Of a stretch of DNA of 64,000 nucleotides, positions 1 through 64,000 are shown one piece after another. The notes below the pieces were generated by a model, which saw only the letters and a list, made by a program, of their open reading frames with translations, searched no databases and was not told the origin of the DNA. Source of the DNA: a bacterium (lineage in GTDB: Bacteria; Zhuqueibacterota; Zhuqueibacteria; Residuimicrobiales; Oceaniaggregativiventaceae); NCBI GenBank assembly GCA_029565675.1, contig JAKQNP010000002.1, positions 434,001-498,000 of the forward strand, in the 5' to 3' direction. How positions within the stretch are numbered: the first letter of the stretch is position 1; each line of letters begins with the position of its first letter. Made by a program: the position numbers and the translations under genes.

Positions 1-1159
1 TGACCTTTTCCAGGTCCTGCCGATTGGAAAACAGATAGGTGGCTTTTTTCGCGGCGCGGTCATAGAGATAATAGAGCACCGGGCTGTTGTCTTTCGTATA
101 AGCGACCGCCCAGACGCTGTCGTCCAGAGAACGGTCGGTGATAAGCAGATCGCCTTCGGCCACGGTTTTGAGGTAATCCATATCCGGCTGTATGGATGGA
201 TCGAGGATCGTCCACTCGGTGCGCAGATAGTCGCAGGCGGCAGCCTCGATGGTTTTCTCGGTCGGGTGGATCATGATGTTGCTCAAATCGGCGCGCGGAT
301 CCTCAAAGATCACTTTTTTCTCTTTGGTTTTGAGATTGAGCGAAGTCAGAACCGCTGTGTTGCGGCCGCGGCTGTCGATCATGTAGAGCAGCTCGCCGGT
401 TTTATCGAAAGTGATGGGCGAAGTGGAGAGAGCGTCCTGCATGGGGATTTTGTCGAACGATTTCCAGTTGCCGCGTTGGTCCTTGACAAAGATTTCGTTG
501 CCGCCGTCCGGCGTCATTTGCAGGGCATAGCGGACGGCATAATCGTCATCGGTTTGAAATCCCACAAAGCGGTCGTTCTGTTGCACCATCTCCATCTTGC
601 CGGTCTGGATGTTCAGGCGATAGAGATCGTGGAATTGCGGATTGCGGTTGTTCAGGCCGATCAGAATTTCGTCGGGAAATTTGTGGCTCACATGCTGGAT
701 CTCGGCTCTGGGCCTGAGTTTCTGGCCGTTGGGCAGGGTGACGGGCTGGCCGTCCGGACCCGGGATCTCTTCAAAGGGAGTGAGATTCCGGTCTTCTTTG
801 GTTTTGATGTTGACCGCATGCACCTGCCAGTTTTCATCGCCGCCCAGATCCTGCAGATAGAGGATCTGGTCGTTGTTGTAGGCCCAAAAATAGATGCGGA
901 TGCCGCGCAGGGTGTCGTTGGTGACCGCCGCTGCGGACGCGATGTCATTTGCCGGCGCCGCCCAGACGTTCAGAACGCCGTTCACCGGCGCCAGAAAACT
1001 GACCATCTGGTGGTCCGGCGAGATCCGCAGAGCAGCCTTGTCGGGATTGCCGAACAACAGCTGGCGGGGGATCAGTTTGTTCTGTTGGCCGCAGTGGTTA
1101 AATACCAGTGCTGTTCCGAGCAACAAAGCGACCAGCAACATGATGTGAGCTTTATTCAT
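1..1159 (-). CDS. S9-family peptidase (prolyl oligopeptidase type), N-terminal part, cut by window edge
   Basis: About 386 codons are visible; the C-terminal alpha/beta-hydrolase domain with the Ser-Asp-His triad lies outside the window. The protein starts with a short hydrophobic leader ending near a Cys (residue about 25, NHCGQQ), which could be an export or imperfect lipoprotein signal. The part after it, LFGNPDKAALRISPDH followed by FLAPVNGVLNVW, is the typical opening of the beta-propeller domain of dipeptidyl-aminopeptidase/acylaminoacyl-peptidase proteins. WAYNNDQILYLQDLGGDENW is another strongly conserved propeller segment. The family cleaves short peptides, probably in the periplasm here. 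The ATG is preceded by GGAGCGAAAG. Family assignment is firm; substrate specificity cannot be read. Confidence 0.88.
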   Translation of the reverse strand, partial: MNKAHIMLLVALLLGTALVFNHCGQQNKLIPRQLLFGNPDKAALRISPDHQMVSFLAPVNGVLNVWAAPANDIASAAAVTNDTLRGIRIYFWAYNNDQILYLQDLGGDENWQVHAVNIKTKEDRNLTPFEEIPGPDGQPVTLPNGQKLRPRAEIQHVSHKFPDEILIGLNNRNPQFHDLYRLNIQTGKMEMVQQNDRFVGFQTDDDYAVRYALQMTPDGGNEIFVKDQRGNWKSFDKIPMQDALSTSPITFDKTGELLYMIDSRGRNTAVLTSLNLKTKEKKVIFEDPRADLSNIMIHPTEKTIEAAACDYLRTEWTILDPSIQPDMDYLKTVAEGDLLITDRSLDDSVWAVAYTKDNSPVLYYLYDRAAKKATYLFSNRQDLEKV

Positions 1160-1717
1160 CTTTCGCTCCTTTCAAGTCAGTTGAATGAATCGCGTCCCAT
1201 CGACAACCCGGATATCCTCATACCGATTATCGACAGCCGCTTTTGATGTTTGTCGATTGTTGTTTATGGAGGTAAAACCGAGCCTTTCGAGGAGGTTTTG
1301 TTTTAACGCCTTTACATACGCAAATCAAAACAAAAAGTTTGCTGCTTTCTTTACCTCTAACACCGGCGAGGGTGCTGAAATTCGCAATAAATCAGCAAAG
1401 ATGCGCTGCAGGCCGATGATCTGACCGCGATTTGTTACTCCTTACCCGTAACTTGTCGCGTCGATCTAGCGATAGACAATTGTCTTGGACAAAGGGTAGC
1501 CTTGTTGGTTTCCGAAAAGCAGCAGGCAGGGAGTTACAAATTCGAGTGGAATGCAGGTGGATTTGCCGGCGGCTGAATCGAATCAATTCATTATAAAGCG
1601 CTGCTGATCGAACGTGGACCCGGTGTGTTGCCGCCGCCCAGGTCCTGCAGATAGAGGATCTGTTCGCTTTAAAAGCAACGGATCGGGAGTGTGCAGCCAG
1701 GTTTTGCAGGGCAGAGT
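1160..1717. other. Intergenic stretch with a small S9-peptidase remnant
   Basis: No convincing gene is present in these 558 bases. Short frames have no ribosome binding site and no recognisable motif. The only structured element I recognise is the 30-bp copy of part of the upstream peptidase gene at 1633-1662. The 5' part, next to the S9 peptidase start, presumably carries its promoter. Confidence 0.6.
1633..1662 (-). repeat. Duplicated fragment of the S9 peptidase propeller
   Basis: This matches 839-868 inside the S9 peptidase at 29 of 30 positions. On the minus strand it reads QILYLQDLGG in frame, the same peptide as the intact gene, and then runs into unrelated residues and a stop. It looks like the debris of a second, deleted S9 peptidase paralogue. 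Confidence 0.6.
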
Positions 1718-2260
1718 CTATTGTACCATCGTCTCTGCGAATTGCTCAAGGCGCTGATAGACGCTTTTGCCGATTTTTTGGTCCACCTGCAAAAAGCCGC
1801 GATACAAGGCCTCCAACTGCTCCGCGCGCAAAATTTTGTTGGTCATGGGAAAGAGGAGATAATCCTCTTTCCAGATGTGGCCGGGATAGAGATCGGCGAT
1901 GCCGCGCAAATTGCTGACCAGATCGCTGCGGCCGGAGTCGGAGTTCGCTGCCAGTGCTTCGGTGGCCTTGGCCAGTCCCTGGACAAGCGACCTGCCCTTG
2001 ACGTGTTCGGCTGTCAACGCTCCGATCGGGCAACCGCGCACGGGCACGCCGTTTGCGACCAGCAGGGGAAAGAGCAGATCTTCTTCCTTGCCGTGGTGGC
2101 AGCGGTCGGCAAAGACGCGCATAAATTCGACGATGTTGCGCAAAATCTCGCGGTCGATCGGTTGTTTTGCTTCGATGCGGTCCGCCAGTTCAGACGTGAC
2201 CGCCACCACCTTGGCGATGGAGCGGTGCTCTTGTTCGAGCATGTCGGTTGGGCTGTTCAT
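1718..2260 (-). CDS. Hemerythrin-like (HHE) domain protein
   Basis: A 180-residue cytoplasmic protein (no signal peptide) consisting of one hemerythrin HHE cation-binding domain, a four-helix bundle that carries a diiron site. Likely ligands visible are H12 (EQEHRSI), H55/H56 with E59/E60 (DRCHHGKEED), H86 (TAEHVKGR), H128 and E132 (PGHIWKEDYLLFP). The paired HxxxE-type motifs are those of bacterial HHE proteins, for which oxygen sensing/binding or Fe-S cluster repair (YtfE/RIC-like) has been proposed; which applies here is not visible. A GGTGAAAA stretch precedes the ATG. The gene appears monocistronic. Confidence 0.85.
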   Translation of the reverse strand: MNSPTDMLEQEHRSIAKVVAVTSELADRIEAKQPIDREILRNIVEFMRVFADRCHHGKEEDLLFPLLVANGVPVRGCPIGALTAEHVKGRSLVQGLAKATEALAANSDSGRSDLVSNLRGIADLYPGHIWKEDYLLFPMTNKILRAEQLEALYRGFLQVDQKIGKSVYQRLEQFAETMVQ

Positions 2261-2536
2261 TTTTCACCTCATTGATTGCTGGAAAAAAACTTTTTCCCTG
2301 CTCAGGCTCGGCGGTACAGTCTTCGAGTATGGGTTTAACCTTGCTGCCTTATGCCTTCTCGAGTTAAAGGCCAAATTTATTCTAAAGAGATCCGCGCTGC
2401 CGAAACCTGGCAAAGAGCCTTGAACCTTGACGATGGCCGCCGCAGAGGTTCTATTCCGAGTTTCCGATTCCATCCCAGACTAAATTGTAGGAATTGCAGT
2501 TGGGCGAAAAAACCGAATCTGCTGAACACCTCATTC

Positions 2537-3394
2537 TCATTCCATAAAATTGTAGCTCAACCCGAGCGCCAGGGCCTGTTTGAGCTGCCGTTTTTTCGAA
2601 ATGTCGCTGTCGTAAAAGAGCTGCACGTTGAAATTCACGTCGATGAACTTGGATATTTTCGAGGTAAAGATCGTGTCCCAGCGCACATCGATCTCTTTGG
2701 CGCTCTGCAGGTTGGAAAAGAGCTCCAGTTTTGAAGTCAGCTGGATGTTTTCGGCGAGTTTCTTCTCCAGATCGGTCACCGATTCGGCGCCGAATTCGAC
2801 GCGCGTCTTTTCCAGGGTGTCGGGCGTGTCGGGGTCATCGCTGTAGCGGGGGTGGTTGCGGGTCAGCGTTTCCTTGAGCGCAGCGCCCAGACGTGTTTTG
2901 ATGATCTCCGACGGCTTGTACTGAATGCCGGCGCTCTGGGTAAGATAGGCCGGGTCGAAAAGGTCGGAAACCTGAACGCGCGGATCGAGCGAGTAATCGT
3001 AACCGGCCGTGAGCTGCGTCTGACCGGTGGCGGCGGCGTAGGGGCTGAACAGGCCGGTTTTGTAGGTCAGGACACTTTCCATCCGGATCTCATCGACGGA
3101 TTTTTTGCTCCCCTGATCGCCGATTTTGACATGGCCGAACGAGAGCTTGCCGCTGTTGATCCAGTTGGTCTTTTCCTGGTCGTTTTCGAATTTGGCGTTG
3201 ATGTTGATCTGCCATGCCAGGTTGTCCTCGCCTCCCTGCGACCAATTGTCAAAACTCGATTGCGACAGATTGACGCCGCCGACCAGCTCGTTCTTCCAGC
3301 CGGTTTTAGGAGCTTCTTCTGCAGTTTCTTGTGCCCAGGTCGATCCGACCAGCAGCAAAAGTCCGATTGCCATCGTAGACAAAGTTTTGCTCAT
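2537..3394 (-). CDS. DUF3078-family outer-membrane protein
   Basis: 285 residues with a clear signal peptide (MSKTLSTMAIGLLLLVGSTWA, cleavage before QE). The mature start, GWKNELVGGVNLSQSSFDNW followed by SQGGEDNLAW, is the hallmark of DUF3078 proteins of Bacteroidetes-like bacteria. Alternating polar/hydrophobic strands continue to the C-terminal LGLSYNFME, as in outer-membrane beta-barrels. Function unknown; it is probably a barrel in the outer membrane. It is transcribed divergently from the M3 peptidase at 3635, with a 240-bp shared upstream region. Confidence 0.78.
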   Translation of the reverse strand: MSKTLSTMAIGLLLLVGSTWAQETAEEAPKTGWKNELVGGVNLSQSSFDNWSQGGEDNLAWQININAKFENDQEKTNWINSGKLSFGHVKIGDQGSKKSVDEIRMESVLTYKTGLFSPYAAATGQTQLTAGYDYSLDPRVQVSDLFDPAYLTQSAGIQYKPSEIIKTRLGAALKETLTRNHPRYSDDPDTPDTLEKTRVEFGAESVTDLEKKLAENIQLTSKLELFSNLQSAKEIDVRWDTIFTSKISKFIDVNFNVQLFYDSDISKKRQLKQALALGLSYNFME

Positions 3395-3479
3395 CCCACC
3401 CTCGAATCATTTTTGTTGAATAATTCTTGCTTTGAATTTGTTTACTAGAACTCGGTTAAGGGGGTGAATAATTCCCTGA

Positions 3480-3507
3480 TTTTCCGGCGGCTGTTGGTGC
3501 CGGAAAA
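3480..3507. repeat. Perfect hairpin in the divergent upstream region
   Basis: TTTTCCGGC and GCCGGAAAA form a perfect 9-bp stem around a 10-base loop. It lies between two divergent genes, so it does not terminate either; it may be a regulatory site in the leader of the M3 peptidase. Confidence 0.45.
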
Positions 3508-3634
3508 CCGGATTGTTGCGCCGGGCATAAACTTGAACTTGCCGTCGGGCGCAGGTCGGTGAACCAGTCGCCGAGGTCATCCTGGCTGCGAAACCGCCGA
3601 AACACTGCTGATTGAACCAAAACAAGGAGAATAC

Positions 3635-5737
3635 ATGAGACGCACGCTTTTGCTGATTGTTGCAGCCCTGGTGCTCGGTCTGGGCTGCGGGAAATCGGGA
3701 CGGAATCCGCTGCTGAAAGAGTTTGCGACCCCATTCGGCGTGCCGCCGTTTGCGGAGATCAAAGAAGATCATTTCTTACCCGCCATTGAGGAGGGGATTC
3801 GCCAGCACAGCAAAGAGATCGACGTGATTGCCCAGAACCCGGAGGAACCGACCTTTGCCAACACTCTGGAGGCGATGGAGCTGAGCGGCCAATTGTTGAC
3901 CCGGGTCGGCCGGGTTTTTTCCAATCTGAATTCGGCCAACACGAATGAACAGCTGCAAGCGATCGCCAAACAAGTCGCGCCCCTGATGTCCAAGCACGGC
4001 GACGATATCCTGTTGAACGAAAAGCTGTTTGGCCGCATCAAAACGCTCTATGAGCAGCGCGATATACTCGAGCTGACTGACGAACAGCGTCGCCTGTTGC
4101 AGGAGACCTATCTCGATTTCGTCCGCGGCGGCGCCAATCTGAACGAAGAGCAAAAAGCAAGGCTGCGGCAGATCAACGAGGAACTGTCGCTGCTGACGCT
4201 GCAGTTCGGCGAGAACATCCTGAAAGAGGACAACGCCTTCAGTCTGGTGATCGACGATGAAGCCGATCTCGCCGGCTTGCCGGCGGTGGTGAAAGAAACC
4301 GCCGCCGAAGAAGCGGCCAAACGCGGCTTGCAAGGCAAATGGGTTTTCACTTTGCACCATCCGAGCCTGATCCCGTTTTTGCAGTATGCGGAAAAACGCG
4401 ATCTGCGCGAAAAGATGTTCAAAGCCTATAGCATGCGCGGGGACAACAACAATGAGCTGGACAACAAGAAAATCGTCAGCCGAATCGCTTCCCTGCGCGT
4501 CGAACGCGCCAATCTGCTCGGCTACCCCACCCACGCCCACTTTCAGCTCGAGCGCAACATGGCCAAGAATCCGGCCAACGTCTATGAATTGCTCGATCGG
4601 CTGTGGAAACCGGCGCTCAACAGCGCCCGCGCCGAAGCGAAAAAAATGCAGGCGTTGATCAAGGCTGAGGGACACTCGTTCGCCCTGCAGCCCTGGGATT
4701 GGTGGTATTACGCCGAAAAGGTCAAGCAAGCCGAGTACAGCCTCGACGAAGAGCAGTTGCGGCCCTATTTCAAGCTGGAGAATGTGATTCAAGGGGTTTT
4801 CGATGTCGCCGGCCGGCTGTACGGCATTCAATTTGTCGAGCGCACCGATCTGCCGGTCTACCACCCGGAAGTCAAGACTTTTGAGGTGCAGGAAGCGGAC
4901 GGCAGCCATATCGGTATTTTGTACACCGACTATTTCCCGCGCGCCAGCAAGCGCGGCGGCGCCTGGATGAGCGCTTTGCGCGAGCAATCCAATATCGGCG
5001 GCGACCGCCGCACGCCGATCATCACCAACTGCGGCAATTTCGCCAAGCCCACGGCGGAAAAGCCCTCCTTGTTGAGCCTGGACGAAGTGGAGACCCTGTT
5101 CCACGAATTCGGCCATGCCCTGCACGGCCTGCTCTCGAATTGCACCTATCCTTCGCTCTCCGGCACTTCGGTGGCGGTCGATTTTGTCGAATTGCCATCC
5201 CAGATTATGGAAAACTGGGCGCTGCACCCCGAGGTGCTCAAACTCTATGCCCGCCATTATGAAACCGGCGAACCGATGCCGGATGAACTGATCGCCAAGA
5301 TCGAAAAGTCGAGCCGATTCAACCAGGGCTTTGCCACCGTCGAGTATCTGGCTGCCTCGTTGCTCGACATGGATTGGCACACCCTTGCCGATACGACGGC
5401 GCAGGATCCGATTGTTTTCGAAAAGCGATCGCTCGATCGCATCGGCTTGATTCCGGAGATCATCTCGCGCTACCGCACGCCCTATTTCCGCCACATCTTT
5501 GCCGGCGGTTATTCTGCCGGCTATTACAGCTATATCTGGGCCGAGGTTCTGGACGCCGATGCGTTCGAGGCGTTCAAGGAAAACGGTCTGTTCGACAGCG
5601 CCACAGCCAGGGCGTTTCGAACCCATATCCTTGCCGCCGGCGGCACCGACGATCCCATGGAATTGTACAAAAAATTCCGCGGCAAAGAGCCGGAAATCAA
5701 GCCATTGCTGGTACGACGGGGGTTGACGGGTCGCTGA
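3635..5737 (+). CDS. dcp: M3-family peptidyl-dipeptidase (Dcp-like), exported
   Basis: A 700-residue zinc metallopeptidase. The HExxH site is H490-EFG-H494 (TLFHEFGHALHGLL) and the third zinc ligand is E519 in VDFVELPSQIMENW, the canonical M3A arrangement. Dcp enzymes release dipeptides from the C-termini of oligopeptides. The N-terminus MRRTLLLIVAALVLGLGCG looks like a lipoprotein-type signal ending at Cys18, unlike cytoplasmic Dcp, so this copy is likely periplasmic and membrane-anchored. FATPFGVPPFAEIKEDHFLP is the usual start of the mature family. AAGGAG precedes the ATG. Length matches the family (about 680-720). Confidence 0.93.
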   Translation: MRRTLLLIVAALVLGLGCGKSGRNPLLKEFATPFGVPPFAEIKEDHFLPAIEEGIRQHSKEIDVIAQNPEEPTFANTLEAMELSGQLLTRVGRVFSNLNSANTNEQLQAIAKQVAPLMSKHGDDILLNEKLFGRIKTLYEQRDILELTDEQRRLLQETYLDFVRGGANLNEEQKARLRQINEELSLLTLQFGENILKEDNAFSLVIDDEADLAGLPAVVKETAAEEAAKRGLQGKWVFTLHHPSLIPFLQYAEKRDLREKMFKAYSMRGDNNNELDNKKIVSRIASLRVERANLLGYPTHAHFQLERNMAKNPANVYELLDRLWKPALNSARAEAKKMQALIKAEGHSFALQPWDWWYYAEKVKQAEYSLDEEQLRPYFKLENVIQGVFDVAGRLYGIQFVERTDLPVYHPEVKTFEVQEADGSHIGILYTDYFPRASKRGGAWMSALREQSNIGGDRRTPIITNCGNFAKPTAEKPSLLSLDEVETLFHEFGHALHGLLSNCTYPSLSGTSVAVDFVELPSQIMENWALHPEVLKLYARHYETGEPMPDELIAKIEKSSRFNQGFATVEYLAASLLDMDWHTLADTTAQDPIVFEKRSLDRIGLIPEIISRYRTPYFRHIFAGGYSAGYYSYIWAEVLDADAFEAFKENGLFDSATARAFRTHILAAGGTDDPMELYKKFRGKEPEIKPLLVRRGLTGR

Positions 5738-5756
5738 GCGACAAGACCGCACAGAT

Positions 5757-5803
5757 TAAAAACGCGGCGGATCCGGCTTTTGGCCGGCCGCCGCGTTTCT
5801 GTT
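5757..5803. terminator. Bidirectional terminator between dcp and nagA
   Basis: AAACGCGGCGG (5760-5770) pairs with CCGCCGCGTTT (5788-5798) around a GC-rich loop; T-rich bases follow on the plus strand. It sits between the convergent ends of dcp and nagA. Confidence 0.75.
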
Positions 5804-5814
5804 TTGCATCGTTT

Positions 5815-6813
5815 TTAGGTGCTGAAAATGCGGAAAGAGCCATCGGTAAAGCAGAGCCGGCAGGTCGGATGCAGATCTTGCGGCTGCAGACCGAGCAAAC
5901 GCAGCGGATTGTCGAAAGCCAGTTTGACCAGGTCGGCCGGGGAGACGAGGTCGAGGGAAGCCAGGTAATTGACCGCCTGCAGCAAGGTCGTGCCGGTGCC
6001 GGCCAGACACTTGTGCTTCGGATTGACGATGCGGCCGGTTGGTTCGAGAACCACCTGTTGGCCGGCAAAGCGATAGTTGCCGGCCGGCAATCCGGCGATG
6101 GGCGCCAAATCGCTGACCACAATTGTGCGCGAGACACCTTTGACCGCCAGGATCGTCTTGAGCAGCGCCGGCGGCAGATGAAATCCGTCGGCGATAATCG
6201 TGGCGGAGACCGCGTCGTTGGCCAATCCCGGCCACAGCGGATTGTGGTGGCGCGGTATCAGATTGGGCAGACCGTTGCCCAGGTGGGTGATGGCCGTGGC
6301 GCCGCAGGCGACCAGAGTGTCCAGACTCTGTTCGTCAAAAGCCGAATGGCCGATAGAAACGGCGATATTCAGGTCACGGGCGCAGTGCGCCAATTCTGCA
6401 GAACCCGGCAACTCAGCGGCCATGGTGAGAAGGCGGATGGTGCCGCCGGAAATTTCCCACAATTCCTGCAACAATCGCACATCCGGCAAAAGCACATGTT
6501 GTGGGTCGTGGCTGCCGATGTATCCCTTGCGCGGCGACAAAAACGGCCCCTCGAGGTGGATGCCGAGAATCCTGCCGCGGAGAGCCGGGCTTTCGAGCGC
6601 CCGACCGATCAGGGCCAGATTGCGGCGATAGACCGGCAAGGGGCTGGTGATGAGAGTGGCGAGAAAGGCGGCGGTGCCTGCCCGGTTCAGGCTGTCGGCG
6701 ACCGTGTCGAGATCGCCGGCGCCCAGGTTTTCCGCGGAGAAATCGATTCCGCCAAAACCGTTGACCTGCAGATCGACAAATCCCGGAATGGTTTTCAGTT
6801 TTTCAGTTTTCAT
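5815..6813 (-). CDS. nagA: N-acetylglucosamine-6-phosphate deacetylase, short N-terminus
   Basis: Removes acetate from GlcNAc-6-phosphate, giving glucosamine-6-phosphate for NagB. Visible family motifs: PGFVDLQVNGFGG (the Q/N version of the metal site, as in E. coli NagA), IHLEGPFLSPRKGYIG, the His of GHSAFDEQ, the His of ITHLGNGLP, and catalytic Asp in VVSDLAPIAGLPAGNY. The start chosen is the ATG that overlaps the nagB stop as ATGA; an in-frame ATG lies two codons upstream. This gives 332 residues, and the PGFVD strand begins at residue 10, so the roughly 45-residue N-terminal beta segment usual in NagA (about 380 residues) is missing. Translationally coupled to nagB. Confidence 0.9.
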   Translation of the reverse strand: MKTEKLKTIPGFVDLQVNGFGGIDFSAENLGAGDLDTVADSLNRAGTAAFLATLITSPLPVYRRNLALIGRALESPALRGRILGIHLEGPFLSPRKGYIGSHDPQHVLLPDVRLLQELWEISGGTIRLLTMAAELPGSAELAHCARDLNIAVSIGHSAFDEQSLDTLVACGATAITHLGNGLPNLIPRHHNPLWPGLANDAVSATIIADGFHLPPALLKTILAVKGVSRTIVVSDLAPIAGLPAGNYRFAGQQVVLEPTGRIVNPKHKCLAGTGTTLLQAVNYLASLDLVSPADLVKLAFDNPLRLLGLQPQDLHPTCRLCFTDGSFRIFST

Positions 6814-7553
6814 GGGCATCTTTTCAACAAAGAAGCGGCCGGCCGGTCGATGAAGAGACGGCAGTCGCCGTGTTTTTGCAGAATCGATGCCGGCACCATG
6901 GGCGTGATCGGTCCTTCGACCGTGGCCTGCAGGGCTGGGGCTTTGCGCTCGTCGGGCACGGTGCACACCAGCGTCTGGCAGCGCATGATCCAGGGGATGC
7001 TCATCGAAATGGCGCGGCTCGGCACACTGTTCAGAGATTTGAACCAGCCTTCACCGACCTGCTGCCGCCGACAGGCGTCGTCGAGATCAACGATGATGAA
7101 CGGCTCTTTGCAGTCGAAATCGGCCGGCGGATCGTTGAACGCCAGGTGGCCGTTTTCGCCGATCCCGATGCAGGCGAGATCGATGGGCGCGGCCTGCAGC
7201 AGGGCGGCCAGCCGGCGGCATTCGGCGGCGGCATCAGCGGCTTCGCCGTCGATGGCGTGAAAATCGGCCAGGCCGGCGACGCGATCGACAAAACGGTCGC
7301 GCAGGTAGCGGCGAAAGCTGGCCGGATGGGTTGCCGGCAAACTGATATATTCGTCGAGATGAAAAACCGTTGTTTTCGACCAGTCGATCGGTTCTTTCAC
7401 CAGAGCCTCGAGCATTTCGAACTGGCTGACGCCGGTGGCCAGCACGATGCGCGCCAGACCTTGATTGTCGATCTTTTGGCGAATTATGGATGAGGCATTT
7501 TGGGCTGCAGCGATGCCCATTTCGGTTTTGCTGTCAAAGACGCGAATTTTCAT
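6810..7553 (-). CDS. nagB: Glucosamine-6-phosphate deaminase
   Basis: 247 residues, the normal size for short NagB proteins. It converts glucosamine-6-phosphate to fructose-6-phosphate and ammonia. Family motifs: LATGVSQFEMLEAL (phosphate loop), TVFHLDEYISL with the catalytic Asp, GIGENGHLAFNDPP with the catalytic His, and SIPWIMRC near the C-terminus. It is first in a two-gene operon with nagA, whose start overlaps its stop. The pair makes a GlcNAc-6-P to Fru-6-P route; no transporter or kinase is adjacent. Confidence 0.93.
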   Translation of the reverse strand: MKIRVFDSKTEMGIAAAQNASSIIRQKIDNQGLARIVLATGVSQFEMLEALVKEPIDWSKTTVFHLDEYISLPATHPASFRRYLRDRFVDRVAGLADFHAIDGEAADAAAECRRLAALLQAAPIDLACIGIGENGHLAFNDPPADFDCKEPFIIVDLDDACRRQQVGEGWFKSLNSVPSRAISMSIPWIMRCQTLVCTVPDERKAPALQATVEGPITPMVPASILQKHGDCRLFIDRPAASLLKRCP

Positions 7554-7670
7554 GCTGATGTGATCCCTCTATTGTTCCCTTGGAAAAAAATAACTCTTAC
7601 CCACTGCTGTCCTGGTTGAGCCCAGCCCCATTTAATCTTTTCGGAAATCATTGGACAGTTATAGCTGAAC

Positions 7671-7977
7671 TTATCTCAGCAGCAGCACGCGTGTGTTCAT
7701 CTGGTTGTGGGCGGAGATCAGATGGATCCAGTAAATTCCGCTTGTAACCGGTTGTCCCAGTTGATCGGTTACATCCCAGACGGTGCGGTTTTCTCCAGCG
7801 CCGCGCAGACAACGCCTGTTCCACGGAAATCGAACCGTCTGTCCGCGGTGCAGGAAGAGCAACTGACATCGCTTCTCCTTTCGACAACGTGTCCTGAAGT
7901 GCGGGCTGAAGAGCGAAAGAGATATCGCCTGCCAGAAACAAGGAGGCGACAAGGTGCAAAGCGACAACTGAAACCAT
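7671..7977 (-). pseudogene. Collapsed secreted protein: leader plus sorting-domain tail
   Basis: An ATG at 7977 opens a hydrophobic leader (MVSVVALHLVASLFLAG) and about 45 further residues. The other minus-strand frame then reads VWDVTDQLGQPVTSGIYWIH and ends MNTRVLLLR at 7671. That tail is the end of a FlgD-like/T9SS C-terminal sorting domain, like the three intact copies in this window. The two halves are in different frames with no body between them, so this is an internally deleted, frameshifted remnant. Confidence 0.6.
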
Positions 7978-8045
7978 TGCTGTTTCCTCTTCAGTTTTAA
8001 TTGGTTGGGCGGATTGGACAACGACGATGTCGGCTTGCAATCGAT

Positions 8046-8082
8046 AAACAAAAGGGGGGTAAAAAAAGATTACCCCCCTTGA
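8046..8082 (-). terminator. Terminator of the peroxiredoxin gene
   Basis: Stem of AAGGGGGGTAA (8052-8062) with TTACCCCCCTT (8070-8080) and a 7-base loop, followed on the minus strand by TTTTGTTT. It lies just after the stop at 8108. Confidence 0.8.
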
Positions 8083-8107
8083 CGACATGGAAAAGCTGCT
8101 GATGATT

Positions 8108-8818
8108 CTAGTGGTCCTTGAACGGATCCCACACTTTCCAGACATTGCCGACCAGATCGGGACCCGGTTTCAGAACTTTCTTGCCGGGTTCCCAGCCGGC
8201 GGGACAGACCTCGGCGCCTTTTTTCGAGCGCACATGCTGGTAAGCCTGAATCTGACGGATGGACTCGCTGAATTTTCGGCCGACCGGGGGCGTCAACACT
8301 TCCATGGCTTGAATAACGCCGTCAGGATCGATGATGAATCGGCCGCGGAGTTCGACTCCGGCGTTTTCATCATAGACGCCGAACAGCTTGCCGACATTGC
8401 CGGCGCCGTCGGAGGCCATATGGAAAGGGATGTCTTTTTTGACCATCTTGGACAATTCATTGTCGTTCCAAACTTTGTGCACGAACTGGCTGTCCACGCT
8501 GACCGAAATCACTTCAACACCGAGTTTTTGCAAAGTATCGTATTGTGCAGCGACCGCTGACACTTCAGTCGCTCAGACAAAGGTGAAATCGCCCGGATAG
8601 AAACAGAGCAAGACCCACTTGCCCGCGAAATCGGAAAGCTTGACTCGGGTAAAGCCGCCGCGATAATAAGCCGGCGCATCGAAATCAGGGGCTTTGGTGC
8701 CCACTCTTGCCACTGACATCTTGATCTCCTTTGCTTGGGGTTCTGTGGTCTTTTTCTCAGGCGTTTCTGGTGCCGTCGCGCCAGTCGGACGCGCGCATCC
8801 GGCATTTTCATCTGCCAT
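8108..8818 (-). CDS. Selenocysteine-containing 2-Cys-type peroxiredoxin (AhpC/TSA), UGA at 8573-8575 read as Sec
   Basis: Reduces hydrogen peroxide and organic hydroperoxides through a peroxidatic residue. Two minus-strand frames separated only by one TGA make a full peroxiredoxin: upstream [15 protein letters not shown] and [10 protein letters not shown], then UGA, then [20 protein letters not shown]. In AhpC-like proteins the residue after FTFV is the peroxidatic Cys, so UGA falls exactly on the catalytic position (residue 82, or 49 from the internal start). The resolving Cys is present ([13 protein letters not shown], residue 205). A SECIS-like hairpin follows the UGA. Two starts are possible: ATG 8818 after AGGAGGGG, or ATG 8719 ([13 protein letters not shown]) after AAAGGAG; the latter matches normal AhpC length (about 203 residues). 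An ordinary stop would leave an inactive 81-residue stub. Confidence 0.9.
8545..8575 (-). promoter_or_regulatory. Bacterial SECIS element with its UGA codon
   Basis: Starting 10 bases after the UGA, the mRNA folds as GUG, one unpaired U, CAGC, loop GGUC, GCUG, CAC. This is the arrangement of the E. coli fdhF SECIS recognised by SelB: a lower 3-bp helix, a bulged U, a short upper helix and a GGUC apical loop. The loop lies 18-21 bases after the UGA here and 19-22 in fdhF. Compared by hand from memory of fdhF. Confidence 0.85.
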
Positions 8819-9142
8819 AATTCCCCTCCTGTACTTGATTAACGCAGATCGTATCTATACAATTACTGATATTTGTTGATTAAAGATACAAACTATTCGT
8901 ATACAAAACAATCAAAAAAGCGCACTCCCAAACTCCTGCGTTTCCTGTTTTGCCAGACAAAGTGCCGAATTTATCGCGCACAATCCGAAGGAAATTTTCT
9001 GCATGCAGGAAACCGCGCGGAGTGAGGGGGCGTTTTGCCGACTCGCCGCATCCCCCGCTGAAGGGTATCGAGTCGTGTTGTGCGACGCGGAAAAACCCGC
9101 AACAATCCGATTGTCATGTTAACCGGCGATGAGGAAATGCCT
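8819..9142. other. Intergenic: AT-rich promoter zone and a GC-rich block
   Basis: 8840-8930 is AT-rich and lies upstream of the peroxiredoxin gene, so it probably holds its promoter; I see no certain -35/-10 pair or regulator box. 8978-9105 is GC-rich with short inverted repeats (GGGGG at about 9027 against CCCCC at about 9053) and encodes nothing recognisable. Confidence 0.5.
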
Positions 9143-9769
9143 TTACGGTCCCACCGCGTTATTCGAGTCGGGACACTCTTCGCCGCCGGCTGTGACAGCG
9201 AGCACGTCGATGCATTCCTCGTATTCGACAACGGCGACGATTTTCAACCTGACATCTGCGGCGATTCGCTCGCCTGCCGGATCGCTGTCGCCGGACAGGA
9301 TCAGTTCGTAATCGAACGGGTCATCGCGTTCGAGATAGCCGGAGATCTTGCTTTTGATCTTGTTGATGCCTCTGTCGAGCAAGAAGCTTACCGGGCTGAA
9401 CGGGTTTTGGATTCCCAGCTTGCCGGTCAATTGCACCGAATAATCTTTGAAAATCTGCTCTTTGCCGGAGCCGAGGTCGTTGACCGCCGCGGTCAGTTTG
9501 AGATAGTCGGCCTGGTTGCCTTCCCTCATGGTGACGCTGATGGCAATGGTTTGTATCCGAACGTCGGTGATGTTGGCCTCTTTCGAAATATCGGCTGCCG
9601 CGAGCACATCTTCCCGCGAGACCACCCGGCCTATCTCGAAGGGACCGGTGTGATCGATGCTGAAAGTTTTCATTTCATTGAGATCGAGAACAAATTTGAA
9701 CAGCCGTTTTTCGCAGCTGGTGTTGAGGATCGCCAGCAGGGACAGGATTACGAGGATTCTCTTGGACAT
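9143..9769 (-). CDS. Predicted lipoprotein of unknown function
   Basis: About 208 residues. MSKRILVILSLLAILNTSCEK is a lipoprotein-type signal with Cys at the end, so the mature protein should be membrane-anchored. The rest (for example TFSIDHTGPFEIG, VSREDVLAAADISKE, DYLKLTAAVNDLGSG) resembles nothing I can name; it has mixed beta/alpha character. The ATG at 9769 is preferred to the one nine bases upstream because AGGAG abuts the upstream ATG directly but sits nine bases from this one. It follows the outer-membrane gene at 9788, probably in one transcript. Confidence 0.75.
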   Translation of the reverse strand: MSKRILVILSLLAILNTSCEKRLFKFVLDLNEMKTFSIDHTGPFEIGRVVSREDVLAAADISKEANITDVRIQTIAISVTMREGNQADYLKLTAAVNDLGSGKEQIFKDYSVQLTGKLGIQNPFSPVSFLLDRGINKIKSKISGYLERDDPFDYELILSGDSDPAGERIAADVRLKIVAVVEYEECIDVLAVTAGGEECPDSNNAVGP

Positions 9770-9787
9770 GGTCTGCATCTCCTGTAG

Positions 9788-10678
9788 TTAAAAGCCGGCG
9801 CCGATGCCGATGGCCAGAACATTTTGGTTGGCGATGTTGTAATCCGCGTGCAATTTCACCGGCCCGAGATTGAGTCCCAGCCCAACAGTGAAGCGGATTG
9901 AATTTTGTCCTTCCAGTGCAAAAGAGATCTTTTCGCTTTCAGGGTCGCCTTCAGCTGTATACTCGATATCCAGGTTGGACGATTCATGACCGAGGCCGCC
10001 GTACAGGGTCAGCACACCGCGGGTCCTGCTGGCCTGGGCGGAGATCAGGGTGGTGTTTGCTTCGACAATGTCGCCGATCTCGAAGTTTTGCTGATAAAAT
10101 CCGACCGCGAGATCGAAGGGTAAGGAGGCCAGGTATTGGCTGATGCTGTGTCGGACTCCCCAGCCGAAAAGCTGCAATTGTCCCCAATTCTCTCCCAAAT
10201 CTAAATCCATATAGCGCAGGAGCGCTTCGGTGCCAAGGAGGGATCCGATGCTGACCTGCGGCACCGCAACCGGCACCATCTTGACATCAAAGCCTGGTGG
10301 AAACAGATAGGCTGTGCCGCCGACGCCTTCGATCGCCACGCTTTCGGACTTGCCGAAAATGGTGGGCGCCTCGGCCGTGGCGGGAGGATAAAACAATTCC
10401 TCAGTCGAAGCCGTGAAGGTTTTCTGATCCTCCGCGACAAACGCGGTCATGGTAACCATGCCAGCATAGATCGACAGCCCGGCTTTTTTTACCTTGGCGT
10501 GATGGAAAAATCCGCTGTTCATATCCGCGCCGAACGCATCGGCCATCGGCTGCAAATAGCCCTGGCCATTTTCCGAGGTGTACTTGGAAAGTGTGTCCTG
10601 GATTTTTTGCGCGTGAACGAGGGTACCGCTCATGAGCAAACAAACAGCGGCAAGGATGAATCTGTGCAATCGATGCAT
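9788..10678 (-). CDS. Outer-membrane beta-barrel protein, DUF6588-like
   Basis: 296 residues with a signal peptide (MHRLHRFILAAVCLLMSGTLVHA, then QK). The opening YLQPMADAFGADMNSGFFHH resembles the start of DUF6588 proteins of Bacteroidetes-like bacteria. The middle has a Gly-rich FPPGFDVKMVPVAVPQ segment and the C-terminal third is alternating beta-strands ending in IGIGAGF with a terminal Phe, as in outer-membrane barrels. The lipoprotein gene starts within 20 bases downstream, suggesting an operon and perhaps a shared envelope role. The DUF name is from recall; the beta-barrel call is more secure. Confidence 0.68.
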   Translation of the reverse strand: MHRLHRFILAAVCLLMSGTLVHAQKIQDTLSKYTSENGQGYLQPMADAFGADMNSGFFHHAKVKKAGLSIYAGMVTMTAFVAEDQKTFTASTEELFYPPATAEAPTIFGKSESVAIEGVGGTAYLFPPGFDVKMVPVAVPQVSIGSLLGTEALLRYMDLDLGENWGQLQLFGWGVRHSISQYLASLPFDLAVGFYQQNFEIGDIVEANTTLISAQASRTRGVLTLYGGLGHESSNLDIEYTAEGDPESEKISFALEGQNSIRFTVGLGLNLGPVKLHADYNIANQNVLAIGIGAGF

Positions 10679-11076
10679 CGCTTGTCCTCATCAATTTTGG
10701 TTCTGAATTTCTGCGCCTCGAGCTGTTGCATCTGCCGGTGAAGACCACATCTTTTGCCGCAAGGTGCAGCGATGAACTGCTGGAACAACTCTGCTGGTTG
10801 GAATAAAAGGGAAAGCGGGCTACAATCACCCGCGTCGAAGAATCATACTGATAATATACCATTCACACCTAACGTAAAGCAAGCGCTATTTATGTGAAGA
10901 AGAATATCGCGCTTGATTTCGATGCAGAATGTAGGTAACTTTTTGTGGTCCAAAAAACGCGGCAAGCGAAAATTACGGGTTGCTCAAGTCCGCCGGTGTG
11001 GTTTTTTTACTTGTCAGCCCAACTCTGTTCTGCAATTCCGGCAAATTTATCAGCTTTTACAAGAGAGGGTGGCAAA
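10679..11076. other. Divergent intergenic region
   Basis: 398 bases between the outer-membrane gene (minus) and the PfkB kinase (plus). The AT-rich part around 10840-10940 probably holds promoters for both. No ORF with a ribosome binding site and no clear RNA structure is visible. Confidence 0.5.
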
Positions 11077-12156
11077 ATGCGATTGAAATCTGCACAAGAG
11101 TGTCAAGTCGGCCTGCTGGTGCCGACCAGCATGGGCATCCGCATGACCCCAATCGACCGGCAAGCGGTGCATGTGAGCAAGAGTTTCATCATGCAGGCGA
11201 CCAGCGCCGAATCCAATGTCGCCAGCGTCTGTTCCTATCTGGGACTGCCGGTCAAGGTGTTGACCAAATTCGTGCAGGACAGCCCGATTTCGCGTTTCAT
11301 CCGCGACGATCTGGCCGGCCGGCATTTGACCTATGAGGGCAAAGAAGTGGCTCAGGGCGGGCCGTGGGGATACCGCCATCAGATCAATTTCGCCGACAGC
11401 GGTTGCGGCGTGCGCGGACCGCGGGTCTACAACGATCGCGCCGGCGAAGTGGGACGCACCCTCAGCGCGGCGGATTTCGATCTCGAGCGAATTTTCAACC
11501 GCGAAGGCGTGCGGCTGGTTCACCTTTCGGGTTTGATCGCGGCGCTGTCGCCGCAAACCAGCGCCTTTTGCCTCGAACTGGCCCGCGCCGCCCAAAAATA
11601 CGGGACCTGCATCTCGTTCGATCTCAACTATCGTGCCTCGTTCTGGAAAAATCGCGAGTCTGAACTGGCGAGTGTTTTCCAGGAGATCGCGCAGCTCAGC
11701 GATGTTCTGGTCGGCAATGAAGAAGACTTTCAACTCTGTCTGGGCATTCGGGGTCCGGAAGCTGGCGGCAAGGAGCTCAAAGCCAAAATCGACGGGTTCA
11801 AGTCGATGATCGAGCAGGTGCGGCAGACCTATTCCCATACCTCAGTCTTTGCCACCACGTTGCGCCAGGTGGTCGATGCCGACACCCACCTGTGGGGCGC
11901 CATACTGGCCGCGGATTCCGGGTGGCAGGTCGTCGAGCCGCGTGCAATCAAGGTGCTCGACCGCATAGGCGGCGGCGACGGCTTTGTCGGCGGTTTGCTC
12001 TATGCCTTGCTCAAAGAGTGGGAAATGGAAAAATGGATTCAGTTCGGCTGGGCATGTGGGGCGCTGGCGACCAGCTACCTCACCGATTATGTGCAGCCCG
12101 CCGACGAGGAGGAGGTGTGGAGCGTTTGGCACGGCAATGCCCGGGTCAAACGGTGA
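11077..12156 (+). CDS. PfkB-family sugar kinase, 2-dehydro-3-deoxygluconokinase-like
   Basis: 359 residues from the ATG at 11077, which has GAGAGGGTGG upstream; the frame stays open for 44 more codons but without a ribosome site. Features of ribokinase/PfkB enzymes: an N-terminal region ending in SAESNVASVCSYLGLPVKVL, CISFDLNYRASFW and LVGNEEDFQLCLGI in the middle, and the C-terminal anion-hole/catalytic-base motif DRIGGGDGFVGGLLYAL. FDLNYR plus NEEDF is typical of KdgK-type kinases that phosphorylate 2-keto-3-deoxygluconate. There are no uronate genes nearby, so the substrate is inferred from sequence type only. Confidence 0.8.
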   Translation: MRLKSAQECQVGLLVPTSMGIRMTPIDRQAVHVSKSFIMQATSAESNVASVCSYLGLPVKVLTKFVQDSPISRFIRDDLAGRHLTYEGKEVAQGGPWGYRHQINFADSGCGVRGPRVYNDRAGEVGRTLSAADFDLERIFNREGVRLVHLSGLIAALSPQTSAFCLELARAAQKYGTCISFDLNYRASFWKNRESELASVFQEIAQLSDVLVGNEEDFQLCLGIRGPEAGGKELKAKIDGFKSMIEQVRQTYSHTSVFATTLRQVVDADTHLWGAILAADSGWQVVEPRAIKVLDRIGGGDGFVGGLLYALLKEWEMEKWIQFGWACGALATSYLTDYVQPADEEEVWSVWHGNARVKR

Positions 12157-12344
12157 ATGCTCCGCGTCTGCAGACAATCATCGGATCTGCAAGGTGCAAG
12201 GTTTTCACATTCGGCGTTATAGGCTTATCGGTGTTGCTTATCATCGGGTGATCCTGCCGATTGGCTGCAGCAGCGCGCAGCTTTGATCATTCGGTTTTAT
12301 CAGCATAAATAATGGGGCGCGGATCAGATAAGTTCGATTGATGC

Positions 12345-13196
12345 TCAGGGTTGTTCCAGGGGATAACGCGCATCGATCAGAGGGGCATCCTCATCGCTGA
12401 ACAGGCGGAAGAGAAGGGTATCGCAAAGAGCCTTGCGCAGGTCGACGGATTTGCCATCGATGAATGCGGTCGACTGGATCAGCCGCACACCGTGGCTGTA
12501 ATCGACATAGCAATGGGTGTGGCCGCAATAGAGCGGCTGGATGATAGAGCGATCGGGGCGTCGCCAGCCGTAGATCGCCACCCGATCCGGTACCGCGCTG
12601 CTGTCGATGCGGCTGCAGAGGACAATATCTTTTTTCAAGCCGCTGGTCAGGATGCCGGGCTGTGCCTGATGCCTCGCTTCGATATCTTGCTGGTGGGCGC
12701 GGAATCGCTCCGCCTGTTCGTTGCAGTCGCCCTCAGGCGCATAAGTCACCGGTTCGATGCGCAGTCGGGCGGCGGCGTCGATCCAGTCGACGATGCACGG
12801 CGTAGGCAGCAGCAGGTTCCACTGGTCGGCCAGGCGCTGGGCGGTTTCGGGCCGCATCGGCAGGCGACAAAAAGCGCTGTCCGTGCCCACGGAGAGATAG
12901 TCCGGAAGTACGGCGATGCAGATGCGATGGCGCACGCTGTCGCTGTCGACCACCTCAACCTCGATTTCAACGGGCCGGCGAAGAAAATCGGGCAGATTTC
13001 CTGAGGCCAGTTGGTGCAAAATCTCTTTTTCCCGCTCATCCGGGCTCTGCTTTTCCATGCGCAGCAGAACCTGTTCGGCTGCGGGGGATGCAAGCGGCCG
13101 CGCTGGGATGGCTAAAGGGGGAAAAGACCCATCGCGGTCGACAGCGCAACAGAGAAAGCCTAAAAAGGGGATAACAAGAGCCGCACTCGGTTTCAA
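12345..13196 (-). CDS. Conserved hypothetical exported protein, TTG start
   Basis: About 283 residues. No ATG lies at the N-terminus; the TTG at 13196 overlaps the stop of the upstream gene (TTGA) and has AGGAG nine bases before it. The N-terminus KPSAALVIPFLGFLCCAVDRDG is a hydrophobic leader ending in Cys, suggesting a lipoprotein. Conserved-looking segments are LTSGLKKDIVLCSRI, VAIYGWRRPDRSIIQPLYCG and CYVDYSHGVRLIQ; I recall such segments from uncharacterised secreted proteins but cannot assign a function. Co-transcribed with the membrane protein upstream. Confidence 0.75.
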   Translation of the reverse strand: MKPSAALVIPFLGFLCCAVDRDGSFPPLAIPARPLASPAAEQVLLRMEKQSPDEREKEILHQLASGNLPDFLRRPVEIEVEVVDSDSVRHRICIAVLPDYLSVGTDSAFCRLPMRPETAQRLADQWNLLLPTPCIVDWIDAAARLRIEPVTYAPEGDCNEQAERFRAHQQDIEARHQAQPGILTSGLKKDIVLCSRIDSSAVPDRVAIYGWRRPDRSIIQPLYCGHTHCYVDYSHGVRLIQSTAFIDGKSVDLRKALCDTLLFRLFSDEDAPLIDARYPLEQP

Positions 13197-13636
13197 TTTA
13201 ATTTTCTCCTGGGATCGTTTGGATCTGGATCGGAGCAAAGCACGAGAGCGGCAGTCGCATCGCCCAGCCAGGCGGCGGGCAAAAAAAGCAAGATGCCGGC
13301 AAGGATGAACCAGGCGGGATGCGGAATCAACAACAGATTGACGATGCCGGCCAGCATGAGCGCCATGCCGGCGGTCAGGGCATGGGCGGTTCGCTTTGCC
13401 GGCGCCAATAGCGAGGCGAGAAATCCGCCGCTGAAACTGCCCAGCAGCCACGCCGCCAGGACCGACAGCAGCGCGGGCAAGGGGACAAAATGCATGACCT
13501 GCTTCAACGACGCCGGATCGATGAACTCGACTTCCTCGCTCAGGGGGAAAAGCGAATGGCCGATCGACTCGATTGCCATGATCATCACCAATCCGACGAG
13601 CACGCCTGACATGACGGCGATCGCACTTTTGGACAT
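13193..13636 (-). CDS. Small integral membrane protein of unknown function
   Basis: 147 residues with about four hydrophobic helices: an N-terminal one (AVMSGVLVGLVMIMAIESIG), then VPLPALLSVLAAWLLGSFSG, ALTAGMALMLAGIVNLLLIP and WFILAGILLFLPAAWLG. EEVEFIDPASLKQVMHFVP forms a loop after helix one. It has the layout of small uncharacterised four-helix membrane proteins. An AGGAGGGCC stretch precedes the ATG. Its stop overlaps the TTG start of the downstream lipoprotein-like gene, so the two are translationally coupled. Confidence 0.75.
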   Translation of the reverse strand: MSKSAIAVMSGVLVGLVMIMAIESIGHSLFPLSEEVEFIDPASLKQVMHFVPLPALLSVLAAWLLGSFSGGFLASLLAPAKRTAHALTAGMALMLAGIVNLLLIPHPAWFILAGILLFLPAAWLGDATAALVLCSDPDPNDPRRKLN

Positions 13637-13796
13637 GATGGCCCTCCTGCCGATGCTTCTCTAATCACAATAACAGATTAACCGGTCGATTCAATTCCAC
13701 TGTTTTTTGCGTTGGTCAACCGCATGCCCGACAACTCCAGACGGCAATTGTCTGTTTTTTTTAGTACTTTTGGGCGGGTCAGGAAAATCGAGCGGT

Positions 13797-14879
13797 TCAT
13801 CGATGCAGCAATTTCTTTGGCACATAGAGGGGTGCAAGACAGGGCGTACGGCGTATCAATCCGCTCAGCAACAGCGACAGCGCGATACAGAGGATAAAAG
13901 AGAGCCATGACGCCAGCTGCATCGGTGTCTGAAAAGGTGCTTTCTGCAGGGTCGACAGGCTCAGCTGGTAGAAAAACACATGAAAGATAAACAAATAGAG
14001 AGATTTTGCGCCGATAAATGATAGAGATGAACAGAAAATCCTGCTTTTTTGCAGTAGAAAGGCAAATGAAAGCGTCAGGTAGATACCGGATAGGGCGGCG
14101 ACGGTTGCAATCAGGGCTGGACTATAAAGCCGCATGTTCAAGTCGACACGCGGTCGGCTGAAAATTTGTGCGAGGCTGAACGACAGGATAGCCAACAGCA
14201 AACCATATCGCTGCGGTTTAAAGGAAACCATCTGCTCGTGCAGCGTGAATCCCAAAAGAAAATAGATCGCGCTGATCAACAACAGATTCATGCTGAACGG
14301 CAATCCGGAGACAAACATTTCATTGCCGCCGATGTCAAATGAAACGGTGCCGACCGCCCGCAGCAGCAGAGGACCGATGAGCAGGAAGAAGGCAAGATTG
14401 GCCATTTTGGCCAGGATTGGCTGCTTGCTATAATTTACAGTGCGGATATACGCCCAGCAAAAGATGAACAACAGCCACAGGTGCGGCAAAAACCAGAGCG
14501 GAGCCCATCGCCACGGCAGCATGGGACCGGTTGCATAGAGGATCCCCTTGATCATCCCCGGCAGCAGCGAATAATCTAGCATTGCTTGAATTGCGACAAC
14601 AAAGAGAAAGGTGCTGAAATACGGTTTCAGCAGGGCATCGCTTTTGCCGAAAAGTGTGGTTTTGATATCTCGCGTGCTGTTGAAAAAAATTCCCGAGAGG
14701 AAGAAAAAGAAAGGCAAACGGAAAGTACCCAGGATGCGATTCAACTCGGGCGTGCTGCGCACCGCGTCTGTGTGCCCGGCAACCACCAGGAGGATACTGA
14801 TACCTTTGGCTATATCGATAAGCTGCACTCTGGGCAGCGACTGGTTGGGGTCGGACCAAGGTTGATGTTTGTAATACAT
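13797..14879 (-). CDS. Membrane acyltransferase (acyltransferase 3/OafA-NolL type)
   Basis: 360 residues with about ten hydrophobic helices. The N-terminal helix IDIAKGISILLVVAGHTDA contains the His-based motif of acyltransferase-3 proteins, followed by FRLPFFFFLSGIFFN, the second conserved element. These enzymes move acetyl or other acyl groups onto sugars of polysaccharides or glycolipids across the inner membrane. No polysaccharide genes are adjacent, so the acceptor is unknown. The gene stands alone between two minus-strand genes. Confidence 0.85.
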   Translation of the reverse strand: MYYKHQPWSDPNQSLPRVQLIDIAKGISILLVVAGHTDAVRSTPELNRILGTFRLPFFFFLSGIFFNSTRDIKTTLFGKSDALLKPYFSTFLFVVAIQAMLDYSLLPGMIKGILYATGPMLPWRWAPLWFLPHLWLLFIFCWAYIRTVNYSKQPILAKMANLAFFLLIGPLLLRAVGTVSFDIGGNEMFVSGLPFSMNLLLISAIYFLLGFTLHEQMVSFKPQRYGLLLAILSFSLAQIFSRPRVDLNMRLYSPALIATVAALSGIYLTLSFAFLLQKSRIFCSSLSFIGAKSLYLFIFHVFFYQLSLSTLQKAPFQTPMQLASWLSFILCIALSLLLSGLIRRTPCLAPLYVPKKLLHR

Positions 14880-15052
14880 AGGGTTAGCTTAAAAAAACCT
14901 GCAAAAATTGTTCTTAGCGGGCAATTTTAGGCCTTTAAAAAGGTTCGTAACGGTCTGTTCAGCAGCACCTGAAATGAAAAATTCTTTAGGCAGATGTTGT
15001 GCTGGCGATCGACGAATCAGAATGGATTGAGAGCTGGATTGGGGTCGGACCC

Positions 15053-15925
15053 CTAAAAGATCTCGGCCAGCACCGGCATGTGATCCGATGGGAATCGGCC
15101 GTCGAACGTGTCGGACAGCGTGGCGTGCGCGCGCACCCGCACCCCGTTTTTGACAAATATATAATCGATCGGATAGGCCATCACGTGCGTCCATTGCCAT
15201 TGTGTGAACGTTCCCCGCGGCCCGTGATGGGGCTGTTCGGACAAGTTCTGGGAATCGAGCAAACGGCTTTGCGGATCATTTTCCAGACCAGCGAGCAGCC
15301 GCTGAATCGGCGCATCATCCGGCGCAGAGTTGAAATCGCCTGTCAGCACCACCATGTGGTTGCCAGCCAGGTCATTGACTTTTTGCAGCAGCAAGACGGC
15401 GCTGTTTTCCCGCGCCTGTTTGCCCACATGATCGAAATGGGTGTTGAAATGGAAAAATCTTTTGCCTGTGACCCTGTCTTTGAACTGTGCCCAGGTCACC
15501 ACCCTTCTGCAGGCCGCATCCCATCCCAGGCTGGGCTGATCCGGCGTCTCCGATAACCAAAATGTCCCGTGGTCGGCGACGGCAAAGCGGTCGCGCAGGT
15601 AAAATATCGCCATGAATTCTCCGGCTTGCTTGCCGTCGTCGCGCGCCACGCCGATCCAGCCATAGTCGGGCAGTCTGTCGGCCAGGTCGTTCACCTGGTC
15701 GATCAGGGCTTCCTGCAGACCGATGAGATCGGCGCGGTGAAAGCGGATCATGCTGGCAGCAGGATCCTTGCGGTGCGGCCAGCTGTTTTCAGCGTCGCTT
15801 TCGACGTTGACGCGAATGTTGAAGGTCATGACACGAACGGGCAATTCTGATTTTTTTACCCGGGTGCAAGAGAGCATGAGCCCTGCAACCGACAGGAGGA
15901 TCAGCAGCAAAAAGCGGCGATTCAT
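15053..15925 (-). CDS. Endonuclease/exonuclease/phosphatase-family lipoprotein
   Basis: 290 residues. MNRRFLLLILLSVAGLMLSC is a lipoprotein signal (lipobox LMLSC). The mature part has the EEP fold motifs in order: VMTFNIRVNVE (metal-binding Asn), IGLQEALIDQV (metal-binding Glu), FFHFNTHFDHVG, VVLTGDFNSAPDDAPI (Asp/Asn active site), PIDYIFV and FPSDHMPVLAEI (catalytic Asp-His). Members hydrolyse phosphodiesters or phosphomonoesters, and lipoprotein versions of this subfamily are envelope-located; the substrate is not visible. All catalytic residues are intact. AGGAGAACAAG precedes the ATG. Confidence 0.88.
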   Translation of the reverse strand: MNRRFLLLILLSVAGLMLSCTRVKKSELPVRVMTFNIRVNVESDAENSWPHRKDPAASMIRFHRADLIGLQEALIDQVNDLADRLPDYGWIGVARDDGKQAGEFMAIFYLRDRFAVADHGTFWLSETPDQPSLGWDAACRRVVTWAQFKDRVTGKRFFHFNTHFDHVGKQARENSAVLLLQKVNDLAGNHMVVLTGDFNSAPDDAPIQRLLAGLENDPQSRLLDSQNLSEQPHHGPRGTFTQWQWTHVMAYPIDYIFVKNGVRVRAHATLSDTFDGRFPSDHMPVLAEIF

Positions 15926-16240
15926 CTTGTTCTCCTATTAATTCATTTGACAGACAGAGGCGTTCCCAGATAACCATACAAATAAAAATTGTGCAATGCA
16001 AGGAAAGAGTCGGCTGTGCACTGGCCGGGTTTCGCTTCAACCGCACAGACTCTCTTTTTTCTCGAGCTGTTCTTGGATTTTTTTTGGATTTTTCGATCTT
16101 TTTTCGTATGCATAGCAGGGTCAGCGGTGTCCCGTCTGACGTCTGGGGACTGCTGATTGCAGGATAGATGTTTCCTTTTGGATTTTTGAAACCGGTGTCG
16201 CGTTGTCGGACCGGACACTGATCATCGGATTGGAGAGGGA
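15926..16240. other. Intergenic region with T-rich tract
   Basis: 315 bases between the EEP lipoprotein (minus) and rapA (plus). 16050-16110 is a low-complexity stretch with repeated GGATTTTT-like units. No ORF of merit. Confidence 0.45.
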
Positions 16241-19036
16241 TTGACAGGTCAATTTCGCGTTGGTCAGCGCTGGATCAGCGAGATGGAGCCGGAGCTGGGG
16301 CTCGGACTGGTTACCCAGGTGGACGGCCGCATGGTGCTGGTGCGCTTTCCGGCCGGCGAGACTGAACGCCGATATGCCGCTGCCTCCGCACCGCTGCGGC
16401 GGGTTGAATTCAGCGCCGGCGACGTCATCCGCGATCGCAGCGGCGCCGGGATGACCATCGATGCGGTGGAGGAAGAGGACGGCTTGCTCTTCTATCGCTG
16501 CGGTAAAGCAAGAGTGCCGGAATCCGAGCTCAGCGATGCGCTCAGCTTTACCTCGCCGCGCGACCGTCTGCTCGGCGGCTTCAGCGACAGCGGTCGCGCT
16601 TTCAATCTGCGCGTCCGCGCGCGCCGGCTCTATTGCGACTATCTGCAATCCGCGGCGGCGGGCTTTATCGGCGGCCGCATCGATCTGATACCGCATCAGC
16701 TGTCGGTGGCGCACGAAGTGGCGTCGCGGCAGCAGCCGCGCGTTTTGCTTTCCGACGAAGTGGGCCTCGGCAAGACGATCGAGGCGTGTTTGATCATGCA
16801 CCGATTGCTGCAAAGCGGCCGCATCGAACGGGTGCTCGTTTTGGCGCCCGAGTCGCTGGTGCATCAGTGGTTCGTCGAACTGGTGCGAAGATTCAATCTG
16901 CTCTTCCGCATCGTCGACGCCGAATTTGCCGCGGATTTCGCCGAGAGCGAACCCGACGGCAATGTCTTTCTCCTCGACCAGATGGCGATCTGCAACATCG
17001 ACACACTCGTGCGGGACGAGGCGCTTGCCGAGCAAGCGATCGCGGCCGGCTGGGATCTGGTGATCATCGACGAAGCGCACCATCTGAGCGAGGAGAGCAG
17101 AGCTTATCGGTTGGCGGAATCGCTCAGCCGCATTTCAGCCGGATTGTTGTTGCTCACCGCCACGCCGGAGCAGCTCGGTCGCGAGAGCCATTTCGCCCGC
17201 CTGCACCTGCTCGATCCGGCGCGCTACAGCGATTATCAGCGGTTTTTGGCGGAGGCAGAACACTATCAAAGCATCGCGGCAATTGCCAATGCGCTGTTGG
17301 AGAAACAGCCGCTCAGCAAAGCGGATCTCCGGCAGTTGCAGGCCTGGCTACCGGATACGGCCTTGCCTGCAGAAGGAGAGCCGCTGCAGGAGAGCGGACC
17401 GGTCATCCAGGCGCTGCTCGACCGCCACGGCCTGGGGCGGGTGCTTTTTCGCAACACCCGCGCGGCTGTCGCCGGTTTCCCGCCGCGCCGGGTTGAGCTG
17501 ATCCCTCTGCCGGGTGAGGCGGAGGCGATTCGGCAGGCAGATCAAGAGTGGGAACCGCTTCAGGTCGTCGATCCTGCTGGATTTGCCTATCGAAACGATC
17601 CGCGCTTGTTGTGGTTGGTCGATCACCTGCGCAAACATCGGCGCGACAAGGTGGTGCTGATCTGCCGGCGGTTCGAGCAGGTGATCGCCATCGAAGGCGC
17701 GATCCGCCACCATTCCAGCGTGCAAACGGCGCTGTTTCACGAAAAATTAACCCTGTTGCAGCGCGACCGCAATGCCGCCTGGTTTGCGCAACCCGACGGT
17801 GCAAGGCTGTTGATCTGTTCGGAAATCGGCAGCGAAGGCCGCAATTTCCAGCACGCCCATTCGCTGGTGTTGTTCGATTTGCCGGAACAGCCCGAACTGC
17901 TCGAACAGCGCATCGGCCGGCTCGACCGCATCGGCCAACAGGAGACGGTGCGGATCTTTGTGCCCTACCTGTGCGGCAGCGCGCAGGAGGTGTGGGCGCG
18001 CTGGTACCATGAAGGGATGGACGCTTTCAATCGCCACGTGCCGGCCGCCTATGCCCTCTACCAGGCGTTTGCCGACCCGGTGCGCCAGACAGCCCGGCAG
18101 CGCGCGGACGATGCGGCTTTTCTCGATCTGCTGCGCCGAACCCGGGAAATGCACGACGAGCTGGCCCGACAACTCGAGGCTGGTCGCGATCGCTTGCTCG
18201 AACTGCATTCTTTTCAGCCGCAGGCGGCGGAAGAACTCGCCAAACAAATCGGCCATTTCGACGGCGCGCCTTCGTTGGAAAGACTGCTGCTGGAGCTGTT
18301 CGAGCTCTACGGCGTGCAGTATCACGATATCGCACCGCGAACCTATGTGCTCAATTTCGAAACGCTGATCGATCCCGCCTTTCCTGTACCGCAGAGCAAC
18401 AGCGAAGAGTTTCCGGCGACTTTTGACCGGCGGATGGCGCTGCAAAGGGAAGAGGTGGCGTTTTTCAGCTGGGACCATCCGTTGGTGCAGGGCGCTCTGG
18501 ATGTCTTGCTCGGTTCGGAGCGCGGCAACTGCAGCGTTGCGGTCTGGCATGGTGCCGATACGGCAGGGATTTTGCTCGAGGCTTTTTATCTGATCGAATG
18601 CGTGGCGCCGCGGCGTTTGCATGCCGAGCGGTTCTTGCCGCCCACACCGATTCGCTGTGTGGTGGATCAGCGCGGCAGAGAGGCGAATGACAAACTGACC
18701 GAGGAGCAGGCGCGGCGCCGGCTGCGCGACAGCCTGGACCGGCATTGGTTGGAAAACATGCAGTTGCGGCAGACTCTCTTGCCGGCGTTGCTGGCGGCCG
18801 GTGAGCGCATCGCCGCCGCCAACAGCCGGGAACTGGTGGATAAAAGCCTGCAGCAGATCGACGAGGTGTACAACCGCGAGATCGATCGGCTGAGAGCGCT
18901 GCAGGCAAAGAATCCCTATATCGATGCACAGGAGATCGCTGCCTGGCAGAGCGAACGCGAAGCCCTGCGCGACGCGGTGCGGGGTGCGCGGCTGCGGCTG
19001 GACGGCCTGCGCCTGATTTTCAAGTCGATCGACTGA
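16241..19036 (+). CDS. rapA: RapA-type SNF2 ATPase (RNA polymerase-associated)
   Basis: 931 residues, close to RapA/HepA of E. coli (968). RapA is a SWI/SNF-type ATPase that helps recycle RNA polymerase. Domains in order: two N-terminal SH3-like beta-barrels (FRVGQRWISEMEPELGLGLV, then LRRVEFSAGDVIRDR), SNF2 lobe 1 with LLSDEVGLGKTIEACLIMHR (Walker A) and VIIDEAHHLSEE (DEAH box), SNF2 lobe 2 with SEIGSEGRNFQHAHSLVLFD and EQRIGRLDRIGQ, and a long RapA-specific C-terminal region. Start is TTG at 16241 with GGAG five bases upstream. rsgA follows 55 bases later in the same direction. Confidence 0.92.
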   Translation: MTGQFRVGQRWISEMEPELGLGLVTQVDGRMVLVRFPAGETERRYAAASAPLRRVEFSAGDVIRDRSGAGMTIDAVEEEDGLLFYRCGKARVPESELSDALSFTSPRDRLLGGFSDSGRAFNLRVRARRLYCDYLQSAAAGFIGGRIDLIPHQLSVAHEVASRQQPRVLLSDEVGLGKTIEACLIMHRLLQSGRIERVLVLAPESLVHQWFVELVRRFNLLFRIVDAEFAADFAESEPDGNVFLLDQMAICNIDTLVRDEALAEQAIAAGWDLVIIDEAHHLSEESRAYRLAESLSRISAGLLLLTATPEQLGRESHFARLHLLDPARYSDYQRFLAEAEHYQSIAAIANALLEKQPLSKADLRQLQAWLPDTALPAEGEPLQESGPVIQALLDRHGLGRVLFRNTRAAVAGFPPRRVELIPLPGEAEAIRQADQEWEPLQVVDPAGFAYRNDPRLLWLVDHLRKHRRDKVVLICRRFEQVIAIEGAIRHHSSVQTALFHEKLTLLQRDRNAAWFAQPDGARLLICSEIGSEGRNFQHAHSLVLFDLPEQPELLEQRIGRLDRIGQQETVRIFVPYLCGSAQEVWARWYHEGMDAFNRHVPAAYALYQAFADPVRQTARQRADDAAFLDLLRRTREMHDELARQLEAGRDRLLELHSFQPQAAEELAKQIGHFDGAPSLERLLLELFELYGVQYHDIAPRTYVLNFETLIDPAFPVPQSNSEEFPATFDRRMALQREEVAFFSWDHPLVQGALDVLLGSERGNCSVAVWHGADTAGILLEAFYLIECVAPRRLHAERFLPPTPIRCVVDQRGREANDKLTEEQARRRLRDSLDRHWLENMQLRQTLLPALLAAGERIAAANSRELVDKSLQQIDEVYNREIDRLRALQAKNPYIDAQEIAAWQSEREALRDAVRGARLRLDGLRLIFKSID

Positions 19037-19091
19037 AACAAAAACCATCGAAAGCAAATCGTACAGGTTATTGTACAGGAAAGGTACCGGA

Positions 19092-20162
19092 TTGGAAAAA
19101 TTGTCTTTGAGCGGGCTGGGTTGGAACGAGAGTTTCGAGCGCGCATGGTCTGAACATGTTGCCGAACGAGAAGCGGCGCGCATCGTTGCGGTTCACAAGA
19201 ATCGCTATCTCATCGCCACGGCTGATGGCGACATGGCGGCTGAAGTGACCGGCCGGTTGCTTTATGGTGTCGACTCGCCGCTCGATCTGCCCACGGTGGG
19301 CGATTGGGTGGCGGTGCAGATTCTGGACGATCGCTCGTTTGCCGTGATCCATTCGGTGTTGCCGCGCTTTTCGCTGATCAAGCGCAAAACGCCGGGCAAG
19401 ACGATCGATCTTCAACTCGTCGCCGCCAATATCGATACGGTGTTTATCGTGCAAGCGGCTGATGCGGATTTCAACTTGCGCCGTCTGGAGCGCTATCTGG
19501 TCATCGCCCTGGAGAGCAACATCGAGCCGGTTTTGCTGTTGAGCAAAATCGATCAGATCGACGATGCCGCATTGCAGGATCGTCTGGCTTCGGTGGCGAA
19601 GATAGAACCTACTCTTTCGGTTGTCGCGTTGAGCAATCTCACCGGCCAGGGACTGGATCAGCTGCAAGAGCGACTCATGCCCGGCCGTACCTATTGCCTG
19701 CTGGGTTCATCCGGGGTGGGCAAGACCACTTTGCTCAACCGTTTGCTAGGCGAAGATCTCTATGCGACCGGCGAGGTGCGGGAGAAAGACCAGCGGGGTC
19801 GGCATGTGACCACTGCGCGGCAGCTGAGCCGGCTGGCGGGCGGTGCGTTGATCATCGACACGCCGGGGATGCGCGAAGTCGGCGCGATCGGTCAGAGCAC
19901 CGGCATCGAATCTGCTTTCAGCGACATCGAAGAGCTGGCGATCGGATGCCGGTTTGCCGATTGCAGCCATGTACACGAAACCGGCTGCGCAGTGCGCGAA
20001 GCGGTGGAAAACGGAGAATTGGATGCCAAACGCTATGAAAATTATCTGAAATTGCGCCGCGAGTCGGCTTACCACGAAAGGTCCTATTTAGAAAAGCGGC
20101 AAAAAGATAAAGCTTTCGGCAAGATGGCAAAAGAAATATTGAAAAGCCATCACAAGAGATGA
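19092..20162 (+). CDS. rsgA: Ribosome small-subunit-dependent GTPase A
   Basis: 356 residues; a circularly permuted GTPase that assists late 30S maturation. Order seen: OB-fold N-terminus (AARIVAVHKNRYLIAT), then G4-like LLLSKID, then the G1 P-loop GSSGVGKTTLLNRLLG, the switch region KDQRGRHVTTARQL, and G3 DTPGMREVG. The C-terminal zinc site is CRFADCSHVHETGCAV (Cys-Cys-His-Cys). The TTG at 19092 is chosen because AGGAAAGG sits seven bases upstream; an earlier TTG at 19071 lacks a ribosome site. Possibly in one transcript with rapA; both act on transcription/translation machinery. Confidence 0.93.
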   Translation: MEKLSLSGLGWNESFERAWSEHVAEREAARIVAVHKNRYLIATADGDMAAEVTGRLLYGVDSPLDLPTVGDWVAVQILDDRSFAVIHSVLPRFSLIKRKTPGKTIDLQLVAANIDTVFIVQAADADFNLRRLERYLVIALESNIEPVLLLSKIDQIDDAALQDRLASVAKIEPTLSVVALSNLTGQGLDQLQERLMPGRTYCLLGSSGVGKTTLLNRLLGEDLYATGEVREKDQRGRHVTTARQLSRLAGGALIIDTPGMREVGAIGQSTGIESAFSDIEELAIGCRFADCSHVHETGCAVREAVENGELDAKRYENYLKLRRESAYHERSYLEKRQKDKAFGKMAKEILKSHHKR

Positions 20163-20164
20163 GG

Positions 20165-20197
20165 CCCTGGATTCAGTGCGAAGCACCGAATCCAGGG
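20165..20197. repeat. Palindromic repeat, copy A
   Basis: CCCTGGATTC (20165-20174) pairs perfectly with GAATCCAGGG (20188-20197); the inner GTGC and GCAC extend the stem. The core GGATTCaGTGCGaAGCACCG recurs at 26461, 27960 and 49273. It begins three bases after the rsgA stop. Confidence 0.65.
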
Positions 20198-20207
20198 AGG
20201 CATGAAA

Positions 20208-20254
20208 AAGCCCGTAATACCAATTTAAATAAGGAATTACGGGCTTTATTTTAT
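20208..20254. terminator. Bidirectional terminator, rsgA / beta-barrel gene
   Basis: AAAGCCCGTAAT (20208-20219) pairs with ATTACGGGCTTT (20236-20247). TTATTTTAT follows on the plus strand and TTTTTC on the minus strand, serving the convergent genes on both sides. Confidence 0.85.
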
Positions 20255-20273
20255 CGGTGAAAAAAGACAAACG

Positions 20274-20879
20274 TCAGAATCGGATACCGAGTCCGACATT
20301 CCAGGTGTTCATGCCAAAAGCCTCTTCGTCTTCATCGTCTTCCATGGTGCGTTCGACGATGTGGTAGGTAAAATCGATAAAGAGGTTGTTGATGTTCAAA
20401 CCACCGCCGAAGTTGAAGCCAATAGCCGGATCGACCTTGGCGGTTTCTTCAATGGTTTCGCCGTTGTATTCATATTTGAGATCCGTGTCGCCGAAATAAT
20501 AGCCTGCGCCGCCTTTGACATAGGGATGAATGGCGCCTGTGCCCAGGTGGAATTTGGCAAAAAGCAGGGCCATCGATTGGTTGATATCAAGAGTCGCCTT
20601 TTCGTCGATTTCTTCCGGATCCTCGGAAGTGATCTCGACCTTATACGGCAGGACATAGTTGAAACCCGCACCGAGTTCCAGAGAACCGGTCCGATAGCCC
20701 AGTTCTGCGCCGACGAGAAGATTTCCGGCTTCGTCCGACTCTTCCAGTCCGATAAAATCTTCCCAAGCGAAAGCGGTCATCGAATAGCCGGCGAGCAGAC
20801 CGAAGGTGACCTGGCTTTGAGCAAATGCCGCGCCTCCCAGCAGCAAGACGAGAGCAACCAAACTGAACATGCGTTTCAT
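20274..20879 (-). CDS. Outer-membrane beta-barrel protein (OmpA-like/PF13505 type)
   Basis: 201 residues with a signal peptide (MKRMFSLVALVLLLGGAAFA, then QSQ). VTFGLLAGYSM, LLVGAELGYRTGSLELGAGF, HPYVKGGAGYYFGDTD and FNFGGGLNINNLFIDFTY are alternating amphipathic strands of a small eight-strand-type barrel, ending NVGLGIRF with a C-terminal Phe. Acidic loops (ITSEDPEEIDEKA, TMEDDEDEEAFG) would face outward. No enzymatic motif; function unknown. GGAGGTACGC precedes the ATG. Monocistronic with a terminator 20 bases after its stop. Confidence 0.8.
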   Translation of the reverse strand: MKRMFSLVALVLLLGGAAFAQSQVTFGLLAGYSMTAFAWEDFIGLEESDEAGNLLVGAELGYRTGSLELGAGFNYVLPYKVEITSEDPEEIDEKATLDINQSMALLFAKFHLGTGAIHPYVKGGAGYYFGDTDLKYEYNGETIEETAKVDPAIGFNFGGGLNINNLFIDFTYHIVERTMEDDEDEEAFGMNTWNVGLGIRF

Positions 20880-21042
20880 AGCGTACCTCCAGGGTAGTCG
20901 TTTCTTGGTTGTGCAGTCAGTTGTTTAGGGTGACCGCGAATATGCAGCAACAATACGGACGAAACAACAGAATAGCGGACGACTTTATTCCAAAGGTCAG
21001 GAAATAAATATTCGGGCGATTTGCAAACGAGGGGCCGCAGCG

Positions 21043-21783
21043 ATGCGGCCGCGAAAAAGGATGACAACGGTGGCAGCGAGAATCGAACCCCAAAGGCGTG
21101 GATGCATCACTCATCCGCAGCGGGTATACGGAACAGCGGTTTCCGGAGCGGCGTTGCGCATTTTTATGCCAGCAGACAGTCGGGTGACCGGTCTGCTGAT
21201 CGCCGGTCAACACGGCGACGAACCGGAGACCACGGTGCTGCTCTCGACGGCGCTGCGGTCGGTCAGCGAACTGACCTGTGCGGTGGTGACGGCGGTGAAT
21301 CCGGATGGATTGACACTGGGCACGCGCGGCAATCTGCGCGGTGTGGATCTGAACCGCAATTGTCCGGCAGCGAATTGGCAGCCGGCGCCGGTCTACTATC
21401 CCTGGTATACCGGTGAAGTCAATGAGGTGGAATTGAGCCCGGGCGAGGCACCCGGATCAGAGCCGGAAACCCGGGCTCTGATCAGCCTGATCGAGGAGCT
21501 CGACCCTGACTGGATCGTCTCTTTGCACAGCCGGCTGGCATGTGTGGACGATCCCCTGGCCACGCCGATGGCGCACTGGCTGGCAGAGCAGAGCGGACTG
21601 CCGTTGGTGACCGATATCGGCTATCCGACGCCGGGATCGCTGGGCAGCTGGGCGCTCGAAAGAGAGCGGTTGCTGATCACCTTCGAGTTGCCCGATCTCT
21701 CGATTGTTGCAGTGCGCCGCCGCCTGTCAATGCTCTTGGAAATTTTGCTCGGCGATGGACAGCCGACTGCCGCAGCGCCCTGA
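21043..21783 (+). CDS. mpaA: Murein-peptide amidase (MpaA-like M14 carboxypeptidase)
   Basis: 246 residues. MpaA cleaves the D-Glu/meso-diaminopimelate bond of murein tripeptides during cell-wall recycling. M14 zinc-site elements are present: HGDEPE (His and Glu ligands, HxxE), VDLNRNCPAANW (substrate-binding Asn-Arg), SLHSRLACVDD (third His ligand) and FELP (catalytic Glu). NPDGLTLGTRGNLRGVDLNR closely follows the MpaA pattern. The ATG at 21043 has GAGGGG eight bases upstream; the internal ATG at 21061 is an alternative. Its stop abuts the convergent yjbQ stop with no spacer. Confidence 0.85.
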   Translation: MRPRKRMTTVAARIEPQRRGCITHPQRVYGTAVSGAALRIFMPADSRVTGLLIAGQHGDEPETTVLLSTALRSVSELTCAVVTAVNPDGLTLGTRGNLRGVDLNRNCPAANWQPAPVYYPWYTGEVNEVELSPGEAPGSEPETRALISLIEELDPDWIVSLHSRLACVDDPLATPMAHWLAEQSGLPLVTDIGYPTPGSLGSWALERERLLITFELPDLSIVAVRRRLSMLLEILLGDGQPTAAAP

Positions 21784-22203
21784 TCATTCGCCGATGATTT
21801 TGACCAGCACCCGTTTGCGCCGGCGGCCGTCAAATTCACCATAGAAAATCTGTTCCCATGGACCGAAATCGAGGCGGCCCTCCGTGATCGCCACCACCAC
21901 TTCGCGGCCCATGACCTGTCGTTTGAGATGCGCATCGGCGTTGTCTTCGCCGGTCTGGTTGTGGCGGTAGCGGTTGACCGGTTCATGGGGCGCCAATTTT
22001 TCCAGCCACTCGTCGTAATCGCGATGCAGCCCGCTTTCATCGTCGTTGATAAAGACCGATGCGGTGATGTGCATGGCATTGACCAGCATCAGTCCCTCGC
22101 GAATACCGCTCTCCTGCAGACAGGCCTGCACCTCGGCGGTGATGTTGATAAAACCTCGCCGCTGCGGGACATTGAACCACAATTCATTGCGATAGCTTTT
22201 CAT
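21784..22203 (-). CDS. yjbQ: YjbQ/UPF0047 family protein
   Basis: 139 residues, the normal length. Family signatures: [35 protein letters not shown] (His near the active site), [20 protein letters not shown] (the conserved GEDNADAH/H segment) and [13 protein letters not shown] at the C-terminus. The family has been called secondary thiamine-phosphate synthase because YjbQ of E. coli shows weak thiamine-phosphate synthase activity; the real role is unsettled. A CGAGGAAAG stretch precedes the ATG. It may be co-transcribed with the secreted protein starting at 22973. Confidence 0.92.
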
Positions 22204-22217
22204 CGGCTTTCCTCGTG

Positions 22218-22973
22218 CTATTCATTGCCATCGGGGGTATCGACAACCCCTGCCGGGAGGACGAAATCCGTATAGTCCTCCTGGACCTCAAAACGGAAAT
22301 TCTTGATCACGATTTTGGCATGCACACGCAGGTAAAAACTCCTGGGCAGCCAAATTTGATCGGATAACAACTGGAAGCGAAGCCGCATGTTCATGCTCTG
22401 CACGAAACGGGGCTCTTGCGACGGTCGGAGATGCAGTTCCAAAAGCGTGTGGGTTTCCGGATCAAAGGTAAAGATCCCTGTGAATCGTTCAGCCGACGCT
22501 TGGCGGGGTTCAGCCCGGATGCGGCCCAGCGCACGGCCGTCGATCAACGTGTCGGCCAAAATGGAGAAGAGGTAGGTTGTCCGCTTCTCCCGGCTGAACG
22601 GCAAAAGATCCGTCAATTCCATGCTCATCCGCCCCTGATTGTTTTCGCTGTCGTTCTTTCTTTTCCGCCATTGTTCCCGTGTCTTTTCGGTGATATCGGT
22701 TTCTTTGCCGTCGGCGATCTCGGTCGCTTTGAGGATTAAGGTGCTGTCCTGGCCGCCGCGTCTGAGGATCTGTTTTTCGATGGTGACGATGGACTTGGGT
22801 TGCCACCGTTCGTCCATTTGCTGTTCCCTGCTGGTGGCCAGATAAGTCAGATCATCGATGGCGGGAAAACTCTGCATCCGGGTGTCGATGCGGGCCACCA
22901 GAGTGTCGATTTCCATTGTCCAGGCAGAGTTGCTGATCAGCAATCCAAGCAGGAGCAAGAAACGTGTTGCCAT
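22218..22973 (-). CDS. Secreted protein of unknown function (lipoprotein-sorting-factor-like size)
   Basis: 251 residues from the ATG at 22973 ([19 protein letters not shown], a signal peptide); the frame is open 13 codons further but the leader fits better from here. The mature part ([87 protein letters not shown]) has the alternating strand pattern of a single beta-sheet domain like those in outer-membrane lipoprotein-sorting proteins, but I see no decisive motif. Between a terminator after pheT and yjbQ. Confidence 0.7.
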
Positions 22974-23080
22974 AGGGGTGTTCCGTTCTTGTTTTGGTTC
23001 GCGCCGACCCACGATTTTATTGCCTTTTGGCAGGTGTTCGTTGGGTTGATTGGTTCAAGCCATTGATAACCAGTATGAAT

Positions 23081-23108
23081 AAAAAGGCCGCTCGCAATGG
23101 AGCGGCCT
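23081..23108 (-). terminator. Terminator of the pheS-pheT operon
   Basis: AGGCCGCTC (23085-23093) pairs with GAGCGGCCT (23100-23108); on the minus strand the stem is followed by TTTTTATTC. It separates pheT from the secreted-protein gene downstream. Confidence 0.85.
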
Positions 23109-23135
23109 GACGGGATTACACAAGCACCGCCAATT

Positions 23136-24929
23136 TCAGATGACGTTGGTCAGGCGCATTTCTGCGAAAACCACCGGATAGCTGAGTCCAAAGTTGTTGA
23201 GCACCTGCGGATGGAATTCGCCGAGTCTGGCCCACAGGCCGTCCGGACCGTTGACTTGTGCGCAGCGGCCTTCGCAGAATGCGGGATGGTCGTCGGGCGC
23301 ATAGGTGCCTCTGCGGTTGATTTCGCGCATGACGGCATCGAGGATTTTGCGGCTTTCGGCATAGCCCGCTTCCGGCCCGATGATGGCAAAAGCGAGGTGG
23401 CGGTATTCGCGGGTACCGGTTTCGGCATCAGGATCGACGTGTATGACGTTGCCGAGTTCGAACAACCGCTGCGGAACCGCTTTGCGCCGGTTCTTTTGCA
23501 GGGTTTCCAGGATGCCGGTCATCATATGGGTGCGGGCGGTTTTTTGTTCGATGGTTTTGGGATTGCTGATGATCACGGTGCGCTCGTCGGTTTGCATACG
23601 GAATTTGGCGAACTGCCGTTCTTCGGACTGCAGCAGCAGGCTCATGATTTCGGTAAATCCGAGGCCGATCATGGCGTCGCGCACCAGATTGCTCAATCGT
23701 TCTTCCGGCCGTTCCTGGGCGATCGTCATGGTGGGCACCAGGCGAGGTTCGATGGCGCCAAAGCCGTAACCGATCGCCAGATCTTCAAAAATATCCACTT
23801 CGTGGCGGATATCGGTGCGGAAGGGTGGATAAAAGACCTGATATTGATCGCCCTGTTGGTGTTCCACATTGAGCCGCATTTTGCGGATGGTTTGCACGAA
23901 TTCCTCGGGGGAGCAATCGATCCCGAGCCACTTTAACGCCTCACTGTAGCGAATCTGGATTGACCGCGGGGTCAGATCGGGGGTGCGCTGAACGCGATCG
24001 GGGTAGTGCATTTCGACGTTTTCGATCTGTCCGCCCAGCTCAGCCAGGGCGCTGGTCAGCGTGTTGAGGGAATTGATCACTGCATCGCGGCTGATACCGG
24101 TGACATCGATGAACAGTCGCCGGGTGCCGAGCCGGCATTTGGTTTCATCGCTGTTGATGATCGGCGGCATGGAGAGAACGCGGCTTTGCGCATCCAGCAG
24201 AATCGGATAGCGTTGGTACGGCTGCATCAGATTGGCGTAAGCGATCCCTTTGGGATGTTCCTGCAGAATCCTGGCGGCGGTCATCTGCACGCCGGGCATG
24301 CCGAGGGGACAAAAGCCGAACGTCTGTGGATCGATCAACGTGTAGCGGATCGGCGGTTGCACGGCGGCGAGATCGTAGACGCCGATGGACGCCAGTTTGC
24401 GGTCGCGGCCGATGCCCCAATGCAAGTTTTCCTGCAACCGCATGATTTCACGCAGGCTGTTGTGGTCGAGAGGCGGCATGGTCACTGCCGCGCAGGCGAT
24501 GAATGGCCGGTAGCTCTCTTCGTTGGACAGGTCAGGATCGACCTCGACGCGGATGGCGCCGTCCTGTACTGTGAATTCGGGCAAGCCCGCCTGCAGGTGC
24601 AGATAGCCCTTGAGGGCGCGGGAAAGACCGCCGACGTCGAAGAGATCGGGCCGGGCGGCGAGCAAATCGAGGCGAATGACCGTTTCGCTGGCGAAGCGCT
24701 CAAAAGGATCCTCTTGCGCATGGCCACAGAAATCGCATCGTTTGGGTGGTTCTTCGTCCATGGGTTTATCGTTGGGGGCCTGGCATGCCGGGCAGCGATA
24801 GAGCGCTTGTTCGGCGGTGTCTTCGACGTCGGTGCCGAGCTGTTCGAGCGCATCCACCAACTCGGCCATGTCGTATTCCCGGCCGAGCAGTTCATTCAAT
24901 CGTCTGGCGCTGATGGCGACTACTGGCAT
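23136..24929 (-). CDS. pheT: Phenylalanine--tRNA ligase beta subunit, archaeal/eukaryotic type
   Basis: 597 residues, against about 800 for bacterial PheT; it lacks the N-terminal tRNA-binding EMAP-like and C-terminal anticodon-binding domains and matches the archaeal/eukaryotic architecture. Seen: an N-terminal domain (MPVVAISARRLNELLGREYD), the B3/4 editing region (ENLHWGIGRDRKLASIGVYD), a B5 region (IQIRYSEALKWLGIDCSPEE), and the inactive catalytic-like core (YPPFRTDIRHEVDIFEDLAI, NPKTIEQKTARTHMM, RLFELGNVI). Residues 46-68 hold CPAC and CDFC, 15 residues apart, a zinc-ribbon-like insertion. It overlaps the end of pheS by 10 bases. Confidence 0.92.
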   Translation of the reverse strand: MPVVAISARRLNELLGREYDMAELVDALEQLGTDVEDTAEQALYRCPACQAPNDKPMDEEPPKRCDFCGHAQEDPFERFASETVIRLDLLAARPDLFDVGGLSRALKGYLHLQAGLPEFTVQDGAIRVEVDPDLSNEESYRPFIACAAVTMPPLDHNSLREIMRLQENLHWGIGRDRKLASIGVYDLAAVQPPIRYTLIDPQTFGFCPLGMPGVQMTAARILQEHPKGIAYANLMQPYQRYPILLDAQSRVLSMPPIINSDETKCRLGTRRLFIDVTGISRDAVINSLNTLTSALAELGGQIENVEMHYPDRVQRTPDLTPRSIQIRYSEALKWLGIDCSPEEFVQTIRKMRLNVEHQQGDQYQVFYPPFRTDIRHEVDIFEDLAIGYGFGAIEPRLVPTMTIAQERPEERLSNLVRDAMIGLGFTEIMSLLLQSEERQFAKFRMQTDERTVIISNPKTIEQKTARTHMMTGILETLQKNRRKAVPQRLFELGNVIHVDPDAETGTREYRHLAFAIIGPEAGYAESRKILDAVMREINRRGTYAPDDHPAFCEGRCAQVNGPDGLWARLGEFHPQVLNNFGLSYPVVFAEMRLTNVI

Positions 24930-26446
24930 AACGGTGCCTCCATGATTCTATCGAGGTCGCTCCAATACAATTCGCGAATGTCGTGCAAGCCATAGCGCAG
25001 CATGGCCAGGCGGTCCAGTCCCAAACCCCACGCCAGGACAGGCACCTGGCAGCCAAACGGCCGGGTGACCTCAGGGCGAAAGACGCCGGAGCCACCCAGC
25101 TCGATCCAGCTTTGTTTGGATTCCATATAGACAAAAACCTCGACGCTCGGTTCGGTATAGGGAAAGAATGCCGGCTTGAATTTGATCTTGTTGAAGCCCA
25201 TCTTGCGGTAAAACTCTTTCAGGGTGCCGAGCAGAGTGGCGAGGTTGGCATCCTTGTCAACCAGAATTCCATCCACCTGGAAGAATTCCGGCAAGTGTTT
25301 GTAGCTGATCGCTTCATTGCGGAAGACCTTGCCGACACAAAAGACTTTTTGCGGCGGTTGCGGATTGCGCGCCAGGGCGCGGATGGTGCAGGCCGTGGTG
25401 TGGGTGCGCATGACCACCTGACGGGCGCGGTTGACGTTCCATCGGTATCCCCAGCCTCTGGACCCGGTTTCGCCGCCGTTCTCGTGGGTGCGTTTGACGC
25501 GGTCGACGATCTCGTCGGCCGGCAATTGCGCCTGCGCCGGCCGTTGCAGATAAAAGGTGTCCTGCATGTCGCGGGCCGGGTGGTCCTGGGGTTGAAAGAG
25601 TGCATCAAAGTCCCAAAACGCCGATTCGACCATCGGCGAGACGATTTCGCTGAAGCCCATCTCCAAAAAGGCTTTGCGGGTCAACTGGATGATCTTTTGC
25701 ATGAGGTGGATCTTGGCGGGATAGACGTTTTCGCTGGCCAGGGTGACATCATAGCGGCGCAGGCGGATATTTTGCCATTCGCCGCTGGTGATATCTTCAG
25801 GCGTCAGCATATTCCGTTCCTTGACGACAGTGACCTCATGGGTCAGGATCCGGCGGCCGTTCTCGGTGAGGCAGGCGAAGCGCAGGGTGCGCGGTTTGAG
25901 TTTGGCGAGATCGCCGCGGTTTTGCACTAAAAGGCGCACGCGTTCGGCATCAATATGGTTTGCCGCCAATTCATCGAGAAACAGGGTGCCGCCGCGCGCA
26001 ACCGCCAGTTCAAGAGCTCGTTCGTCCGCATCCGGTTGCTCAAAGGCCCGGCGGCCCTGATCGGTCAACACGAGATCGCCCTTGTCTTTATCGAACCAGC
26101 CGCGCAGGGATCCCCATTTGATCACATCGCTCATCGGCAGGTTTGGGTTTTGCGCCAGATCGCGCATGGCGATCCGGCCGGGCTCGGCAAGCAAGGCCAA
26201 TGCCCGGCGTTCGGGCAGGCCGGCTTGCAGTTGCGATGCTGCAGCGGCCGTAGCTGTCAATTCTTCCCGCGATTGCTCGTCTGTTGCCAGCCATCCTTGT
26301 TCCTCGCCGTATTGAATCGCAGCGGAAACCTTGGGGTGGTCGATCCCGGTCGCGGCAACGATTTGCTGTACGGAAATTCGATCAGAGGCCTGCAAAAGAG
26401 TCTGAAAGATCTGCCACTGTTCTTCGTTCAGGGTTTGACTTTTCAT
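24920..26446 (-). CDS. pheS: Phenylalanine--tRNA ligase alpha subunit, archaeal/eukaryotic type
   Basis: 508 residues, against about 340 for bacterial PheS. The N-terminal 200 residues contain winged-helix repeats (ATGIDHPKVSAAIQYGEEQG, WGSLRGWFDKDKGDLVLTDQ) as in archaeal and eukaryotic cytosolic enzymes, instead of the bacterial coiled coil. The class II core follows: motif 2-like VFCVGKVFRNEAISYKHLPE with FFQVDGILVD, and motif 3 GWGLGLDRLAM-like AWGLGLDRLAMLRYGLHDIR. It attaches Phe to tRNA-Phe as an alpha2beta2 enzyme with PheT. ATG at 26446 is preceded by GGAAGG; a palindromic repeat lies just upstream of that site. No bacterial-type pheS/pheT occurs in this window. Confidence 0.93.
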   Translation of the reverse strand: MKSQTLNEEQWQIFQTLLQASDRISVQQIVAATGIDHPKVSAAIQYGEEQGWLATDEQSREELTATAAAASQLQAGLPERRALALLAEPGRIAMRDLAQNPNLPMSDVIKWGSLRGWFDKDKGDLVLTDQGRRAFEQPDADERALELAVARGGTLFLDELAANHIDAERVRLLVQNRGDLAKLKPRTLRFACLTENGRRILTHEVTVVKERNMLTPEDITSGEWQNIRLRRYDVTLASENVYPAKIHLMQKIIQLTRKAFLEMGFSEIVSPMVESAFWDFDALFQPQDHPARDMQDTFYLQRPAQAQLPADEIVDRVKRTHENGGETGSRGWGYRWNVNRARQVVMRTHTTACTIRALARNPQPPQKVFCVGKVFRNEAISYKHLPEFFQVDGILVDKDANLATLLGTLKEFYRKMGFNKIKFKPAFFPYTEPSVEVFVYMESKQSWIELGGSGVFRPEVTRPFGCQVPVLAWGLGLDRLAMLRYGLHDIRELYWSDLDRIMEAPLCQ

Positions 26447-26460
26447 GCGATATCCTTCCC

Positions 26461-26484
26461 GGATTCGGTGCGCAGCACCGGATC
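26461..26484. repeat. Palindromic repeat, copy B (pheS leader)
   Basis: GGATTCGGTGC and GCACCGGATC form an imperfect hairpin around a small loop. It sits four to five bases upstream of the GGAAGG ribosome binding site of pheS, so it would be in the 5' end of the mRNA. Confidence 0.6.
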
Positions 26485-26600
26485 TTGTTGAACAATCAAG
26501 ATGAATTACAAGTTTAACATATTTTGCGGCAAAAATCAATAAACTTTTTATGGGGCAGGGCGAAAGGTGCAATTATTTAAGGAAAAAAGTGCGAAATTCC

Positions 26601-26634
26601 TGACCATGTCCCGGCGAGCGTCGGGGCATGGTCA
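26601..26634 (-). terminator. Hairpin downstream of msrBA
   Basis: TGACCATGTCCCG (26601-26613) pairs with CGGGGCATGGTCA (26622-26634) with one G-T pair. It lies 70 bases after the msrBA stop; T-rich sequence appears only about 15 bases beyond the stem, so terminator function is likely but not certain. Confidence 0.5.
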
Positions 26635-26703
26635 GGCGGGATCACTTTTTCCGATCGAGCCGGTTGGCGATTGTCCGGGATCCGGCCGGGGACGGGCGGC
26701 AGG

Positions 26704-27657
26704 TCAGAACCGCGGGGTATAGATGTGGCAGTAGGGCATTTTGCCGGTTTTGCTGTAATAATCCTGGTGGTAATCTTCAGCCGGCCAAAATTTGTCGATC
26801 GGTTTGACCTCGGTTGCGACCTGGAGGCCTTTGTCTTGCAGCAGGACGATCAATTTCTCCGCCACCTTTTTTTGCTCTTCATCGGTATAGAAAACAACAG
26901 ATCGGTACTGATCGCCGATATCCGGGCCCTGGCGGCCGACCTGGGTGGGATCGTGAATTTCGAAAAAGAGGCGCGCCAGCGTTTCGTAATCGGTGCGCCG
27001 GGGATCAAAAACCACTTCGATGGTTTCAGCGTGGCCGGTTTGACCGCTGCAAACATCCTGATAGGTCGGGTTGTCCAGGTGACCACCCATATATCCGGAG
27101 CGCACCGACTGCACGCCGGGCACTTTCTCCAGGTGGTATTCCGTGCCCCAGAAGCAGCCGCCGGCAAAATAGGCTTTGGCCTGGCCCGGGGCTTTTGCAG
27201 GGATGAAATTCAGCGAAATCGAGTTGACGCAATGGCGGACGTTCCTGGGGGTAAATCCTTCGCCCTCGAAGACATGGCCGAGATGGGCATCGCACGCGGC
27301 ACAGACAATCTCGGTTCGCCGGCCGTCGCGGTCCGGCACGTGTTTGACGGCTCCCGGTATCTCGTCGTCGAAGCTCGGCCAACCGCAGTGGGAATCGAAT
27401 TTGTCGCTCGAGCGATAGAGCGGTGCACTGCAGCGTTTGCACACATAAATCCCTTCCTCGCTGTGGTGCAGATAGATCCCGGTGCCCGGCAGTTCGGTGC
27501 CTTTGTGGATGATGACCCGTTCTTCCTCCGGGGTCAGTGCAGTGAATTTGCCGGTTGGTTTTTCATTGGCCACAGCTGGAGTACTCCTGTCGGTTATGCG
27601 GAGCGTTAAAATCAGCGTTAAAAGCAAACCTGCGATCAACAGGTGCACTTTGCTCAT
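26704..27657 (-). CDS. msrBA: Membrane-anchored methionine sulfoxide reductase B-A fusion
   Basis: 317 residues. Reduces both R- and S-methionine sulfoxide in proteins. An N-terminal hydrophobic segment (HLLIAGLLLTLILTL) acts as signal or anchor, so repair is extracytoplasmic. MsrB comes first (about residues 38-155): zinc Cys pairs CKRC and CAAC, CGWPSFDDEIPG, and catalytic Cys in RHCVNSISLNF. MsrA follows (about residues 163-317): AYFAGGCFWGTEYHLEKVPG with the catalytic Cys, SGYMGGHLDNPTYQDVCSGQ, TGHAETIEVVFDP, and DYHQDYYSKTG. The B-then-A order is less common than A-then-B. An AGGAGGTC stretch precedes the ATG. Divergent from mutL. Confidence 0.94.
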   Translation of the reverse strand: MSKVHLLIAGLLLTLILTLRITDRSTPAVANEKPTGKFTALTPEEERVIIHKGTELPGTGIYLHHSEEGIYVCKRCSAPLYRSSDKFDSHCGWPSFDDEIPGAVKHVPDRDGRRTEIVCAACDAHLGHVFEGEGFTPRNVRHCVNSISLNFIPAKAPGQAKAYFAGGCFWGTEYHLEKVPGVQSVRSGYMGGHLDNPTYQDVCSGQTGHAETIEVVFDPRRTDYETLARLFFEIHDPTQVGRQGPDIGDQYRSVVFYTDEEQKKVAEKLIVLLQDKGLQVATEVKPIDKFWPAEDYHQDYYSKTGKMPYCHIYTPRF

Positions 27658-28005
27658 CTCAAGACCTCCTTGTCGATTCGGTCATATGACCGTCAATATA
27701 AGGATTTTTGTTGTGAGATTCAAGGCAAAGGCATTTGCAAAGTTGCGCTTGCCGCATTTTCCGGCTCCCAACAACGGGCTTGTTTTTTTCCCGAAAAATG
27801 GATACAATCCAAAGCGCTTTGGCGAATTCGATAGCAATAAACATTGTAAAAACAAGCGAGTTTTCGGTTGGCGGAATCCCGGTCGATCCGCCGATACTTT
27901 ATTTTTTTGGTTTCACCATCTTCCGCCGCGGTGCATCATCCATTGACCGTAACGATCCCGGATTCGATGCGCAGCCCCGGTGGCACAGGATCTACGAGGT
28001 TTGCA
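27658..28005. other. Divergent intergenic region msrBA / mutL
   Basis: 348 bases. Beyond the palindromic repeat at 27960 I see no gene: the open frame upstream of the mutL start lacks MutL homology. Promoters for both flanking genes should lie here. Confidence 0.5.
27960..27991. repeat. Palindromic repeat, copy C (mutL leader), diverged
   Basis: GGATTCGATGCGCAGCcCCGG is followed by a short insertion and GGATC. Same core as the other copies. It ends a few bases before the GAGG ribosome binding site of mutL. Confidence 0.5.
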
Positions 28006-29760
28006 GTGAAACAGGGTAACACCATTCGGGTATTGCCGGACAATTTGATCAACAAAATCGCCGCCGGAGAGGTCATTGACCGGCCGGCGGCGGTGTGCAA
28101 AGAGCTGGTCGAAAACGCCATCGATGCCGGCGCCTCCCGGATCGAGGTCATCATCAAGGGTGGCGGCACGCAGCTGTTGCAGGTGGTCGATAACGGCAGC
28201 GGCATGGGCGAAGAGGATGCCATCCTTGCGATTCAGCGCCATGCCACTTCCAAGATCCGCACGTTGCAGGATATCGAGCGGATCCACACCCTCGGTTTTC
28301 GTGGTGAAGCGTTGGCGAGCATTGCAGCGGTGGCGCGGGTGGAGTTGCGCACGGTTCCGGCGGGATCCATTTCCGGCACTGCGCTGTTCATCGAAGGCGG
28401 GGTGGTGCAAAGGATCGAAGAGAGCGGCGGCAACCACGGCACATCGATCGCCGTGAAAAATCTTTTTTTCAACACGCCGGCGCGCCGCAAATTTTTGCGC
28501 AGCGAGAATGCCGAGTATCGCCAGATTTTGCGCGTGCTCGACCGTTTTGCTCTGGCCTATCCAGAGGTCGATTTCGCGCTGACCAATGACGAACAGGCGG
28601 TTTTCAATTTGCGGGCGGCGCCGCTTGACGAGCGCATCGCTGCGGTTCTCGGCAAGCACGTCAGGGACAATTTGATCAAAATCGAGGATGAGAGCGCCGT
28701 CTTGCGGATTTCCGGCTATGTCGGCAATACCGAACTGTTGCGCAAGACGCGCAACGACCAGCATCTGTTTCTCAATCGACGGGCAATTTCGGACCGCACC
28801 TTGATTTTTGCGGTCACATCAGCCTATGGCGAGCTCATACCCCGCGGTCAATTTCCGCTGCATGTTTTGTTTTTGGAGCTCGACCCGGAACAAGTCGATG
28901 TCAATGTCCATCCGACCAAAAACGAGGTTCGTTTTGCCGATCCGAATCTGATTTTTAATCTGGTGCGCGGTGCGGTCAAACGAGCCTTGCGGTCGGATGA
29001 CATCATCCCGAACGCCACCGACGCCAATCCGATGTCGCGAGACGACATGCTGCGGCGTTTCCGCACCTCGGTGATCGAGGAGATGCGATCGTTCAGCGGC
29101 GAGCAGGTGCAGATCGACTTTGATGCGGTGCCTTCGGCGCCGGATCCCGTTCCCGAAAGCGCGCCGCCTGAGCAGAAGCGTTTACGGCAGGCCGAACCGA
29201 TGATGATCTGGCAGTTGCACAACAAATACCTGTTGGCGCCGATCAAGAGCGGCCTGGTGGTCATCGATCAGCATGTGGCGCACGAACGCATTCTGTACGA
29301 GCGGGCAAAAAAGAACCTGCAAGAAAAATCCGGCGCCGGTCAGCAGTTGTTGTTCCCCAAAACCATCGATCTGTCGCATGAAGATTTTGCGGTGCTCATG
29401 GAGATTTTGCCGTTTCTCGAGCGAATCGGTTTTATCATCAAAGGATTCAGCGGCAGCACAGTGGTCCTGGAGGGTGTGCCGGTCGGATTGCGCATTGGCG
29501 ATGAGGAAAAACTGTTGACCGACATTCTCAATGAGTACAAGGAGCGGCAGACCACCGAGAAGGATATTCGCGAACGGGTAGTCAGGAGTTTCAGCTGCCG
29601 CACCGCGATCATGAGTGGAGACCGGCTGTCGCCGGAAGCGATGGTTGCGCTGATCGATCAGCTTTTTGCCACAGAAAATCCCTATTTTTGTCCGCATGGA
29701 CGACCGGTGATGATAACAATAACCATCGATGAACTCGACAAAAGATTCGAAAGAAAATAG
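28006..29760 (+). CDS. mutL: DNA mismatch repair protein MutL (endonuclease-type)
   Basis: 584 residues from a GTG at 28006 (VKQGNTIRVLPDNLINKIAAG) with GAGG six bases upstream. The N-terminal GHKL ATPase has CKELVENAIDAGA (catalytic Glu36, Asn37), VVDNGSGM and LGFRGEALASIA. The C-terminal dimerisation domain carries the MutL nuclease signatures DQHVAHERILYE (consensus DQHA-x2-E-x4-E, with Val for Ala), SFSCRTAIMSGD and FCPHGRP, so the protein should nick DNA itself, as in bacteria lacking MutH. The ATPase links MutS mismatch recognition to strand incision. It overlaps miaA by 32 bases. Confidence 0.95.
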   Translation: MKQGNTIRVLPDNLINKIAAGEVIDRPAAVCKELVENAIDAGASRIEVIIKGGGTQLLQVVDNGSGMGEEDAILAIQRHATSKIRTLQDIERIHTLGFRGEALASIAAVARVELRTVPAGSISGTALFIEGGVVQRIEESGGNHGTSIAVKNLFFNTPARRKFLRSENAEYRQILRVLDRFALAYPEVDFALTNDEQAVFNLRAAPLDERIAAVLGKHVRDNLIKIEDESAVLRISGYVGNTELLRKTRNDQHLFLNRRAISDRTLIFAVTSAYGELIPRGQFPLHVLFLELDPEQVDVNVHPTKNEVRFADPNLIFNLVRGAVKRALRSDDIIPNATDANPMSRDDMLRRFRTSVIEEMRSFSGEQVQIDFDAVPSAPDPVPESAPPEQKRLRQAEPMMIWQLHNKYLLAPIKSGLVVIDQHVAHERILYERAKKNLQEKSGAGQQLLFPKTIDLSHEDFAVLMEILPFLERIGFIIKGFSGSTVVLEGVPVGLRIGDEEKLLTDILNEYKERQTTEKDIRERVVRSFSCRTAIMSGDRLSPEAMVALIDQLFATENPYFCPHGRPVMITITIDELDKRFERK

Positions 29761-30676
29761 GGCGTTGCTGCTTGTCGGCCCGACTGCCGTGGGCAAGACC
29801 GAGTTGTCGCTGGAGCTGGCGAAGCGGTTGACCGGAGAAGTGGTTTCCGCTGATTCGCGCCAGGTGTACCGAGGTCTGGATATCGGCACGGCAAAACCGA
29901 CGGTCGACGAGCGCGCGCGGGTGAAACACCATTTTATCGACATTCGCGATCCGGACCAGGAGTACAGCGCCGGGGAATACGGCCGCGAAGCGCGTCATTG
30001 CATTGCCGGTTTGCTGGAGTGCGGCAAGACACCGCTGGTGGTTGGCGGTTCCGGTTTTTATTTGCGCGCGCTGGTCGATGGTTTGTTTGCTCCCCGCGTG
30101 AGCGATGCGGCAATCAAAGAGAAATGGCGCTGTTTTTATCGCGAACAAGGCGAACAAGCAGCACATCAGCGTCTCGCCGAAGTGGATCCTAAAACCGCAG
30201 CCCGTCTGCACCCAAATGATATGCAGCGGGTGGTGCGCGCATTGGAAGTTTACGAAATAACAGGCGTGCCGATTTCCCGTTTTCGCTCAGGAACAGAGAC
30301 GCCGGCAGAGTTCCAAGCGGTTTGGATCGGTTTGTGGCGGGACCGGGAGAGTCTCTATCGGCGCATCGAGATGCGGGTGGATTGGATGATCGACGAGGGC
30401 CTGGTTGGGGAAGTCGAACGGCTGCAGAAAAAAGGATACGATCTGGAATTGAACGCCCTGCGCACCGTCGGGTATCAGGAGGTTTTTTCCCACCTCTCCG
30501 GAGTCTGCGATGATCGGCAGATGGTTGCGGAGATCAAAAAAAACAGCCGCCGCTATGCCAAACGCCAGATCACCTGGTTCAAGCGCGATAGCCGCATCCG
30601 CTGGCTCGATCTCGACTGCTTGACTTCATCAGAGGCGATCGATGCGGTCGTAAAAATTTGGCATACCGCTTTTTGA
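29729..30676 (+). CDS. miaA: tRNA dimethylallyltransferase
   Basis: 315 residues; adds a dimethylallyl group to A37 of tRNAs reading UNN codons. Family elements: LLVGPTAVGKTELSLELAKR (P-loop), SADSRQVYRGLDIGTAKPT (catalytic Asp and tRNA contacts), HHFIDIRDPDQEYSAGEY, VVGGSGFYLRALVDGL, and RYAKRQITWFKRD near the C-terminus. The ATG lies inside the mutL coding end, a common mutL-miaA arrangement that suggests coupled expression. Confidence 0.95.
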   Translation: MNSTKDSKENRALLLVGPTAVGKTELSLELAKRLTGEVVSADSRQVYRGLDIGTAKPTVDERARVKHHFIDIRDPDQEYSAGEYGREARHCIAGLLECGKTPLVVGGSGFYLRALVDGLFAPRVSDAAIKEKWRCFYREQGEQAAHQRLAEVDPKTAARLHPNDMQRVVRALEVYEITGVPISRFRSGTETPAEFQAVWIGLWRDRESLYRRIEMRVDWMIDEGLVGEVERLQKKGYDLELNALRTVGYQEVFSHLSGVCDDRQMVAEIKKNSRRYAKRQITWFKRDSRIRWLDLDCLTSSEAIDAVVKIWHTAF

Positions 30677-30705
30677 CCATTGGGCGTTGTTTCGGCAAAA
30701 AAATC

Positions 30706-30733
30706 TTGATAATTCAAGGGATTTTTTTATATT
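30706..30733 (+). promoter_or_regulatory. Sigma70-type promoter of the tRNA gene
   Basis: TTGATA (30706-30711), 16-base spacer, TATATT (30728-30733). The tRNA begins 14 bases after the -10 box. Confidence 0.65.
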
Positions 30734-30746
30734 GTGGTTGCTACAG

Positions 30747-30819
30747 GCGGGAGTAGCTCAGTTGGTAGAGCATCAGCTTCCCAAGCTGAGGGTCGCGGGT
30801 TCGAACCCCGTTTCCCGCT
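30747..30819 (+). tRNA. tRNA-Gly (anticodon CCC)
   Basis: 73 bases with a full cloverleaf: acceptor GCGGGAG pairing with TTTCCCGC, D-arm GCTC-AGTTGGTA-GAGC, anticodon stem CAGCT/AGCTG around the loop TTCCCAA (anticodon CCC), and T-arm GCGGG-TTCGAAC-CCCGT. CCA is not encoded. It reads GGG codons. It has its own promoter and terminator. Confidence 0.95.
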
Positions 30820-30828
30820 CGATGAAAA

Positions 30829-30862
30829 GGGCGAGCTTGCAGAAAATGCTCGCCTTTTTTTA
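30829..30862 (+). terminator. Terminator of tRNA-Gly
   Basis: GGCGAGC (30830-30836) pairs with GCTCGCC (30848-30854), followed by TTTTTTTATTT. Confidence 0.88.
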
Positions 30863-31362
30863 TTTCCGGCTGTGCGGATGCCGGAAAAATGCCAGGGTAT
30901 TGCCGCTTCTGCTTTGGTCAAGGTCTCATTGTCTTGCTGATCTTGCTATTGCCCGCGCAAAAACCATTCATCTTCCGATCTAGCAGCTTTTAAAAATTGC
31001 TTTTGCAAAACTTGCCGGCAGATCGCACCGTTTATGGCGTCTGCATTTGCAGATTTTTACCGTATTCTTTATTCATCAAAGTCGCGAGGTTGGAGCTCGT
31101 CGATGAACCGGGATGTTGTCCCGTTCGCCGGCGACTATTTTCTTGATTTTCGCGTCTCTATTTTCTAATTTGTCGACACGCAGGATCCTTGCGCAACTGC
31201 TGCTCGGCATCTCAAACCCGATAGTGCGAATCTTCATGTCGGCGGCGTGAATCCGCGATCGCAGTCTGACCTGTTCTGTGAGTTCGTTCGGCAGACCAGG
31301 CGTGATTGTAATACTGCACACCAAACAGAAAGCGAAAACTCATCGCAAGTCAGGAGAGGGCA
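30863..31362. other. Long noncoding stretch upstream of the propeller gene
   Basis: 500 bases without a supported gene. An 82-codon minus-strand frame (31076-31324) has no ribosome site or known motif. The 3' part presumably holds the promoter of the gene at 31363. Confidence 0.45.
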
Positions 31363-33579
31363 ATGCGAAATTTTTTGTTACTGCTGTTGATCTGTTGCGG
31401 CTTGGCTGGAGCTCAGAACGATTTGTGGCTCAGCCATGGTCCCTATAGCGGCGATGTCAAGTCGATAGCCATCGACTATACCAATGCCACCGTGGTTTAT
31501 GCCGGTTTGTCGGAAGGCGGGGTGTACAAGACCATCGACGGCGGTCTGAGCTGGGAGGCGATGAATCAGGGATTGCTGGATCGCCATGTGCAAATCATAA
31601 AAGTCGATCCCTTTGCCAACGATGTGCTTTATGCAGGAACTCAATTCGGCGGACTGTTCAAGAGCACAGATGGCGGCAAGGTCTGGAAAGAAGCGAATTC
31701 AGGTCTGACGACCATCAACATTCGGGCGATCGCATTCGACGAGTCGGTTACCCAACGGATGTTCATCGCCAGCGATTATGGCGTATTCGAAAGCGTCAAT
31801 GCCGGCGGCAGTTGGACGCAGCTTACCTCCGATTCCTTGACCACCCTGGATCTGACCAGCATTTTGTACAATCGGCAGGATTCAACTCTTTTTATCGGCT
31901 CGAAAGCGGACGGCGTGTTCCGGCTGCATGCCACGGATACAGCCTGGAATCAGGTCAATGCCGGTTTGTCCAACCTTGATATCGCCGACTTGATGATCAA
32001 ATCCGATGTCACGCGCGAGATTTTGGTCGCGACTTGGGGCGGGGGTGTTTTTCGCACCACCAATCGCGGGGACAGTTGGCAGCTTTTCAGCAATGGATTG
32101 GGCACCAAATTCATCAATGATCTGGCTATGGAACCCGGCAACGCCAGTATCATCTATGCTGCATCCGATGGCAAAGGGATCTATAAAAGTACCAACGGTG
32201 GTTATGTATGGGTGGAAAGCAACACCGGTTTGCTGAACACCTATTTGCATTGTGTCGAGGTGGCCTTGACCCAGCCAAAAACATTGTTTGTCGGTGTCTT
32301 TGGCGGCGGCGTTTATCGCAGCACCAATGAAGCGCAGCAATGGCAATGGACCAGCCAGGGCATCAGCAATGCCGAAGTCACCACCATCATAGCCGATCCG
32401 CTGAATCCGGATGTGTTTTATGCCGGCGTCAACGGCGGTGGAGTGTTCAGGAGCGACGACGCCACTCTCTCCTGGCAACCTATCAACACAGGGTTGCGCA
32501 ATCTGGCGGTCATGGATCTGGTCGCCGATTATGCCAACAACGGGACTGTCTATGCGGCGGTGTGGAAGAGCGGTGTCTATCGATGGGTGAGCGCCGCCGG
32601 CTCATGGACGAAAATGGAAACCGGATTGACCAATACCGAATTGCGCGACATTGCCATCGATCTTTCCAATAGCAATACTCTCTATGTGGCCACCAGCGGT
32701 GGCGGCGTGTTCAAGTCTATCAACGCGGGCATCCAATGGAGTGCCGTGAACAACGGTTTGACCGATCTGGATATTCGTTGTATCGCTACGGTGCCGTACA
32801 ATTCGAACATGTTGTATGTTGGCAGCAAGAACAGCGGCGTATGGAAGTCCAGCAACGGCGGCAGCAACTGGTTTCAATCGTCGTATGGATTGACTTCTTT
32901 GGAGGTGCGTTCGATCGCAGTCGATCCGACCAATCCACAGACCGTATACATCGGCACCTGGGGCGGCGGCATCTTCAAGTCCATCGACGGTGCCGGCAGT
33001 TGGCAGCCGGTCAACAGCGGACTGACCGATTTGTCGATTCGCGCCCTTGCTGTCGATCCGGCCCAGCCCACCGTGGTTTATGCCGGAGGATATGGCACAA
33101 TCAATACAGGGAATGTGTATAAAAGCTTGAACGGTGGACAGATCTGGCAAACCCTCATGAATGGTTTGACTCCCACGTATATCCACTGCCTGGCTCTGGA
33201 TCCGTTCGCGACGTCAAAAATCTTTTGTGGAACCTCGAGTGGGGTATACCGGATGGATCAAGTGAGCACCGGCGTAAAAAGCGCGCATGAGGGTGGACCG
33301 CAGGATTTTGTCTTGCAGCAGAATTTCCCCAATCCATTCAATCCGGCTACCCAAATCGCCTTTGAATTGACAAAACCGACCACGGTAAGCCTTGTCATCT
33401 ATGATCTGCTCGGAAACAGAATCAAAACCTTGCTTTCGGATCGGGTGGCAGCCGGCCGGCATTCAGCCGTGTGGGATGGCTGTGATGAAGACAACCGTCC
33501 GGTGGCGGCAGGTTGTTATTTCTATCAGCTGAAAAGCTCAGATTTTACCGATACCCGGAGCATGATTTTGGCAAAATAA
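31363..33579 (+). CDS. Secreted 14-blade beta-propeller protein with C-terminal sorting domain
   Basis: 738 residues. Signal peptide MRNFLLLLLICCGLAGAQ. Then 14 repeats of about 43 residues built on the pattern 'V-Y-A-G-x-x-G-G-V-Y-K-S-T-D-G-G-x-S-W' (Asp-box/BNR-like blades, for example IYAASDGKGIYKSTNGGYVW and VYIGTWGGGIFKSIDGAGSW). Fourteen blades fits two seven-bladed propellers, as in GH74 and sortilin-like proteins; I cannot see catalytic residues, so no enzyme activity is claimed. Residues about 648-738 are the sorting module (LQQNFPNPFNPATQIAF, YDLLGNRIKTLLSDRVAAG, CYFYQLKSSD, ending MILAK), which implies export through a T9SS-like route. An AGGAGAGGGCA stretch precedes the ATG. Confidence 0.85.
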   Translation: MRNFLLLLLICCGLAGAQNDLWLSHGPYSGDVKSIAIDYTNATVVYAGLSEGGVYKTIDGGLSWEAMNQGLLDRHVQIIKVDPFANDVLYAGTQFGGLFKSTDGGKVWKEANSGLTTINIRAIAFDESVTQRMFIASDYGVFESVNAGGSWTQLTSDSLTTLDLTSILYNRQDSTLFIGSKADGVFRLHATDTAWNQVNAGLSNLDIADLMIKSDVTREILVATWGGGVFRTTNRGDSWQLFSNGLGTKFINDLAMEPGNASIIYAASDGKGIYKSTNGGYVWVESNTGLLNTYLHCVEVALTQPKTLFVGVFGGGVYRSTNEAQQWQWTSQGISNAEVTTIIADPLNPDVFYAGVNGGGVFRSDDATLSWQPINTGLRNLAVMDLVADYANNGTVYAAVWKSGVYRWVSAAGSWTKMETGLTNTELRDIAIDLSNSNTLYVATSGGGVFKSINAGIQWSAVNNGLTDLDIRCIATVPYNSNMLYVGSKNSGVWKSSNGGSNWFQSSYGLTSLEVRSIAVDPTNPQTVYIGTWGGGIFKSIDGAGSWQPVNSGLTDLSIRALAVDPAQPTVVYAGGYGTINTGNVYKSLNGGQIWQTLMNGLTPTYIHCLALDPFATSKIFCGTSSGVYRMDQVSTGVKSAHEGGPQDFVLQQNFPNPFNPATQIAFELTKPTTVSLVIYDLLGNRIKTLLSDRVAAGRHSAVWDGCDEDNRPVAAGCYFYQLKSSDFTDTRSMILAK

Positions 33580-33618
33580 AAACGGGTTCGGTTTATCGAG
33601 AGCAAGCTTGGTTCGGCG

Positions 33619-33654
33619 ATACCGCAGTCCGGGCGTCAGCCCGGACTGCGGTAT
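33619..33654. repeat. Perfect 16-bp inverted repeat between convergent genes
   Basis: ATACCGCAGTCCGGGC and GCCCGGACTGCGGTAT flank a 4-base GTCA spacer. There is no T-run on either side. It may stop transcription of the convergent genes or belong to a dispersed hairpin family. Confidence 0.7.
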
Positions 33655-33720
33655 GCAAGATATCGACAATGAAAGGGGCTCACCGGTTTTCCGCAAAACG
33701 CTGCAACTTGCAAACAAACC

Positions 33721-34695
33721 TTATTTTACCAGAGCGGTGATATCATCGATTAGAGGGTGTGTTTTAAACTGATTGGCGAGCATCCCGTCGGCCAGAGAAA
33801 AGGCTCCTTTGATATCGCCACCTTGAATGGTGGTCACGACAATCCGCAATCCCCAAAGCGCCAGATAAAATTGCCTGTTTGCAAGAATCGGCTGCAAATC
33901 GCCGCCGTTTTCTTGATAGGCCGCCAGATAACTGCGCGCTGTTTCTTGGTTATGTCTGATACTTCTGTAGGTGTTAAAAATATCGACCAAACAGCATCTG
34001 TTGCAGGTTAAAAATTCGTTGTCGATCAGCTTCAATCTGCCGCTTGTGCTGTCGGGGATGATGTTTTTGGGCGTAACATCGGCATGGGAGAGCTTTGGTC
34101 GGCTGCTCAGTGGTGTTTCTTTGACGAAATCGATCAGTCTCGCCACAGCGGGTGGAATTTTGATGGGTCCGAGGAATCGGTGCAGCCGGTCGGTCAAATG
34201 TTCGATATAGTCGAAACCGCTGTTTGCGAATTCTTCCGGGACAGCAAACCGATGGAATGCCACCTGCATTTTGGCGACAAGATCGATGATGTCCTGCCGC
34301 GCATATTGCTTTGTTTTGAACAGATCCGCTCCATTTATCCAATCGACAACCAGATAATCATCAATTTGGGCGATGATTTGTGGGAAAAAATCGCTGAATG
34401 CGGGTTGCGCACAGACGAATTCCACAAATTTCGCCTGATCGATACTGAACAGTTGCCATACCTTCACTTTTCTGTCGCCAATGCGGCCTTGCCACGATAT
34501 TCTTCCCCCCTTGCTGTGCCCAAGGAGCGAAATTTGCGTCAGGTTGAGGTGATCGATTTTTATCTCAGATTTTCGACCATCGAAGGTTTTCGTTGCCGGC
34601 AGATGGATATTGAACTGTTCTTCGGCAGTTTGTGTGCGTTTCAGACGGGTTTTGATCGGGTTGAGCAGCGATGACAGGGTTTTGATCATCTTCAT
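33721..34695 (-). CDS. APH-like phosphotransferase (aminoglycoside phosphotransferase/choline-kinase fold)
   Basis: 324 residues, cytoplasmic. The catalytic loop LSHADVTPKNIIPD (HxDxxxxN) and the metal-binding LKLIDNEF (Asp in the DFG-equivalent position) are the two kinase-like motifs of the APH family. YLVVDWINGADLFK is the linker between lobes and GRIGDRKVKVWQLFS carries the likely ATP-binding Lys. Substrates in this family range from antibiotics to choline, sugars and lipid heads; nothing here specifies one. It follows the HEAT-repeat gene by 81 bases on the same strand, and may be co-transcribed. Confidence 0.75.
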   Translation of the reverse strand: MKMIKTLSSLLNPIKTRLKRTQTAEEQFNIHLPATKTFDGRKSEIKIDHLNLTQISLLGHSKGGRISWQGRIGDRKVKVWQLFSIDQAKFVEFVCAQPAFSDFFPQIIAQIDDYLVVDWINGADLFKTKQYARQDIIDLVAKMQVAFHRFAVPEEFANSGFDYIEHLTDRLHRFLGPIKIPPAVARLIDFVKETPLSSRPKLSHADVTPKNIIPDSTSGRLKLIDNEFLTCNRCCLVDIFNTYRSIRHNQETARSYLAAYQENGGDLQPILANRQFYLALWGLRIVVTTIQGGDIKGAFSLADGMLANQFKTHPLIDDITALVK

Positions 34696-34776
34696 TCTCT
34701 TTTCATAAAGATTTGCGAAATAGTGGAGCAGGGCACTCGATGAAATGACCCGTGGTTGTCCGGTCTATCCAAGTGT

Positions 34777-36609
34777 TCATCTCTTTCGGCCTGTTTCTCT
34801 TTTTAGGAGCAAGAGGGATTGGCGAGCGATTTCCATCTCCCTGGGTGGGGTTTTGGGATTTTGTGCGATGGTTTCCAGCGGTTCGATGGCGACGGTATCT
34901 CCAAGGCGGCCCAAAGCGCTGATGGCGCAGTATCGCGTTTCGGATTTGTCCGATGTCAGCAGTTCGATCAATTGCGGGACGACAGTTTTCCCATAATTCA
35001 CCAACCCGTTTTCCGCACTGACGCGAATGCTCCAGATCGGATCCAACAGGCGTTCTTTGAGGGCTGGCAGTCCTTGCTCGTGCACGAGATCACCGAGAAT
35101 TCGAGTTGCTTCGAGCCGCACCGCCGGATCGCTGTCCTTGGTCGCTTGCAGAGCGGTTTGCAGCATTTCCGCTGAACCGAGTGCCATTCCGCGCAGCACT
35201 TTGAGCGCCTCGCTGCGCACCTGATGCACCGGATCCTTGACTGCCGTCTCTTTTAATTTTATGGCAGTTTGGGTGCCGTTCAGCCGGCCGATCGCCCGCA
35301 CGGCTTCGTAGCGCACATGCGGGGAGTCATCAGCCAATGATGAAAGGATTTTATCGCTCCATTTCCGGTTTTCTGTCTGGCCAATCACCATAAGCGCGCC
35401 GCAGCGACCCCAGGCGGCACAGCCGATACGGATCAGCGCTTCCTGCGCTGTCTGAGCGACCTCCGGATTTTGGTCATTGCTGAGTTGTTTCAACAGGGGA
35501 GCGGCTCGATGGTCCTCCAGGTCGCCAAGGGCTTTCATCGCGCGCAAACGGTTGTTGACCGATGACTGGCTTTGTGCGGCTTTGCACAGCTCGTCTATAT
35601 CGATCGGTTCAAACTGCAGGAGGGGGAGCACAGCCTGCGCAGCAGCCGGACCAAAGTGTTGCAGGGCGCGAATGGCAGCGTTGCGTATAACAAAGCAGCT
35701 GTCTGACAGGTGGCGGATGAGAATGGCAATGCTCGAAGGATCGCCGATATGGCCCAAGGTGTCGATCAGAGCGCATTTGACGAGGCTGTCGCGGTTGTTT
35801 TTCAGCGCGCTATGCAGAGGCATTACCGCTGTTGTCCCGAAGCGCACGAGCGCGTCGATCGTTGTTTGGAGGTGCACTTTGTTGCGGTTGTGCAACGAGG
35901 CGATCAATTGGGGAATCGCCCGCGTGTCGCCGATTTGGCCCAAAGCGCGCGCGGTTTCGATGCGGACCTGCAAGTCTGCATCTTGCAGGTTTTCGATCAG
36001 ATACTGCAATGCCTCGGTGGTGCGGGAAGCACCGATCACTCGTGCGACATAGAGGCGCACCGCCGGCCGGACGTTTTTGAGGTTGTCAATCAATAGCGGG
36101 CGAATGACCGGTTCCATCTCGATCAATCCCTGCATCGCAATTTCGGCGATTCCGGGATCGGATATTCCCAGCATTCGCACCAGAATGCGGGCTTGGGCGG
36201 GATTGCCGTTGTGGACGATGGTTTCGACCTTATCGCGCAGAACCGAAAGAGCTTCGTTGCGCACCAGCCATTCAGGGTCATCCATAGAGTCGAAGAGATG
36301 GTCAATGACTTTGGCGTCACCCAGCTTGCCGAGTGCCTTTACCGTTGCCAGCCGAACCTGCAGGTCTTCGGCTTTGAGAAATTTGGGTTTGGCCAGTCCC
36401 GCTACGGCCTCGGGATTGCCGAGTCGCGCCAGTGCCAGAATGGCAGCGTGTTGAATCCCTTTGTTTGGATCTGCCAGCGCTCTGATGAACAGATCATAGA
36501 GATCAGGGTCTTTCGCATGGCTTAACTCGATCAGCGCTCGCCGCCTTTCCAGCCAATCATCGCTTGTCCGGGCGATTTGGCGGGTCTTGAGATCTGTCGA
36601 TGTGCTCAT
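34777..36609 (-). CDS. HEAT-repeat protein
   Basis: 610 residues with no signal peptide or membrane segment. Almost the whole protein is tandem HEAT/PBS-lyase-type repeats of about 31 residues, for example VRLATVKALGKLGDAKVIDH, VRIETARALGQIGDTRAIPQ and VRYEAVRAIGRLNGTQTAIK. I estimate 16-18 units. Such solenoids are protein-binding scaffolds; some act on phycobilin or cofactor attachment, others in signalling. No catalytic domain is fused. It lies between the Cys-rich unknown (43 bases upstream) and the APH kinase, probably one operon. Confidence 0.85.
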   Translation of the reverse strand: MSTSTDLKTRQIARTSDDWLERRRALIELSHAKDPDLYDLFIRALADPNKGIQHAAILALARLGNPEAVAGLAKPKFLKAEDLQVRLATVKALGKLGDAKVIDHLFDSMDDPEWLVRNEALSVLRDKVETIVHNGNPAQARILVRMLGISDPGIAEIAMQGLIEMEPVIRPLLIDNLKNVRPAVRLYVARVIGASRTTEALQYLIENLQDADLQVRIETARALGQIGDTRAIPQLIASLHNRNKVHLQTTIDALVRFGTTAVMPLHSALKNNRDSLVKCALIDTLGHIGDPSSIAILIRHLSDSCFVIRNAAIRALQHFGPAAAQAVLPLLQFEPIDIDELCKAAQSQSSVNNRLRAMKALGDLEDHRAAPLLKQLSNDQNPEVAQTAQEALIRIGCAAWGRCGALMVIGQTENRKWSDKILSSLADDSPHVRYEAVRAIGRLNGTQTAIKLKETAVKDPVHQVRSEALKVLRGMALGSAEMLQTALQATKDSDPAVRLEATRILGDLVHEQGLPALKERLLDPIWSIRVSAENGLVNYGKTVVPQLIELLTSDKSETRYCAISALGRLGDTVAIEPLETIAQNPKTPPREMEIARQSLLLLKRETGRKR

Positions 36610-36652
36610 CTCACTCTCCAGGGGCTCGTTGCCTGGACGGGCTCTTGGGCGT

Positions 36653-37147
36653 CTATCGTCTTTCGATATAGCCGTGGCAACCTTTTTCCATGATTTCGGT
36701 CATTTCATAGGTGCAGTCGATATCTGCCAACAGGTTCACCGCGGCGCGGAAGCAACCCAGGCGCGGGCAGGTCAAATCAACAGCGGATATGCCGCTGTAC
36801 AGCAGTTCGCGGCACATCCCATGGTACGGGCATTCTATCGAGGTCACCTCGACGCGGTTGACATTGACCTCGGTCAAATTGAATTGGCCGGCGTCTTTGA
36901 ACAGACCGCCGAGGACGCTGAGGCGAATATATTCGTCCAACGCTTCTTTGATCGATAAAGTCCTTTTGGGATAAATGCCATAATCATTTTCCAGAGTGCG
37001 GAGAAAATGTTCGGTGGCGTGTTGGTAGGCGCGTTCCAGGAATGTCTGCGGCCGATTGCCGTGAAAATCGCGTGCTGTCTCTTCCAGCGCCGCCAACCAA
37101 GCTTTGGCCACCAACCAGCCGCTTTCTTCTCTGTTCACCTGGTTCAT
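36653..37147 (-). CDS. Cys-rich cytoplasmic protein of unknown function
   Basis: 164 residues, no signal peptide. The N-terminal half is helical (LVAKAWLAALEETARDFHGN, FLRTLENDYGIYPKRTLSIK). The C-terminal half has a regular set of Cys residues: IECPYHGMCRELL, LTCPRLGCFRAAV, DIDCTYEM and EKGCHGYIER, i.e. CxxxxxC, CxxxxC, C and C-H. This resembles the Cys/His pattern of V4R-like or ATC-hydrolase-like small domains that bind metal or clusters, but I cannot assign a family. CGAGGAGAACC precedes the ATG. First gene of a probable operon with the HEAT protein. Confidence 0.72.
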   Translation of the reverse strand: MNQVNREESGWLVAKAWLAALEETARDFHGNRPQTFLERAYQHATEHFLRTLENDYGIYPKRTLSIKEALDEYIRLSVLGGLFKDAGQFNLTEVNVNRVEVTSIECPYHGMCRELLYSGISAVDLTCPRLGCFRAAVNLLADIDCTYEMTEIMEKGCHGYIERR

Positions 37148-37220
37148 TGGTTCTCCTCGCTTGGGTAGAGCAGCTTTTATCTAGTCTTTTATTAAAACAA
37201 AGTGTTTAACCGCAGTATTC

Positions 37221-37252
37221 AAAAAAGAACGCCCGGCGAATATCGCCGGGCG
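37221..37252 (-). terminator. Terminator of ackA
   Basis: CGCCCGGCGA (37230-37239) pairs with TCGCCGGGCG (37243-37252); the minus strand continues TTCTTTTTT. It separates ackA from the downstream operon. Confidence 0.88.
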
Positions 37253-37276
37253 TGCGGGCACGAAATAATAACCGCT

Positions 37277-38716
37277 TTAGGCTTTGGCGCTGAGCTGCTT
37301 TTTTTTCTCTTCCGAGACCTTGTCCAGCCCCAGCAATTCCATTTCATGTTTGAGAACAGGAATCGGAAAATTTTTGCCGGTATTGTCGGCCAGGTGTTCG
37401 GCGAGATCAAAAACCGAGATATGCGGATTTTTCATCCAAAGCGACAGAATTTCGGCTTTATCGTCGCTGGTGATTTTCGCCAGTGCCCGCGCCAGTTCCT
37501 CTTCGCTCATCGACTCGGCCATTTCCTTATGCATTTCTTTGAGGATGGTTTCGGTATCCCTGGCGATGGCCAACTCTTCGTTGGTGGGAATGACCAGAAC
37601 TTTGGCTCGACCGGTGCCGATATCGAAGGCGTTGATCTTGTCTTTCTCTTCGTCGATGGTAACGCCGAGATATTCGAGGTTTTTGCACACTCGGCTGCGG
37701 ATATAGGGCGATTTTTCGCCTGCGCCGGCGGTGAACACCAGACAATCCAGACCGCCGAGAATGGCGGAATAAGCGCCGATGTATTTGATGATGCGGTGGA
37801 TAAAAATGTCGAGCGCCAAAATGTGCTGTTCCGAACCGTTTTCAGCTTCGATTTCGATTTCGCGCAGATCGTTGGTGGTCTCAGTCAAGCCGAGCAAGCC
37901 GCTGTTCTTGTTGAGCAAAGAGTCGACCTGCTCCAAAGTCAGTTTTTCGGTTTTGGCGATATAGGGCACCAGGGCTGGATCGATATCGCCGCAGCGAGTG
38001 CCCATCACCAAACCTTCGAGCGGTGTAAAGCCCATGCTGGTCTCAACCGATTCACCGCCGTCGACGGCGGTTATGCTGACGCCGTTGCCGATGTGGCAGG
38101 TGATGATCTTTAATTCGCTGATGGGTTTACCAATATATTCGGCGGCTTTTTGGCTGACATAGCGATGCGAGGTGCCGTGAAAACCATAGCGCCGGATGCG
38201 GTGTTTGCGATACAGCGCCATGGGCAGGGCATAGATATAGGCTTTGGGTTGCAGCGTGTGATGGAAAGCCGTATCGAAAACGCCCACCTGGGGAATCCCG
38301 GGCAACAGCCGCTCGCAGACGTCGACACCTTTGAGATTATGTGGATTGTGCAGCGGGGCAAACTGGTTGCAGCGCCTCACTCCATCTTTGACTTTATCGG
38401 TGATCAAAACGGAACCGCTGAACTCTTCACCGCCATGCACCAGCCGATGTCCAATTCCGGCAATCTCTGCCTTGTCGAGAATGACGCCGTTTTCCGGATG
38501 CATCAGCAGGCCGAGGACCAAACTCAAAGCGGTATCGTGATCGAGCACTTCTCTGGTCTGAACGATCTTGTTTTTTTCGCCCGGTTTGTAGTTCAGAATC
38601 GCCTCGCTCGAGCCGATTTTTTCCACCAGACCTTTGGCCAACAGCTTTTCGTCTTCCATTTCAATCAACTGGAATTTAAGCGATGAACTGCCGCAGTTGA
38701 TCACCAAAATTTTCAT
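37277..38716 (-). CDS. ackA: Acetate kinase with C-terminal extension
   Basis: 479 residues against about 400 in the family. Interconverts acetyl-phosphate + ADP and acetate + ATP. Motifs: VINCGSSSLKFQL (phosphate 1), GHRLVHGGEEF, VGVFDTAFHHTL (catalytic Asp), RRYGFHGTSHRYV, ITCHIGNGVSITAVDGG, GTRCGDIDPAL and LVFTAGAGEKSP (adenosine site). The normal family end is at about VLVIPTNEELAIARDT (residues near 390-400). After it come about 75 extra residues, including EEELARALAKITSDDKAEIL and HISVFDLAEHLADN, predicted helical, of unknown role. No pta is adjacent. Divergent from the two-component pair at 39349. Confidence 0.95.
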   Translation of the reverse strand: MKILVINCGSSSLKFQLIEMEDEKLLAKGLVEKIGSSEAILNYKPGEKNKIVQTREVLDHDTALSLVLGLLMHPENGVILDKAEIAGIGHRLVHGGEEFSGSVLITDKVKDGVRRCNQFAPLHNPHNLKGVDVCERLLPGIPQVGVFDTAFHHTLQPKAYIYALPMALYRKHRIRRYGFHGTSHRYVSQKAAEYIGKPISELKIITCHIGNGVSITAVDGGESVETSMGFTPLEGLVMGTRCGDIDPALVPYIAKTEKLTLEQVDSLLNKNSGLLGLTETTNDLREIEIEAENGSEQHILALDIFIHRIIKYIGAYSAILGGLDCLVFTAGAGEKSPYIRSRVCKNLEYLGVTIDEEKDKINAFDIGTGRAKVLVIPTNEELAIARDTETILKEMHKEMAESMSEEELARALAKITSDDKAEILSLWMKNPHISVFDLAEHLADNTGKNFPIPVLKHEMELLGLDKVSEEKKKQLSAKA

Positions 38717-39348
38717 TGATCATCTCCTTCCACAACGGTTTTTGCGCAAGCGGACAGGCAATCGATTCCCGGCATGCTGACGCGAGAGCCAAGGTGCTAT
38801 GCAATCGCCCTGTTTATGGCGGATAGTCCGGCTGAATACATAAGCAGAACATTTTTGCAGATCTGCTGCAAGCGGCTGCGTGCCGCGACCTGCCGGATAT
38901 CGCCGTGGGCGGCTGTTTGTTGCTCGATCAGCTTTTTCCAGCGAAATCCAGTTGAAGTGCTTTTGAAAACTGTGTATTTTCAATAATCAAACGAAAAACT
39001 CAGATTCAGTTTTAACCGAATCAAAAAACATTCAATCACTTATTCTCTATGCGGTTGCGAAAACGGCCTGCGCACCAAATCCGGGAAAAAGTAGGATTTT
39101 TCCAGCAAAGATTCAAGGGTTAAATTTACCCGGAGACCTGGCAAAGAAGACGGAAAAGCGGCAAAAAGCCGATCGGACAAGGTTGCGCGTCTTGAAAAAG
39201 CTTGCCTGTGTTGGTGCGATCGCGCTGCTTTGACTTTGCAAGGCGAGGAGAATTCGGATTTGTTTTGGCAGAGGTTTTTGCAGATTTTGTATCCCGGGCG
39301 TGTTTTTTGCATCCAATCATAAAAGAACTCGAGCAGACGGAGTGTTTT
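38717..39348. other. Long divergent intergenic region ackA / sensor kinase
   Basis: 632 bases. The AT-rich segment 38980-39050 probably carries the ackA promoter. No ORF here has a ribosome site or known motif. A sigma54-like element was considered at 39264-39282 and dismissed for wrong spacing. Confidence 0.5.
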
Positions 39349-41406
39349 ATGCCGTTTTTGAAAAGAGATCGTTTATTGCCGGCTCGTTTTGGCGCGCTCA
39401 ATGCGCCGTTGATGTGGCTGCTGGCTGGATTGATCGGCGTTTTGTTGTTTATTTCGACACTTGTGGAATTGCGCAGTGTTCGTCGAGAGTTGTTGAACAC
39501 CCTGGATCAGCAGGGAAAAGCCATGATGGCGTCCATGCAAAAAGCTTTGATCAATGCCACTCAGGGATTTTCTCTTCTTGAAGAAACGGTGGCAGACAAG
39601 TTGTTGAGCAATGCTCGCCTCCTGGAAGAACTGGATGCGAACAGAGCGCTCACACAGGAGCGACTGCAGCGCCTGGCGACAGAAAACGGCATCTCTTGTG
39701 TCAGCCTTTTCGATGAAAAAGGAAAAAGGATTATGCAAAGTGCCCCGGCGGAAACAAGTCGCAGCCAGCTGTCAGAAGACCTGCTGGACGGTCTTTTGCC
39801 ACCGTTGTCGCGAAAGGATACCGATGAACTGTTGCTCGGATTTCGCCAGGGCAGATTCGGTTCGGGACAGCGGTACGCGGTTGCCAAAAAACGACGGCGG
39901 GGTGGTTTTTTGGTGCTCAATATCGATGCGCAAGAGATGCTCGAATTCAGGCGACAGTCCGGAGCCGGCAGACTGATGCGCGATATCGGCCGATCGCGTG
40001 GCATGGTGTATGCGATGGTACAGGACAGCAATCAGGTGGTCCTGGCTTCAGAGGGTGTTGAGGCTGTTCTGCCGTTGAAAGAGGACTCTTTTTTACTGGC
40101 TGCGCTTGCCGCACCTGACTCGATCTTGAGCCGCCAGGTCCGTTTTGCCGAGCGGCAGGTTTATGAAGTCGCCCAGGCTTTGATCGTCGATGATCGCCAA
40201 GAGGGGGTTTTGCGCATCGGCCTGAGCAGTGAGCATGTGTCGCGTGCCCTCGCTTCCAGTCAACAGCGTGCCATTCTCAGTTCGATTCTGCTGTTGATTG
40301 TGGGCGTGGCAGCAGGCAACAGTCTCATCCGCAGGCAAAACTACGCCACGCTGCAGCAAGCCTATCGCCGCATCGAGACCTATACCGGCGGCATTCTGCA
40401 GAATATGGCAGAAGCGGTCATTGCGGTGGATCGGGAAAACCGGGTGACGCTCGTCAATGCGGCGGCGGAGAAATTTTATGGCCGTCCGCGGGAAAAGCTG
40501 GTCGGCGTGAATTGCGCCAAAATCGATCAGGAGCTTGGTCGAGAATTGCGGAGAGCGATCGACGAGGAAAGCGCTGTCCAGGATCGCGAGTGTGTTTTGC
40601 GCCCGGACTCAGGAGACCGAACCGTGTTGATGAGCGTGGCGTTTTTACACGACTCTCAGGGAACGATCGATACCGCTTTTGTGGTCATCAAGGATATTAC
40701 CGAAGAAAAAATGTTGCAGCAGGATCTCAAACGCCGGGACCAGCTTTCCGCGATGGGGCAATTGGCCTCGGGTGTGGCGCATGAAATCCGCAATCCGCTG
40801 AATGCCATCAGCATGATCGCTCAGCGTTTTCGCAACGAATTTGTTCCGCAATCCGATAGTCAAGAATATGCAAAGTTGACCCAAATTGTGGTCGACGAGA
40901 GCCGTCGGATCAACGACATCATTCAGCAATTTTTGCAATTCGCGCGTCCGGCTGCTTTGCAGGTGGAATCGGTTGATCTCTCTGTCCTGTTGCGCGATGT
41001 TTTGACATTGCTCAGTTCGGAAGCGCGCGAAAAAAAGGTGGAGCTCGACAGCACCTGCACCGCTGCAAGTCCGGTGCAGCTGGATCGGGCAAAAATTCAG
41101 CAGGTGCTGATCAACCTGGTCCGCAATGGCATCGAAGCTTGCGCAGCAGGCGATAGGGTTGAGTTGAGTTGTGATAGACAAGGAGAAAATCTGGTGATTC
41201 GTGTGCAAGATACGGGAATCGGGATGAGTGCGGATGAAGTCGATAAGATTTTCAACCTTTATTACAGCAGCAAAGAAAAGGGCACCGGCCTGGGACTTTC
41301 CATTGTGCAGCAGATTGTTTCCCAACATGGCGGAACCATCCAGGTCGAAAGCGAACCCGGGCGCGGCAGCCTGTTTGTGGTCCAATTGCCGCAAGGAGAT
41401 GTATGA
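39349..41406 (+). CDS. Membrane sensor histidine kinase (NtrB/AtoS-like)
   Basis: 685 residues from the ATG at 39349, with GGAG six bases upstream. Layout: TM1 about residues 20-42 (LMWLLAGLIGVLLFISTLVE), a large periplasmic sensor region (about 43-305, dCache-like size), TM2 about 308-328 (AILSSILLLIVGVAAGN), a PAS domain (about 340-450, ILQNMAEAVIAVDRENRVTL), HisKA with the phospho-acceptor H478 (ASGVAHEIRNPLNAISMIAQ), and HATPase_c (LINLVRNGIEACAAG, DTGIGMSADEVDKIF, KGTGLGLSIVQQIV). The downstream regulator starts within its stop (ATGA), so the two are partners. The ligand is not predictable. Confidence 0.92.
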   Translation: MPFLKRDRLLPARFGALNAPLMWLLAGLIGVLLFISTLVELRSVRRELLNTLDQQGKAMMASMQKALINATQGFSLLEETVADKLLSNARLLEELDANRALTQERLQRLATENGISCVSLFDEKGKRIMQSAPAETSRSQLSEDLLDGLLPPLSRKDTDELLLGFRQGRFGSGQRYAVAKKRRRGGFLVLNIDAQEMLEFRRQSGAGRLMRDIGRSRGMVYAMVQDSNQVVLASEGVEAVLPLKEDSFLLAALAAPDSILSRQVRFAERQVYEVAQALIVDDRQEGVLRIGLSSEHVSRALASSQQRAILSSILLLIVGVAAGNSLIRRQNYATLQQAYRRIETYTGGILQNMAEAVIAVDRENRVTLVNAAAEKFYGRPREKLVGVNCAKIDQELGRELRRAIDEESAVQDRECVLRPDSGDRTVLMSVAFLHDSQGTIDTAFVVIKDITEEKMLQQDLKRRDQLSAMGQLASGVAHEIRNPLNAISMIAQRFRNEFVPQSDSQEYAKLTQIVVDESRRINDIIQQFLQFARPAALQVESVDLSVLLRDVLTLLSSEAREKKVELDSTCTAASPVQLDRAKIQQVLINLVRNGIEACAAGDRVELSCDRQGENLVIRVQDTGIGMSADEVDKIFNLYYSSKEKGTGLGLSIVQQIVSQHGGTIQVESEPGRGSLFVVQLPQGDV

Positions 41407-42785
41407 AATCGGATTATCGTATACTGGTGGTCGATGACGAGTCGGCGCAGCGCGAGGCGCTGGTCGGTTTTTTGGCGAAAAAAGGCTATGCTGTACACGG
41501 GGCCGCCACCGGTCGAGAGGCCGTGGAAACCGTGCAGTCGCGACAAATCGATTTGGTGCTGACCGACTTGCGTATGCCCGATCTCGGTGGTGATGCGGTT
41601 TTGCAGACCGTCAAACAGATCAATCCGGAGATCGATGTGATTGTCATGACCGCATTTGGCACTGTCGAGTCTGCCACTGCAGCCATGAAAGCCGGCGCTG
41701 TCGATTTTATCAGCAAACCGATCGATTTGCAGCAGCTCCAGTGGGTGGTGGATAAATCGCTGGACCGCAAACATCTGGTTTCGGAAAACCGCCGATTAAG
41801 AGAATTGGTCGATGAGAAACTGAATTTCACAGGAATCATCGCTGCAGGTCGGGCAATGGAAGAAGCCTTGAGCATGGCTGCGCGGGCGGCAGCGAGCAAA
41901 GCGACGGTTTTGATCGTCGGCGAAAGCGGAACCGGCAAAGAGCTGATCGCCAAGGTGATTCACCAGGCAAGCGATCGGCGCGACAAATCCTTTATCGCGG
42001 TCAATATGGCCGCTTTGTCCGACAGTCTGCTGGAAAGCGAGCTTTTTGGCCATGAAAAAGGCGCTTTTACCGGCGCTGACCGCGCGCGCAAGGGCCGATT
42101 CGAACTCGCGAACGAGGGAACGTTGTTCATCGACGAAGTCGGCGAAATTCCGCTGACCACCCAGGTCAAACTGCTGCGTGTCCTGCAAGAACAAGAGTTC
42201 GAACGCGTCGGCGGTTCGGCCACAGTGAAGCTGGATGTGCGCCTGATTGCCGCAACGAACCGGTCTCTGGAAGAAGCTGTTCGAGCCGGTACTTTTCGGC
42301 CGGATCTCTTTTACCGCCTGAATGTGATCAAAATCGCTCTTCCGCCTTTAAGACAGCGCCGTGAAGATATCCCTTTGCTGGTGGATCACTTTATCCGACA
42401 AGCGTCCACGGCCATGGGCAAGGCCATCGATGGGGTTTCGAAAGAAGCCATGGATCTGTTGATCAAGTATTCCTATCCAGGCAATGTGCGCGAGTTGGAA
42501 AATATCATCGAGCGGGCAGTGGTTTTGAGCCGCGATACCGTGCTGACTTCAGCGGATTTTCCTGCATCGCTGCGCGGTGAACCGGAACGCAGTGCCAGCG
42601 CTGATCCAGGTGCCGGCAGTTTTGCAGAGCAAGTCGCGGTGTTCGAAAAAGAACTCGTCATGCAGGCCTTGCGCGAGGCAGACGGCGTCCAAACCCGCGC
42701 TGCGGCGCTTTTGCACATGACAGAACGCCATTTGCGCTACAAAATCAAAAAATATGGTCTGAAAACAGATAAAACAGCCGACTGA
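41403..42785 (+). CDS. Sigma54-dependent response regulator (NtrC family)
   Basis: 460 residues. Receiver domain (1-120) with acidic pocket D11/D12 and phospho-acceptor D55 (LVLTDLRMPD), Thr in VIVMTAFGTVE and Lys in DFISKPIDL. AAA+ domain with LIVGESGTGKELIAKVIH (Walker A), ESELFGHEKGAFTGADRAR (the GAFTGA sigma54 contact loop), EGTLFIDEVGEIPL (Walker B) and YPGNVRELENIIERA. C-terminal Fis-type helix-turn-helix (VMQALREADGVQTRAAALLH, MTERHLRYKIKKYGL). It activates sigma54 promoters when phosphorylated by the upstream kinase. Targets are not evident; ackA is divergent but no sigma54 site was confirmed. Confidence 0.95.
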   Translation: MKSDYRILVVDDESAQREALVGFLAKKGYAVHGAATGREAVETVQSRQIDLVLTDLRMPDLGGDAVLQTVKQINPEIDVIVMTAFGTVESATAAMKAGAVDFISKPIDLQQLQWVVDKSLDRKHLVSENRRLRELVDEKLNFTGIIAAGRAMEEALSMAARAAASKATVLIVGESGTGKELIAKVIHQASDRRDKSFIAVNMAALSDSLLESELFGHEKGAFTGADRARKGRFELANEGTLFIDEVGEIPLTTQVKLLRVLQEQEFERVGGSATVKLDVRLIAATNRSLEEAVRAGTFRPDLFYRLNVIKIALPPLRQRREDIPLLVDHFIRQASTAMGKAIDGVSKEAMDLLIKYSYPGNVRELENIIERAVVLSRDTVLTSADFPASLRGEPERSASADPGAGSFAEQVAVFEKELVMQALREADGVQTRAAALLHMTERHLRYKIKKYGLKTDKTAD

Positions 42786-42959
42786 GGCTCGAGGCGATCG
42801 AGCGGCAGCGAAAAAAACGCTCTTGCTGATTCACCGCCAGCCCAAAAGCACCTAGCAAACCGCCTGTCTGGTTAGAACCGCATCCGCCCAGCTGGTATGG
42901 GAATGTGCCGGTAAATTCTAGCCTTTGTGCGATTCGAATGGCCAAACGGGTATTTATTG

Positions 42960-43745
42960 CTAACGGTGTTCTTGCACCAGGCGAACGGCGCGAAGTACCG
43001 CAGCTCGGGGTAAAAAGCGTTCTGCAAAAACAAGAAAGCGATTCCGCTGGCCATGGATCGCCAGGCGTTTGCCGGACAGCATGGCGCGGAAGCCAAAACC
43101 GGCGACGGTGCGCGCGTCGGGCATCTTGAAGTGGTGCAGCAGGCGGGAGTTGTGCAGGTTCGCCGCCTGTTGAAATCCCGAGGCTGTCGGGCCAGGGCAA
43201 AATGCGGTGACTGTTACACCGGTGTCCTTGACCTCGTCGGCGATCGCCTCGGAAAAGGAAAGAACAAACGCTTTGGTGGCGTAATAGACGGCCATCAGCG
43301 GTCCTGGTTGAAAGGCAGCCGTGCTGGCGACGTTCATGATGCGGCCATGACCGCGCTCGATCATCGGCGGCAGCAGATGGTGGGTCAGCTGGGTCAAGGC
43401 CACGATGTTGACCTGCAACATATCGTTTATTTTTTTTCTGTCAGCAAGGTGGAAGAAACCATAATCACCAAAACCGGCGTTGTTGATCAACAGATCGATG
43501 TGAAGATTTTGCTTGTCCAGATCTTTGACCAGCGATTCGGCGCTGCCTGCCAGTGACAGATCCATGGGCAACACCGTCATTTCCGGATTGTTCTCGAAGG
43601 TCGCCTCTTTTTGCAAAGTCGACAAAGCCTGTGCATTGCGGCCGGTGACGACCACATGATAACCTTGTTCGACCAAAATTTTGGCGATCTCTTTGCCGAT
43701 TCCATTCGAAGCTCCGGTAACCAAAGCTGTTTGCCGCTCGCTCAT
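42960..43745 (-). CDS. Short-chain dehydrogenase/reductase (SDR)
   Basis: About 261 residues. Classical SDR features: TALVTGASNGIGKEIAKIL (NAD(P)-binding TGxxxGIG), VVVTGRNAQAL, LLINNAGFGDYG (NNAG), IMNVASTAAF (catalytic Ser) and YYATKAFVLSFSEAIADE (Tyr-x3-Lys). VTVTAFCPGPTASGFQ is the conserved PG segment. The C-terminal 50 residues (GFRAMLSGKRLAIHGQRNRF, FLPRAAVLRAVRLV) fit the DltE/short-chain type acting on unknown carbonyl substrates. ATG 43745 is preferred to 43751 because GAGGG abuts the latter directly but has a 6-base spacer to the former. Confidence 0.9.
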   Translation of the reverse strand: MSERQTALVTGASNGIGKEIAKILVEQGYHVVVTGRNAQALSTLQKEATFENNPEMTVLPMDLSLAGSAESLVKDLDKQNLHIDLLINNAGFGDYGFFHLADRKKINDMLQVNIVALTQLTHHLLPPMIERGHGRIMNVASTAAFQPGPLMAVYYATKAFVLSFSEAIADEVKDTGVTVTAFCPGPTASGFQQAANLHNSRLLHHFKMPDARTVAGFGFRAMLSGKRLAIHGQRNRFLVFAERFLPRAAVLRAVRLVQEHR

Positions 43746-44111
43746 GCTCATCCCTCATGGTTTGGTGGTCAGCTATTCAGGAATTAACAATCAGCGCGGC
43801 GGTACTATTCACTGTTTGTGCTGCAATTTGCGGTACTGGCTGTTTTTTTTTGTTGAATTTTGCGAACCGAGAGCCTTTTCCAACGTTAAACATTTGCAGA
43901 GCCAGGCGGCGATGACGATCCGTGGATTGATGGAGTTTGGCATCCGGCAATGGCGGCGGATACCGGGGCAGCAATGCAGATCGATTGGCCGATATTTTTT
44001 CTGGAGTGGTTTCACTGTTTTCCCGAGATCTGTCTCGCCGGTTGCGGGATCTGCTGCACAGATCATGATTTGCAGAGGATCGAAACTTGGAATTTTGTCG
44101 AGAGGATTGCG
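43746..44111. other. Intergenic region upstream of copZ
   Basis: 366 bases. The plus-strand frame running into copZ contains CLAGCGICC then DHDLQRIETW, reminiscent of the start of YkgJ-type Fe-S/zinc proteins, but no complete domain exists. No other gene or clear promoter is visible. Confidence 0.4.
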
Positions 44112-44339
44112 ATGCAAATGGTTTTGAACATCGAAGGCATGTCCTGCAGCCACTGCCAGGCACGAGTTGCCCGTGCATTGGAATCGGTCTCCAGCGTGGA
44201 GCAGGTCGATGTGGATCTATTCTCAGGCGTGGCCCGAATTGAGGCGGCTGAGGGGACGGAAATGGACCTGTTGATTGGTGCGGTAAACGACGCCGGGTAT
44301 CGCGCCTATGGCGCGTTGAGCGAGGACCAGGAATCGTGA
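44112..44339 (+). CDS. copZ: Copper chaperone-like HMA-domain protein
   Basis: 75 residues forming a single heavy-metal-associated domain. [20 protein letters not shown] contains the metal site MxCxxC (GMSCSHC) and the ferredoxin-like fold continues [14 protein letters not shown] and [15 protein letters not shown]. CopZ proteins carry Cu(I) to CopA. The ATG at 44112 follows GAGAGG by seven bases. Its stop overlaps the GTG start of the ATPase (GTGA), so chaperone and pump are translationally coupled, which supports a copper role. Confidence 0.85.
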
Positions 44340-46657
44340 TTACAGATCGGAATGACCCCATGTTTTTGCGAACAGCGAAAAAAAGGGCGGCCGCAGAGCT
44401 GCAAGATGGGCGAGACGTCCAGGTTGGCGGGGAATTGCAGCGCCTGCAATTTGCCGTCGACGGGATGACCTGCAGCAATTGTACCGCGGCAGTGGAAAAA
44501 TCGCTCAAGAATTTGCCCGGCGTTGCCTCTGTGGCGGTGAACCTCGCGGCAGAAAAAGCACGGGTCGAATTCGATCCGATGCGGGTGACAAAAAGCGAGT
44601 TGTTCGATGCGGTTGCGCAGGCGGGATATCGGGCCAGGGAACAGCGCACCCGGGCGGAGGCGCAGGAAAGCGATCGGCTGGCCTTGCGCTGGTTGATGGT
44701 TGCTTCGTTTTTGGCTTTGCCGGTTGCCGCTCTGATGTGGTTTGAATCCTGGATGCCGTTCACCCACACCCAGGGGAAAGCGATCAGTTTATTTTTCGCC
44801 ACAGCAGTACAGTTCAGCGCAGGGCTGGTTTTTTACCGCGGCGCCTATCGGGCGTTGAGCAACCGCACGGCCAACATGGATGTCCTGGTGGCATTGGGTA
44901 TCAGCGCCGCCTATTTTTACAGCGCATTGGTGGTGTTGCTGCCGGAGCGTTTCGCGGGCAGTCCGGTGTTTTTTGAAGCTTCGGCGTTGTTGATCGTCTT
45001 TGTGCGCTTTGGCAAATGGCTGGAGGCGCGGGCCAAAGGCCGTGCTTACCGCACCTTCACGCGTTTGTTGGAATTGGAGGCCGATCGGGCCACGCGCGTG
45101 GAGGATGGCGAAGAACGAGTCGTTTCGATAGACACGGTGCAGCCCGGCGATATCCTGCGCGTTCGACCGGGGGAGAAAATACCGGTCGACGGCATGGTCG
45201 TCGAGGGCAACACCTTTGTAGACGAATCGATGATCAGCGGCGAGTCTGTGCCGGTGGAAAAACGGCCCGGCGATGCGGTGACCGGTGCGACGATCAGCCG
45301 CAGCGGGTCGTTCCTCCTGCGCGCCACCCGGGTCGGCAAGGAAACGGTTCTGGCGCAAATCGTTGCGATGGTCGAAGAGGCGCAGGCTGACCGGGCGCCG
45401 ATCCAGCGTTTTGCCGATGCGGTGGCGCGCGTTTTTGTCCCGGTCGTGGTGGGTATCTCCCTGTTGACTTTTATCGTGTGGACCGGTTTGTTGCAGGCAG
45501 AGTTCGTCTTTGCCTTCACTGCTGCGACGGCCGTTCTGGTGATCGCCTGTCCCTGTGCGCTGGGGCTGGCCACACCGGTCGCTATACTGGTTGGTTCCGG
45601 GATGGGGTTGGAACGCGGGATTCTGTTCAAACGGGCGAGCGTGCTGGAAGCCAGCGCGCATATTCAGACGGTGATGTTCGACAAAACCGGCACACTGACG
45701 AGCGGACAGCTGGGCGTGCGGGAGATCCATGCACGGCAAGACCTCGACCACGACCGGCTGCTGCAGATTGCCGGAGCACTCGAGCGCCATTCCACCCATC
45801 CGGTGGCAAAGGCCTTGACAGAGGCGGCGCTCGAGCGGAATCTCGATTTGCCGAATGTCGAAGAGTTGTCCGAGGAGGCCGGTTACGGCGTCGAGGCGCG
45901 ATTGGGCGATGTGCGGGTTTGGGTGGGCAACCTGGACTGGTTGCTGCAAAAGGGCGTGAAGGTATCGACCGATTGGCTGCACAAATTGCAGCAGATCGAA
46001 AATCGCGGCATGGTGCCGGTATGGGCGGCGGACGACAGCGGCGTTGCCGGTTTGTTTGCAATCGCCGACCGGATCAAACCATCGTCGGCGCAGGCTCTGC
46101 AGGAAATGCGGGCGTTGGGATTGCGCACGGCGGTGTTGACCGGCGATCATCAAAAGTCTGCGCAATGGGTTGTCGAACAACTCGGCGGAAGCGATGCAAT
46201 CGATGAGATCCATGCCGGCGTCAGGCCGGAGGACAAGATCCGGCTGGTCCGGCAGAGACAGGCGCGCGGCGAAAAGGTGGCCATGGTCGGCGATGGCATC
46301 AACGACGCTCCCGCACTTGCCCAGGCCGATGTCGGCATCGCCATCGGTGCCGGAACCGATGTGGCCAAAGAGACAGGCGATATTGTGCTGATCAACAACG
46401 ATTTGCGCGATGTGGCCGCCGCCGTGCGTCTCGGACGCATCACCTTGCGCAAAATCAAGCAGAACCTCTTCTGGGCGTTGTTCTATAACCTCATCGGCAT
46501 TCCCCTGGCAGCGGGGGCCTTTTATCCGCTTACCGGCCAGCTTCTGCCTCCCGAATTCGCCGGATTGGCCATGGCGTTCTCTTCGGTCAGCGTGGTGCTC
46601 AATTCGCTTTTGCTCAAAACGACCAGCCTGCTGCCTGCCCGAACAAAGAGCAATTAG
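44336..46657 (+). CDS. copA: Copper-exporting P1B-type ATPase
   Basis: 773 residues with a GTG start. One N-terminal HMA domain (about 36-102, [17 protein letters not shown]), then P1B-type core: helices A/B ([16 protein letters not shown] and onward), actuator domain with SGESVPVEK, the CPC metal site C405-P-C407 ([12 protein letters not shown]), phosphorylation site D449 ([10 protein letters not shown]), the HP motif ([10 protein letters not shown]), [20 protein letters not shown] hinge, and [15 protein letters not shown] plus [13 protein letters not shown] in the last helices, which carry the Tyr-Asn and Met-Ser-like residues (here Ser-Ser) typical of Cu(I) pumps. It exports Cu(I) from the cytoplasm. 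Confidence 0.94.
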
Positions 46658-47162
46658 ACATCCTGCAGTTTATCACCTGCAAATAAGGGCGAATAGCGGC
46701 GATAGCGGATGCGACAACGTTGATTGCGGCTGCAGATTGAAGGTTGGGAGGTCGTTCTTTTTCCTTTCGTCGACTGCAGGGATAAGCGCAAGAAATCGTC
46801 GATCAGCAAATCAGCGTTCATCTCGGCAAAGGCACAGCAAAACAAGGGGAAATAGTCCGGCGCTTGCGGGTGTTGATAAATTAGAGGCCGTTCATTCATC
46901 TACCACTGCATATTGCAGTCAACTCTCCTCCTGTACTTCTGCCGCGAAAATTGCATCGAGCCAAGGATAGCGAGACTCTTTATTCGATCCTGAACCGGAT
47001 TACCCATTCACCAGGCCAACTCAGACGTATATTGCCAGATGCACTGTGAAGTGCACCGGGGAGAGCGGGTTAAATCCTGGCTGTGTTCTATGGCCATTGT
47101 AAAAATCGTTTTTGATGCGGCCAGGCTTTTCAGGTTTTGGCCTGAATTTGGAGGGCATCATC
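46658..47162. other. Intergenic region after copA
   Basis: 505 bases with no firm gene. A minus-strand 81-codon frame (46654-46899) begins plausibly (MNERPLIYQHPQAPDYFPLF) but degenerates and overlaps the copA end; I do not call it. A short inverted repeat CAGGC/GCCTG near 47121-47144 lies just before the next gene. Confidence 0.4.
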
Positions 47163-48902
47163 ATGTTTGCGATGCGAGTCACTGCAAAAAAGGCTGCCGA
47201 TTTCCGGTTGCTTGCCGGTGTCATCGCGCTGAATCTGTTGTTGCTCTGGCCGCCTACTCTGGTCTATGGCCAGTGGCAACAAGAGGGAGAAGGCAGGCCG
47301 ATTTGTATCGATCCAACCGCGCAAAAGAGTTGTCTGATGGCCGAGGATTCGGCAGGCGGTGCTTATATCGTCTGGCAGGATAGTCGTTTGGGCAATGTCG
47401 ACATTTGGGTTCAGCACCTGGATGAGTTGGGTTATGAATTTATGGAGACTGGTGGTATTTCGGTTCTGATCTCGGACATCGATGAAGCGGAGCCGACCAT
47501 CATGAACGACGGTCTGGGCGGCCTGCTCGTCGTCTGGCGCGATCGGCGCAACGGTCCGGGCGGTGATCTTTACGGCCAGCGTTTTAGCCCGAACGGCCAG
47601 AGGATGTGGGAATCGGGCGGCAAGGAATTGGTGCGGGCATCGAACAGCCAATGCGATCCGGTGATTGCGCCGGGAGGTGAAGGCTATTTTTTTCTGGGTT
47701 GGCGCGATTATCGGGCAAATCAGGATACATGCGATATCCGCCTGCAAAAATTCAACCTGGCAGGGGAACGGCATTGGACGACTGACTTTGTGGTGACACC
47801 GGACTATCTGATAAGGGAAGCGCCTTGCTTGGTCGGCGATGGCCAGGGCAGTGCCTATCTCGCCTGGTGTGAAAAAGATAAGATCGGTGCAACACAGTTA
47901 TGGGGAGGGAGGGGTGTCTATCTGTTCAAAGTGGGCAGCGACGGCGTGCCTGCCTGGACGCCCGATCGCTTGAATTTGATCCTGTCTCCTTCTGAAACCG
48001 AGTTGTCCACAATCGAAAAGTTGCGCCTCATCAGCGGGGGCGAGCAGGAAGTCTGGCTGAACTGGGTGCAGAATTGGGTCACCGATGTCTCGGTATTGGC
48101 GCATGTTACAGCCGCGGGTGAACTGCCGGGGTATGCTCCTTTTGATAACCTTGAGCATGTCTGGCGCAATCATATCGCCGGCGGTGCCGACGGGCATGGC
48201 TGGCTTCTGACCACAGAGTTGAATGGTTGGGATTTGCTTTTGTTGAGAAAACTCGCTCCTGTTTTTGCCGGCGGCGAAGTTGAATTTTCTTTGGCGTTGG
48301 CGGATGGCAGCCCGATCGGCGATTTATACGTAGACCTGTGCCAAATGGCCCTTATCTGCCTGCCGGACAGCAGCGCCGTGGCGATCTGGAATGGCTATCG
48401 GGAGGCAGAGAAAAAAGTCTGCCTGGCGCAAAAGGTGTCGGCAGATGGACAGATGGAGTGGGAAGAAGGGGGATTGCCGCTGGTGCAGGGCGAGGTGGAT
48501 CATCTCGAAGCCGTGACCGATGGTGGCATGGGGGTTATCGTTGCATACGTGAAAACCGGGGGTATTTTTACAAAGAAAATATTGGACGGCGCCCTGGTGA
48601 ATGTGGCGACCTCATGCCGTCCGGCCCCGGTTCAGCCTCGATTTGGGGAACTGCTGATAAACTATCCGAATCCGTTCAACGCGCGCACCAAACTGGTTTT
48701 TAACCTGGCGCAAAGTTGCGATGTCGAAATAGATTTGTACGATTTTCGCGGCCGGCTGGTGCAACACCTCGCACTGGGCCGATATTCGCCGGGTCTTCAT
48801 TCCACCGATCTGGATGGTTCATTTCTGGCCAGCGGGATCTACTTTTGTCGGTTGACGGCCGGGGATGGCTTGAAGGTCAGCAAAATGTTGGTGGTAAGAT
48901 AA
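47163..48902 (+). CDS. Secreted protein with VWxDxR-type repeats and C-terminal sorting domain
   Basis: 579 residues from the ATG at 47163 (GGAGGG seven bases upstream). Signal peptide: basic start then LLAGVIALNLLLLWPPTLVYG. The body has repeats on the pattern YIVWQDSRLGNVDIWVQHLD, LVVWRDRRNGPGGDLYGQRF and FLGWRDYRANQDTCDIRLQK, typical of beta-propeller-like secreted proteins that track such bacteria; no catalytic site is visible. C-terminal 85 residues: LLINYPNPFNARTKLVFNLA, IDLYDFRGRLVQHLALGRYS, LASGIYFCRLTAGD, ending KMLVVR: a T9SS-type sorting module. Function unknown; predicted extracellular. Confidence 0.8.
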   Translation: MFAMRVTAKKAADFRLLAGVIALNLLLLWPPTLVYGQWQQEGEGRPICIDPTAQKSCLMAEDSAGGAYIVWQDSRLGNVDIWVQHLDELGYEFMETGGISVLISDIDEAEPTIMNDGLGGLLVVWRDRRNGPGGDLYGQRFSPNGQRMWESGGKELVRASNSQCDPVIAPGGEGYFFLGWRDYRANQDTCDIRLQKFNLAGERHWTTDFVVTPDYLIREAPCLVGDGQGSAYLAWCEKDKIGATQLWGGRGVYLFKVGSDGVPAWTPDRLNLILSPSETELSTIEKLRLISGGEQEVWLNWVQNWVTDVSVLAHVTAAGELPGYAPFDNLEHVWRNHIAGGADGHGWLLTTELNGWDLLLLRKLAPVFAGGEVEFSLALADGSPIGDLYVDLCQMALICLPDSSAVAIWNGYREAEKKVCLAQKVSADGQMEWEEGGLPLVQGEVDHLEAVTDGGMGVIVAYVKTGGIFTKKILDGALVNVATSCRPAPVQPRFGELLINYPNPFNARTKLVFNLAQSCDVEIDLYDFRGRLVQHLALGRYSPGLHSTDLDGSFLASGIYFCRLTAGDGLKVSKMLVVR

Positions 48903-49574
48903 AATTTTCGCTGTGCAACAGAGAAAGATATTTCTAGCGGGGGCTGGTTAAGATTGTCCTGCAATCGCTGTGGGTTTGTCGATAGAGACGCCAGGATAAC
49001 GATTTTATTTTACCGCACTGTATTGTCTTTGATGCGAGCCAACTGCACCAGGATGATGCCCGCTCTGTTGGGTCAATCCGAGTCCCTGCAGATGCCGGCA
49101 TATTGAGGTAACAAACCGAATTTATATCATTTGTCCTCTTCTTTCCTCCCTTTCCGGATCTCATGAATCTTCAGAGAGATCACAGGGTGACTGCCCCTAA
49201 GTCAAAGATTGGATCCCACCGCATTGCTCTGGTCAATTCCCGCTGCTCCCGGGGTGACAATCGTCATTATCTGGATTCGGTGCGAATCGCCGGATCGCAA
49301 AAAATCAACTTGATAGCAATAAACAGAGGGTGAAAAGTGCCCTTTTGCCCATTCGTGCAGTTCTCCTTGCTTTTTTGTCAGAAAACAGCAATATTAAGGC
49401 CATTTAACAATAAACAGATACGCAAAGCCGGCGTTTTTTATTATATATCAGGGAGATCGCGTTTAATCAGTTGTTGCCGCTGTTCTGACGTTATGCAAGC
49501 AAAATGAATGGGCCGTGAATGCCCGGCCATTGGATCTAGGCATCGATCATGTGGACTTGAAAAGGAGTGATTCA
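48903..49574. other. Long intergenic region with palindromic repeat copy D
   Basis: 672 bases with no supported ORF. Contains the repeat at 49273-49296. 49370-49460 is AT-rich and likely holds the promoter of the beta-helix gene; no exact -35/-10 pair could be fixed. Confidence 0.5.
49273..49296. repeat. Palindromic repeat, copy D
   Basis: GGATTCGGTGCGaAtCgCCGGATC, the same core as the copies at 20165, 26461 and 27960, with a weaker stem. Confidence 0.55.
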
Positions 49575-51617
49575 ATGTTTGTCAGAAAGCTATCGTTCTT
49601 CGTGCTCAGCCTTCTGGTTGTGAGTATGGGATATGGGGATGTTTTTACGGTCACCAATACTCTGGATGGAGGCGAAGGTTCACTGCGTTGGGCCATCGAA
49701 CAAGCCGAGCTTCGTATCGGTCCGGACACAATCGTTTTTGCTCTTCCGCAAAGCGATCCGGGTTGGGATGCGGAGAAAGGCGCTTGGAGGATTGCAGTTG
49801 CCGCGAGTTATCGAGATTTTCTAGACGGTGGTACATTCATTGACGGCAGCAGTCAGACTCGGTTTGGCGGCGATACCAACCCGGAAGGTCCGGAAATTTA
49901 TATCACCGGTTATGATGTGGATCCGGCAATCGATCGGGCGTGCTTTACCATTTATTCGGCCGGCAACAAGTTTACGGCTCTATCGATCGGTCCTTATCCG
50001 AACTCGATTTTCAAGTTACACAGTGCCTCTGCCACCAACAATGTTTTTCAGGGTCTCTACCTGAACGTCGATGCCACCGGATCTGAGGCCTATCAGATGG
50101 TAAAGAGCCAGGGCTTCTATATCCGCAACGGGGCGCATTCAAATATCATCGGTGGTACAGCTGCTGAAGAGCGCAACATTCTTTCCGGTTTTTCGAATCG
50201 CGCCATTCTGGTGGATGGGGGCCATGACAACATCATCAAGGGCAATTATGTCGGTGTATTGAAAAACGGCATGGATCCGGCTGCCAACGGCTGGGGCATA
50301 GAATGGGCGGCGTTCCCCACCAAGAGCGGTTCCTACGAAGGAATTGGTGTCTATAACGGTGGCAAACGAAATCAGATCGGCGGTCTGGAACCCGGCGCCG
50401 GGAATTTAATATCCGCCAATATGAGAGCCGGACTTCGAATCGACGGCACCGGCTCGGATGAAAATATCGTTCAGGGGAACATTTTCGGTCTCGCGGCCGA
50501 TGGTGAGACCGTTATGAGCAACGGCGAAACCGGACTCTGGATCTCTGGTGATGCCATAGGCGACGGCCCTGCCAACAACCTGATCGAAAAAAATGTGATT
50601 TCCGCAAATCTTTCATCAGGAATGCAATTTCGCCACGGGAGTCATCACAATCAGGTGCGCAACAATTTGATTGGCACCGATGTTTCCGGGACGCTGGCCA
50701 GACCCAACTCTCACAACGGTATCTATCTGTTCGGCACGCCTGACCGGGGTTACCCCCAAAACAACGATATCGGGCCCAACAATATTATTGTCGCCAATGG
50801 TTTTGGCTCTGAAAGCGAGCCCTGGGCTGCGGTTCGAATCGACAATCCTCAGACCATCAACAACCGGGTTTTCAATAACTATTTGAACTGCAATGAGCAG
50901 GGTACCGTGCACAGCAGCAAAAATTCCGGCGTATTCATAAGCAAGGGGGCCAAGTACAATACCATTGGGCCGGATAATGTGATCAGCGGCAAGACCTACG
51001 GCGTGTGGATGCGTCATGATTCAACAGCCTTCAACACCCTAACCCGCAGCACCATCATCGATGTGGAAGGCAAACCGATCTATCTCGAAAGCGGTGCCAA
51101 TGGCAACCTGGCCGCTCCGGTTTTGCTGGAGGCCGATACGACCATGGTTACCGGCACGACCATTCCACTGGGCTACGTCCAGCTTTTTGTCGGCCCGGAT
51201 GGCCTTTTAAATACCTATTTGACCGAGGTGCGCGCCGATCAAGATGGGAATTTCGAATGGCAGGGGCCGATCGGTCATGGAGTGGTGACGGCTACGGTGC
51301 GCGACGAATACGGAAACACTTCAGAGGCTTCCAAGGGCCTTTCCACCACGCCGCTGATTGGCATGCTTGGGGATGTCAACAACGATGAATCGGTAAATTC
51401 CATCGATGCATTGATCATCATTTCCTGTGATGTCGGTATCGATGTTTCGCAATTTTGTCCCATGAACTGCGGTGACGTCAACGGAGATGGATTTGTCAAT
51501 TCAATCGATGCTCTGATCATCGTGTCCTATGATGTCAACATGGAGGTTCCGTTTCCGGTCGGGCAGTTTGGCTGTCCTGCGAGTGTGGCGCCCTGTCCCG
51601 GATGCGATGAACAGTGA
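49575..51617 (+). CDS. Secreted parallel beta-helix protein with C-terminal dockerin repeats
   Basis: 680 residues from the ATG at 49575 (AAAGGAG seven bases upstream). Signal peptide MFVRKLSFFVLSLLVVSMGYG. FTVTNTLDGGEGSLRWAIEQ is the usual start of extracellular beta-helix proteins; the body has repeated N-x-I-x-G-N turns (HSNIIGGTAAEERNILSGFS, DNIIKGNYVGVLKNGM, NLIEKNVISANLSSGMQFRH) of a right-handed helix. At the C-terminus are two dockerin type I calcium loops 34 residues apart, GDVNNDESVNSIDALIII and GDVNGDGFVNSIDALIIV, each with D1, N3, D5 and D12 plus Ser10-Ile11 at the partner-specificity positions. No sorting domain is present. The next gene encodes a cohesin-like domain. Confidence 0.85.
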   Translation: MFVRKLSFFVLSLLVVSMGYGDVFTVTNTLDGGEGSLRWAIEQAELRIGPDTIVFALPQSDPGWDAEKGAWRIAVAASYRDFLDGGTFIDGSSQTRFGGDTNPEGPEIYITGYDVDPAIDRACFTIYSAGNKFTALSIGPYPNSIFKLHSASATNNVFQGLYLNVDATGSEAYQMVKSQGFYIRNGAHSNIIGGTAAEERNILSGFSNRAILVDGGHDNIIKGNYVGVLKNGMDPAANGWGIEWAAFPTKSGSYEGIGVYNGGKRNQIGGLEPGAGNLISANMRAGLRIDGTGSDENIVQGNIFGLAADGETVMSNGETGLWISGDAIGDGPANNLIEKNVISANLSSGMQFRHGSHHNQVRNNLIGTDVSGTLARPNSHNGIYLFGTPDRGYPQNNDIGPNNIIVANGFGSESEPWAAVRIDNPQTINNRVFNNYLNCNEQGTVHSSKNSGVFISKGAKYNTIGPDNVISGKTYGVWMRHDSTAFNTLTRSTIIDVEGKPIYLESGANGNLAAPVLLEADTTMVTGTTIPLGYVQLFVGPDGLLNTYLTEVRADQDGNFEWQGPIGHGVVTATVRDEYGNTSEASKGLSTTPLIGMLGDVNNDESVNSIDALIIISCDVGIDVSQFCPMNCGDVNGDGFVNSIDALIIVSYDVNMEVPFPVGQFGCPASVAPCPGCDEQ

Positions 51618-51801
51618 TGTCAAGCGGGCAGTTCATGCACTACACTTGGATCAGAATCCTGGCGATCGCCGAATATGCGCTGTACCGGAATCGCGCGGCA
51701 TCGCGGTCAGGCTGTTGGACACCTGAGCTGCCGGCAGAACTGATTTTATCAAATGAATAACTCACCAGTTGGAACGCAAATTCTCTAAAAGGAGTCAGAA
51801 A

Positions 51802-54495
51802 TTGGAATCTTTGAAAAATTACTGGCGCAAATTGTTGCCGATCGCTTGTGCCGCTTTGGTTTTTGCGACTTTTGCCGGTTTTTCTCCTCTGTTGGCGGCG
51901 CCTACCGGTTCGGTGATATCCTCTGCGACTCCATCCAACCCGAGTCCAAGTATTGGTTCTCAGATCATTGTAGCGATTAACATTGACATGCGAGGAGTCA
52001 ACACCCCTGACAACAAGCTGGGGGCTTTCACCGGAGCGTTGGAATTCGACACTGCGGTGCTCACGCATGCCAGCAATTCAGGTATTCTGGAAGGCTTCAC
52101 CGGCGCCGTGAATGTGACGTCTGGTCGTATCGCCTTCAACGGAGTCAACGCCGCCGGTGCGACAGGCAACCTCACGGTGTTGCGAATCACTTTCAACGTT
52201 GTCGCCGTGGGGACCAGTGCGCTTGATCTGAGCTATTCGGCGATGATGTCTGCCATGACTTTTGGCAACTTGCTGCCGATTTTGACGGTCAATGACGGAC
52301 AAGTGGTAAGCGGGCAGGTGCAGTATGTTCTGAACATGGTGGTCAGCCCGGCAAACAGCGGTACCACCACGCCTGCAGTCGGCATCCACAATTACCCGCC
52401 TGAGACGGTGGTCGAACTCACTGCCGTTCCAGCTGCAGGTTATGTATTTGTCAACTGGACCGGCAGTGTTGCCGATCCGACTAGCGCCTCGACGACAATC
52501 ACCATGACAGGCAACAAGACAGTGACCGCCAATTTTGCCCCGTCTGAATACACGCTGACCATGGCCGTCAATCCGGCGGGCGGCGGTACCACCACACCGG
52601 CTGTGGGCAATCACAATTTTTCCAATGGTACGGTTGTCGATATTTCCGCGGTGGCTGCCGATGGCTATCAGTTTGTCAACTGGACCGGCGCAGTGGCTGA
52701 TCCGAACAGCCCGACGACCACCGTAACCATGAACGCCAACAAGACAGTTCGGGCAAATTTTTCCCAAAACACCTACACTCTGACCATGACGATCAATCCG
52801 ACAGATGCCGGTACCACGGTGCCGGCAGTTGGGGTACACAATTATTCTTCCGGAACCGTTGTCAACATCACCGCCCTTGCAGCTGCCGGCTATCGGTTTG
52901 TCAACTGGACAGGTGTGGTGGCTGTGCCGGAAAATCCTTCGACTACAGTGACCATGGACAACCACAGAACTGTGTGTGCCAACTTTGCGACCGTGCAAGA
53001 GAGCGTCACACCTCCAACAGCCCCGAGCGGTGCTGCGGTTGGTCTGCGGGGGCAATTGCTGACCTTTTCTACAGGCGGCTCGCTGAGCAATTTGGAACAT
53101 GCGGTCGAATATGAATTCGATTGGGGTGATGGCACTTTTTCCAAGTGGGGAACTGCAACCGATCAGCTCTCGACTCATATCACCAATTTGACGTCGCCGA
53201 ATGGCATGTCGGGACTGCTGAGCCAAGGTCAACTGGTCGATTACGAATCCGGCGACCCGAGCGATATCGCTTTGCAAGTTAGCGGAGGGGCCTTTTATCG
53301 GGTGGTGTCACCGGTAACCGGCGCAGAACCGGCGGCTGGAACCGATGCCGATAAAGCATTCAACGGCATCGTCAACTGTCTCGGGACAATCACACACGAA
53401 GGCAGTCCTGATACTCCCCTGGTGTTCTCTTTCAGCGGACTGGGTGTCGATAAAAAGTACAATTTGGTGTTCTATTCGAATGCCGGAAGGAGTGGCTGGG
53501 ATGAGGCCTCGCTGGTGACACTCTGTCACGCGCAGGCGTTCAGCAATGAGAGTTCTGACGGGACCGACGATCTGGGGAACGCCCTCTATGCCGGCAAAAC
53601 GGATTCATCGACCAGACTCCCTGCAGACAACACCGCCACCGGTTATGTTGCACGTTTTGCCCAGATTGTGCCGGGTAATGACGGCAAGGTCGAATTGCGC
53701 ATCGATTTCAACGGCAAAGCCGGCTATGAATCCAACGGGAAATATGCCAGTGCATTGATGCTGCAGGAAATCGATCCCAGTTCAAACGATACTCTGCTAA
53801 CAGCCTACAACGATTGCGCCTGGATGGACAGCACGAGATCGCACATCTATTCTCTTTCAGGCACTTATGCAGTGCGTGCACGGGCGCGCTGCCAGACGCA
53901 TCCGGATATCCTGTCAGAATGGGGGCCAATTGCGAACGTGGCGATCGCGGGCTGTGCTATGACCATTGCAGTCGATCCGCAGGGTTCAGGACAGGTTTAC
54001 AGGAATCCTGATCAAGTCGACTATGACTTTGGTGCAAAGGTTGTTCTCTTTGCCAGTGCCAATCAGGGCTTTCAGTTCAGCAACTGGAACGGTGACTCGT
54101 CTGACACGACCGACGTGAAAACCTTTCAGCTGTACGATGACCTGAATGTTGTTGCGCACTTTACACCGGCCACAGCGGTGGAAGATGCAGTGGATGCGAG
54201 CGATCTGACATTTTCGCTGTCGCAGAATTATCCGAATCCATTCAATCCGGAAACAAGCATCTCGTATCAGGTGCCGGAAGCATCGACCGTTGTCTTGCGT
54301 ATTTTCAATGCTCTGGGACAGGAGATCAGAACTCTGGTCAATGGTCAACAAGCTGCAGGGCAATACGACATCAAGTGGGATGGCCGGGATTCGGCAGGGA
54401 TCAAGGTCAATTCCGGAGTTTATCTCTACCGTTTGGAAGTTATCAGCGGCAAACAGAAATATGTCCGCGATATGAAGATGTTGTTGCTGCAGTAA
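51802..54495 (+). CDS. Secreted multidomain protein: cohesin-like domain, InlB-type repeats, PKD-like domain, sorting domain
   Basis: 897 residues from a TTG at 51802 (AAAAGGAG seven bases upstream). Signal peptide to about residue 33 (CAALVFATFAGFSPLLAA). Residues about 36-165 form a cohesin-like domain (VISSATPSNPSPSIGSQIIV, LGAFTGALEFDTAVLTHAS, LTVLRITFNVVAVGTSALDL). Then three InlB-type repeats of about 74 residues (about 174-397, each with AGY-FVNWTG and TV-ANF), and a fourth at about 717-788 (GFQFSNWNG). Between them is a PKD-like domain (VEYEFDWGDGTFSKWG ... YSLSGTYAVRARARC) split by about 215 inserted residues. C-terminus: LSQNYPNPFNPETSISYQVP to MKMLLLQ, a T9SS-type sorting module. 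Probably exposed on the cell surface, next to the dockerin protein. Confidence 0.85.
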   Translation: MESLKNYWRKLLPIACAALVFATFAGFSPLLAAPTGSVISSATPSNPSPSIGSQIIVAINIDMRGVNTPDNKLGAFTGALEFDTAVLTHASNSGILEGFTGAVNVTSGRIAFNGVNAAGATGNLTVLRITFNVVAVGTSALDLSYSAMMSAMTFGNLLPILTVNDGQVVSGQVQYVLNMVVSPANSGTTTPAVGIHNYPPETVVELTAVPAAGYVFVNWTGSVADPTSASTTITMTGNKTVTANFAPSEYTLTMAVNPAGGGTTTPAVGNHNFSNGTVVDISAVAADGYQFVNWTGAVADPNSPTTTVTMNANKTVRANFSQNTYTLTMTINPTDAGTTVPAVGVHNYSSGTVVNITALAAAGYRFVNWTGVVAVPENPSTTVTMDNHRTVCANFATVQESVTPPTAPSGAAVGLRGQLLTFSTGGSLSNLEHAVEYEFDWGDGTFSKWGTATDQLSTHITNLTSPNGMSGLLSQGQLVDYESGDPSDIALQVSGGAFYRVVSPVTGAEPAAGTDADKAFNGIVNCLGTITHEGSPDTPLVFSFSGLGVDKKYNLVFYSNAGRSGWDEASLVTLCHAQAFSNESSDGTDDLGNALYAGKTDSSTRLPADNTATGYVARFAQIVPGNDGKVELRIDFNGKAGYESNGKYASALMLQEIDPSSNDTLLTAYNDCAWMDSTRSHIYSLSGTYAVRARARCQTHPDILSEWGPIANVAIAGCAMTIAVDPQGSGQVYRNPDQVDYDFGAKVVLFASANQGFQFSNWNGDSSDTTDVKTFQLYDDLNVVAHFTPATAVEDAVDASDLTFSLSQNYPNPFNPETSISYQVPEASTVVLRIFNALGQEIRTLVNGQQAAGQYDIKWDGRDSAGIKVNSGVYLYRLEVISGKQKYVRDMKMLLLQ

Positions 54496-54524
54496 TCCAA
54501 CCGATCGCTGCAGCATTGCAAGCC

Positions 54525-54575
54525 AAAGCCGAACCCGTCAACTGAAACCGAGCTGGCGCGGTTCGGCTTTTTTTT
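54525..54575. terminator. Terminator after the cohesin-like gene
   Basis: AAAGCCGAAC (54525-54534) pairs with GTTCGGCTTT (54561-54570), followed by TTTTT. It lies between convergent genes. Confidence 0.8.
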
Positions 54576-54586
54576 GCTGAAATTGA

Positions 54587-55126
54587 TTATTTTTTGCTTT
54601 TTACTTCGTTTTTCTTTTCCCGTTTTTTCCCCGCCGACAGCAGAATCAGCGCACCGCAGAAGATCAACAAGAACGAGATAAAGATGCGCACCAACTGGGT
54701 GCCGAAGAGCAGACCGAACAGGGCAAACATCGCCAGCCCGCAAAGCGCCATCCAGACACCGACTTTTTGCGCGGCTGTCCCCCATCCGCCATGCCGAGCT
54801 GCGAGGGCGATGCCGGTGCCGACCGCGGTCGGAATGAGAAGCCAGGCATAGGTCCAGGATTTCCAATCGCCGGTCACTTTGTTATAGAGAAAGATCAAAC
54901 CAAGTGCGCAGATCAGCAGTGCTGGAATGAAAAACGCCGCAAAATTTTTGCGTTCTGCGGGCGAGATCAAGGACGGCACTAAAAGTCCACAGCTGATGAC
55001 GATCAAAGCGAGCGGCCAGAGGACTGCGAGATCAGCGCCCGGGATAAAGTTGATTGCCAGCATCAACAGACCGATCAGAACAAAGACAGTGGCGGTTGCC
55101 GTCAAGATGCGATCGGATGAACTCAT
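54587..55126 (-). CDS. Multi-pass membrane protein of unknown function
   Basis: 179 residues with about six hydrophobic segments (VFVLIGLLMLAINFIPG, VLWPLALIVISCGLLVPSL, NFAAFFIPALLICALGLIFL, YAWLLIPTAVGTGIALAARH, VGVWMALCGLAMFALFGLLF, IFISFLLIFCGALILLSAG) and a basic C-terminal tail (KKREKKNEVKSKK). The LWPLALI and WLLIPTAVG segments recall small DUF-type membrane proteins near anti-sigma or envelope-stress genes, but none is adjacent. An AGGAGGTCATT stretch precedes the ATG. Function not assigned. Confidence 0.75.
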   Translation of the reverse strand: MSSSDRILTATATVFVLIGLLMLAINFIPGADLAVLWPLALIVISCGLLVPSLISPAERKNFAAFFIPALLICALGLIFLYNKVTGDWKSWTYAWLLIPTAVGTGIALAARHGGWGTAAQKVGVWMALCGLAMFALFGLLFGTQLVRIFISFLLIFCGALILLSAGKKREKKNEVKSKK

Positions 55127-55151
55127 AATGACCTCCTCAAAGGGCTTATAG

Positions 55152-55184
55152 GTGGCCGGCCGGGAATTTGCCAGCCGGCCGGTT
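55152..55184. repeat. GC-rich hairpin upstream of the membrane-protein gene
   Basis: GGCCGGC and GCCGGCC copies flank CGGGAATTTGCCA. It lies after the Tricorn-like gene stop and before the membrane-protein gene on the same strand, so it may act as a terminator, but it has no clean T-run. Confidence 0.45.
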
Positions 55185-55207
55185 GATTGATGGTTCGACA
55201 GGCAAAC

Positions 55208-58200
55208 TCAAGATTCATCGGGAGTCGGAGGTACGGTGATTTTGACCGCTGGTCCGCGTTTGAGTTCCTCCAGCAAAACCTCCACTGCTTTTTCGATGCT
55301 CGGATCGCGGCCGGCGGCGATCTCTTCCGGCCGTTCAATCACCTCGATATCCGGAGCAACGCCTTCATTTTCGATTTGCCATTCGCCGGCGGTATTGAGA
55401 AAGCGAAAAGTCGGGATGCTGAACGAACCGCCATCCAGAAGTTGGGGGTTGCCGCTCAGACCGATAAGCCCTCCCCAGGTGCGCGTGCCGATCAATTTGC
55501 CCAGGCCTCGTTTGCGAAAATAATAGGGAAAAGCGTCGCCGCCGGAGCTCGAATAGCCGTTGATCAGGCAGACTTTGGGTCCTTGATTGGAAAAGAAGGG
55601 GGTGCTGTATGGCTCGGTATTGCGTCTGACCCAGTAGTTGAGCACCGGTCGATCGAGCAGTTCGATCATGCGGTCAGGGATAAAACCACCGCCGTTGTAG
55701 CGAACGTCGATGATCAGTGCTTGTTTATGGGCCTGGGCATAAAAATGTTTAAAGAGCTCGCGATTGCCGACTGCCGCAGTATTGGGCAGGTGGATATAAC
55801 CGATACGGCCGCCGGAGAGGCTGTCGACCAGGGCTCGGCGCGAATGGATCCAGTCGAGATAACGCAGAACGGTCTCGTTTTTGATGGGGCGCACGATTTC
55901 TTCGTGGGCACCGCGATTTTCAGGTTTGGAGTTGACCAGCAGGGTGACCAGGCGATCGGCCTTGTTCTGCAGCAAGCGATAGGGGTTGTCATCGGTGCGC
56001 AACGGCAGGCCGTCGATGGCGAGGATGAAATCGCCTTTTTTGATGTTTACTCCTGGTTCGGTAAGCGGCGAACGCAGATCGTCGTGCCAATTCTCGCCCG
56101 GGAAAATTTTGCTGATCCGATAAGTGCCCGATTGATCGGCCGTCAATTCGGCGCCCAGCAGCCCGCCGTCGATTCGGTCGACACGGGGTTGATCGCCGGC
56201 ATTGACATAAACATGACCGGCGTTGAGTTCGCCGCCGAGTTCGCCGAAAATGAAATCGAGATCGGCGCGGTGTGCCACGTGTTCGGTCAGTGGTTCATAG
56301 CGGGCGCGCATGGCTGCCCAGTCGACTCCGTGCATCTTTTCATCGTAAAACCAGTCGCGCAGCAGTCGCCAGCCGTCGACAAACATCTGCCGCCATTCGG
56401 CACGCGGATCGACCTGGACGGTCATACCCTGCAGGTTGAGCAGAGATTCGGCTTTCTGACCGGCTTTGGCATCGATGATGCCATAAGTTCGGTTCTTGCT
56501 GAACAGTATCTTTTCGCCGTTGTGGGAGAGGGTATAGCCGTTGATCTCTTCCAGTACCAATTCCTCTTTGCGTTTTTCCAGATCGTAGCGAAACAGGGAT
56601 TGGCCTTTTTTATCGTTGCGCAAGTAAAATACGGCATTTTTTTGCGCGTTCAGGTTGCGAAAAGTGCCCGCAGGGATGGGCAACGCCAGGACGCGCTGTA
56701 CAAAACCCTCGATCTGCAGATCGACCTGCACCGGCTCATCCGGTTTGGTTTCCTTTTTGTTCTTGTCGCTGTCGGGTAAAGTTTCCTGGTCATTTTGCGG
56801 TGCAAACGGCGAGGGAATGCCCGGATTAAGAGTTGCGATATAAACCCGCGTCGGTTGGGTGTAGAGGTAATTGAATTCCCAATCGCTGAAGGTCAGGCCA
56901 AAGTCGCGATTTGAGAGAAAGTAGAGATAGCGGCCCTGGGGATCGAAAACGGGATCAAAGTCATCGGTATCCGGGCCAGTCAGCATCTGGGTGCGTGTTT
57001 TGGCCAGCGAATAAATCCACAGGTTCTGAAAGCGATTTTCCGCAGGCTTGGCATAAACAAGCCATTTGCTGTCCGGCGACCAGGAATACGATTCAAACTC
57101 CCCGAACCGGCTTTCATCCACCGGCAGGATAACGCGGTCGGAAATGCGCAGGATGGCGAGGTGGTGGTTTTTATCGGCAAATGCCAGATATTCGCTGTTC
57201 GGCGACCAACGCGGGGCAAATCGCCAGGTGTCGCCTCCCTGGCTGGCTTGCTGTTCCTCGCCGCGACCGTCGGCTGAGCGAAGATAGATTTCATATTCAC
57301 CGCTGCGATCGCTGAGATAGGCGATCCATCGGCCATCGGGCGACCAGATCGGATAGATTTCCCGCACGCCGGGTGTCTGGGTGAGGTTGTCAATTTCGCC
57401 CTTTTCTGCCGGAACGGTAAACAGATCGCCGCGGGCCTCGAATAGAGCGCGTTTGCCAGTGGGAGAAATTTCAAACCAGTTGATGGCGTTGTGCACCGAC
57501 TTGAAATAGGGCAGAGTAAGGGGGCGGTCGCCCTGTACCTGGATGGGGATCAGCCGGCTGAGATCAGTCTGTGGTTCATAGGCATAGATGAATCCACCGC
57601 ATTCATAGACAATGCCGTCAGTACCGGCGCTGGGCCACAGGACGTCATAGTCGTTATGTTGGGTGACCTGGTGCAAGTCGCTGCCGTCCGGATTCATGAC
57701 AAACAGATTCAAGGTGTGTTCGCGGTCGCTGGTAAAATAGATTTTCCCCTTGTACCATTGCGGCTGGTTGTCGGTGCCGATATAGTCGGTCAGGCGTCGT
57801 GAAACATTTTTGCGCAGGTCATAGGACCAGACATCCTGTGCCCGGCCGCCGCGGTAGCGTTTCCAGGTGCGGAATTCGCGGTCGATGGGGGTATAGACCA
57901 GCAATCCGCCGTCATCGGAGAACATGCCGGTGCCGCCTTCCGGAACAGACAAGGCTGTTTCCATGCCGCCGTCGATGGGCACGGTATAATAGCGGCCGTT
58001 GCGTTCGCTATAGGGCAGGCGGTTGGCGCGAAAGAGCACGGCTTTGCTGTCCGGAGACCAGCCGAGCACCTGGTGGTCGAAACCGCCGCGGGGCGGCAGC
58101 GGACCGATGTCATTGTAAAAGGTGAGTTGCTTGGGAGTGCCGCCAAGTGCCGGCATGACAAATATCTGGCGGCTGCCGGAGTATTCAGCGGAAAAGGCCA

Positions 58201-58438
58201 GCCAACGGCCGTCGGGCGAAAACTTGGGAAAGAGTTCCAGTCCTGCATGGCTGGTGAGCTGTCTGGCAGCACCTCCGCTGATCGGCGCCAGCCAGATGTC
58301 GCCGGCATAGACAAAGGCGACACGGTCGCCGTGCGCATCGGGATAGCGCAACAGCCGCGTGAGATCCGCCTCTCCTGCTTGTGCTTGCAGAGTCAAAAGC
58401 AGCAGAGCGAAGGCGGTAAAAATCCTGGTTTTTGCCAT
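55208..58438 (-). CDS. Tricorn-protease-like exported S41 peptidase
   Basis: 1076 residues, the size of archaeal Tricorn (about 1070). Signal peptide MAKTRIFTAFALLLLTLQAQA, so it is periplasmic, unlike archaeal Tricorn. Order: two beta-propellers built from TolB/WD40-like units (PKFSPDGRWLAFSAEYSG, PIWSPDGRWIAYLSDRSGEY, YSWSPDSKWLVYAK), a helical C1 part with the catalytic His in NAGHVYVNAG, a PDZ domain (GVNIKKGDFILAIDGLPLRT), and the S41 C2 part (LIIDVRYNGGGFIPD; nucleophile within GYSSSGGDAF, S964/S965; Glu in ENEGVAPDIEV). Cleaves peptides, probably those made by other proteases. AGGAG precedes the ATG. Confidence 0.93.
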   Translation of the reverse strand: MAKTRIFTAFALLLLTLQAQAGEADLTRLLRYPDAHGDRVAFVYAGDIWLAPISGGAARQLTSHAGLELFPKFSPDGRWLAFSAEYSGSRQIFVMPALGGTPKQLTFYNDIGPLPPRGGFDHQVLGWSPDSKAVLFRANRLPYSERNGRYYTVPIDGGMETALSVPEGGTGMFSDDGGLLVYTPIDREFRTWKRYRGGRAQDVWSYDLRKNVSRRLTDYIGTDNQPQWYKGKIYFTSDREHTLNLFVMNPDGSDLHQVTQHNDYDVLWPSAGTDGIVYECGGFIYAYEPQTDLSRLIPIQVQGDRPLTLPYFKSVHNAINWFEISPTGKRALFEARGDLFTVPAEKGEIDNLTQTPGVREIYPIWSPDGRWIAYLSDRSGEYEIYLRSADGRGEEQQASQGGDTWRFAPRWSPNSEYLAFADKNHHLAILRISDRVILPVDESRFGEFESYSWSPDSKWLVYAKPAENRFQNLWIYSLAKTRTQMLTGPDTDDFDPVFDPQGRYLYFLSNRDFGLTFSDWEFNYLYTQPTRVYIATLNPGIPSPFAPQNDQETLPDSDKNKKETKPDEPVQVDLQIEGFVQRVLALPIPAGTFRNLNAQKNAVFYLRNDKKGQSLFRYDLEKRKEELVLEEINGYTLSHNGEKILFSKNRTYGIIDAKAGQKAESLLNLQGMTVQVDPRAEWRQMFVDGWRLLRDWFYDEKMHGVDWAAMRARYEPLTEHVAHRADLDFIFGELGGELNAGHVYVNAGDQPRVDRIDGGLLGAELTADQSGTYRISKIFPGENWHDDLRSPLTEPGVNIKKGDFILAIDGLPLRTDDNPYRLLQNKADRLVTLLVNSKPENRGAHEEIVRPIKNETVLRYLDWIHSRRALVDSLSGGRIGYIHLPNTAAVGNRELFKHFYAQAHKQALIIDVRYNGGGFIPDRMIELLDRPVLNYWVRRNTEPYSTPFFSNQGPKVCLINGYSSSGGDAFPYYFRKRGLGKLIGTRTWGGLIGLSGNPQLLDGGSFSIPTFRFLNTAGEWQIENEGVAPDIEVIERPEEIAAGRDPSIEKAVEVLLEELKRGPAVKITVPPTPDES

Positions 58439-58508
58439 TTCATCTCCTGTTTGGATAATTGCATGGTTGGTGAGTTGGCCTGTTTTAGGGTTTTGTTGCG
58501 GGCCTCCC

Positions 58509-59546
58509 TCAACGTCGGCAAAAGTGATCGAATCCCGCGCCCGGCAGGGGGATGATCTGGCCGTTCAGATCGACCAACTGACGTCCTGCCGCCGCTGGAA
58601 CGATGGTGCCGATGCGGTGAAGGGGAATCTCGAGTTCCGCAGAACACATTTTGACGAAATCGTCCTCCTGGGGACCGGATACAGTAAACAACAGCTCATA
58701 GCATTCGCCGCCGAACAGCAACTCGCGCAGAGGGATGCCGAGTCGGCGTGCGACCTCCTCGATCCCTGTTGCACCCGGCAGCCTGTTCTCTTCGAGCAAA
58801 ACGCCGACCTTGCTTGCATCGCAAAGGTGGCCGACATCGCCGGCCAGTCCGTCGCTGATGTCGATCATGGCGCTCACCCGGCCGCTGGCGGCCAAAGCCT
58901 GACCGAGGGCGATTCGCGGCGTTGGTTTGCGCTGGGCATTTACCAAAGATTGAAAGCGTCCCAGCAGAGCTGAATCGGCCTGTTGCAGAAGCGCCAATCC
59001 AGCGGCAGCAGCGCCGAGAAAACCAGAGATAAACACTCCATCGCCTGGTTTTGCACCCTGCCGCAGAAGAATGCATTCGCGCAGTTGTTCGCCGAGCAAG
59101 GTGACATCGATTACCAACTCGGCTGCGGTTCGGCTGAGATTGCCGCCGACACAATGGGCGCCATATTCAGCCAGCTCGTCGCGCAATCCGGCAAACAGGG
59201 CGGAGAAATCAGCGGTTTGCATGTCAGGTGGACAGGCCAGGCTAACCAGCGCCCAGGTCGGTTTACCGCCCATCGCTGCGATGTCGCTGAGGTTGACGGC
59301 TGCGGCGCGACGGCCGAGGGTGGTCCAATCGATCCAATCGCGCCGAAAGTGGGTGTTTTCGACCAGCATATCACAGGTGATCAGCAGCGCGTGCTGTTCG
59401 TCCAGGGCCACGACAGCGGCATCGTCACCGATGCCGGCGATAATGCGGGCATCGTCGCCGGGCGACAGCCAGGTGCGGATGCGATCGATCAAGCCGAATT
59501 CGCTCAATTCCTCTGCGATGTTTTTTGGTGGTCTGTCAGGTGCCAT
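58509..59546 (-). CDS. thiL: Thiamine-monophosphate kinase
   Basis: 345 residues; phosphorylates thiamine monophosphate to thiamine pyrophosphate. PurM-fold motifs: IIAGIGDDAAVV (GDDAA), TCDMLVENTHFRRDWIDWTT, AAVNLSDIAAMGGKPTWALV (LSDIAAMG), GGNLSRT, SAMIDISDGLAGDVGHLCDA and ELLFGGECYELLFTV (GGEDYELL, here C for D). These are ThiL-specific and distinguish it from SelD and HypE. The start MAPDRPPKNIAEELSEFGLI fits the family. The downstream Tricorn-like gene is 70 bases away; upstream is the SNF2 helicase (45 bases), so all three may share a transcript. Confidence 0.93.
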   Translation of the reverse strand: MAPDRPPKNIAEELSEFGLIDRIRTWLSPGDDARIIAGIGDDAAVVALDEQHALLITCDMLVENTHFRRDWIDWTTLGRRAAAVNLSDIAAMGGKPTWALVSLACPPDMQTADFSALFAGLRDELAEYGAHCVGGNLSRTAAELVIDVTLLGEQLRECILLRQGAKPGDGVFISGFLGAAAAGLALLQQADSALLGRFQSLVNAQRKPTPRIALGQALAASGRVSAMIDISDGLAGDVGHLCDASKVGVLLEENRLPGATGIEEVARRLGIPLRELLFGGECYELLFTVSGPQEDDFVKMCSAELEIPLHRIGTIVPAAAGRQLVDLNGQIIPLPGAGFDHFCRR

Positions 59547-59591
59547 TTGAGGCCAATCGATTATCGATTCGTTGATAACGGACGGTGGTAT

Positions 59592-62447
59592 TCAGATCAC
59601 CGTCCAGCGCAGGTTAAAAATGCGCTCGATTTCATATTCCTGGGTCAGGCGTTTTTCCAGTTTGGCGATCAACGTTTCGCGCTGGTTGGTCAGGTCGTCT
59701 TCCACCTCGAAAAGGCGTTTGCGCAGCTGTTGTTTGCGGCGTTCGAGTCCGGCAATTTCGATCTGCAGCTTGTGCTGCTCGACAGCATCGCGCAGCATAC
59801 GGCTTTGCCGGTATGCTGTTTGAATCGCCTGGCGAATGGTGGACAGCTCTTTTTCGAAAACAGCGATCTGTTCCTCGGCCCAGCGATCCAGCTTTTCGCA
59901 TTCCTGCAGAAAATATTCGCTGTTCATTTCCATGGATTGCTGCAACTGCGGTGCGGCTGCGTGTTCGATGGTTTGCTGCAGGCGTTGGTGGACGGGCTCG
60001 GGGACATTTGCCAGCGGTGCGGCTGCGGCCCGCAGACTGAAAAAGCTCTCGCAGAGCTCAGGATCGAGAAGCTTGCCTTTGTCGGTGAATCCAGCGAATA
60101 AAAGATAGTCTTCTTTTTCGAAGGATTGGATGTGCAAAATCGACAGGGCCATCCACCCCGATTGGCCGTGCAGTCGTTCGATGGCGGTGATTTTGCGCGG
60201 ATGGTTGGAGATGTCGAAATAGGTCTGGCCTAGGACGGTGGAGCCGGCTTTACCGGCGGCGATCACATATTCGCCGAGCGGGTGCGACAAACGGTAGAGA
60301 AATTCTCCAGCCACATTTGGCCGCGTTTTGGAGATCAGCTGATAACGGCCGGTTTTGATGGCCTCCAGCGGCGATTTGTAAAGATCGAAGGTGAGCTGGC
60401 TGTCATCAAAGCGGGCTATATCGGTGAGGACGATTTTCGAGAGTTCCCAAAAAAAACCGCTGATGCGGTCCAGCTGCTGCCGTGTGGCATCCAGCTGCAC
60501 CTTGAAACGTTTGTGCACATCTTCGTCAAAATGGTCGATCAGGATTTGGCGGGTCTGATCCATGCGATTTTGAATCGACTCTTCCATCTCGCACTGCAGT
60601 TGAGCGAAGGCGCGGGAAATTTCTTCCTGGCTGCGGCAATCCTGGTAGATCGAGTGGATGCGCTTTTCAAAATCGACGCCTGACTCTATAGCGCCGAGAA
60701 CCTGATCCGAGGCGCCGAACACGCCGGTAAAGAGAGAAAATTTTTCTGTTAGCAACTCGTAGACCCGCTGGTCGGTATCGTTGCGTTCATTGATAAAGTT
60801 GATGACCACCACGTCGTGTTTTTGGCCGTAGCGGTGGCAGCGGCCGATGCGCTGTTCGATGCGCTGCGGATTCCAGGGCAGGTCATAGTTGATGACCAGC
60901 GAACAAAATTGCAGGTTGATCCCTTCGCCGGCTGCTTCGGTGGCGATCATGACAGAGGCTTGCTCGCGAAAGCGGTCGATGAGAGCGGTGCGCATATCAA
61001 CGGCGCGCGATCCGGTGATGCGGCCGGTATCGCGATTTTTTTGCAGCCACTCTTCGAGGAATTGGCGGCTGAGTTCATCGGACGGCGCGCCGTTGAACAA
61101 GACGAGTTCACCACCATAACCGTTGGCGGTCAGAAAACGGGTGAGGTACTCTTGCGTGCGCCGCGATTCGGTAAAGATGATGGCTTTGTGCGGCGCCCCG
61201 TTTTTGCGCATTTCAGCAAATCCGGTCTCAAGCGCTTTGAGCAAAGCCTGCGATTTGGTATCGGTTTGGATCGCTTCGGCGCGGGCGATCAGGCTGCCGA
61301 GCAAATCGATTTCCTGCCGCAAAAGCGAGGGATCGATTTTTTCGCTGTCGGCAGAATATTCCCAAAGCGAATCGTTCTCTTCCAGCCAATCGGTTTCGAT
61401 CTCTTCCTTTTCGATCATGCCGGGAAGCCAGTCATCTGGCAAGGGTTGTCCGTCGCGCAAAGCGATCAAACGTTGGCGGATGACGGCGAGAGTGCCGGCA
61501 ACGGCATACGAGGAAGAGGCGAGAATCTTGCGCACGATCAGGGTCATCAAATGGCGTTGCTGTTCCGGAAAAGCGATGGTGTCCGGCCGCTGCAGGAAAG
61601 CGGAGATCTCCTCATAGAGCGAGTGCTCGGAGTCGGTCGGATTGTAGGATAGAGTGACAGAACGGCGTTCGGTGTAGCGGATATATTCTGAGACCTGATG
61701 CCGCAGGGTGCGATGGCAGAATTGTTGCAGTCGATCGCGCAAATCTTCAAAAGAGCCGTTGGGACCGAGGTAGAGATCGCGAAAGGCCTGCTGGTCGCCG
61801 AAGAACTGTTCATCGATCAGAGAGGCCAGGCCGTACAATTCGAGCAAAGAGTTCTGAATCGGTGTGGCTGTGAGCAAAAGTTTCGGACGATCCGTCACGG
61901 CCCATTGGATGCTTTGCGCCATTTTGTTGCTTGTGCGAAAGACATTGCGGAGTTTATGCGCCTCATCGATGACCACGAGGTCCCATGGTATGGTGCGCAA
62001 TTTGGCGCTGTTTTGGGCGGCAAAATGGATCGAGACGATCAGGATCGTGCCGGAATCAAAGGGATTTTGTTGGCTCTGCCGGCGCAACTGCTGGACGATT
62101 TTGGAGTCCACGATCAGACTGGGCAAGTTGAATTTGTCGGTCAATTCCTGATTCCATTGTTTGCGCAGGGACGCCGGGCAAATAATCAACAAACGCCTTC
62201 GGCGTTCTGCCCAGTGCTGGCAAAGAACCAGACCGGCTTCGATGGTTTTGCCCAAGCCAACTTCGTCGGCCAGCAAGGCGCCTTTTGAAAGGGGCGAGCG
62301 CAGGGCAAAGTGGGCGGCTTCGATCTGGTGCGGATTGAGGTCGACACATGCATCGAACAGCGAGCGCGACAGTTTTTGGATGCTGCTGCTCTGATGATGA
62401 AGCGACAACGCATGGGCAAAAAATTTGGCATGGAAAACAGTCGACAT
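59592..62447 (-). CDS. SNF2-family DEAD/DEAH helicase, RapA-related
   Basis: 951 residues. SNF2 core in the first 600: PHQIEAAHFALRSPLSKGAL, LADEVGLGKTIEAGLVLCQH (Walker A), LVVIDEAHKLRN (DEAH), LLTATPIQNSLLELYGL, KAIIFTESRRTQEYLTRFL, ATEAAGEGINLQFCSLVINYDLP-type motif V and QRIGRCHRYGQ (motif VI). It lacks the N-terminal SH3-like barrels of RapA. The C-terminal 250 residues contain coiled coil (LQIEIAGLERRKQQLRKRLF, LTNQRETLIAKLEKR). Members of this 950-residue family occur both alone and next to DNA methyltransferase/defence genes; none is adjacent here. DNA translocase activity is likely, its target unknown. Confidence 0.88.
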   Translation of the reverse strand: MSTVFHAKFFAHALSLHHQSSSIQKLSRSLFDACVDLNPHQIEAAHFALRSPLSKGALLADEVGLGKTIEAGLVLCQHWAERRRRLLIICPASLRKQWNQELTDKFNLPSLIVDSKIVQQLRRQSQQNPFDSGTILIVSIHFAAQNSAKLRTIPWDLVVIDEAHKLRNVFRTSNKMAQSIQWAVTDRPKLLLTATPIQNSLLELYGLASLIDEQFFGDQQAFRDLYLGPNGSFEDLRDRLQQFCHRTLRHQVSEYIRYTERRSVTLSYNPTDSEHSLYEEISAFLQRPDTIAFPEQQRHLMTLIVRKILASSSYAVAGTLAVIRQRLIALRDGQPLPDDWLPGMIEKEEIETDWLEENDSLWEYSADSEKIDPSLLRQEIDLLGSLIARAEAIQTDTKSQALLKALETGFAEMRKNGAPHKAIIFTESRRTQEYLTRFLTANGYGGELVLFNGAPSDELSRQFLEEWLQKNRDTGRITGSRAVDMRTALIDRFREQASVMIATEAAGEGINLQFCSLVINYDLPWNPQRIEQRIGRCHRYGQKHDVVVINFINERNDTDQRVYELLTEKFSLFTGVFGASDQVLGAIESGVDFEKRIHSIYQDCRSQEEISRAFAQLQCEMEESIQNRMDQTRQILIDHFDEDVHKRFKVQLDATRQQLDRISGFFWELSKIVLTDIARFDDSQLTFDLYKSPLEAIKTGRYQLISKTRPNVAGEFLYRLSHPLGEYVIAAGKAGSTVLGQTYFDISNHPRKITAIERLHGQSGWMALSILHIQSFEKEDYLLFAGFTDKGKLLDPELCESFFSLRAAAAPLANVPEPVHQRLQQTIEHAAAPQLQQSMEMNSEYFLQECEKLDRWAEEQIAVFEKELSTIRQAIQTAYRQSRMLRDAVEQHKLQIEIAGLERRKQQLRKRLFEVEDDLTNQRETLIAKLEKRLTQEYEIERIFNLRWTVI

Positions 62448-62601
62448 GGATCCCTTTTCCGGCTAATGGGTGGGAAGCCAATATACAAAAAAGTCAGGGC
62501 AAATAAAAAGTCTTTTGCGTTTGACGCCGGCGAGCGGAAAGCAGAGGTGGTGTGTTATTGGCCTGACAGCGTGCGTGGCATGGAATGACAAAAGAAAAGC
62601 G

Positions 62602-63852
62602 CTAAAGTTTCCAGTAAAACTTTTTCTTGTTGCAAAAGAAGATGATCAGCCACAGGCAAGCGCACCAGATGGCGCCCCACAGCATGCCGCCGTAGCCGGT
62701 GCGGTCGAGCCAAAATTGCCGCCACAGGGACCAATCGATCAATCCAGCCCACTGTTCTTTGACCGGATTGGGCGCACCGCTGAAAAACGGTTCGATATGG
62801 GTTGCGCGAAAGAAAAGTCGCATCACAATTTGCATGAAATAGGCGAGCAGCGCATTGACGCCGAGCACGGTAAAGATGCGGAGACCGAATCGATACCGGC
62901 GCACGTCGATGAGATAGTAGAGCAAGCCAAAAAAGAGGCTGGCCAGGCCGCTGGCGGCCATCGCATAGGAGGCGGTCACATCGGGTTTGTTGAAGCAGAG
63001 TTCAACTGCGCCGGTCCACATGCCGATCTGGTGCAAGAGCCAGCCAGCCAGAAAGAAAACAAGGCCGAGTTTGAGGCTTTGCAGGAGAATTCGCCGTCTG
63101 TCTCCATCTCTGACTGTTTCACCGAGCAGAACGCCGACGAGGGTCATGGCGCCATATGAGATCGACACCCAGGGCAGGCAATGGACGCGCAGAGGTTTTG
63201 CCCAACTGCCGTCGAGGCGGCTGATGGTGAAAAAGGGCTCTTCACTGTCGCCAAAATGGAGCCACCAGTCGACCGAATGCGACATGAGCAAGTGAAACCC
63301 GAGCAGGCCAAAAACGGCAACCCAGCGTCCCCAGCGCGGCAATTTGAGACTGGATGCGCCGATCAGATAGGAAATGCCGATAGCTTGCAGAATACCCCAC
63401 CACCATGAAAGGCCGAGGATCAGGCTGATATAGAGGATGCCGGCGAGGATCAGCATGGCTGTGCGCGAAAAAACTCGCCGCCACCATTCGGCACCGCGAT
63501 TGGCCCGGCTCAGCGGAATACACAAACCAACGATAAAGACAAAAAAAGGAGCGACCAAATCGGTCGCCGTGAGGCCGATGTTTTTGAGCCTGGCTTCAGG
63601 CATTTGCTGGATCGCCTGCAAGTCAAAGCCCGCGGCCATTTTTTCTTCGACGAATCGTTCCCACGCCACGTCGGCATGGTTCCAGGTTGAGATCGGCAGG
63701 CTGCCGAACCAGGAAGCTCGCTGTGGCAACTGGCGATAATCGCCAGCTGCAACGGCGATGACAAAGATCATCAACAGAATGGTAAAACCGCGAAAGACAT
63801 CGATCGATTCGACCCGAAGCCGTGGGTGGGTTTGAACGTCGGATGCTTTCAT
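62602..63852 (-). CDS. DUF5009/HGSNAT-like membrane acyltransferase
   Basis: 416 residues with about ten membrane helices. RVESIDVFRGFTILLMIFVI is the hallmark start of the COG4299/DUF5009 family (bacterial relatives of lysosomal heparan-alpha-glucosaminide N-acetyltransferase), followed by NHADVAWERFVE and LVAPFFVFIVGLCIPLS. The human enzyme acetylates glucosamine across the membrane using acetyl-CoA; the bacterial role (NagX-like) is linked with chitin/GlcNAc use in some genomes. That would fit the nagA-nagB pair of this window, but they are 55 kb apart. CAGGAGGTTGCC precedes the ATG. Confidence 0.82.
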   Translation of the reverse strand: MKASDVQTHPRLRVESIDVFRGFTILLMIFVIAVAAGDYRQLPQRASWFGSLPISTWNHADVAWERFVEEKMAAGFDLQAIQQMPEARLKNIGLTATDLVAPFFVFIVGLCIPLSRANRGAEWWRRVFSRTAMLILAGILYISLILGLSWWWGILQAIGISYLIGASSLKLPRWGRWVAVFGLLGFHLLMSHSVDWWLHFGDSEEPFFTISRLDGSWAKPLRVHCLPWVSISYGAMTLVGVLLGETVRDGDRRRILLQSLKLGLVFFLAGWLLHQIGMWTGAVELCFNKPDVTASYAMAASGLASLFFGLLYYLIDVRRYRFGLRIFTVLGVNALLAYFMQIVMRLFFRATHIEPFFSGAPNPVKEQWAGLIDWSLWRQFWLDRTGYGGMLWGAIWCACLWLIIFFCNKKKFYWKL

Positions 63853-63880
63853 GGCAACCTCCTGTTGGCGGGCAAAGCAG

Positions 63881-63948
63881 AAAAAATCAAACCTCCCCAG
63901 AAAGACGGTTGTCCGGGCGACAGAAAAGTCGTCCGATCCGGGGAGGTT
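63881..63948 (-). terminator. Terminator of the gene at the right edge
   Basis: AACCTCCCC (63890-63898) pairs with GGGGAGGTT (63940-63948) around an inner, partly paired region; the minus strand continues TGATTTTTT. Confidence 0.75.
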
Positions 63949-63961
63949 GTCGACAGACCGA

Positions 63962-64000
63962 TTAAAATTCAGTTTCGGTTTCTTTACAGACGATGTTCAT
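63962..64000 (-). CDS. C-terminal end of a gene cut by the window edge
   Basis: The last 12 codons and stop of a minus-strand frame (MNIVCKETETEF, stop at 63962), followed by a good terminator. Too short to identify; the Met need not be the start. Confidence 0.4.
   Translation of the reverse strand: MNIVCKETETEF

Follow-up and report, generated by a model that had tools for sequence, protein, structure and literature searches.

Selenocysteine-containing peroxiredoxins and the locus described here

Peroxiredoxins of the AhpC/Prx1 kind share a chemistry in which a peroxidatic residue reduces the peroxide, the oxidised form is resolved by a second thiol, and reduction by thioredoxin follows. 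PrxU of Eubacterium acidaminophilum is a characterised selenoprotein (Sohling et al. 2001, cited in PMC13188914). In a protein search of plasmid records, this archetypal prxU turned up on an 809-kb plasmid of Peptoclostridium (Eubacterium) acidaminophilum DSM 3953, where it too has a UGA, at the codon that corresponds to the one discussed below.

The window analysed here, a stretch of 64,000 nucleotides from a bacterium of the Zhuqueibacterota (positions 434,001 to 498,000 of contig JAKQNP010000002.1, assembly GCA_029565675.1), carries a gene of this kind on its minus strand. Its product matches P. acidaminophilum PrxU (WP_084481301.1) at 64% identity over 239 aligned positions, the N-terminal tail included, and by this comparison the gene is an orthologue of the characterised one. 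PrxU is already a known and fairly widespread family, of which the window gene is a further member. Earlier inspection of the window, made from its letters alone (the sequence-only reading), had proposed a selenoprotein on the strength of one in-frame UGA; the full-length match to the archetype and the covarying hairpin described below both back that proposal independently.

The prxU gene and its in-frame UGA codon

The gene runs on the minus strand from an ATG at 8818 to a TAG at 8110-8108. A ribosome-binding site region, AGGAGGGG (8819-8835, minus strand), precedes the ATG, and a strong intrinsic terminator with an 11-bp stem and a T run (8052-8080, minus strand; z = -4.5) lies immediately 3' of the gene, which suggests that the transcript ends there. 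Under translation table 11 the gene falls into two separate ORFs (8818-8573 and 8563-8108), the split that had been foreseen for automated calling; when TGA is taken as Sec, one continuous protein of 236 amino acids results. The plus-strand TCA at 8573-8575, a TGA on the minus strand, is the sole in-frame UGA of prxU. It encodes residue 82 and stands at the peroxidatic position of the PxxxTxxU motif (P75-T79-U82), so that the UGA does sit, as had been claimed, at the catalytic Cys site of an AhpC/TSA protein. Because standard gene calling splits prxU, a catalytically important peroxidase can drop out of KSB1/Calditrichota-type annotation.

The continuous protein has the Pfam domains AhpC-TSA and 1-cysPrx_C. 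Its AF2 model has a mean pLDDT of 83, with residues 1-32 below 50, and aligns with AhpC/Prx2 structures at TM scores (by target length) of about 0.85-0.92. We consider it highly probable that the gene is prxU, that its UGA is decoded as Sec by SelB and Sec-tRNA(UCA) at a SECIS hairpin, and that the product is a peroxidase of the AhpC/Prx1 fold. In the proposed mechanism, SelB with Sec-tRNA(UCA) would decode the UGA at 8575-8573, positioned by the hairpin, and the resulting AhpC/Prx1-fold peroxidase may assemble into rings.

Several features of gene neighbourhoods are recorded here in their own right. Directly 3' of prxU, overlapping ORFs on the minus strand (7648-8145) have the look of remnants, with a T9SS-sorting-like tail (GQPVTSGIYWIHL) in one frame and a SVEQALSARR-like start in another; no Pfam match was found for these ORFs. 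Also near prxU, at 5815-7553 on the minus strand, are overlapping nagA-like and nagB-like genes; the amidohydrolase match is weak, and the glucosamine-6-phosphate isomerase family is clear. Elsewhere, prxU stands near genes for Mrp/NBP35-type ATP-binding or DUF59 proteins at two loci, on the P. acidaminophilum plasmid and on a Chloroflexota plasmid (L163, L164), and a link with iron-sulfur cluster proteins is possible from these neighbours.

Conservation of the UGA codon

Codon 82 is TGA in 108 of the 110 homologous loci read, and the two TGC loci are ordinary, more distant peroxiredoxins; among the PrxU orthologues first read, the count is 108/108. A survey of the phylum found a match above the PrxU cut-off in 29 of 82 genomes, with the in-frame TGA among the matches listed. 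One of them (genome G066, contig C270, locus L160) is a true Cys form above the cut-off: it reads TGT at this codon, lacks the tail, and carries Phe at position 72 together with Cys at 205. It may represent a return from Sec to Cys within the Sec group, but its branch is long. A TGC or TGT on reassembly had been named as a result that would overturn the selenoprotein; orthologues from many independent assemblies carry TGA at codon 82.

The orthologue records span Calditrichota/KSB1, Fidelibacterota, Cloacimonadota, Caldisericota, Chloroflexota, Acidobacteriota, Pseudomonadota, Planctomycetota, Actinomycetota and Zixiibacteriota, the phyla being taken from record names, some of which MAG binning may misplace. 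The description of Sec peroxiredoxins as uncommon was overstated.

A covarying SECIS hairpin

Just 3' of the UGA, on the minus strand at 8545-8563, lies a bacterial SECIS hairpin, GUG(U)CAGC-GGUC-GCUGCAC, which occupies bases 12-30 (counting the T of TGA as 0) and starts 9 nt past the UGA. Its stem has one unpaired U, as does that of E. coli fdhF. The loop, GGUC, contains the expected G and lies 17 nt from the UGA, within the published UGA-to-loop spacing of 16-37 nt for bacterial SECIS elements (PMC10778597).

The most telling pair is 17-26, formed by the third bases of the Ser87 and Ala90 codons, which can vary synonymously. It is Watson-Crick in 109 of 111 distinct sequences (GC 49, AT 43, CG 12, TA 5), with GU-type pairs in the other 2; when codons were dealt at random, 40.7 +/- 4.7 sequences had Watson-Crick pairs here, with a maximum of 57 in 2000 trials. 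Among the 103 sequences of the first set, no other base pair in the region reaches its mutual information of 1.46 bits, the next being another stem pair, 14-29 (0.69 bits), and on the protein tree it has switched between Watson-Crick types at least 15 times. For pair 20-23, which closes the GU loop, the Watson-Crick count is 111/111 (GC 93, AT 17, TA 1). These double synonymous changes make the prxU alignment an unusually clean natural set for SECIS covariation. Only comparative analysis reveals the hairpin; single-sequence folding of 69 nt does not (z = -0.3).

Selenocysteine machinery of the host

A genome of the same genus also carries prxU. The window belongs to a draft MAG of KSB1/Calditrichota type, 4.43 Mb in 64 contigs and 95% complete, in which selA, selB, two selD genes and a tRNA-Sec with anticodon TCA were all found; absence of this machinery had been put forward as grounds for refutation. 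The selD genes lie at L019, 546-1472 (contig C9) and at L018 (contig C56). In one of them a TGA interrupts the frame within CAGU, a feature of the known selenoprotein SelD, and the other is a Cys form, GCACK. The contig with the Sec-form selD is short and may be misplaced by binning.

Across the genome itself and its relatives, a strong PrxU match was obtained in 28 of 60 genomes, and selA in 26 of those 28; the two PrxU-bearing relatives without selA are 73% and 56% complete. SelA also occurs in most relatives that lack PrxU, so the co-occurrence of PrxU and selA is required and not diagnostic. The alpha subunit of formate dehydrogenase (TIGR01591), usually the commonest selenoprotein of bacteria, was not found in the draft window genome, though the Sec trait is complete there. 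PrxU and SelD may therefore be among the main Sec clients of this genome, as far as a draft allows that reading.

Alternative readings of the UGA

The two ORFs of standard gene calling would fit a real stop that divides the gene in two, through pseudogene formation, nonsense mutation or an error in sequencing. However, TGA recurs at this codon in 108 orthologues, drawn from many assemblies and phyla, the protein is conserved on either side of it (64-85% identity), a SECIS covaries downstream, and the Sec machinery is complete. With TGA conserved in the 108/108 orthologues and in the phylum-survey matches listed, neither chance nor a pseudogene nor a sequencing error can account for it, and the covariation downstream refutes a real stop as well; we leave a genuine stop scarcely any probability. 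Less credible still is a genome-wide reassignment that would make UGA an ordinary sense codon, for Trp or Gly for example. The single open frame that appears once UGA is recoded is as this idea expects, but homologues outside the Sec group carry Cys rather than Trp or Gly, the genome has a dedicated tRNA-Sec, and a scan of the window, judged by eye, gave no other convincing UGA-interrupted gene.

A subtler alternative accepts the Sec and makes its insertion switchable, with Sec read-through and termination governed by two alternative folds. A competing hairpin (about 8573-8549) is the minimum-energy fold of 31 nt (-11.6 kcal/mol, against -7.4 for the SECIS, both for the isolated window sequence), and the two hairpins are mutually exclusive. 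Against it, those positions of the competing hairpin that can vary synonymously pair in no more than 65 and 80 of the 111 sequences, among which no compensatory change was found, and its constant pairs are dictated by fixed amino acids. Given the lack of covariation at the variable positions, we take the competing hairpin for a by-product of coding constraints, and regulated recoding is very improbable, if less so than the two preceding ideas. Decoding as Sec at the SECIS hairpin is the reading carried forward below.

Resolution of the oxidised selenocysteine

In the window protein, Sec82 would attack H2O2 or alkyl peroxides and become a selenenic acid. Cys205 is the most likely residue to resolve it, in the manner of typical 2-Cys peroxiredoxins, and thioredoxin would then reduce the selenenylsulfide. 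Cys205 (codon at 8204-8206, minus strand) is the canonical C-terminal resolving Cys, in VCPAGW. The window protein and almost all members of its clade have a C-terminal resolving Cys in a VCP motif, the mark of the typical 2-Cys class, but most PrxU lack it. Position 205 is Thr in 58, Cys in 35, Met in 8 and a gap in 2 of 103 PrxU, and Ala in the archetype; Thr, Met or Ala stands there in about two thirds of PrxU, and the tree requires a minimum of 8 switches to or from Cys. The earlier remark that the resolving Cys is intact holds for this protein and does not extend to PrxU in general.

Two other cysteines are far more constant. Cys8 (codon at 8795-8797, minus strand), in the GCARPTG motif of the N-terminal tail, predicted to be disordered, is Cys in 98/98 of the first-set PrxU with the tail aligned. 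Cys72 (codon at 8603-8605, minus strand), ten residues ahead of Sec82, is Cys in 103/103 of the first set; the Cys-type peroxiredoxins examined have Phe or Val at this position, never Cys. On conservation, Cys8 and Cys72 are candidate redox partners for the Sec.

One could accordingly propose that PrxU as a class can work without the canonical resolving Cys, and that the tail Cys8, possibly with Cys72, is the redox partner of the Sec. Sec82 would then be resolved mainly by Cys8, or with assistance from Cys72, in the window protein as across PrxU, Cys205 being an extra that was retained or regained. The near invariance of Cys8 and Cys72 beside a position 205 that has changed so often speaks for this, as does the tail Cys (VLGxCG) of signal-peptide-bearing Sec homologues that lack Cys205. 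Weighing on the other side are the presence of Cys205 here and in nearly all of the clade, and two Sec homologues, the first copies at L158 and L178, which have neither a tail Cys nor Cys205 (one count does give the former a tail Cys, but only because it includes a Cys that precedes the start codon). The core-strand position of Cys72 in the model would also make its direct attack on Se doubtful. The Sec forms, moreover, are largely one clade, with several deep branches long and unsure, and the Cys pattern may therefore reflect common descent in part. Both the class-wide proposal and its application to this protein are ones we entertain tentatively, as the less probable course beside resolution by Cys205. 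If true, resolution by the tail Cys would explain how Cys205 could be lost or regained repeatedly across PrxU without loss of the Sec.

A strict mutual replacement of the tail Cys and Cys205 was also considered and is weakened by the same two homologues; since both lack either Cys, and the first copy at L178 has Leu at position 72 as well, no strict rule for a resolving Cys emerges. The conservation pattern nonetheless poses a testable question: how is the Sec of PrxU resolved where most members lack the canonical resolving Cys?

Probable exported forms and paired genes among relatives

Within the same phylum, the second copy at L158 and the loci L165 and L166 encode Sec peroxiredoxins that have the VLGxCG tail Cys and are predicted to carry signal peptides. 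They are like the window protein in the site of the Sec, in Cys72, in having a tail Cys and in a SECIS-like hairpin with a GU loop; they differ in identity (about 48%), in predicted export, in Ala at position 205 and in scoring below the PrxU cut-off. The three are probably an exported subfamily of Sec peroxiredoxins. At both L178 and L158 two Sec peroxiredoxin genes adjoin, and in each pair the N terminus resembles a signal peptide in one copy only.

Comparison with known systems

Family models place the window protein in PrxU: with NCBIfam NF040737 (peroxi_PrxU, a thioredoxin-dependent peroxiredoxin; cut-off 270) it reaches 399.5 bits, covering positions 2-231 of 233, with no difference that affects membership, and it scores 198.7 bits against the AhpC equivalog TIGR03137, below that model's cut-off of 272. 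With AhpC and the typical 2-Cys Prx1 proteins (for example PDB 1n8j, 1we0, human Prx2) it shares the predicted fold, the PxxxTxxU/C active site and the C-terminal resolving Cys; it differs from them in the Sec that takes the place of the peroxidatic Cys, in a tail of about 33 residues bearing Cys8, and in Cys72, where the Cys-type homologues examined have Phe or Val. Among the nearest described systems is PrxU of P. acidaminophilum, which agrees with the window protein in the position of the Sec codon, the GCARP tail Cys, the equivalent of Cys72 and a GU-type SECIS at the matching place, and differs in having Ala (EVAPSGW) where the window protein has Cys205 (EVCPAGW).

Follow-up and report, generated by a model that had tools for sequence, protein, structure and literature searches.

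A covarying SECIS-type hairpin inside the coding sequence of prxU, a gene of the PrxU selenoprotein family

The gene prxU lies on the minus strand of the window, by which we mean the whole stretch of 64,000 nucleotides that was analysed. It contains an in-frame UGA followed by a short hairpin, and the features of the locus are as follows:

8108 to 8818, minus strand: prxU, encoding a predicted Sec-containing typical 2-Cys peroxiredoxin of 236 residues counting Sec82, with the stop codon TAG (translation with TGA read as Sec)
8823 to 8830, minus strand: AGGAGGGG, resembling a ribosome-binding site, directly 5' of the ATG (direct reading)
8573 to 8575, minus strand: in-frame UGA, read as the peroxidatic Sec82 of the motif TFVU-ATE, with the Cys of AhpC 1we0 opposite it in the alignment
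8204 to 8206, minus strand: Cys205, putative resolving cysteine in EVCPAGW, which aligns with EVCPAKW of AhpC 1we0
8545 to 8563, minus strand: bacterial SECIS hairpin with lower stem GUG/CAC, bulged U, upper stem CAGC/GCUG and loop GGUC (folding and covariation)
8560, minus strand: the bulged U, in column 16 of the alignment; 46/117 relatives share the bulge
8553 to 8554, minus strand: invariant loop dinucleotide G-U, present in 117/117 Sec relatives and 2/21 Cys homologues
8549 to 8558, minus strand: covarying wobble positions, 8558 (Ser third base) with 8549 (Ala third base) and 8555 (Ala third base) with 8552 (Val third base)

The gene product scored 399.5 bits with the NCBIfam model NF040737 (PrxU; cut-off 270) and 198.7 bits with the classical AhpC model of NCBIfam, which is below the cut-off of 272 of that model, and it possesses the Pfam domains AhpC-TSA and 1-cysPrx_C, the 1-cysPrx C-terminal domain. 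Solved AhpC and 2-Cys peroxiredoxins align to approximately residues 39–226, with Sec82 on the peroxidatic cysteine and Cys205 in EVCPAGW. As judged from its sequence, prxU adds a new member to PrxU, a selenoprotein family that was already known, and following the name given by NF040737 its product would have thioredoxin-dependent peroxidase activity. Its closest named relatives among the best 80 of 412 come from MAGs labelled candidate division KSB1 and Calditrichota. The neighbouring genes encode a NagB-like isomerase, a DUF6588 protein and a PfkB kinase and show no evident link to prxU. A mechanical listing of open reading frames splits the gene at the UGA into 8573–8818 and 8108–8563.

Read on the minus strand, 8563–8545 is GUG U CAGC GGUC GCUG CAC; the hairpin begins 9 bases past the UGA (8575–8573) and its loop 17 nt past it. 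The bare 19-mer folds into exactly this structure (−7.4 kcal/mol, z −1.98, with 6 of 200 shuffles equally good), confirming the hairpin that an earlier note on this DNA had drawn by eye, and with its real flanking bases it reaches −8.9 kcal/mol. The same note had named a folding calculation as a check; the 19-mer folds as described, but a 51-nt fold including the bases next to the UGA is no better than its shuffles (z −0.41). Its likeness to the SECIS of E. coli fdhF (MG1655) holds, since both share the topology of a GGUC loop on a 4-bp upper stem with a bulged U directly 5' of it, whereas fdhF is the gene of formate dehydrogenase H, its loop lies 1 nt further from the UGA (18 instead of 17 nt) and its lower stem is longer in the fold. 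The unpaired U of the fdhF type is thus present in the window, although it is not constant across the family.

The hairpin also agrees with the bSECIS model on all four points that are set out in the relevant part of PMC13188914. This model has an apical loop of 3–9 nt on an upper stem of 4–16 bp (here a 4-nt loop on 4 bp, with 3 bp below the bulge) and a G within the first two loop positions, mostly as N1-G-[G/U]-N with N1 and N2 paired (here GGUC, the closing pair being GC, AU or UA in 117/117 Sec sequences). It places the apical loop 16–37 nt from the UGA (here 17 nt) and has a minimum free energy of at most −7.5 kcal/mol, a value that the hairpin passes with its flanks at −8.9 and that the bare 19-mer just misses at −7.4. 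An Rfam scan of the window at gathering thresholds and of 8450–8650 at E up to 10 gave no match to a SECIS family.

How much of this structure is simply a consequence of the encoded protein? With a UCN serine codon, V-S-A-V-A dictates the pairs C17-G28, G19-C26 and C20-G25 and the loop bases G22-U23 (numbered from the U of UGA), so that the code fixes three of the four upper-stem pairs as well as the loop GU and leaves only third bases free. Because the peptide itself fixes most of it, the hairpin in a single sequence is weak and non-independent evidence. The earlier claim that it independently supports Sec insertion over a mutated stop was therefore too strong for the lone hairpin, although Sec insertion is supported when the whole family is considered. 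In one sequence the element is only moderately improbable by chance, whereas chance cannot account for it in the whole family; the independent evidence for a SECIS comes from comparing the wobble positions of the relatives.

Scanning 84,980 species genomes yielded 412 relatives, of which we used the best 80. All 80 possess TGA at the Sec82 codon, as does the window (81/81), and in all 81 the Ser and Ala codons have third bases that form a Watson-Crick pair, this being G-C in 37, A-U in 31, C-G in 11 and U-A in 2. As 2 of the 81 aligned rows are duplicates, covariation statistics were calculated on 79 distinct relatives. Here the SECIS structure shows 45 double-changed cells against 14.0 ± 5.0 in shuffles and a covariation score of 0.197 against 0.059 ± 0.008. 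The set was then enlarged with sequences from the phylum of the window (82 genomes; 20 stretches), from a Chloroflexota-centred (400 genomes) and a Thauera-centred (398 genomes) collection and from 2 plasmid records, giving 157 tblastn rows and from these 138 distinct 48-mers (117 Sec, 21 Cys), the remainder being duplicates or shorter than 45 nt. Columns 18 and 27 form a Watson-Crick pair in 115 of the 117 Sec sequences and G-U in the other two (10,000 shuffles: mean 44.3, maximum 65), and columns 21 and 24 do so in 117/117 (mean 80.9, maximum 93). A tree computed with Sec and the next ten residues excluded requires a minimum of 17 changes for the first of these pairs and 8 for the second. 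All five upper pairs are formed in 114/117 Sec sequences, while the remaining three (L118, L121 and L144) each break one. The computation shows that the hairpin structure is under selection at synonymous sites.

Another helix, which has the lowest energy among folds of the window sequence, could compete with the SECIS. It pairs AGCGACUG with CGGUCGCU, including bases beside the UGA, and over the 48-nt stretch it reaches −11.6 kcal/mol compared to −8.9 kcal/mol for the SECIS; across the family, 83.4% of the cells of this helix are paired. It might be the functional RNA, for example as a simple stimulator of stop-codon readthrough, but not one of its pairs is double-changed and 500 of 500 shuffles reach its level, whereas the SECIS shows 45 double-changed cells versus 14 in shuffles. 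In addition it would overlap the UGA itself and would need bases that are inside the decoding ribosome. With no covariation in the 79 distinct relatives the competing helix was rejected, and we regard this reading as very improbable.

The Cys homologues provide a control for the contribution of the protein. The 21 that were collected share 27.5–56% identity with the window protein (44–56% in 6 cases), and as most are distant they form a fair but not a strict control. The whole element, meaning five pairs and the loop GU, occurs in none of the 21; the four upper pairs are found in 3, with UU instead of GU in the loop, and GU at positions 22–23 is found in 2 different sequences. The nearest Cys homologue (L129; TGT, 56% identical and above the PrxU cut-off) is without the element, and so is L169 (TGC), whose genome also carries a Sec copy. 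Homologues with Cys codons that keep the hairpin, which the earlier note had named as evidence against a SECIS, thus did not turn up among the 21. Its description of the encoded residues as conserved in AhpC does not hold in general, since S-A-V-A is present in 107/117 Sec forms and in 0/21 of the listed Cys homologues, among which no close Cys orthologue with S-A-V-A was found. Directly after Sec (8570–8572 in the window) there is Ala in 101/117 and Pro in 16/117, compared to Pro or Thr in the listed Cys homologues. In the phylum of the window, 31 matches lie above the PrxU cut-off, 30 of them with TGA and 1 with TGT at the Sec codon.

The genome possesses the complete Sec machinery, with profile scores above the respective cut-off for selB (375.9 bits), selA (553.8), selD (397.5) and tRNA-Sec (73.2), the latter also found by ARAGORN with the anticodon TCA. 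Furthermore, selB was found in 10 of 10 tested genomes carrying prxU. These data bear on the idea that the UGA truly terminates translation or arose by nonsense mutation in an AhpC pseudogene, with the hairpin as a by-product of the V-S-A-V-A codons. Such an origin would account for the three upper-stem pairs and the loop GU that follow from the amino acids alone, and also for a long-context fold that is not better than shuffles, but it leaves unexplained why the wobble-site pairs change in concert and why the genome carries a full Sec machinery. Decisive, together with the covariation, is that 81/81 sequences (the best 80 of 412 and the window) have TGA at this position and encode protein beyond it, which makes a pseudogene extremely improbable. 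That the UGA encodes an ordinary amino acid in a code-4-like genetic code, so that no SECIS is needed, is extremely improbable even with in-frame UGAs in both prxU and one selD copy. TGA is a normal stop here, closing 18 of the 32 open frames in the window that have 350 codons or more (it also ends the NagB-like and PfkB genes), and the UGA of prxU stands where homologues have Cys and not Trp, the gene itself containing five TGG codons.

The selD copy just mentioned, the second in the genome (L096:576-578, G000:C9), has its in-frame TGA after Cys-Ala-Gly and is likely another selenoprotein of the genome. Past this TGA we observed a stable stem-loop (GCCAAC, loop CGA, GUUGGC). The other selD (L095, G000:C56:146760-147686) lies inside a 754-codon open frame, and as the N-terminal part of this frame resembles a cysteine desulfurase by eye, a NifS-SelD fusion is possible.

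Taken together, Sec insertion is supported by the Sec machinery, the shared UGA codon, the compensatory synonymous changes and the membership in PrxU. The hairpin is almost certainly a working bacterial SECIS, and we give a probability of about 97% to the reading that it acts inside the prxU coding sequence to give a Sec82 peroxiredoxin. With the UGA positioned in the A site, SelB carrying Sec-tRNA-Sec would bind the G-U loop and its closing pair at the top of the 4-bp upper stem, selenocysteine would be delivered at the peroxidatic position and the ribosome would run on to the TAG at 8108. The product would be a thioredoxin-dependent typical 2-Cys peroxiredoxin in which Sec82 attacks the peroxide and Cys205 from the partner subunit then resolves it; this resolving role and the catalytic roles are presumably those of typical 2-Cys peroxiredoxins in general.

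PrxU is reportedly the selenocysteine-containing peroxiredoxin of Peptoclostridium (Eubacterium) acidaminophilum described by Sohling et al. in 2001, a work that is cited in PMC9312934 and PMC8533274. The annotated prxU of this organism (L152) is 63.5% identical over 97% and has the UGA at the same codon, the same V-S-A-V-A and a hairpin in the same register, but it shows the loop AGUU on a continuous stem without bulged U instead of GGUC with a bulged U. A Sec-containing peroxiredoxin is also listed among experimentally studied prokaryotic selenoproteins in sections of PMC9312934 and PMC13188914. The Sec-AhpC of Blastococcus saxobsidens, as far as it is described in the part of PMC5330540 concerned with it, is likewise a selenoprotein of the AhpC type whose Sec codon is followed by a bSECIS, yet it uses UAG and a tRNA-Sec with CUA anticodon compared to UGA and TCA in the genome studied here. 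Analyses of covariation or of the bulged U in bacterial SECIS covering the PrxU family were not found in our searches of an open-access library. Viral contigs scanned with the prxU protein gave no relative, and a search of a phage collection gave 22 records, all below 60% identity. One of them, a Microcystis phage record (H41, MW495066.1), carries a prxU-named gene whose product is 41% identical to the window protein.

In 11 of the 80 loci, the 5-kb flank of prxU contains selA (L045, L046, L055, L061, L062, L066, L067, L077, L082, L086 and L092); 9 of these also have selB and 7 a tRNA-Sec (19 loci scanned). prxU-selA-selB-selC is a portable cassette, mostly of proteobacterial MAGs, that parallels the fdhA-selABC clusters described in the pertinent section of PMC1794560.

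Across the 117 Sec sequences the tetraloop is GGUC in 95, AGUU in 21 and UGUA in 1. The GGUC loop of the earlier note is therefore only one of three forms in which an exchangeable pair closes a G-U, in agreement with the bSECIS pattern outlined in PMC13188914. Likewise its bulged U, although present in the window and in 46 of the 117, gives way to a continuous stem in 62; in 8 only that base is paired and 1 shows neither type. Wherever column 16 is unpaired it is U (47/47), and in the 10/117 sequences where it is not U it always forms a Watson-Crick pair with column 29. The stem types go along with the residue after S-A-V-A, which is Ala (44) or Val (2) in bulged forms and mostly Asp (29) or Glu (20) in continuous forms. 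The bulged U matters in fdhF. Here we may tentatively be looking at one orthologous family with two interchangeable SECIS geometries according to this residue, both read by SelB, although the odds are rather against it. That SelB might read both is suggested by genome G003, which has one Sec gene of the bulged type and an adjoining one of the continuous type. Tandem pairs of Sec peroxiredoxin genes with UGA in both were observed at L147 (G031:C521) and L143 (G003:C118).

In summary, a structure guessed from folding by eye has become a computationally tested SECIS, and the analysis is a warning that mechanical gene finding halves the prxU enzyme at its UGA. The coding sequence bears protein and RNA constraints together, as its synonymous codons switch among four types of pair. 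If SelB proteins indeed read both geometries, the bulged U would be dispensable here and the common recognition core would be only the pair-closed G-U on four base pairs. The family offers a ready-made set of natural variants for asking which features of the SECIS loop and bulge SelB requires.
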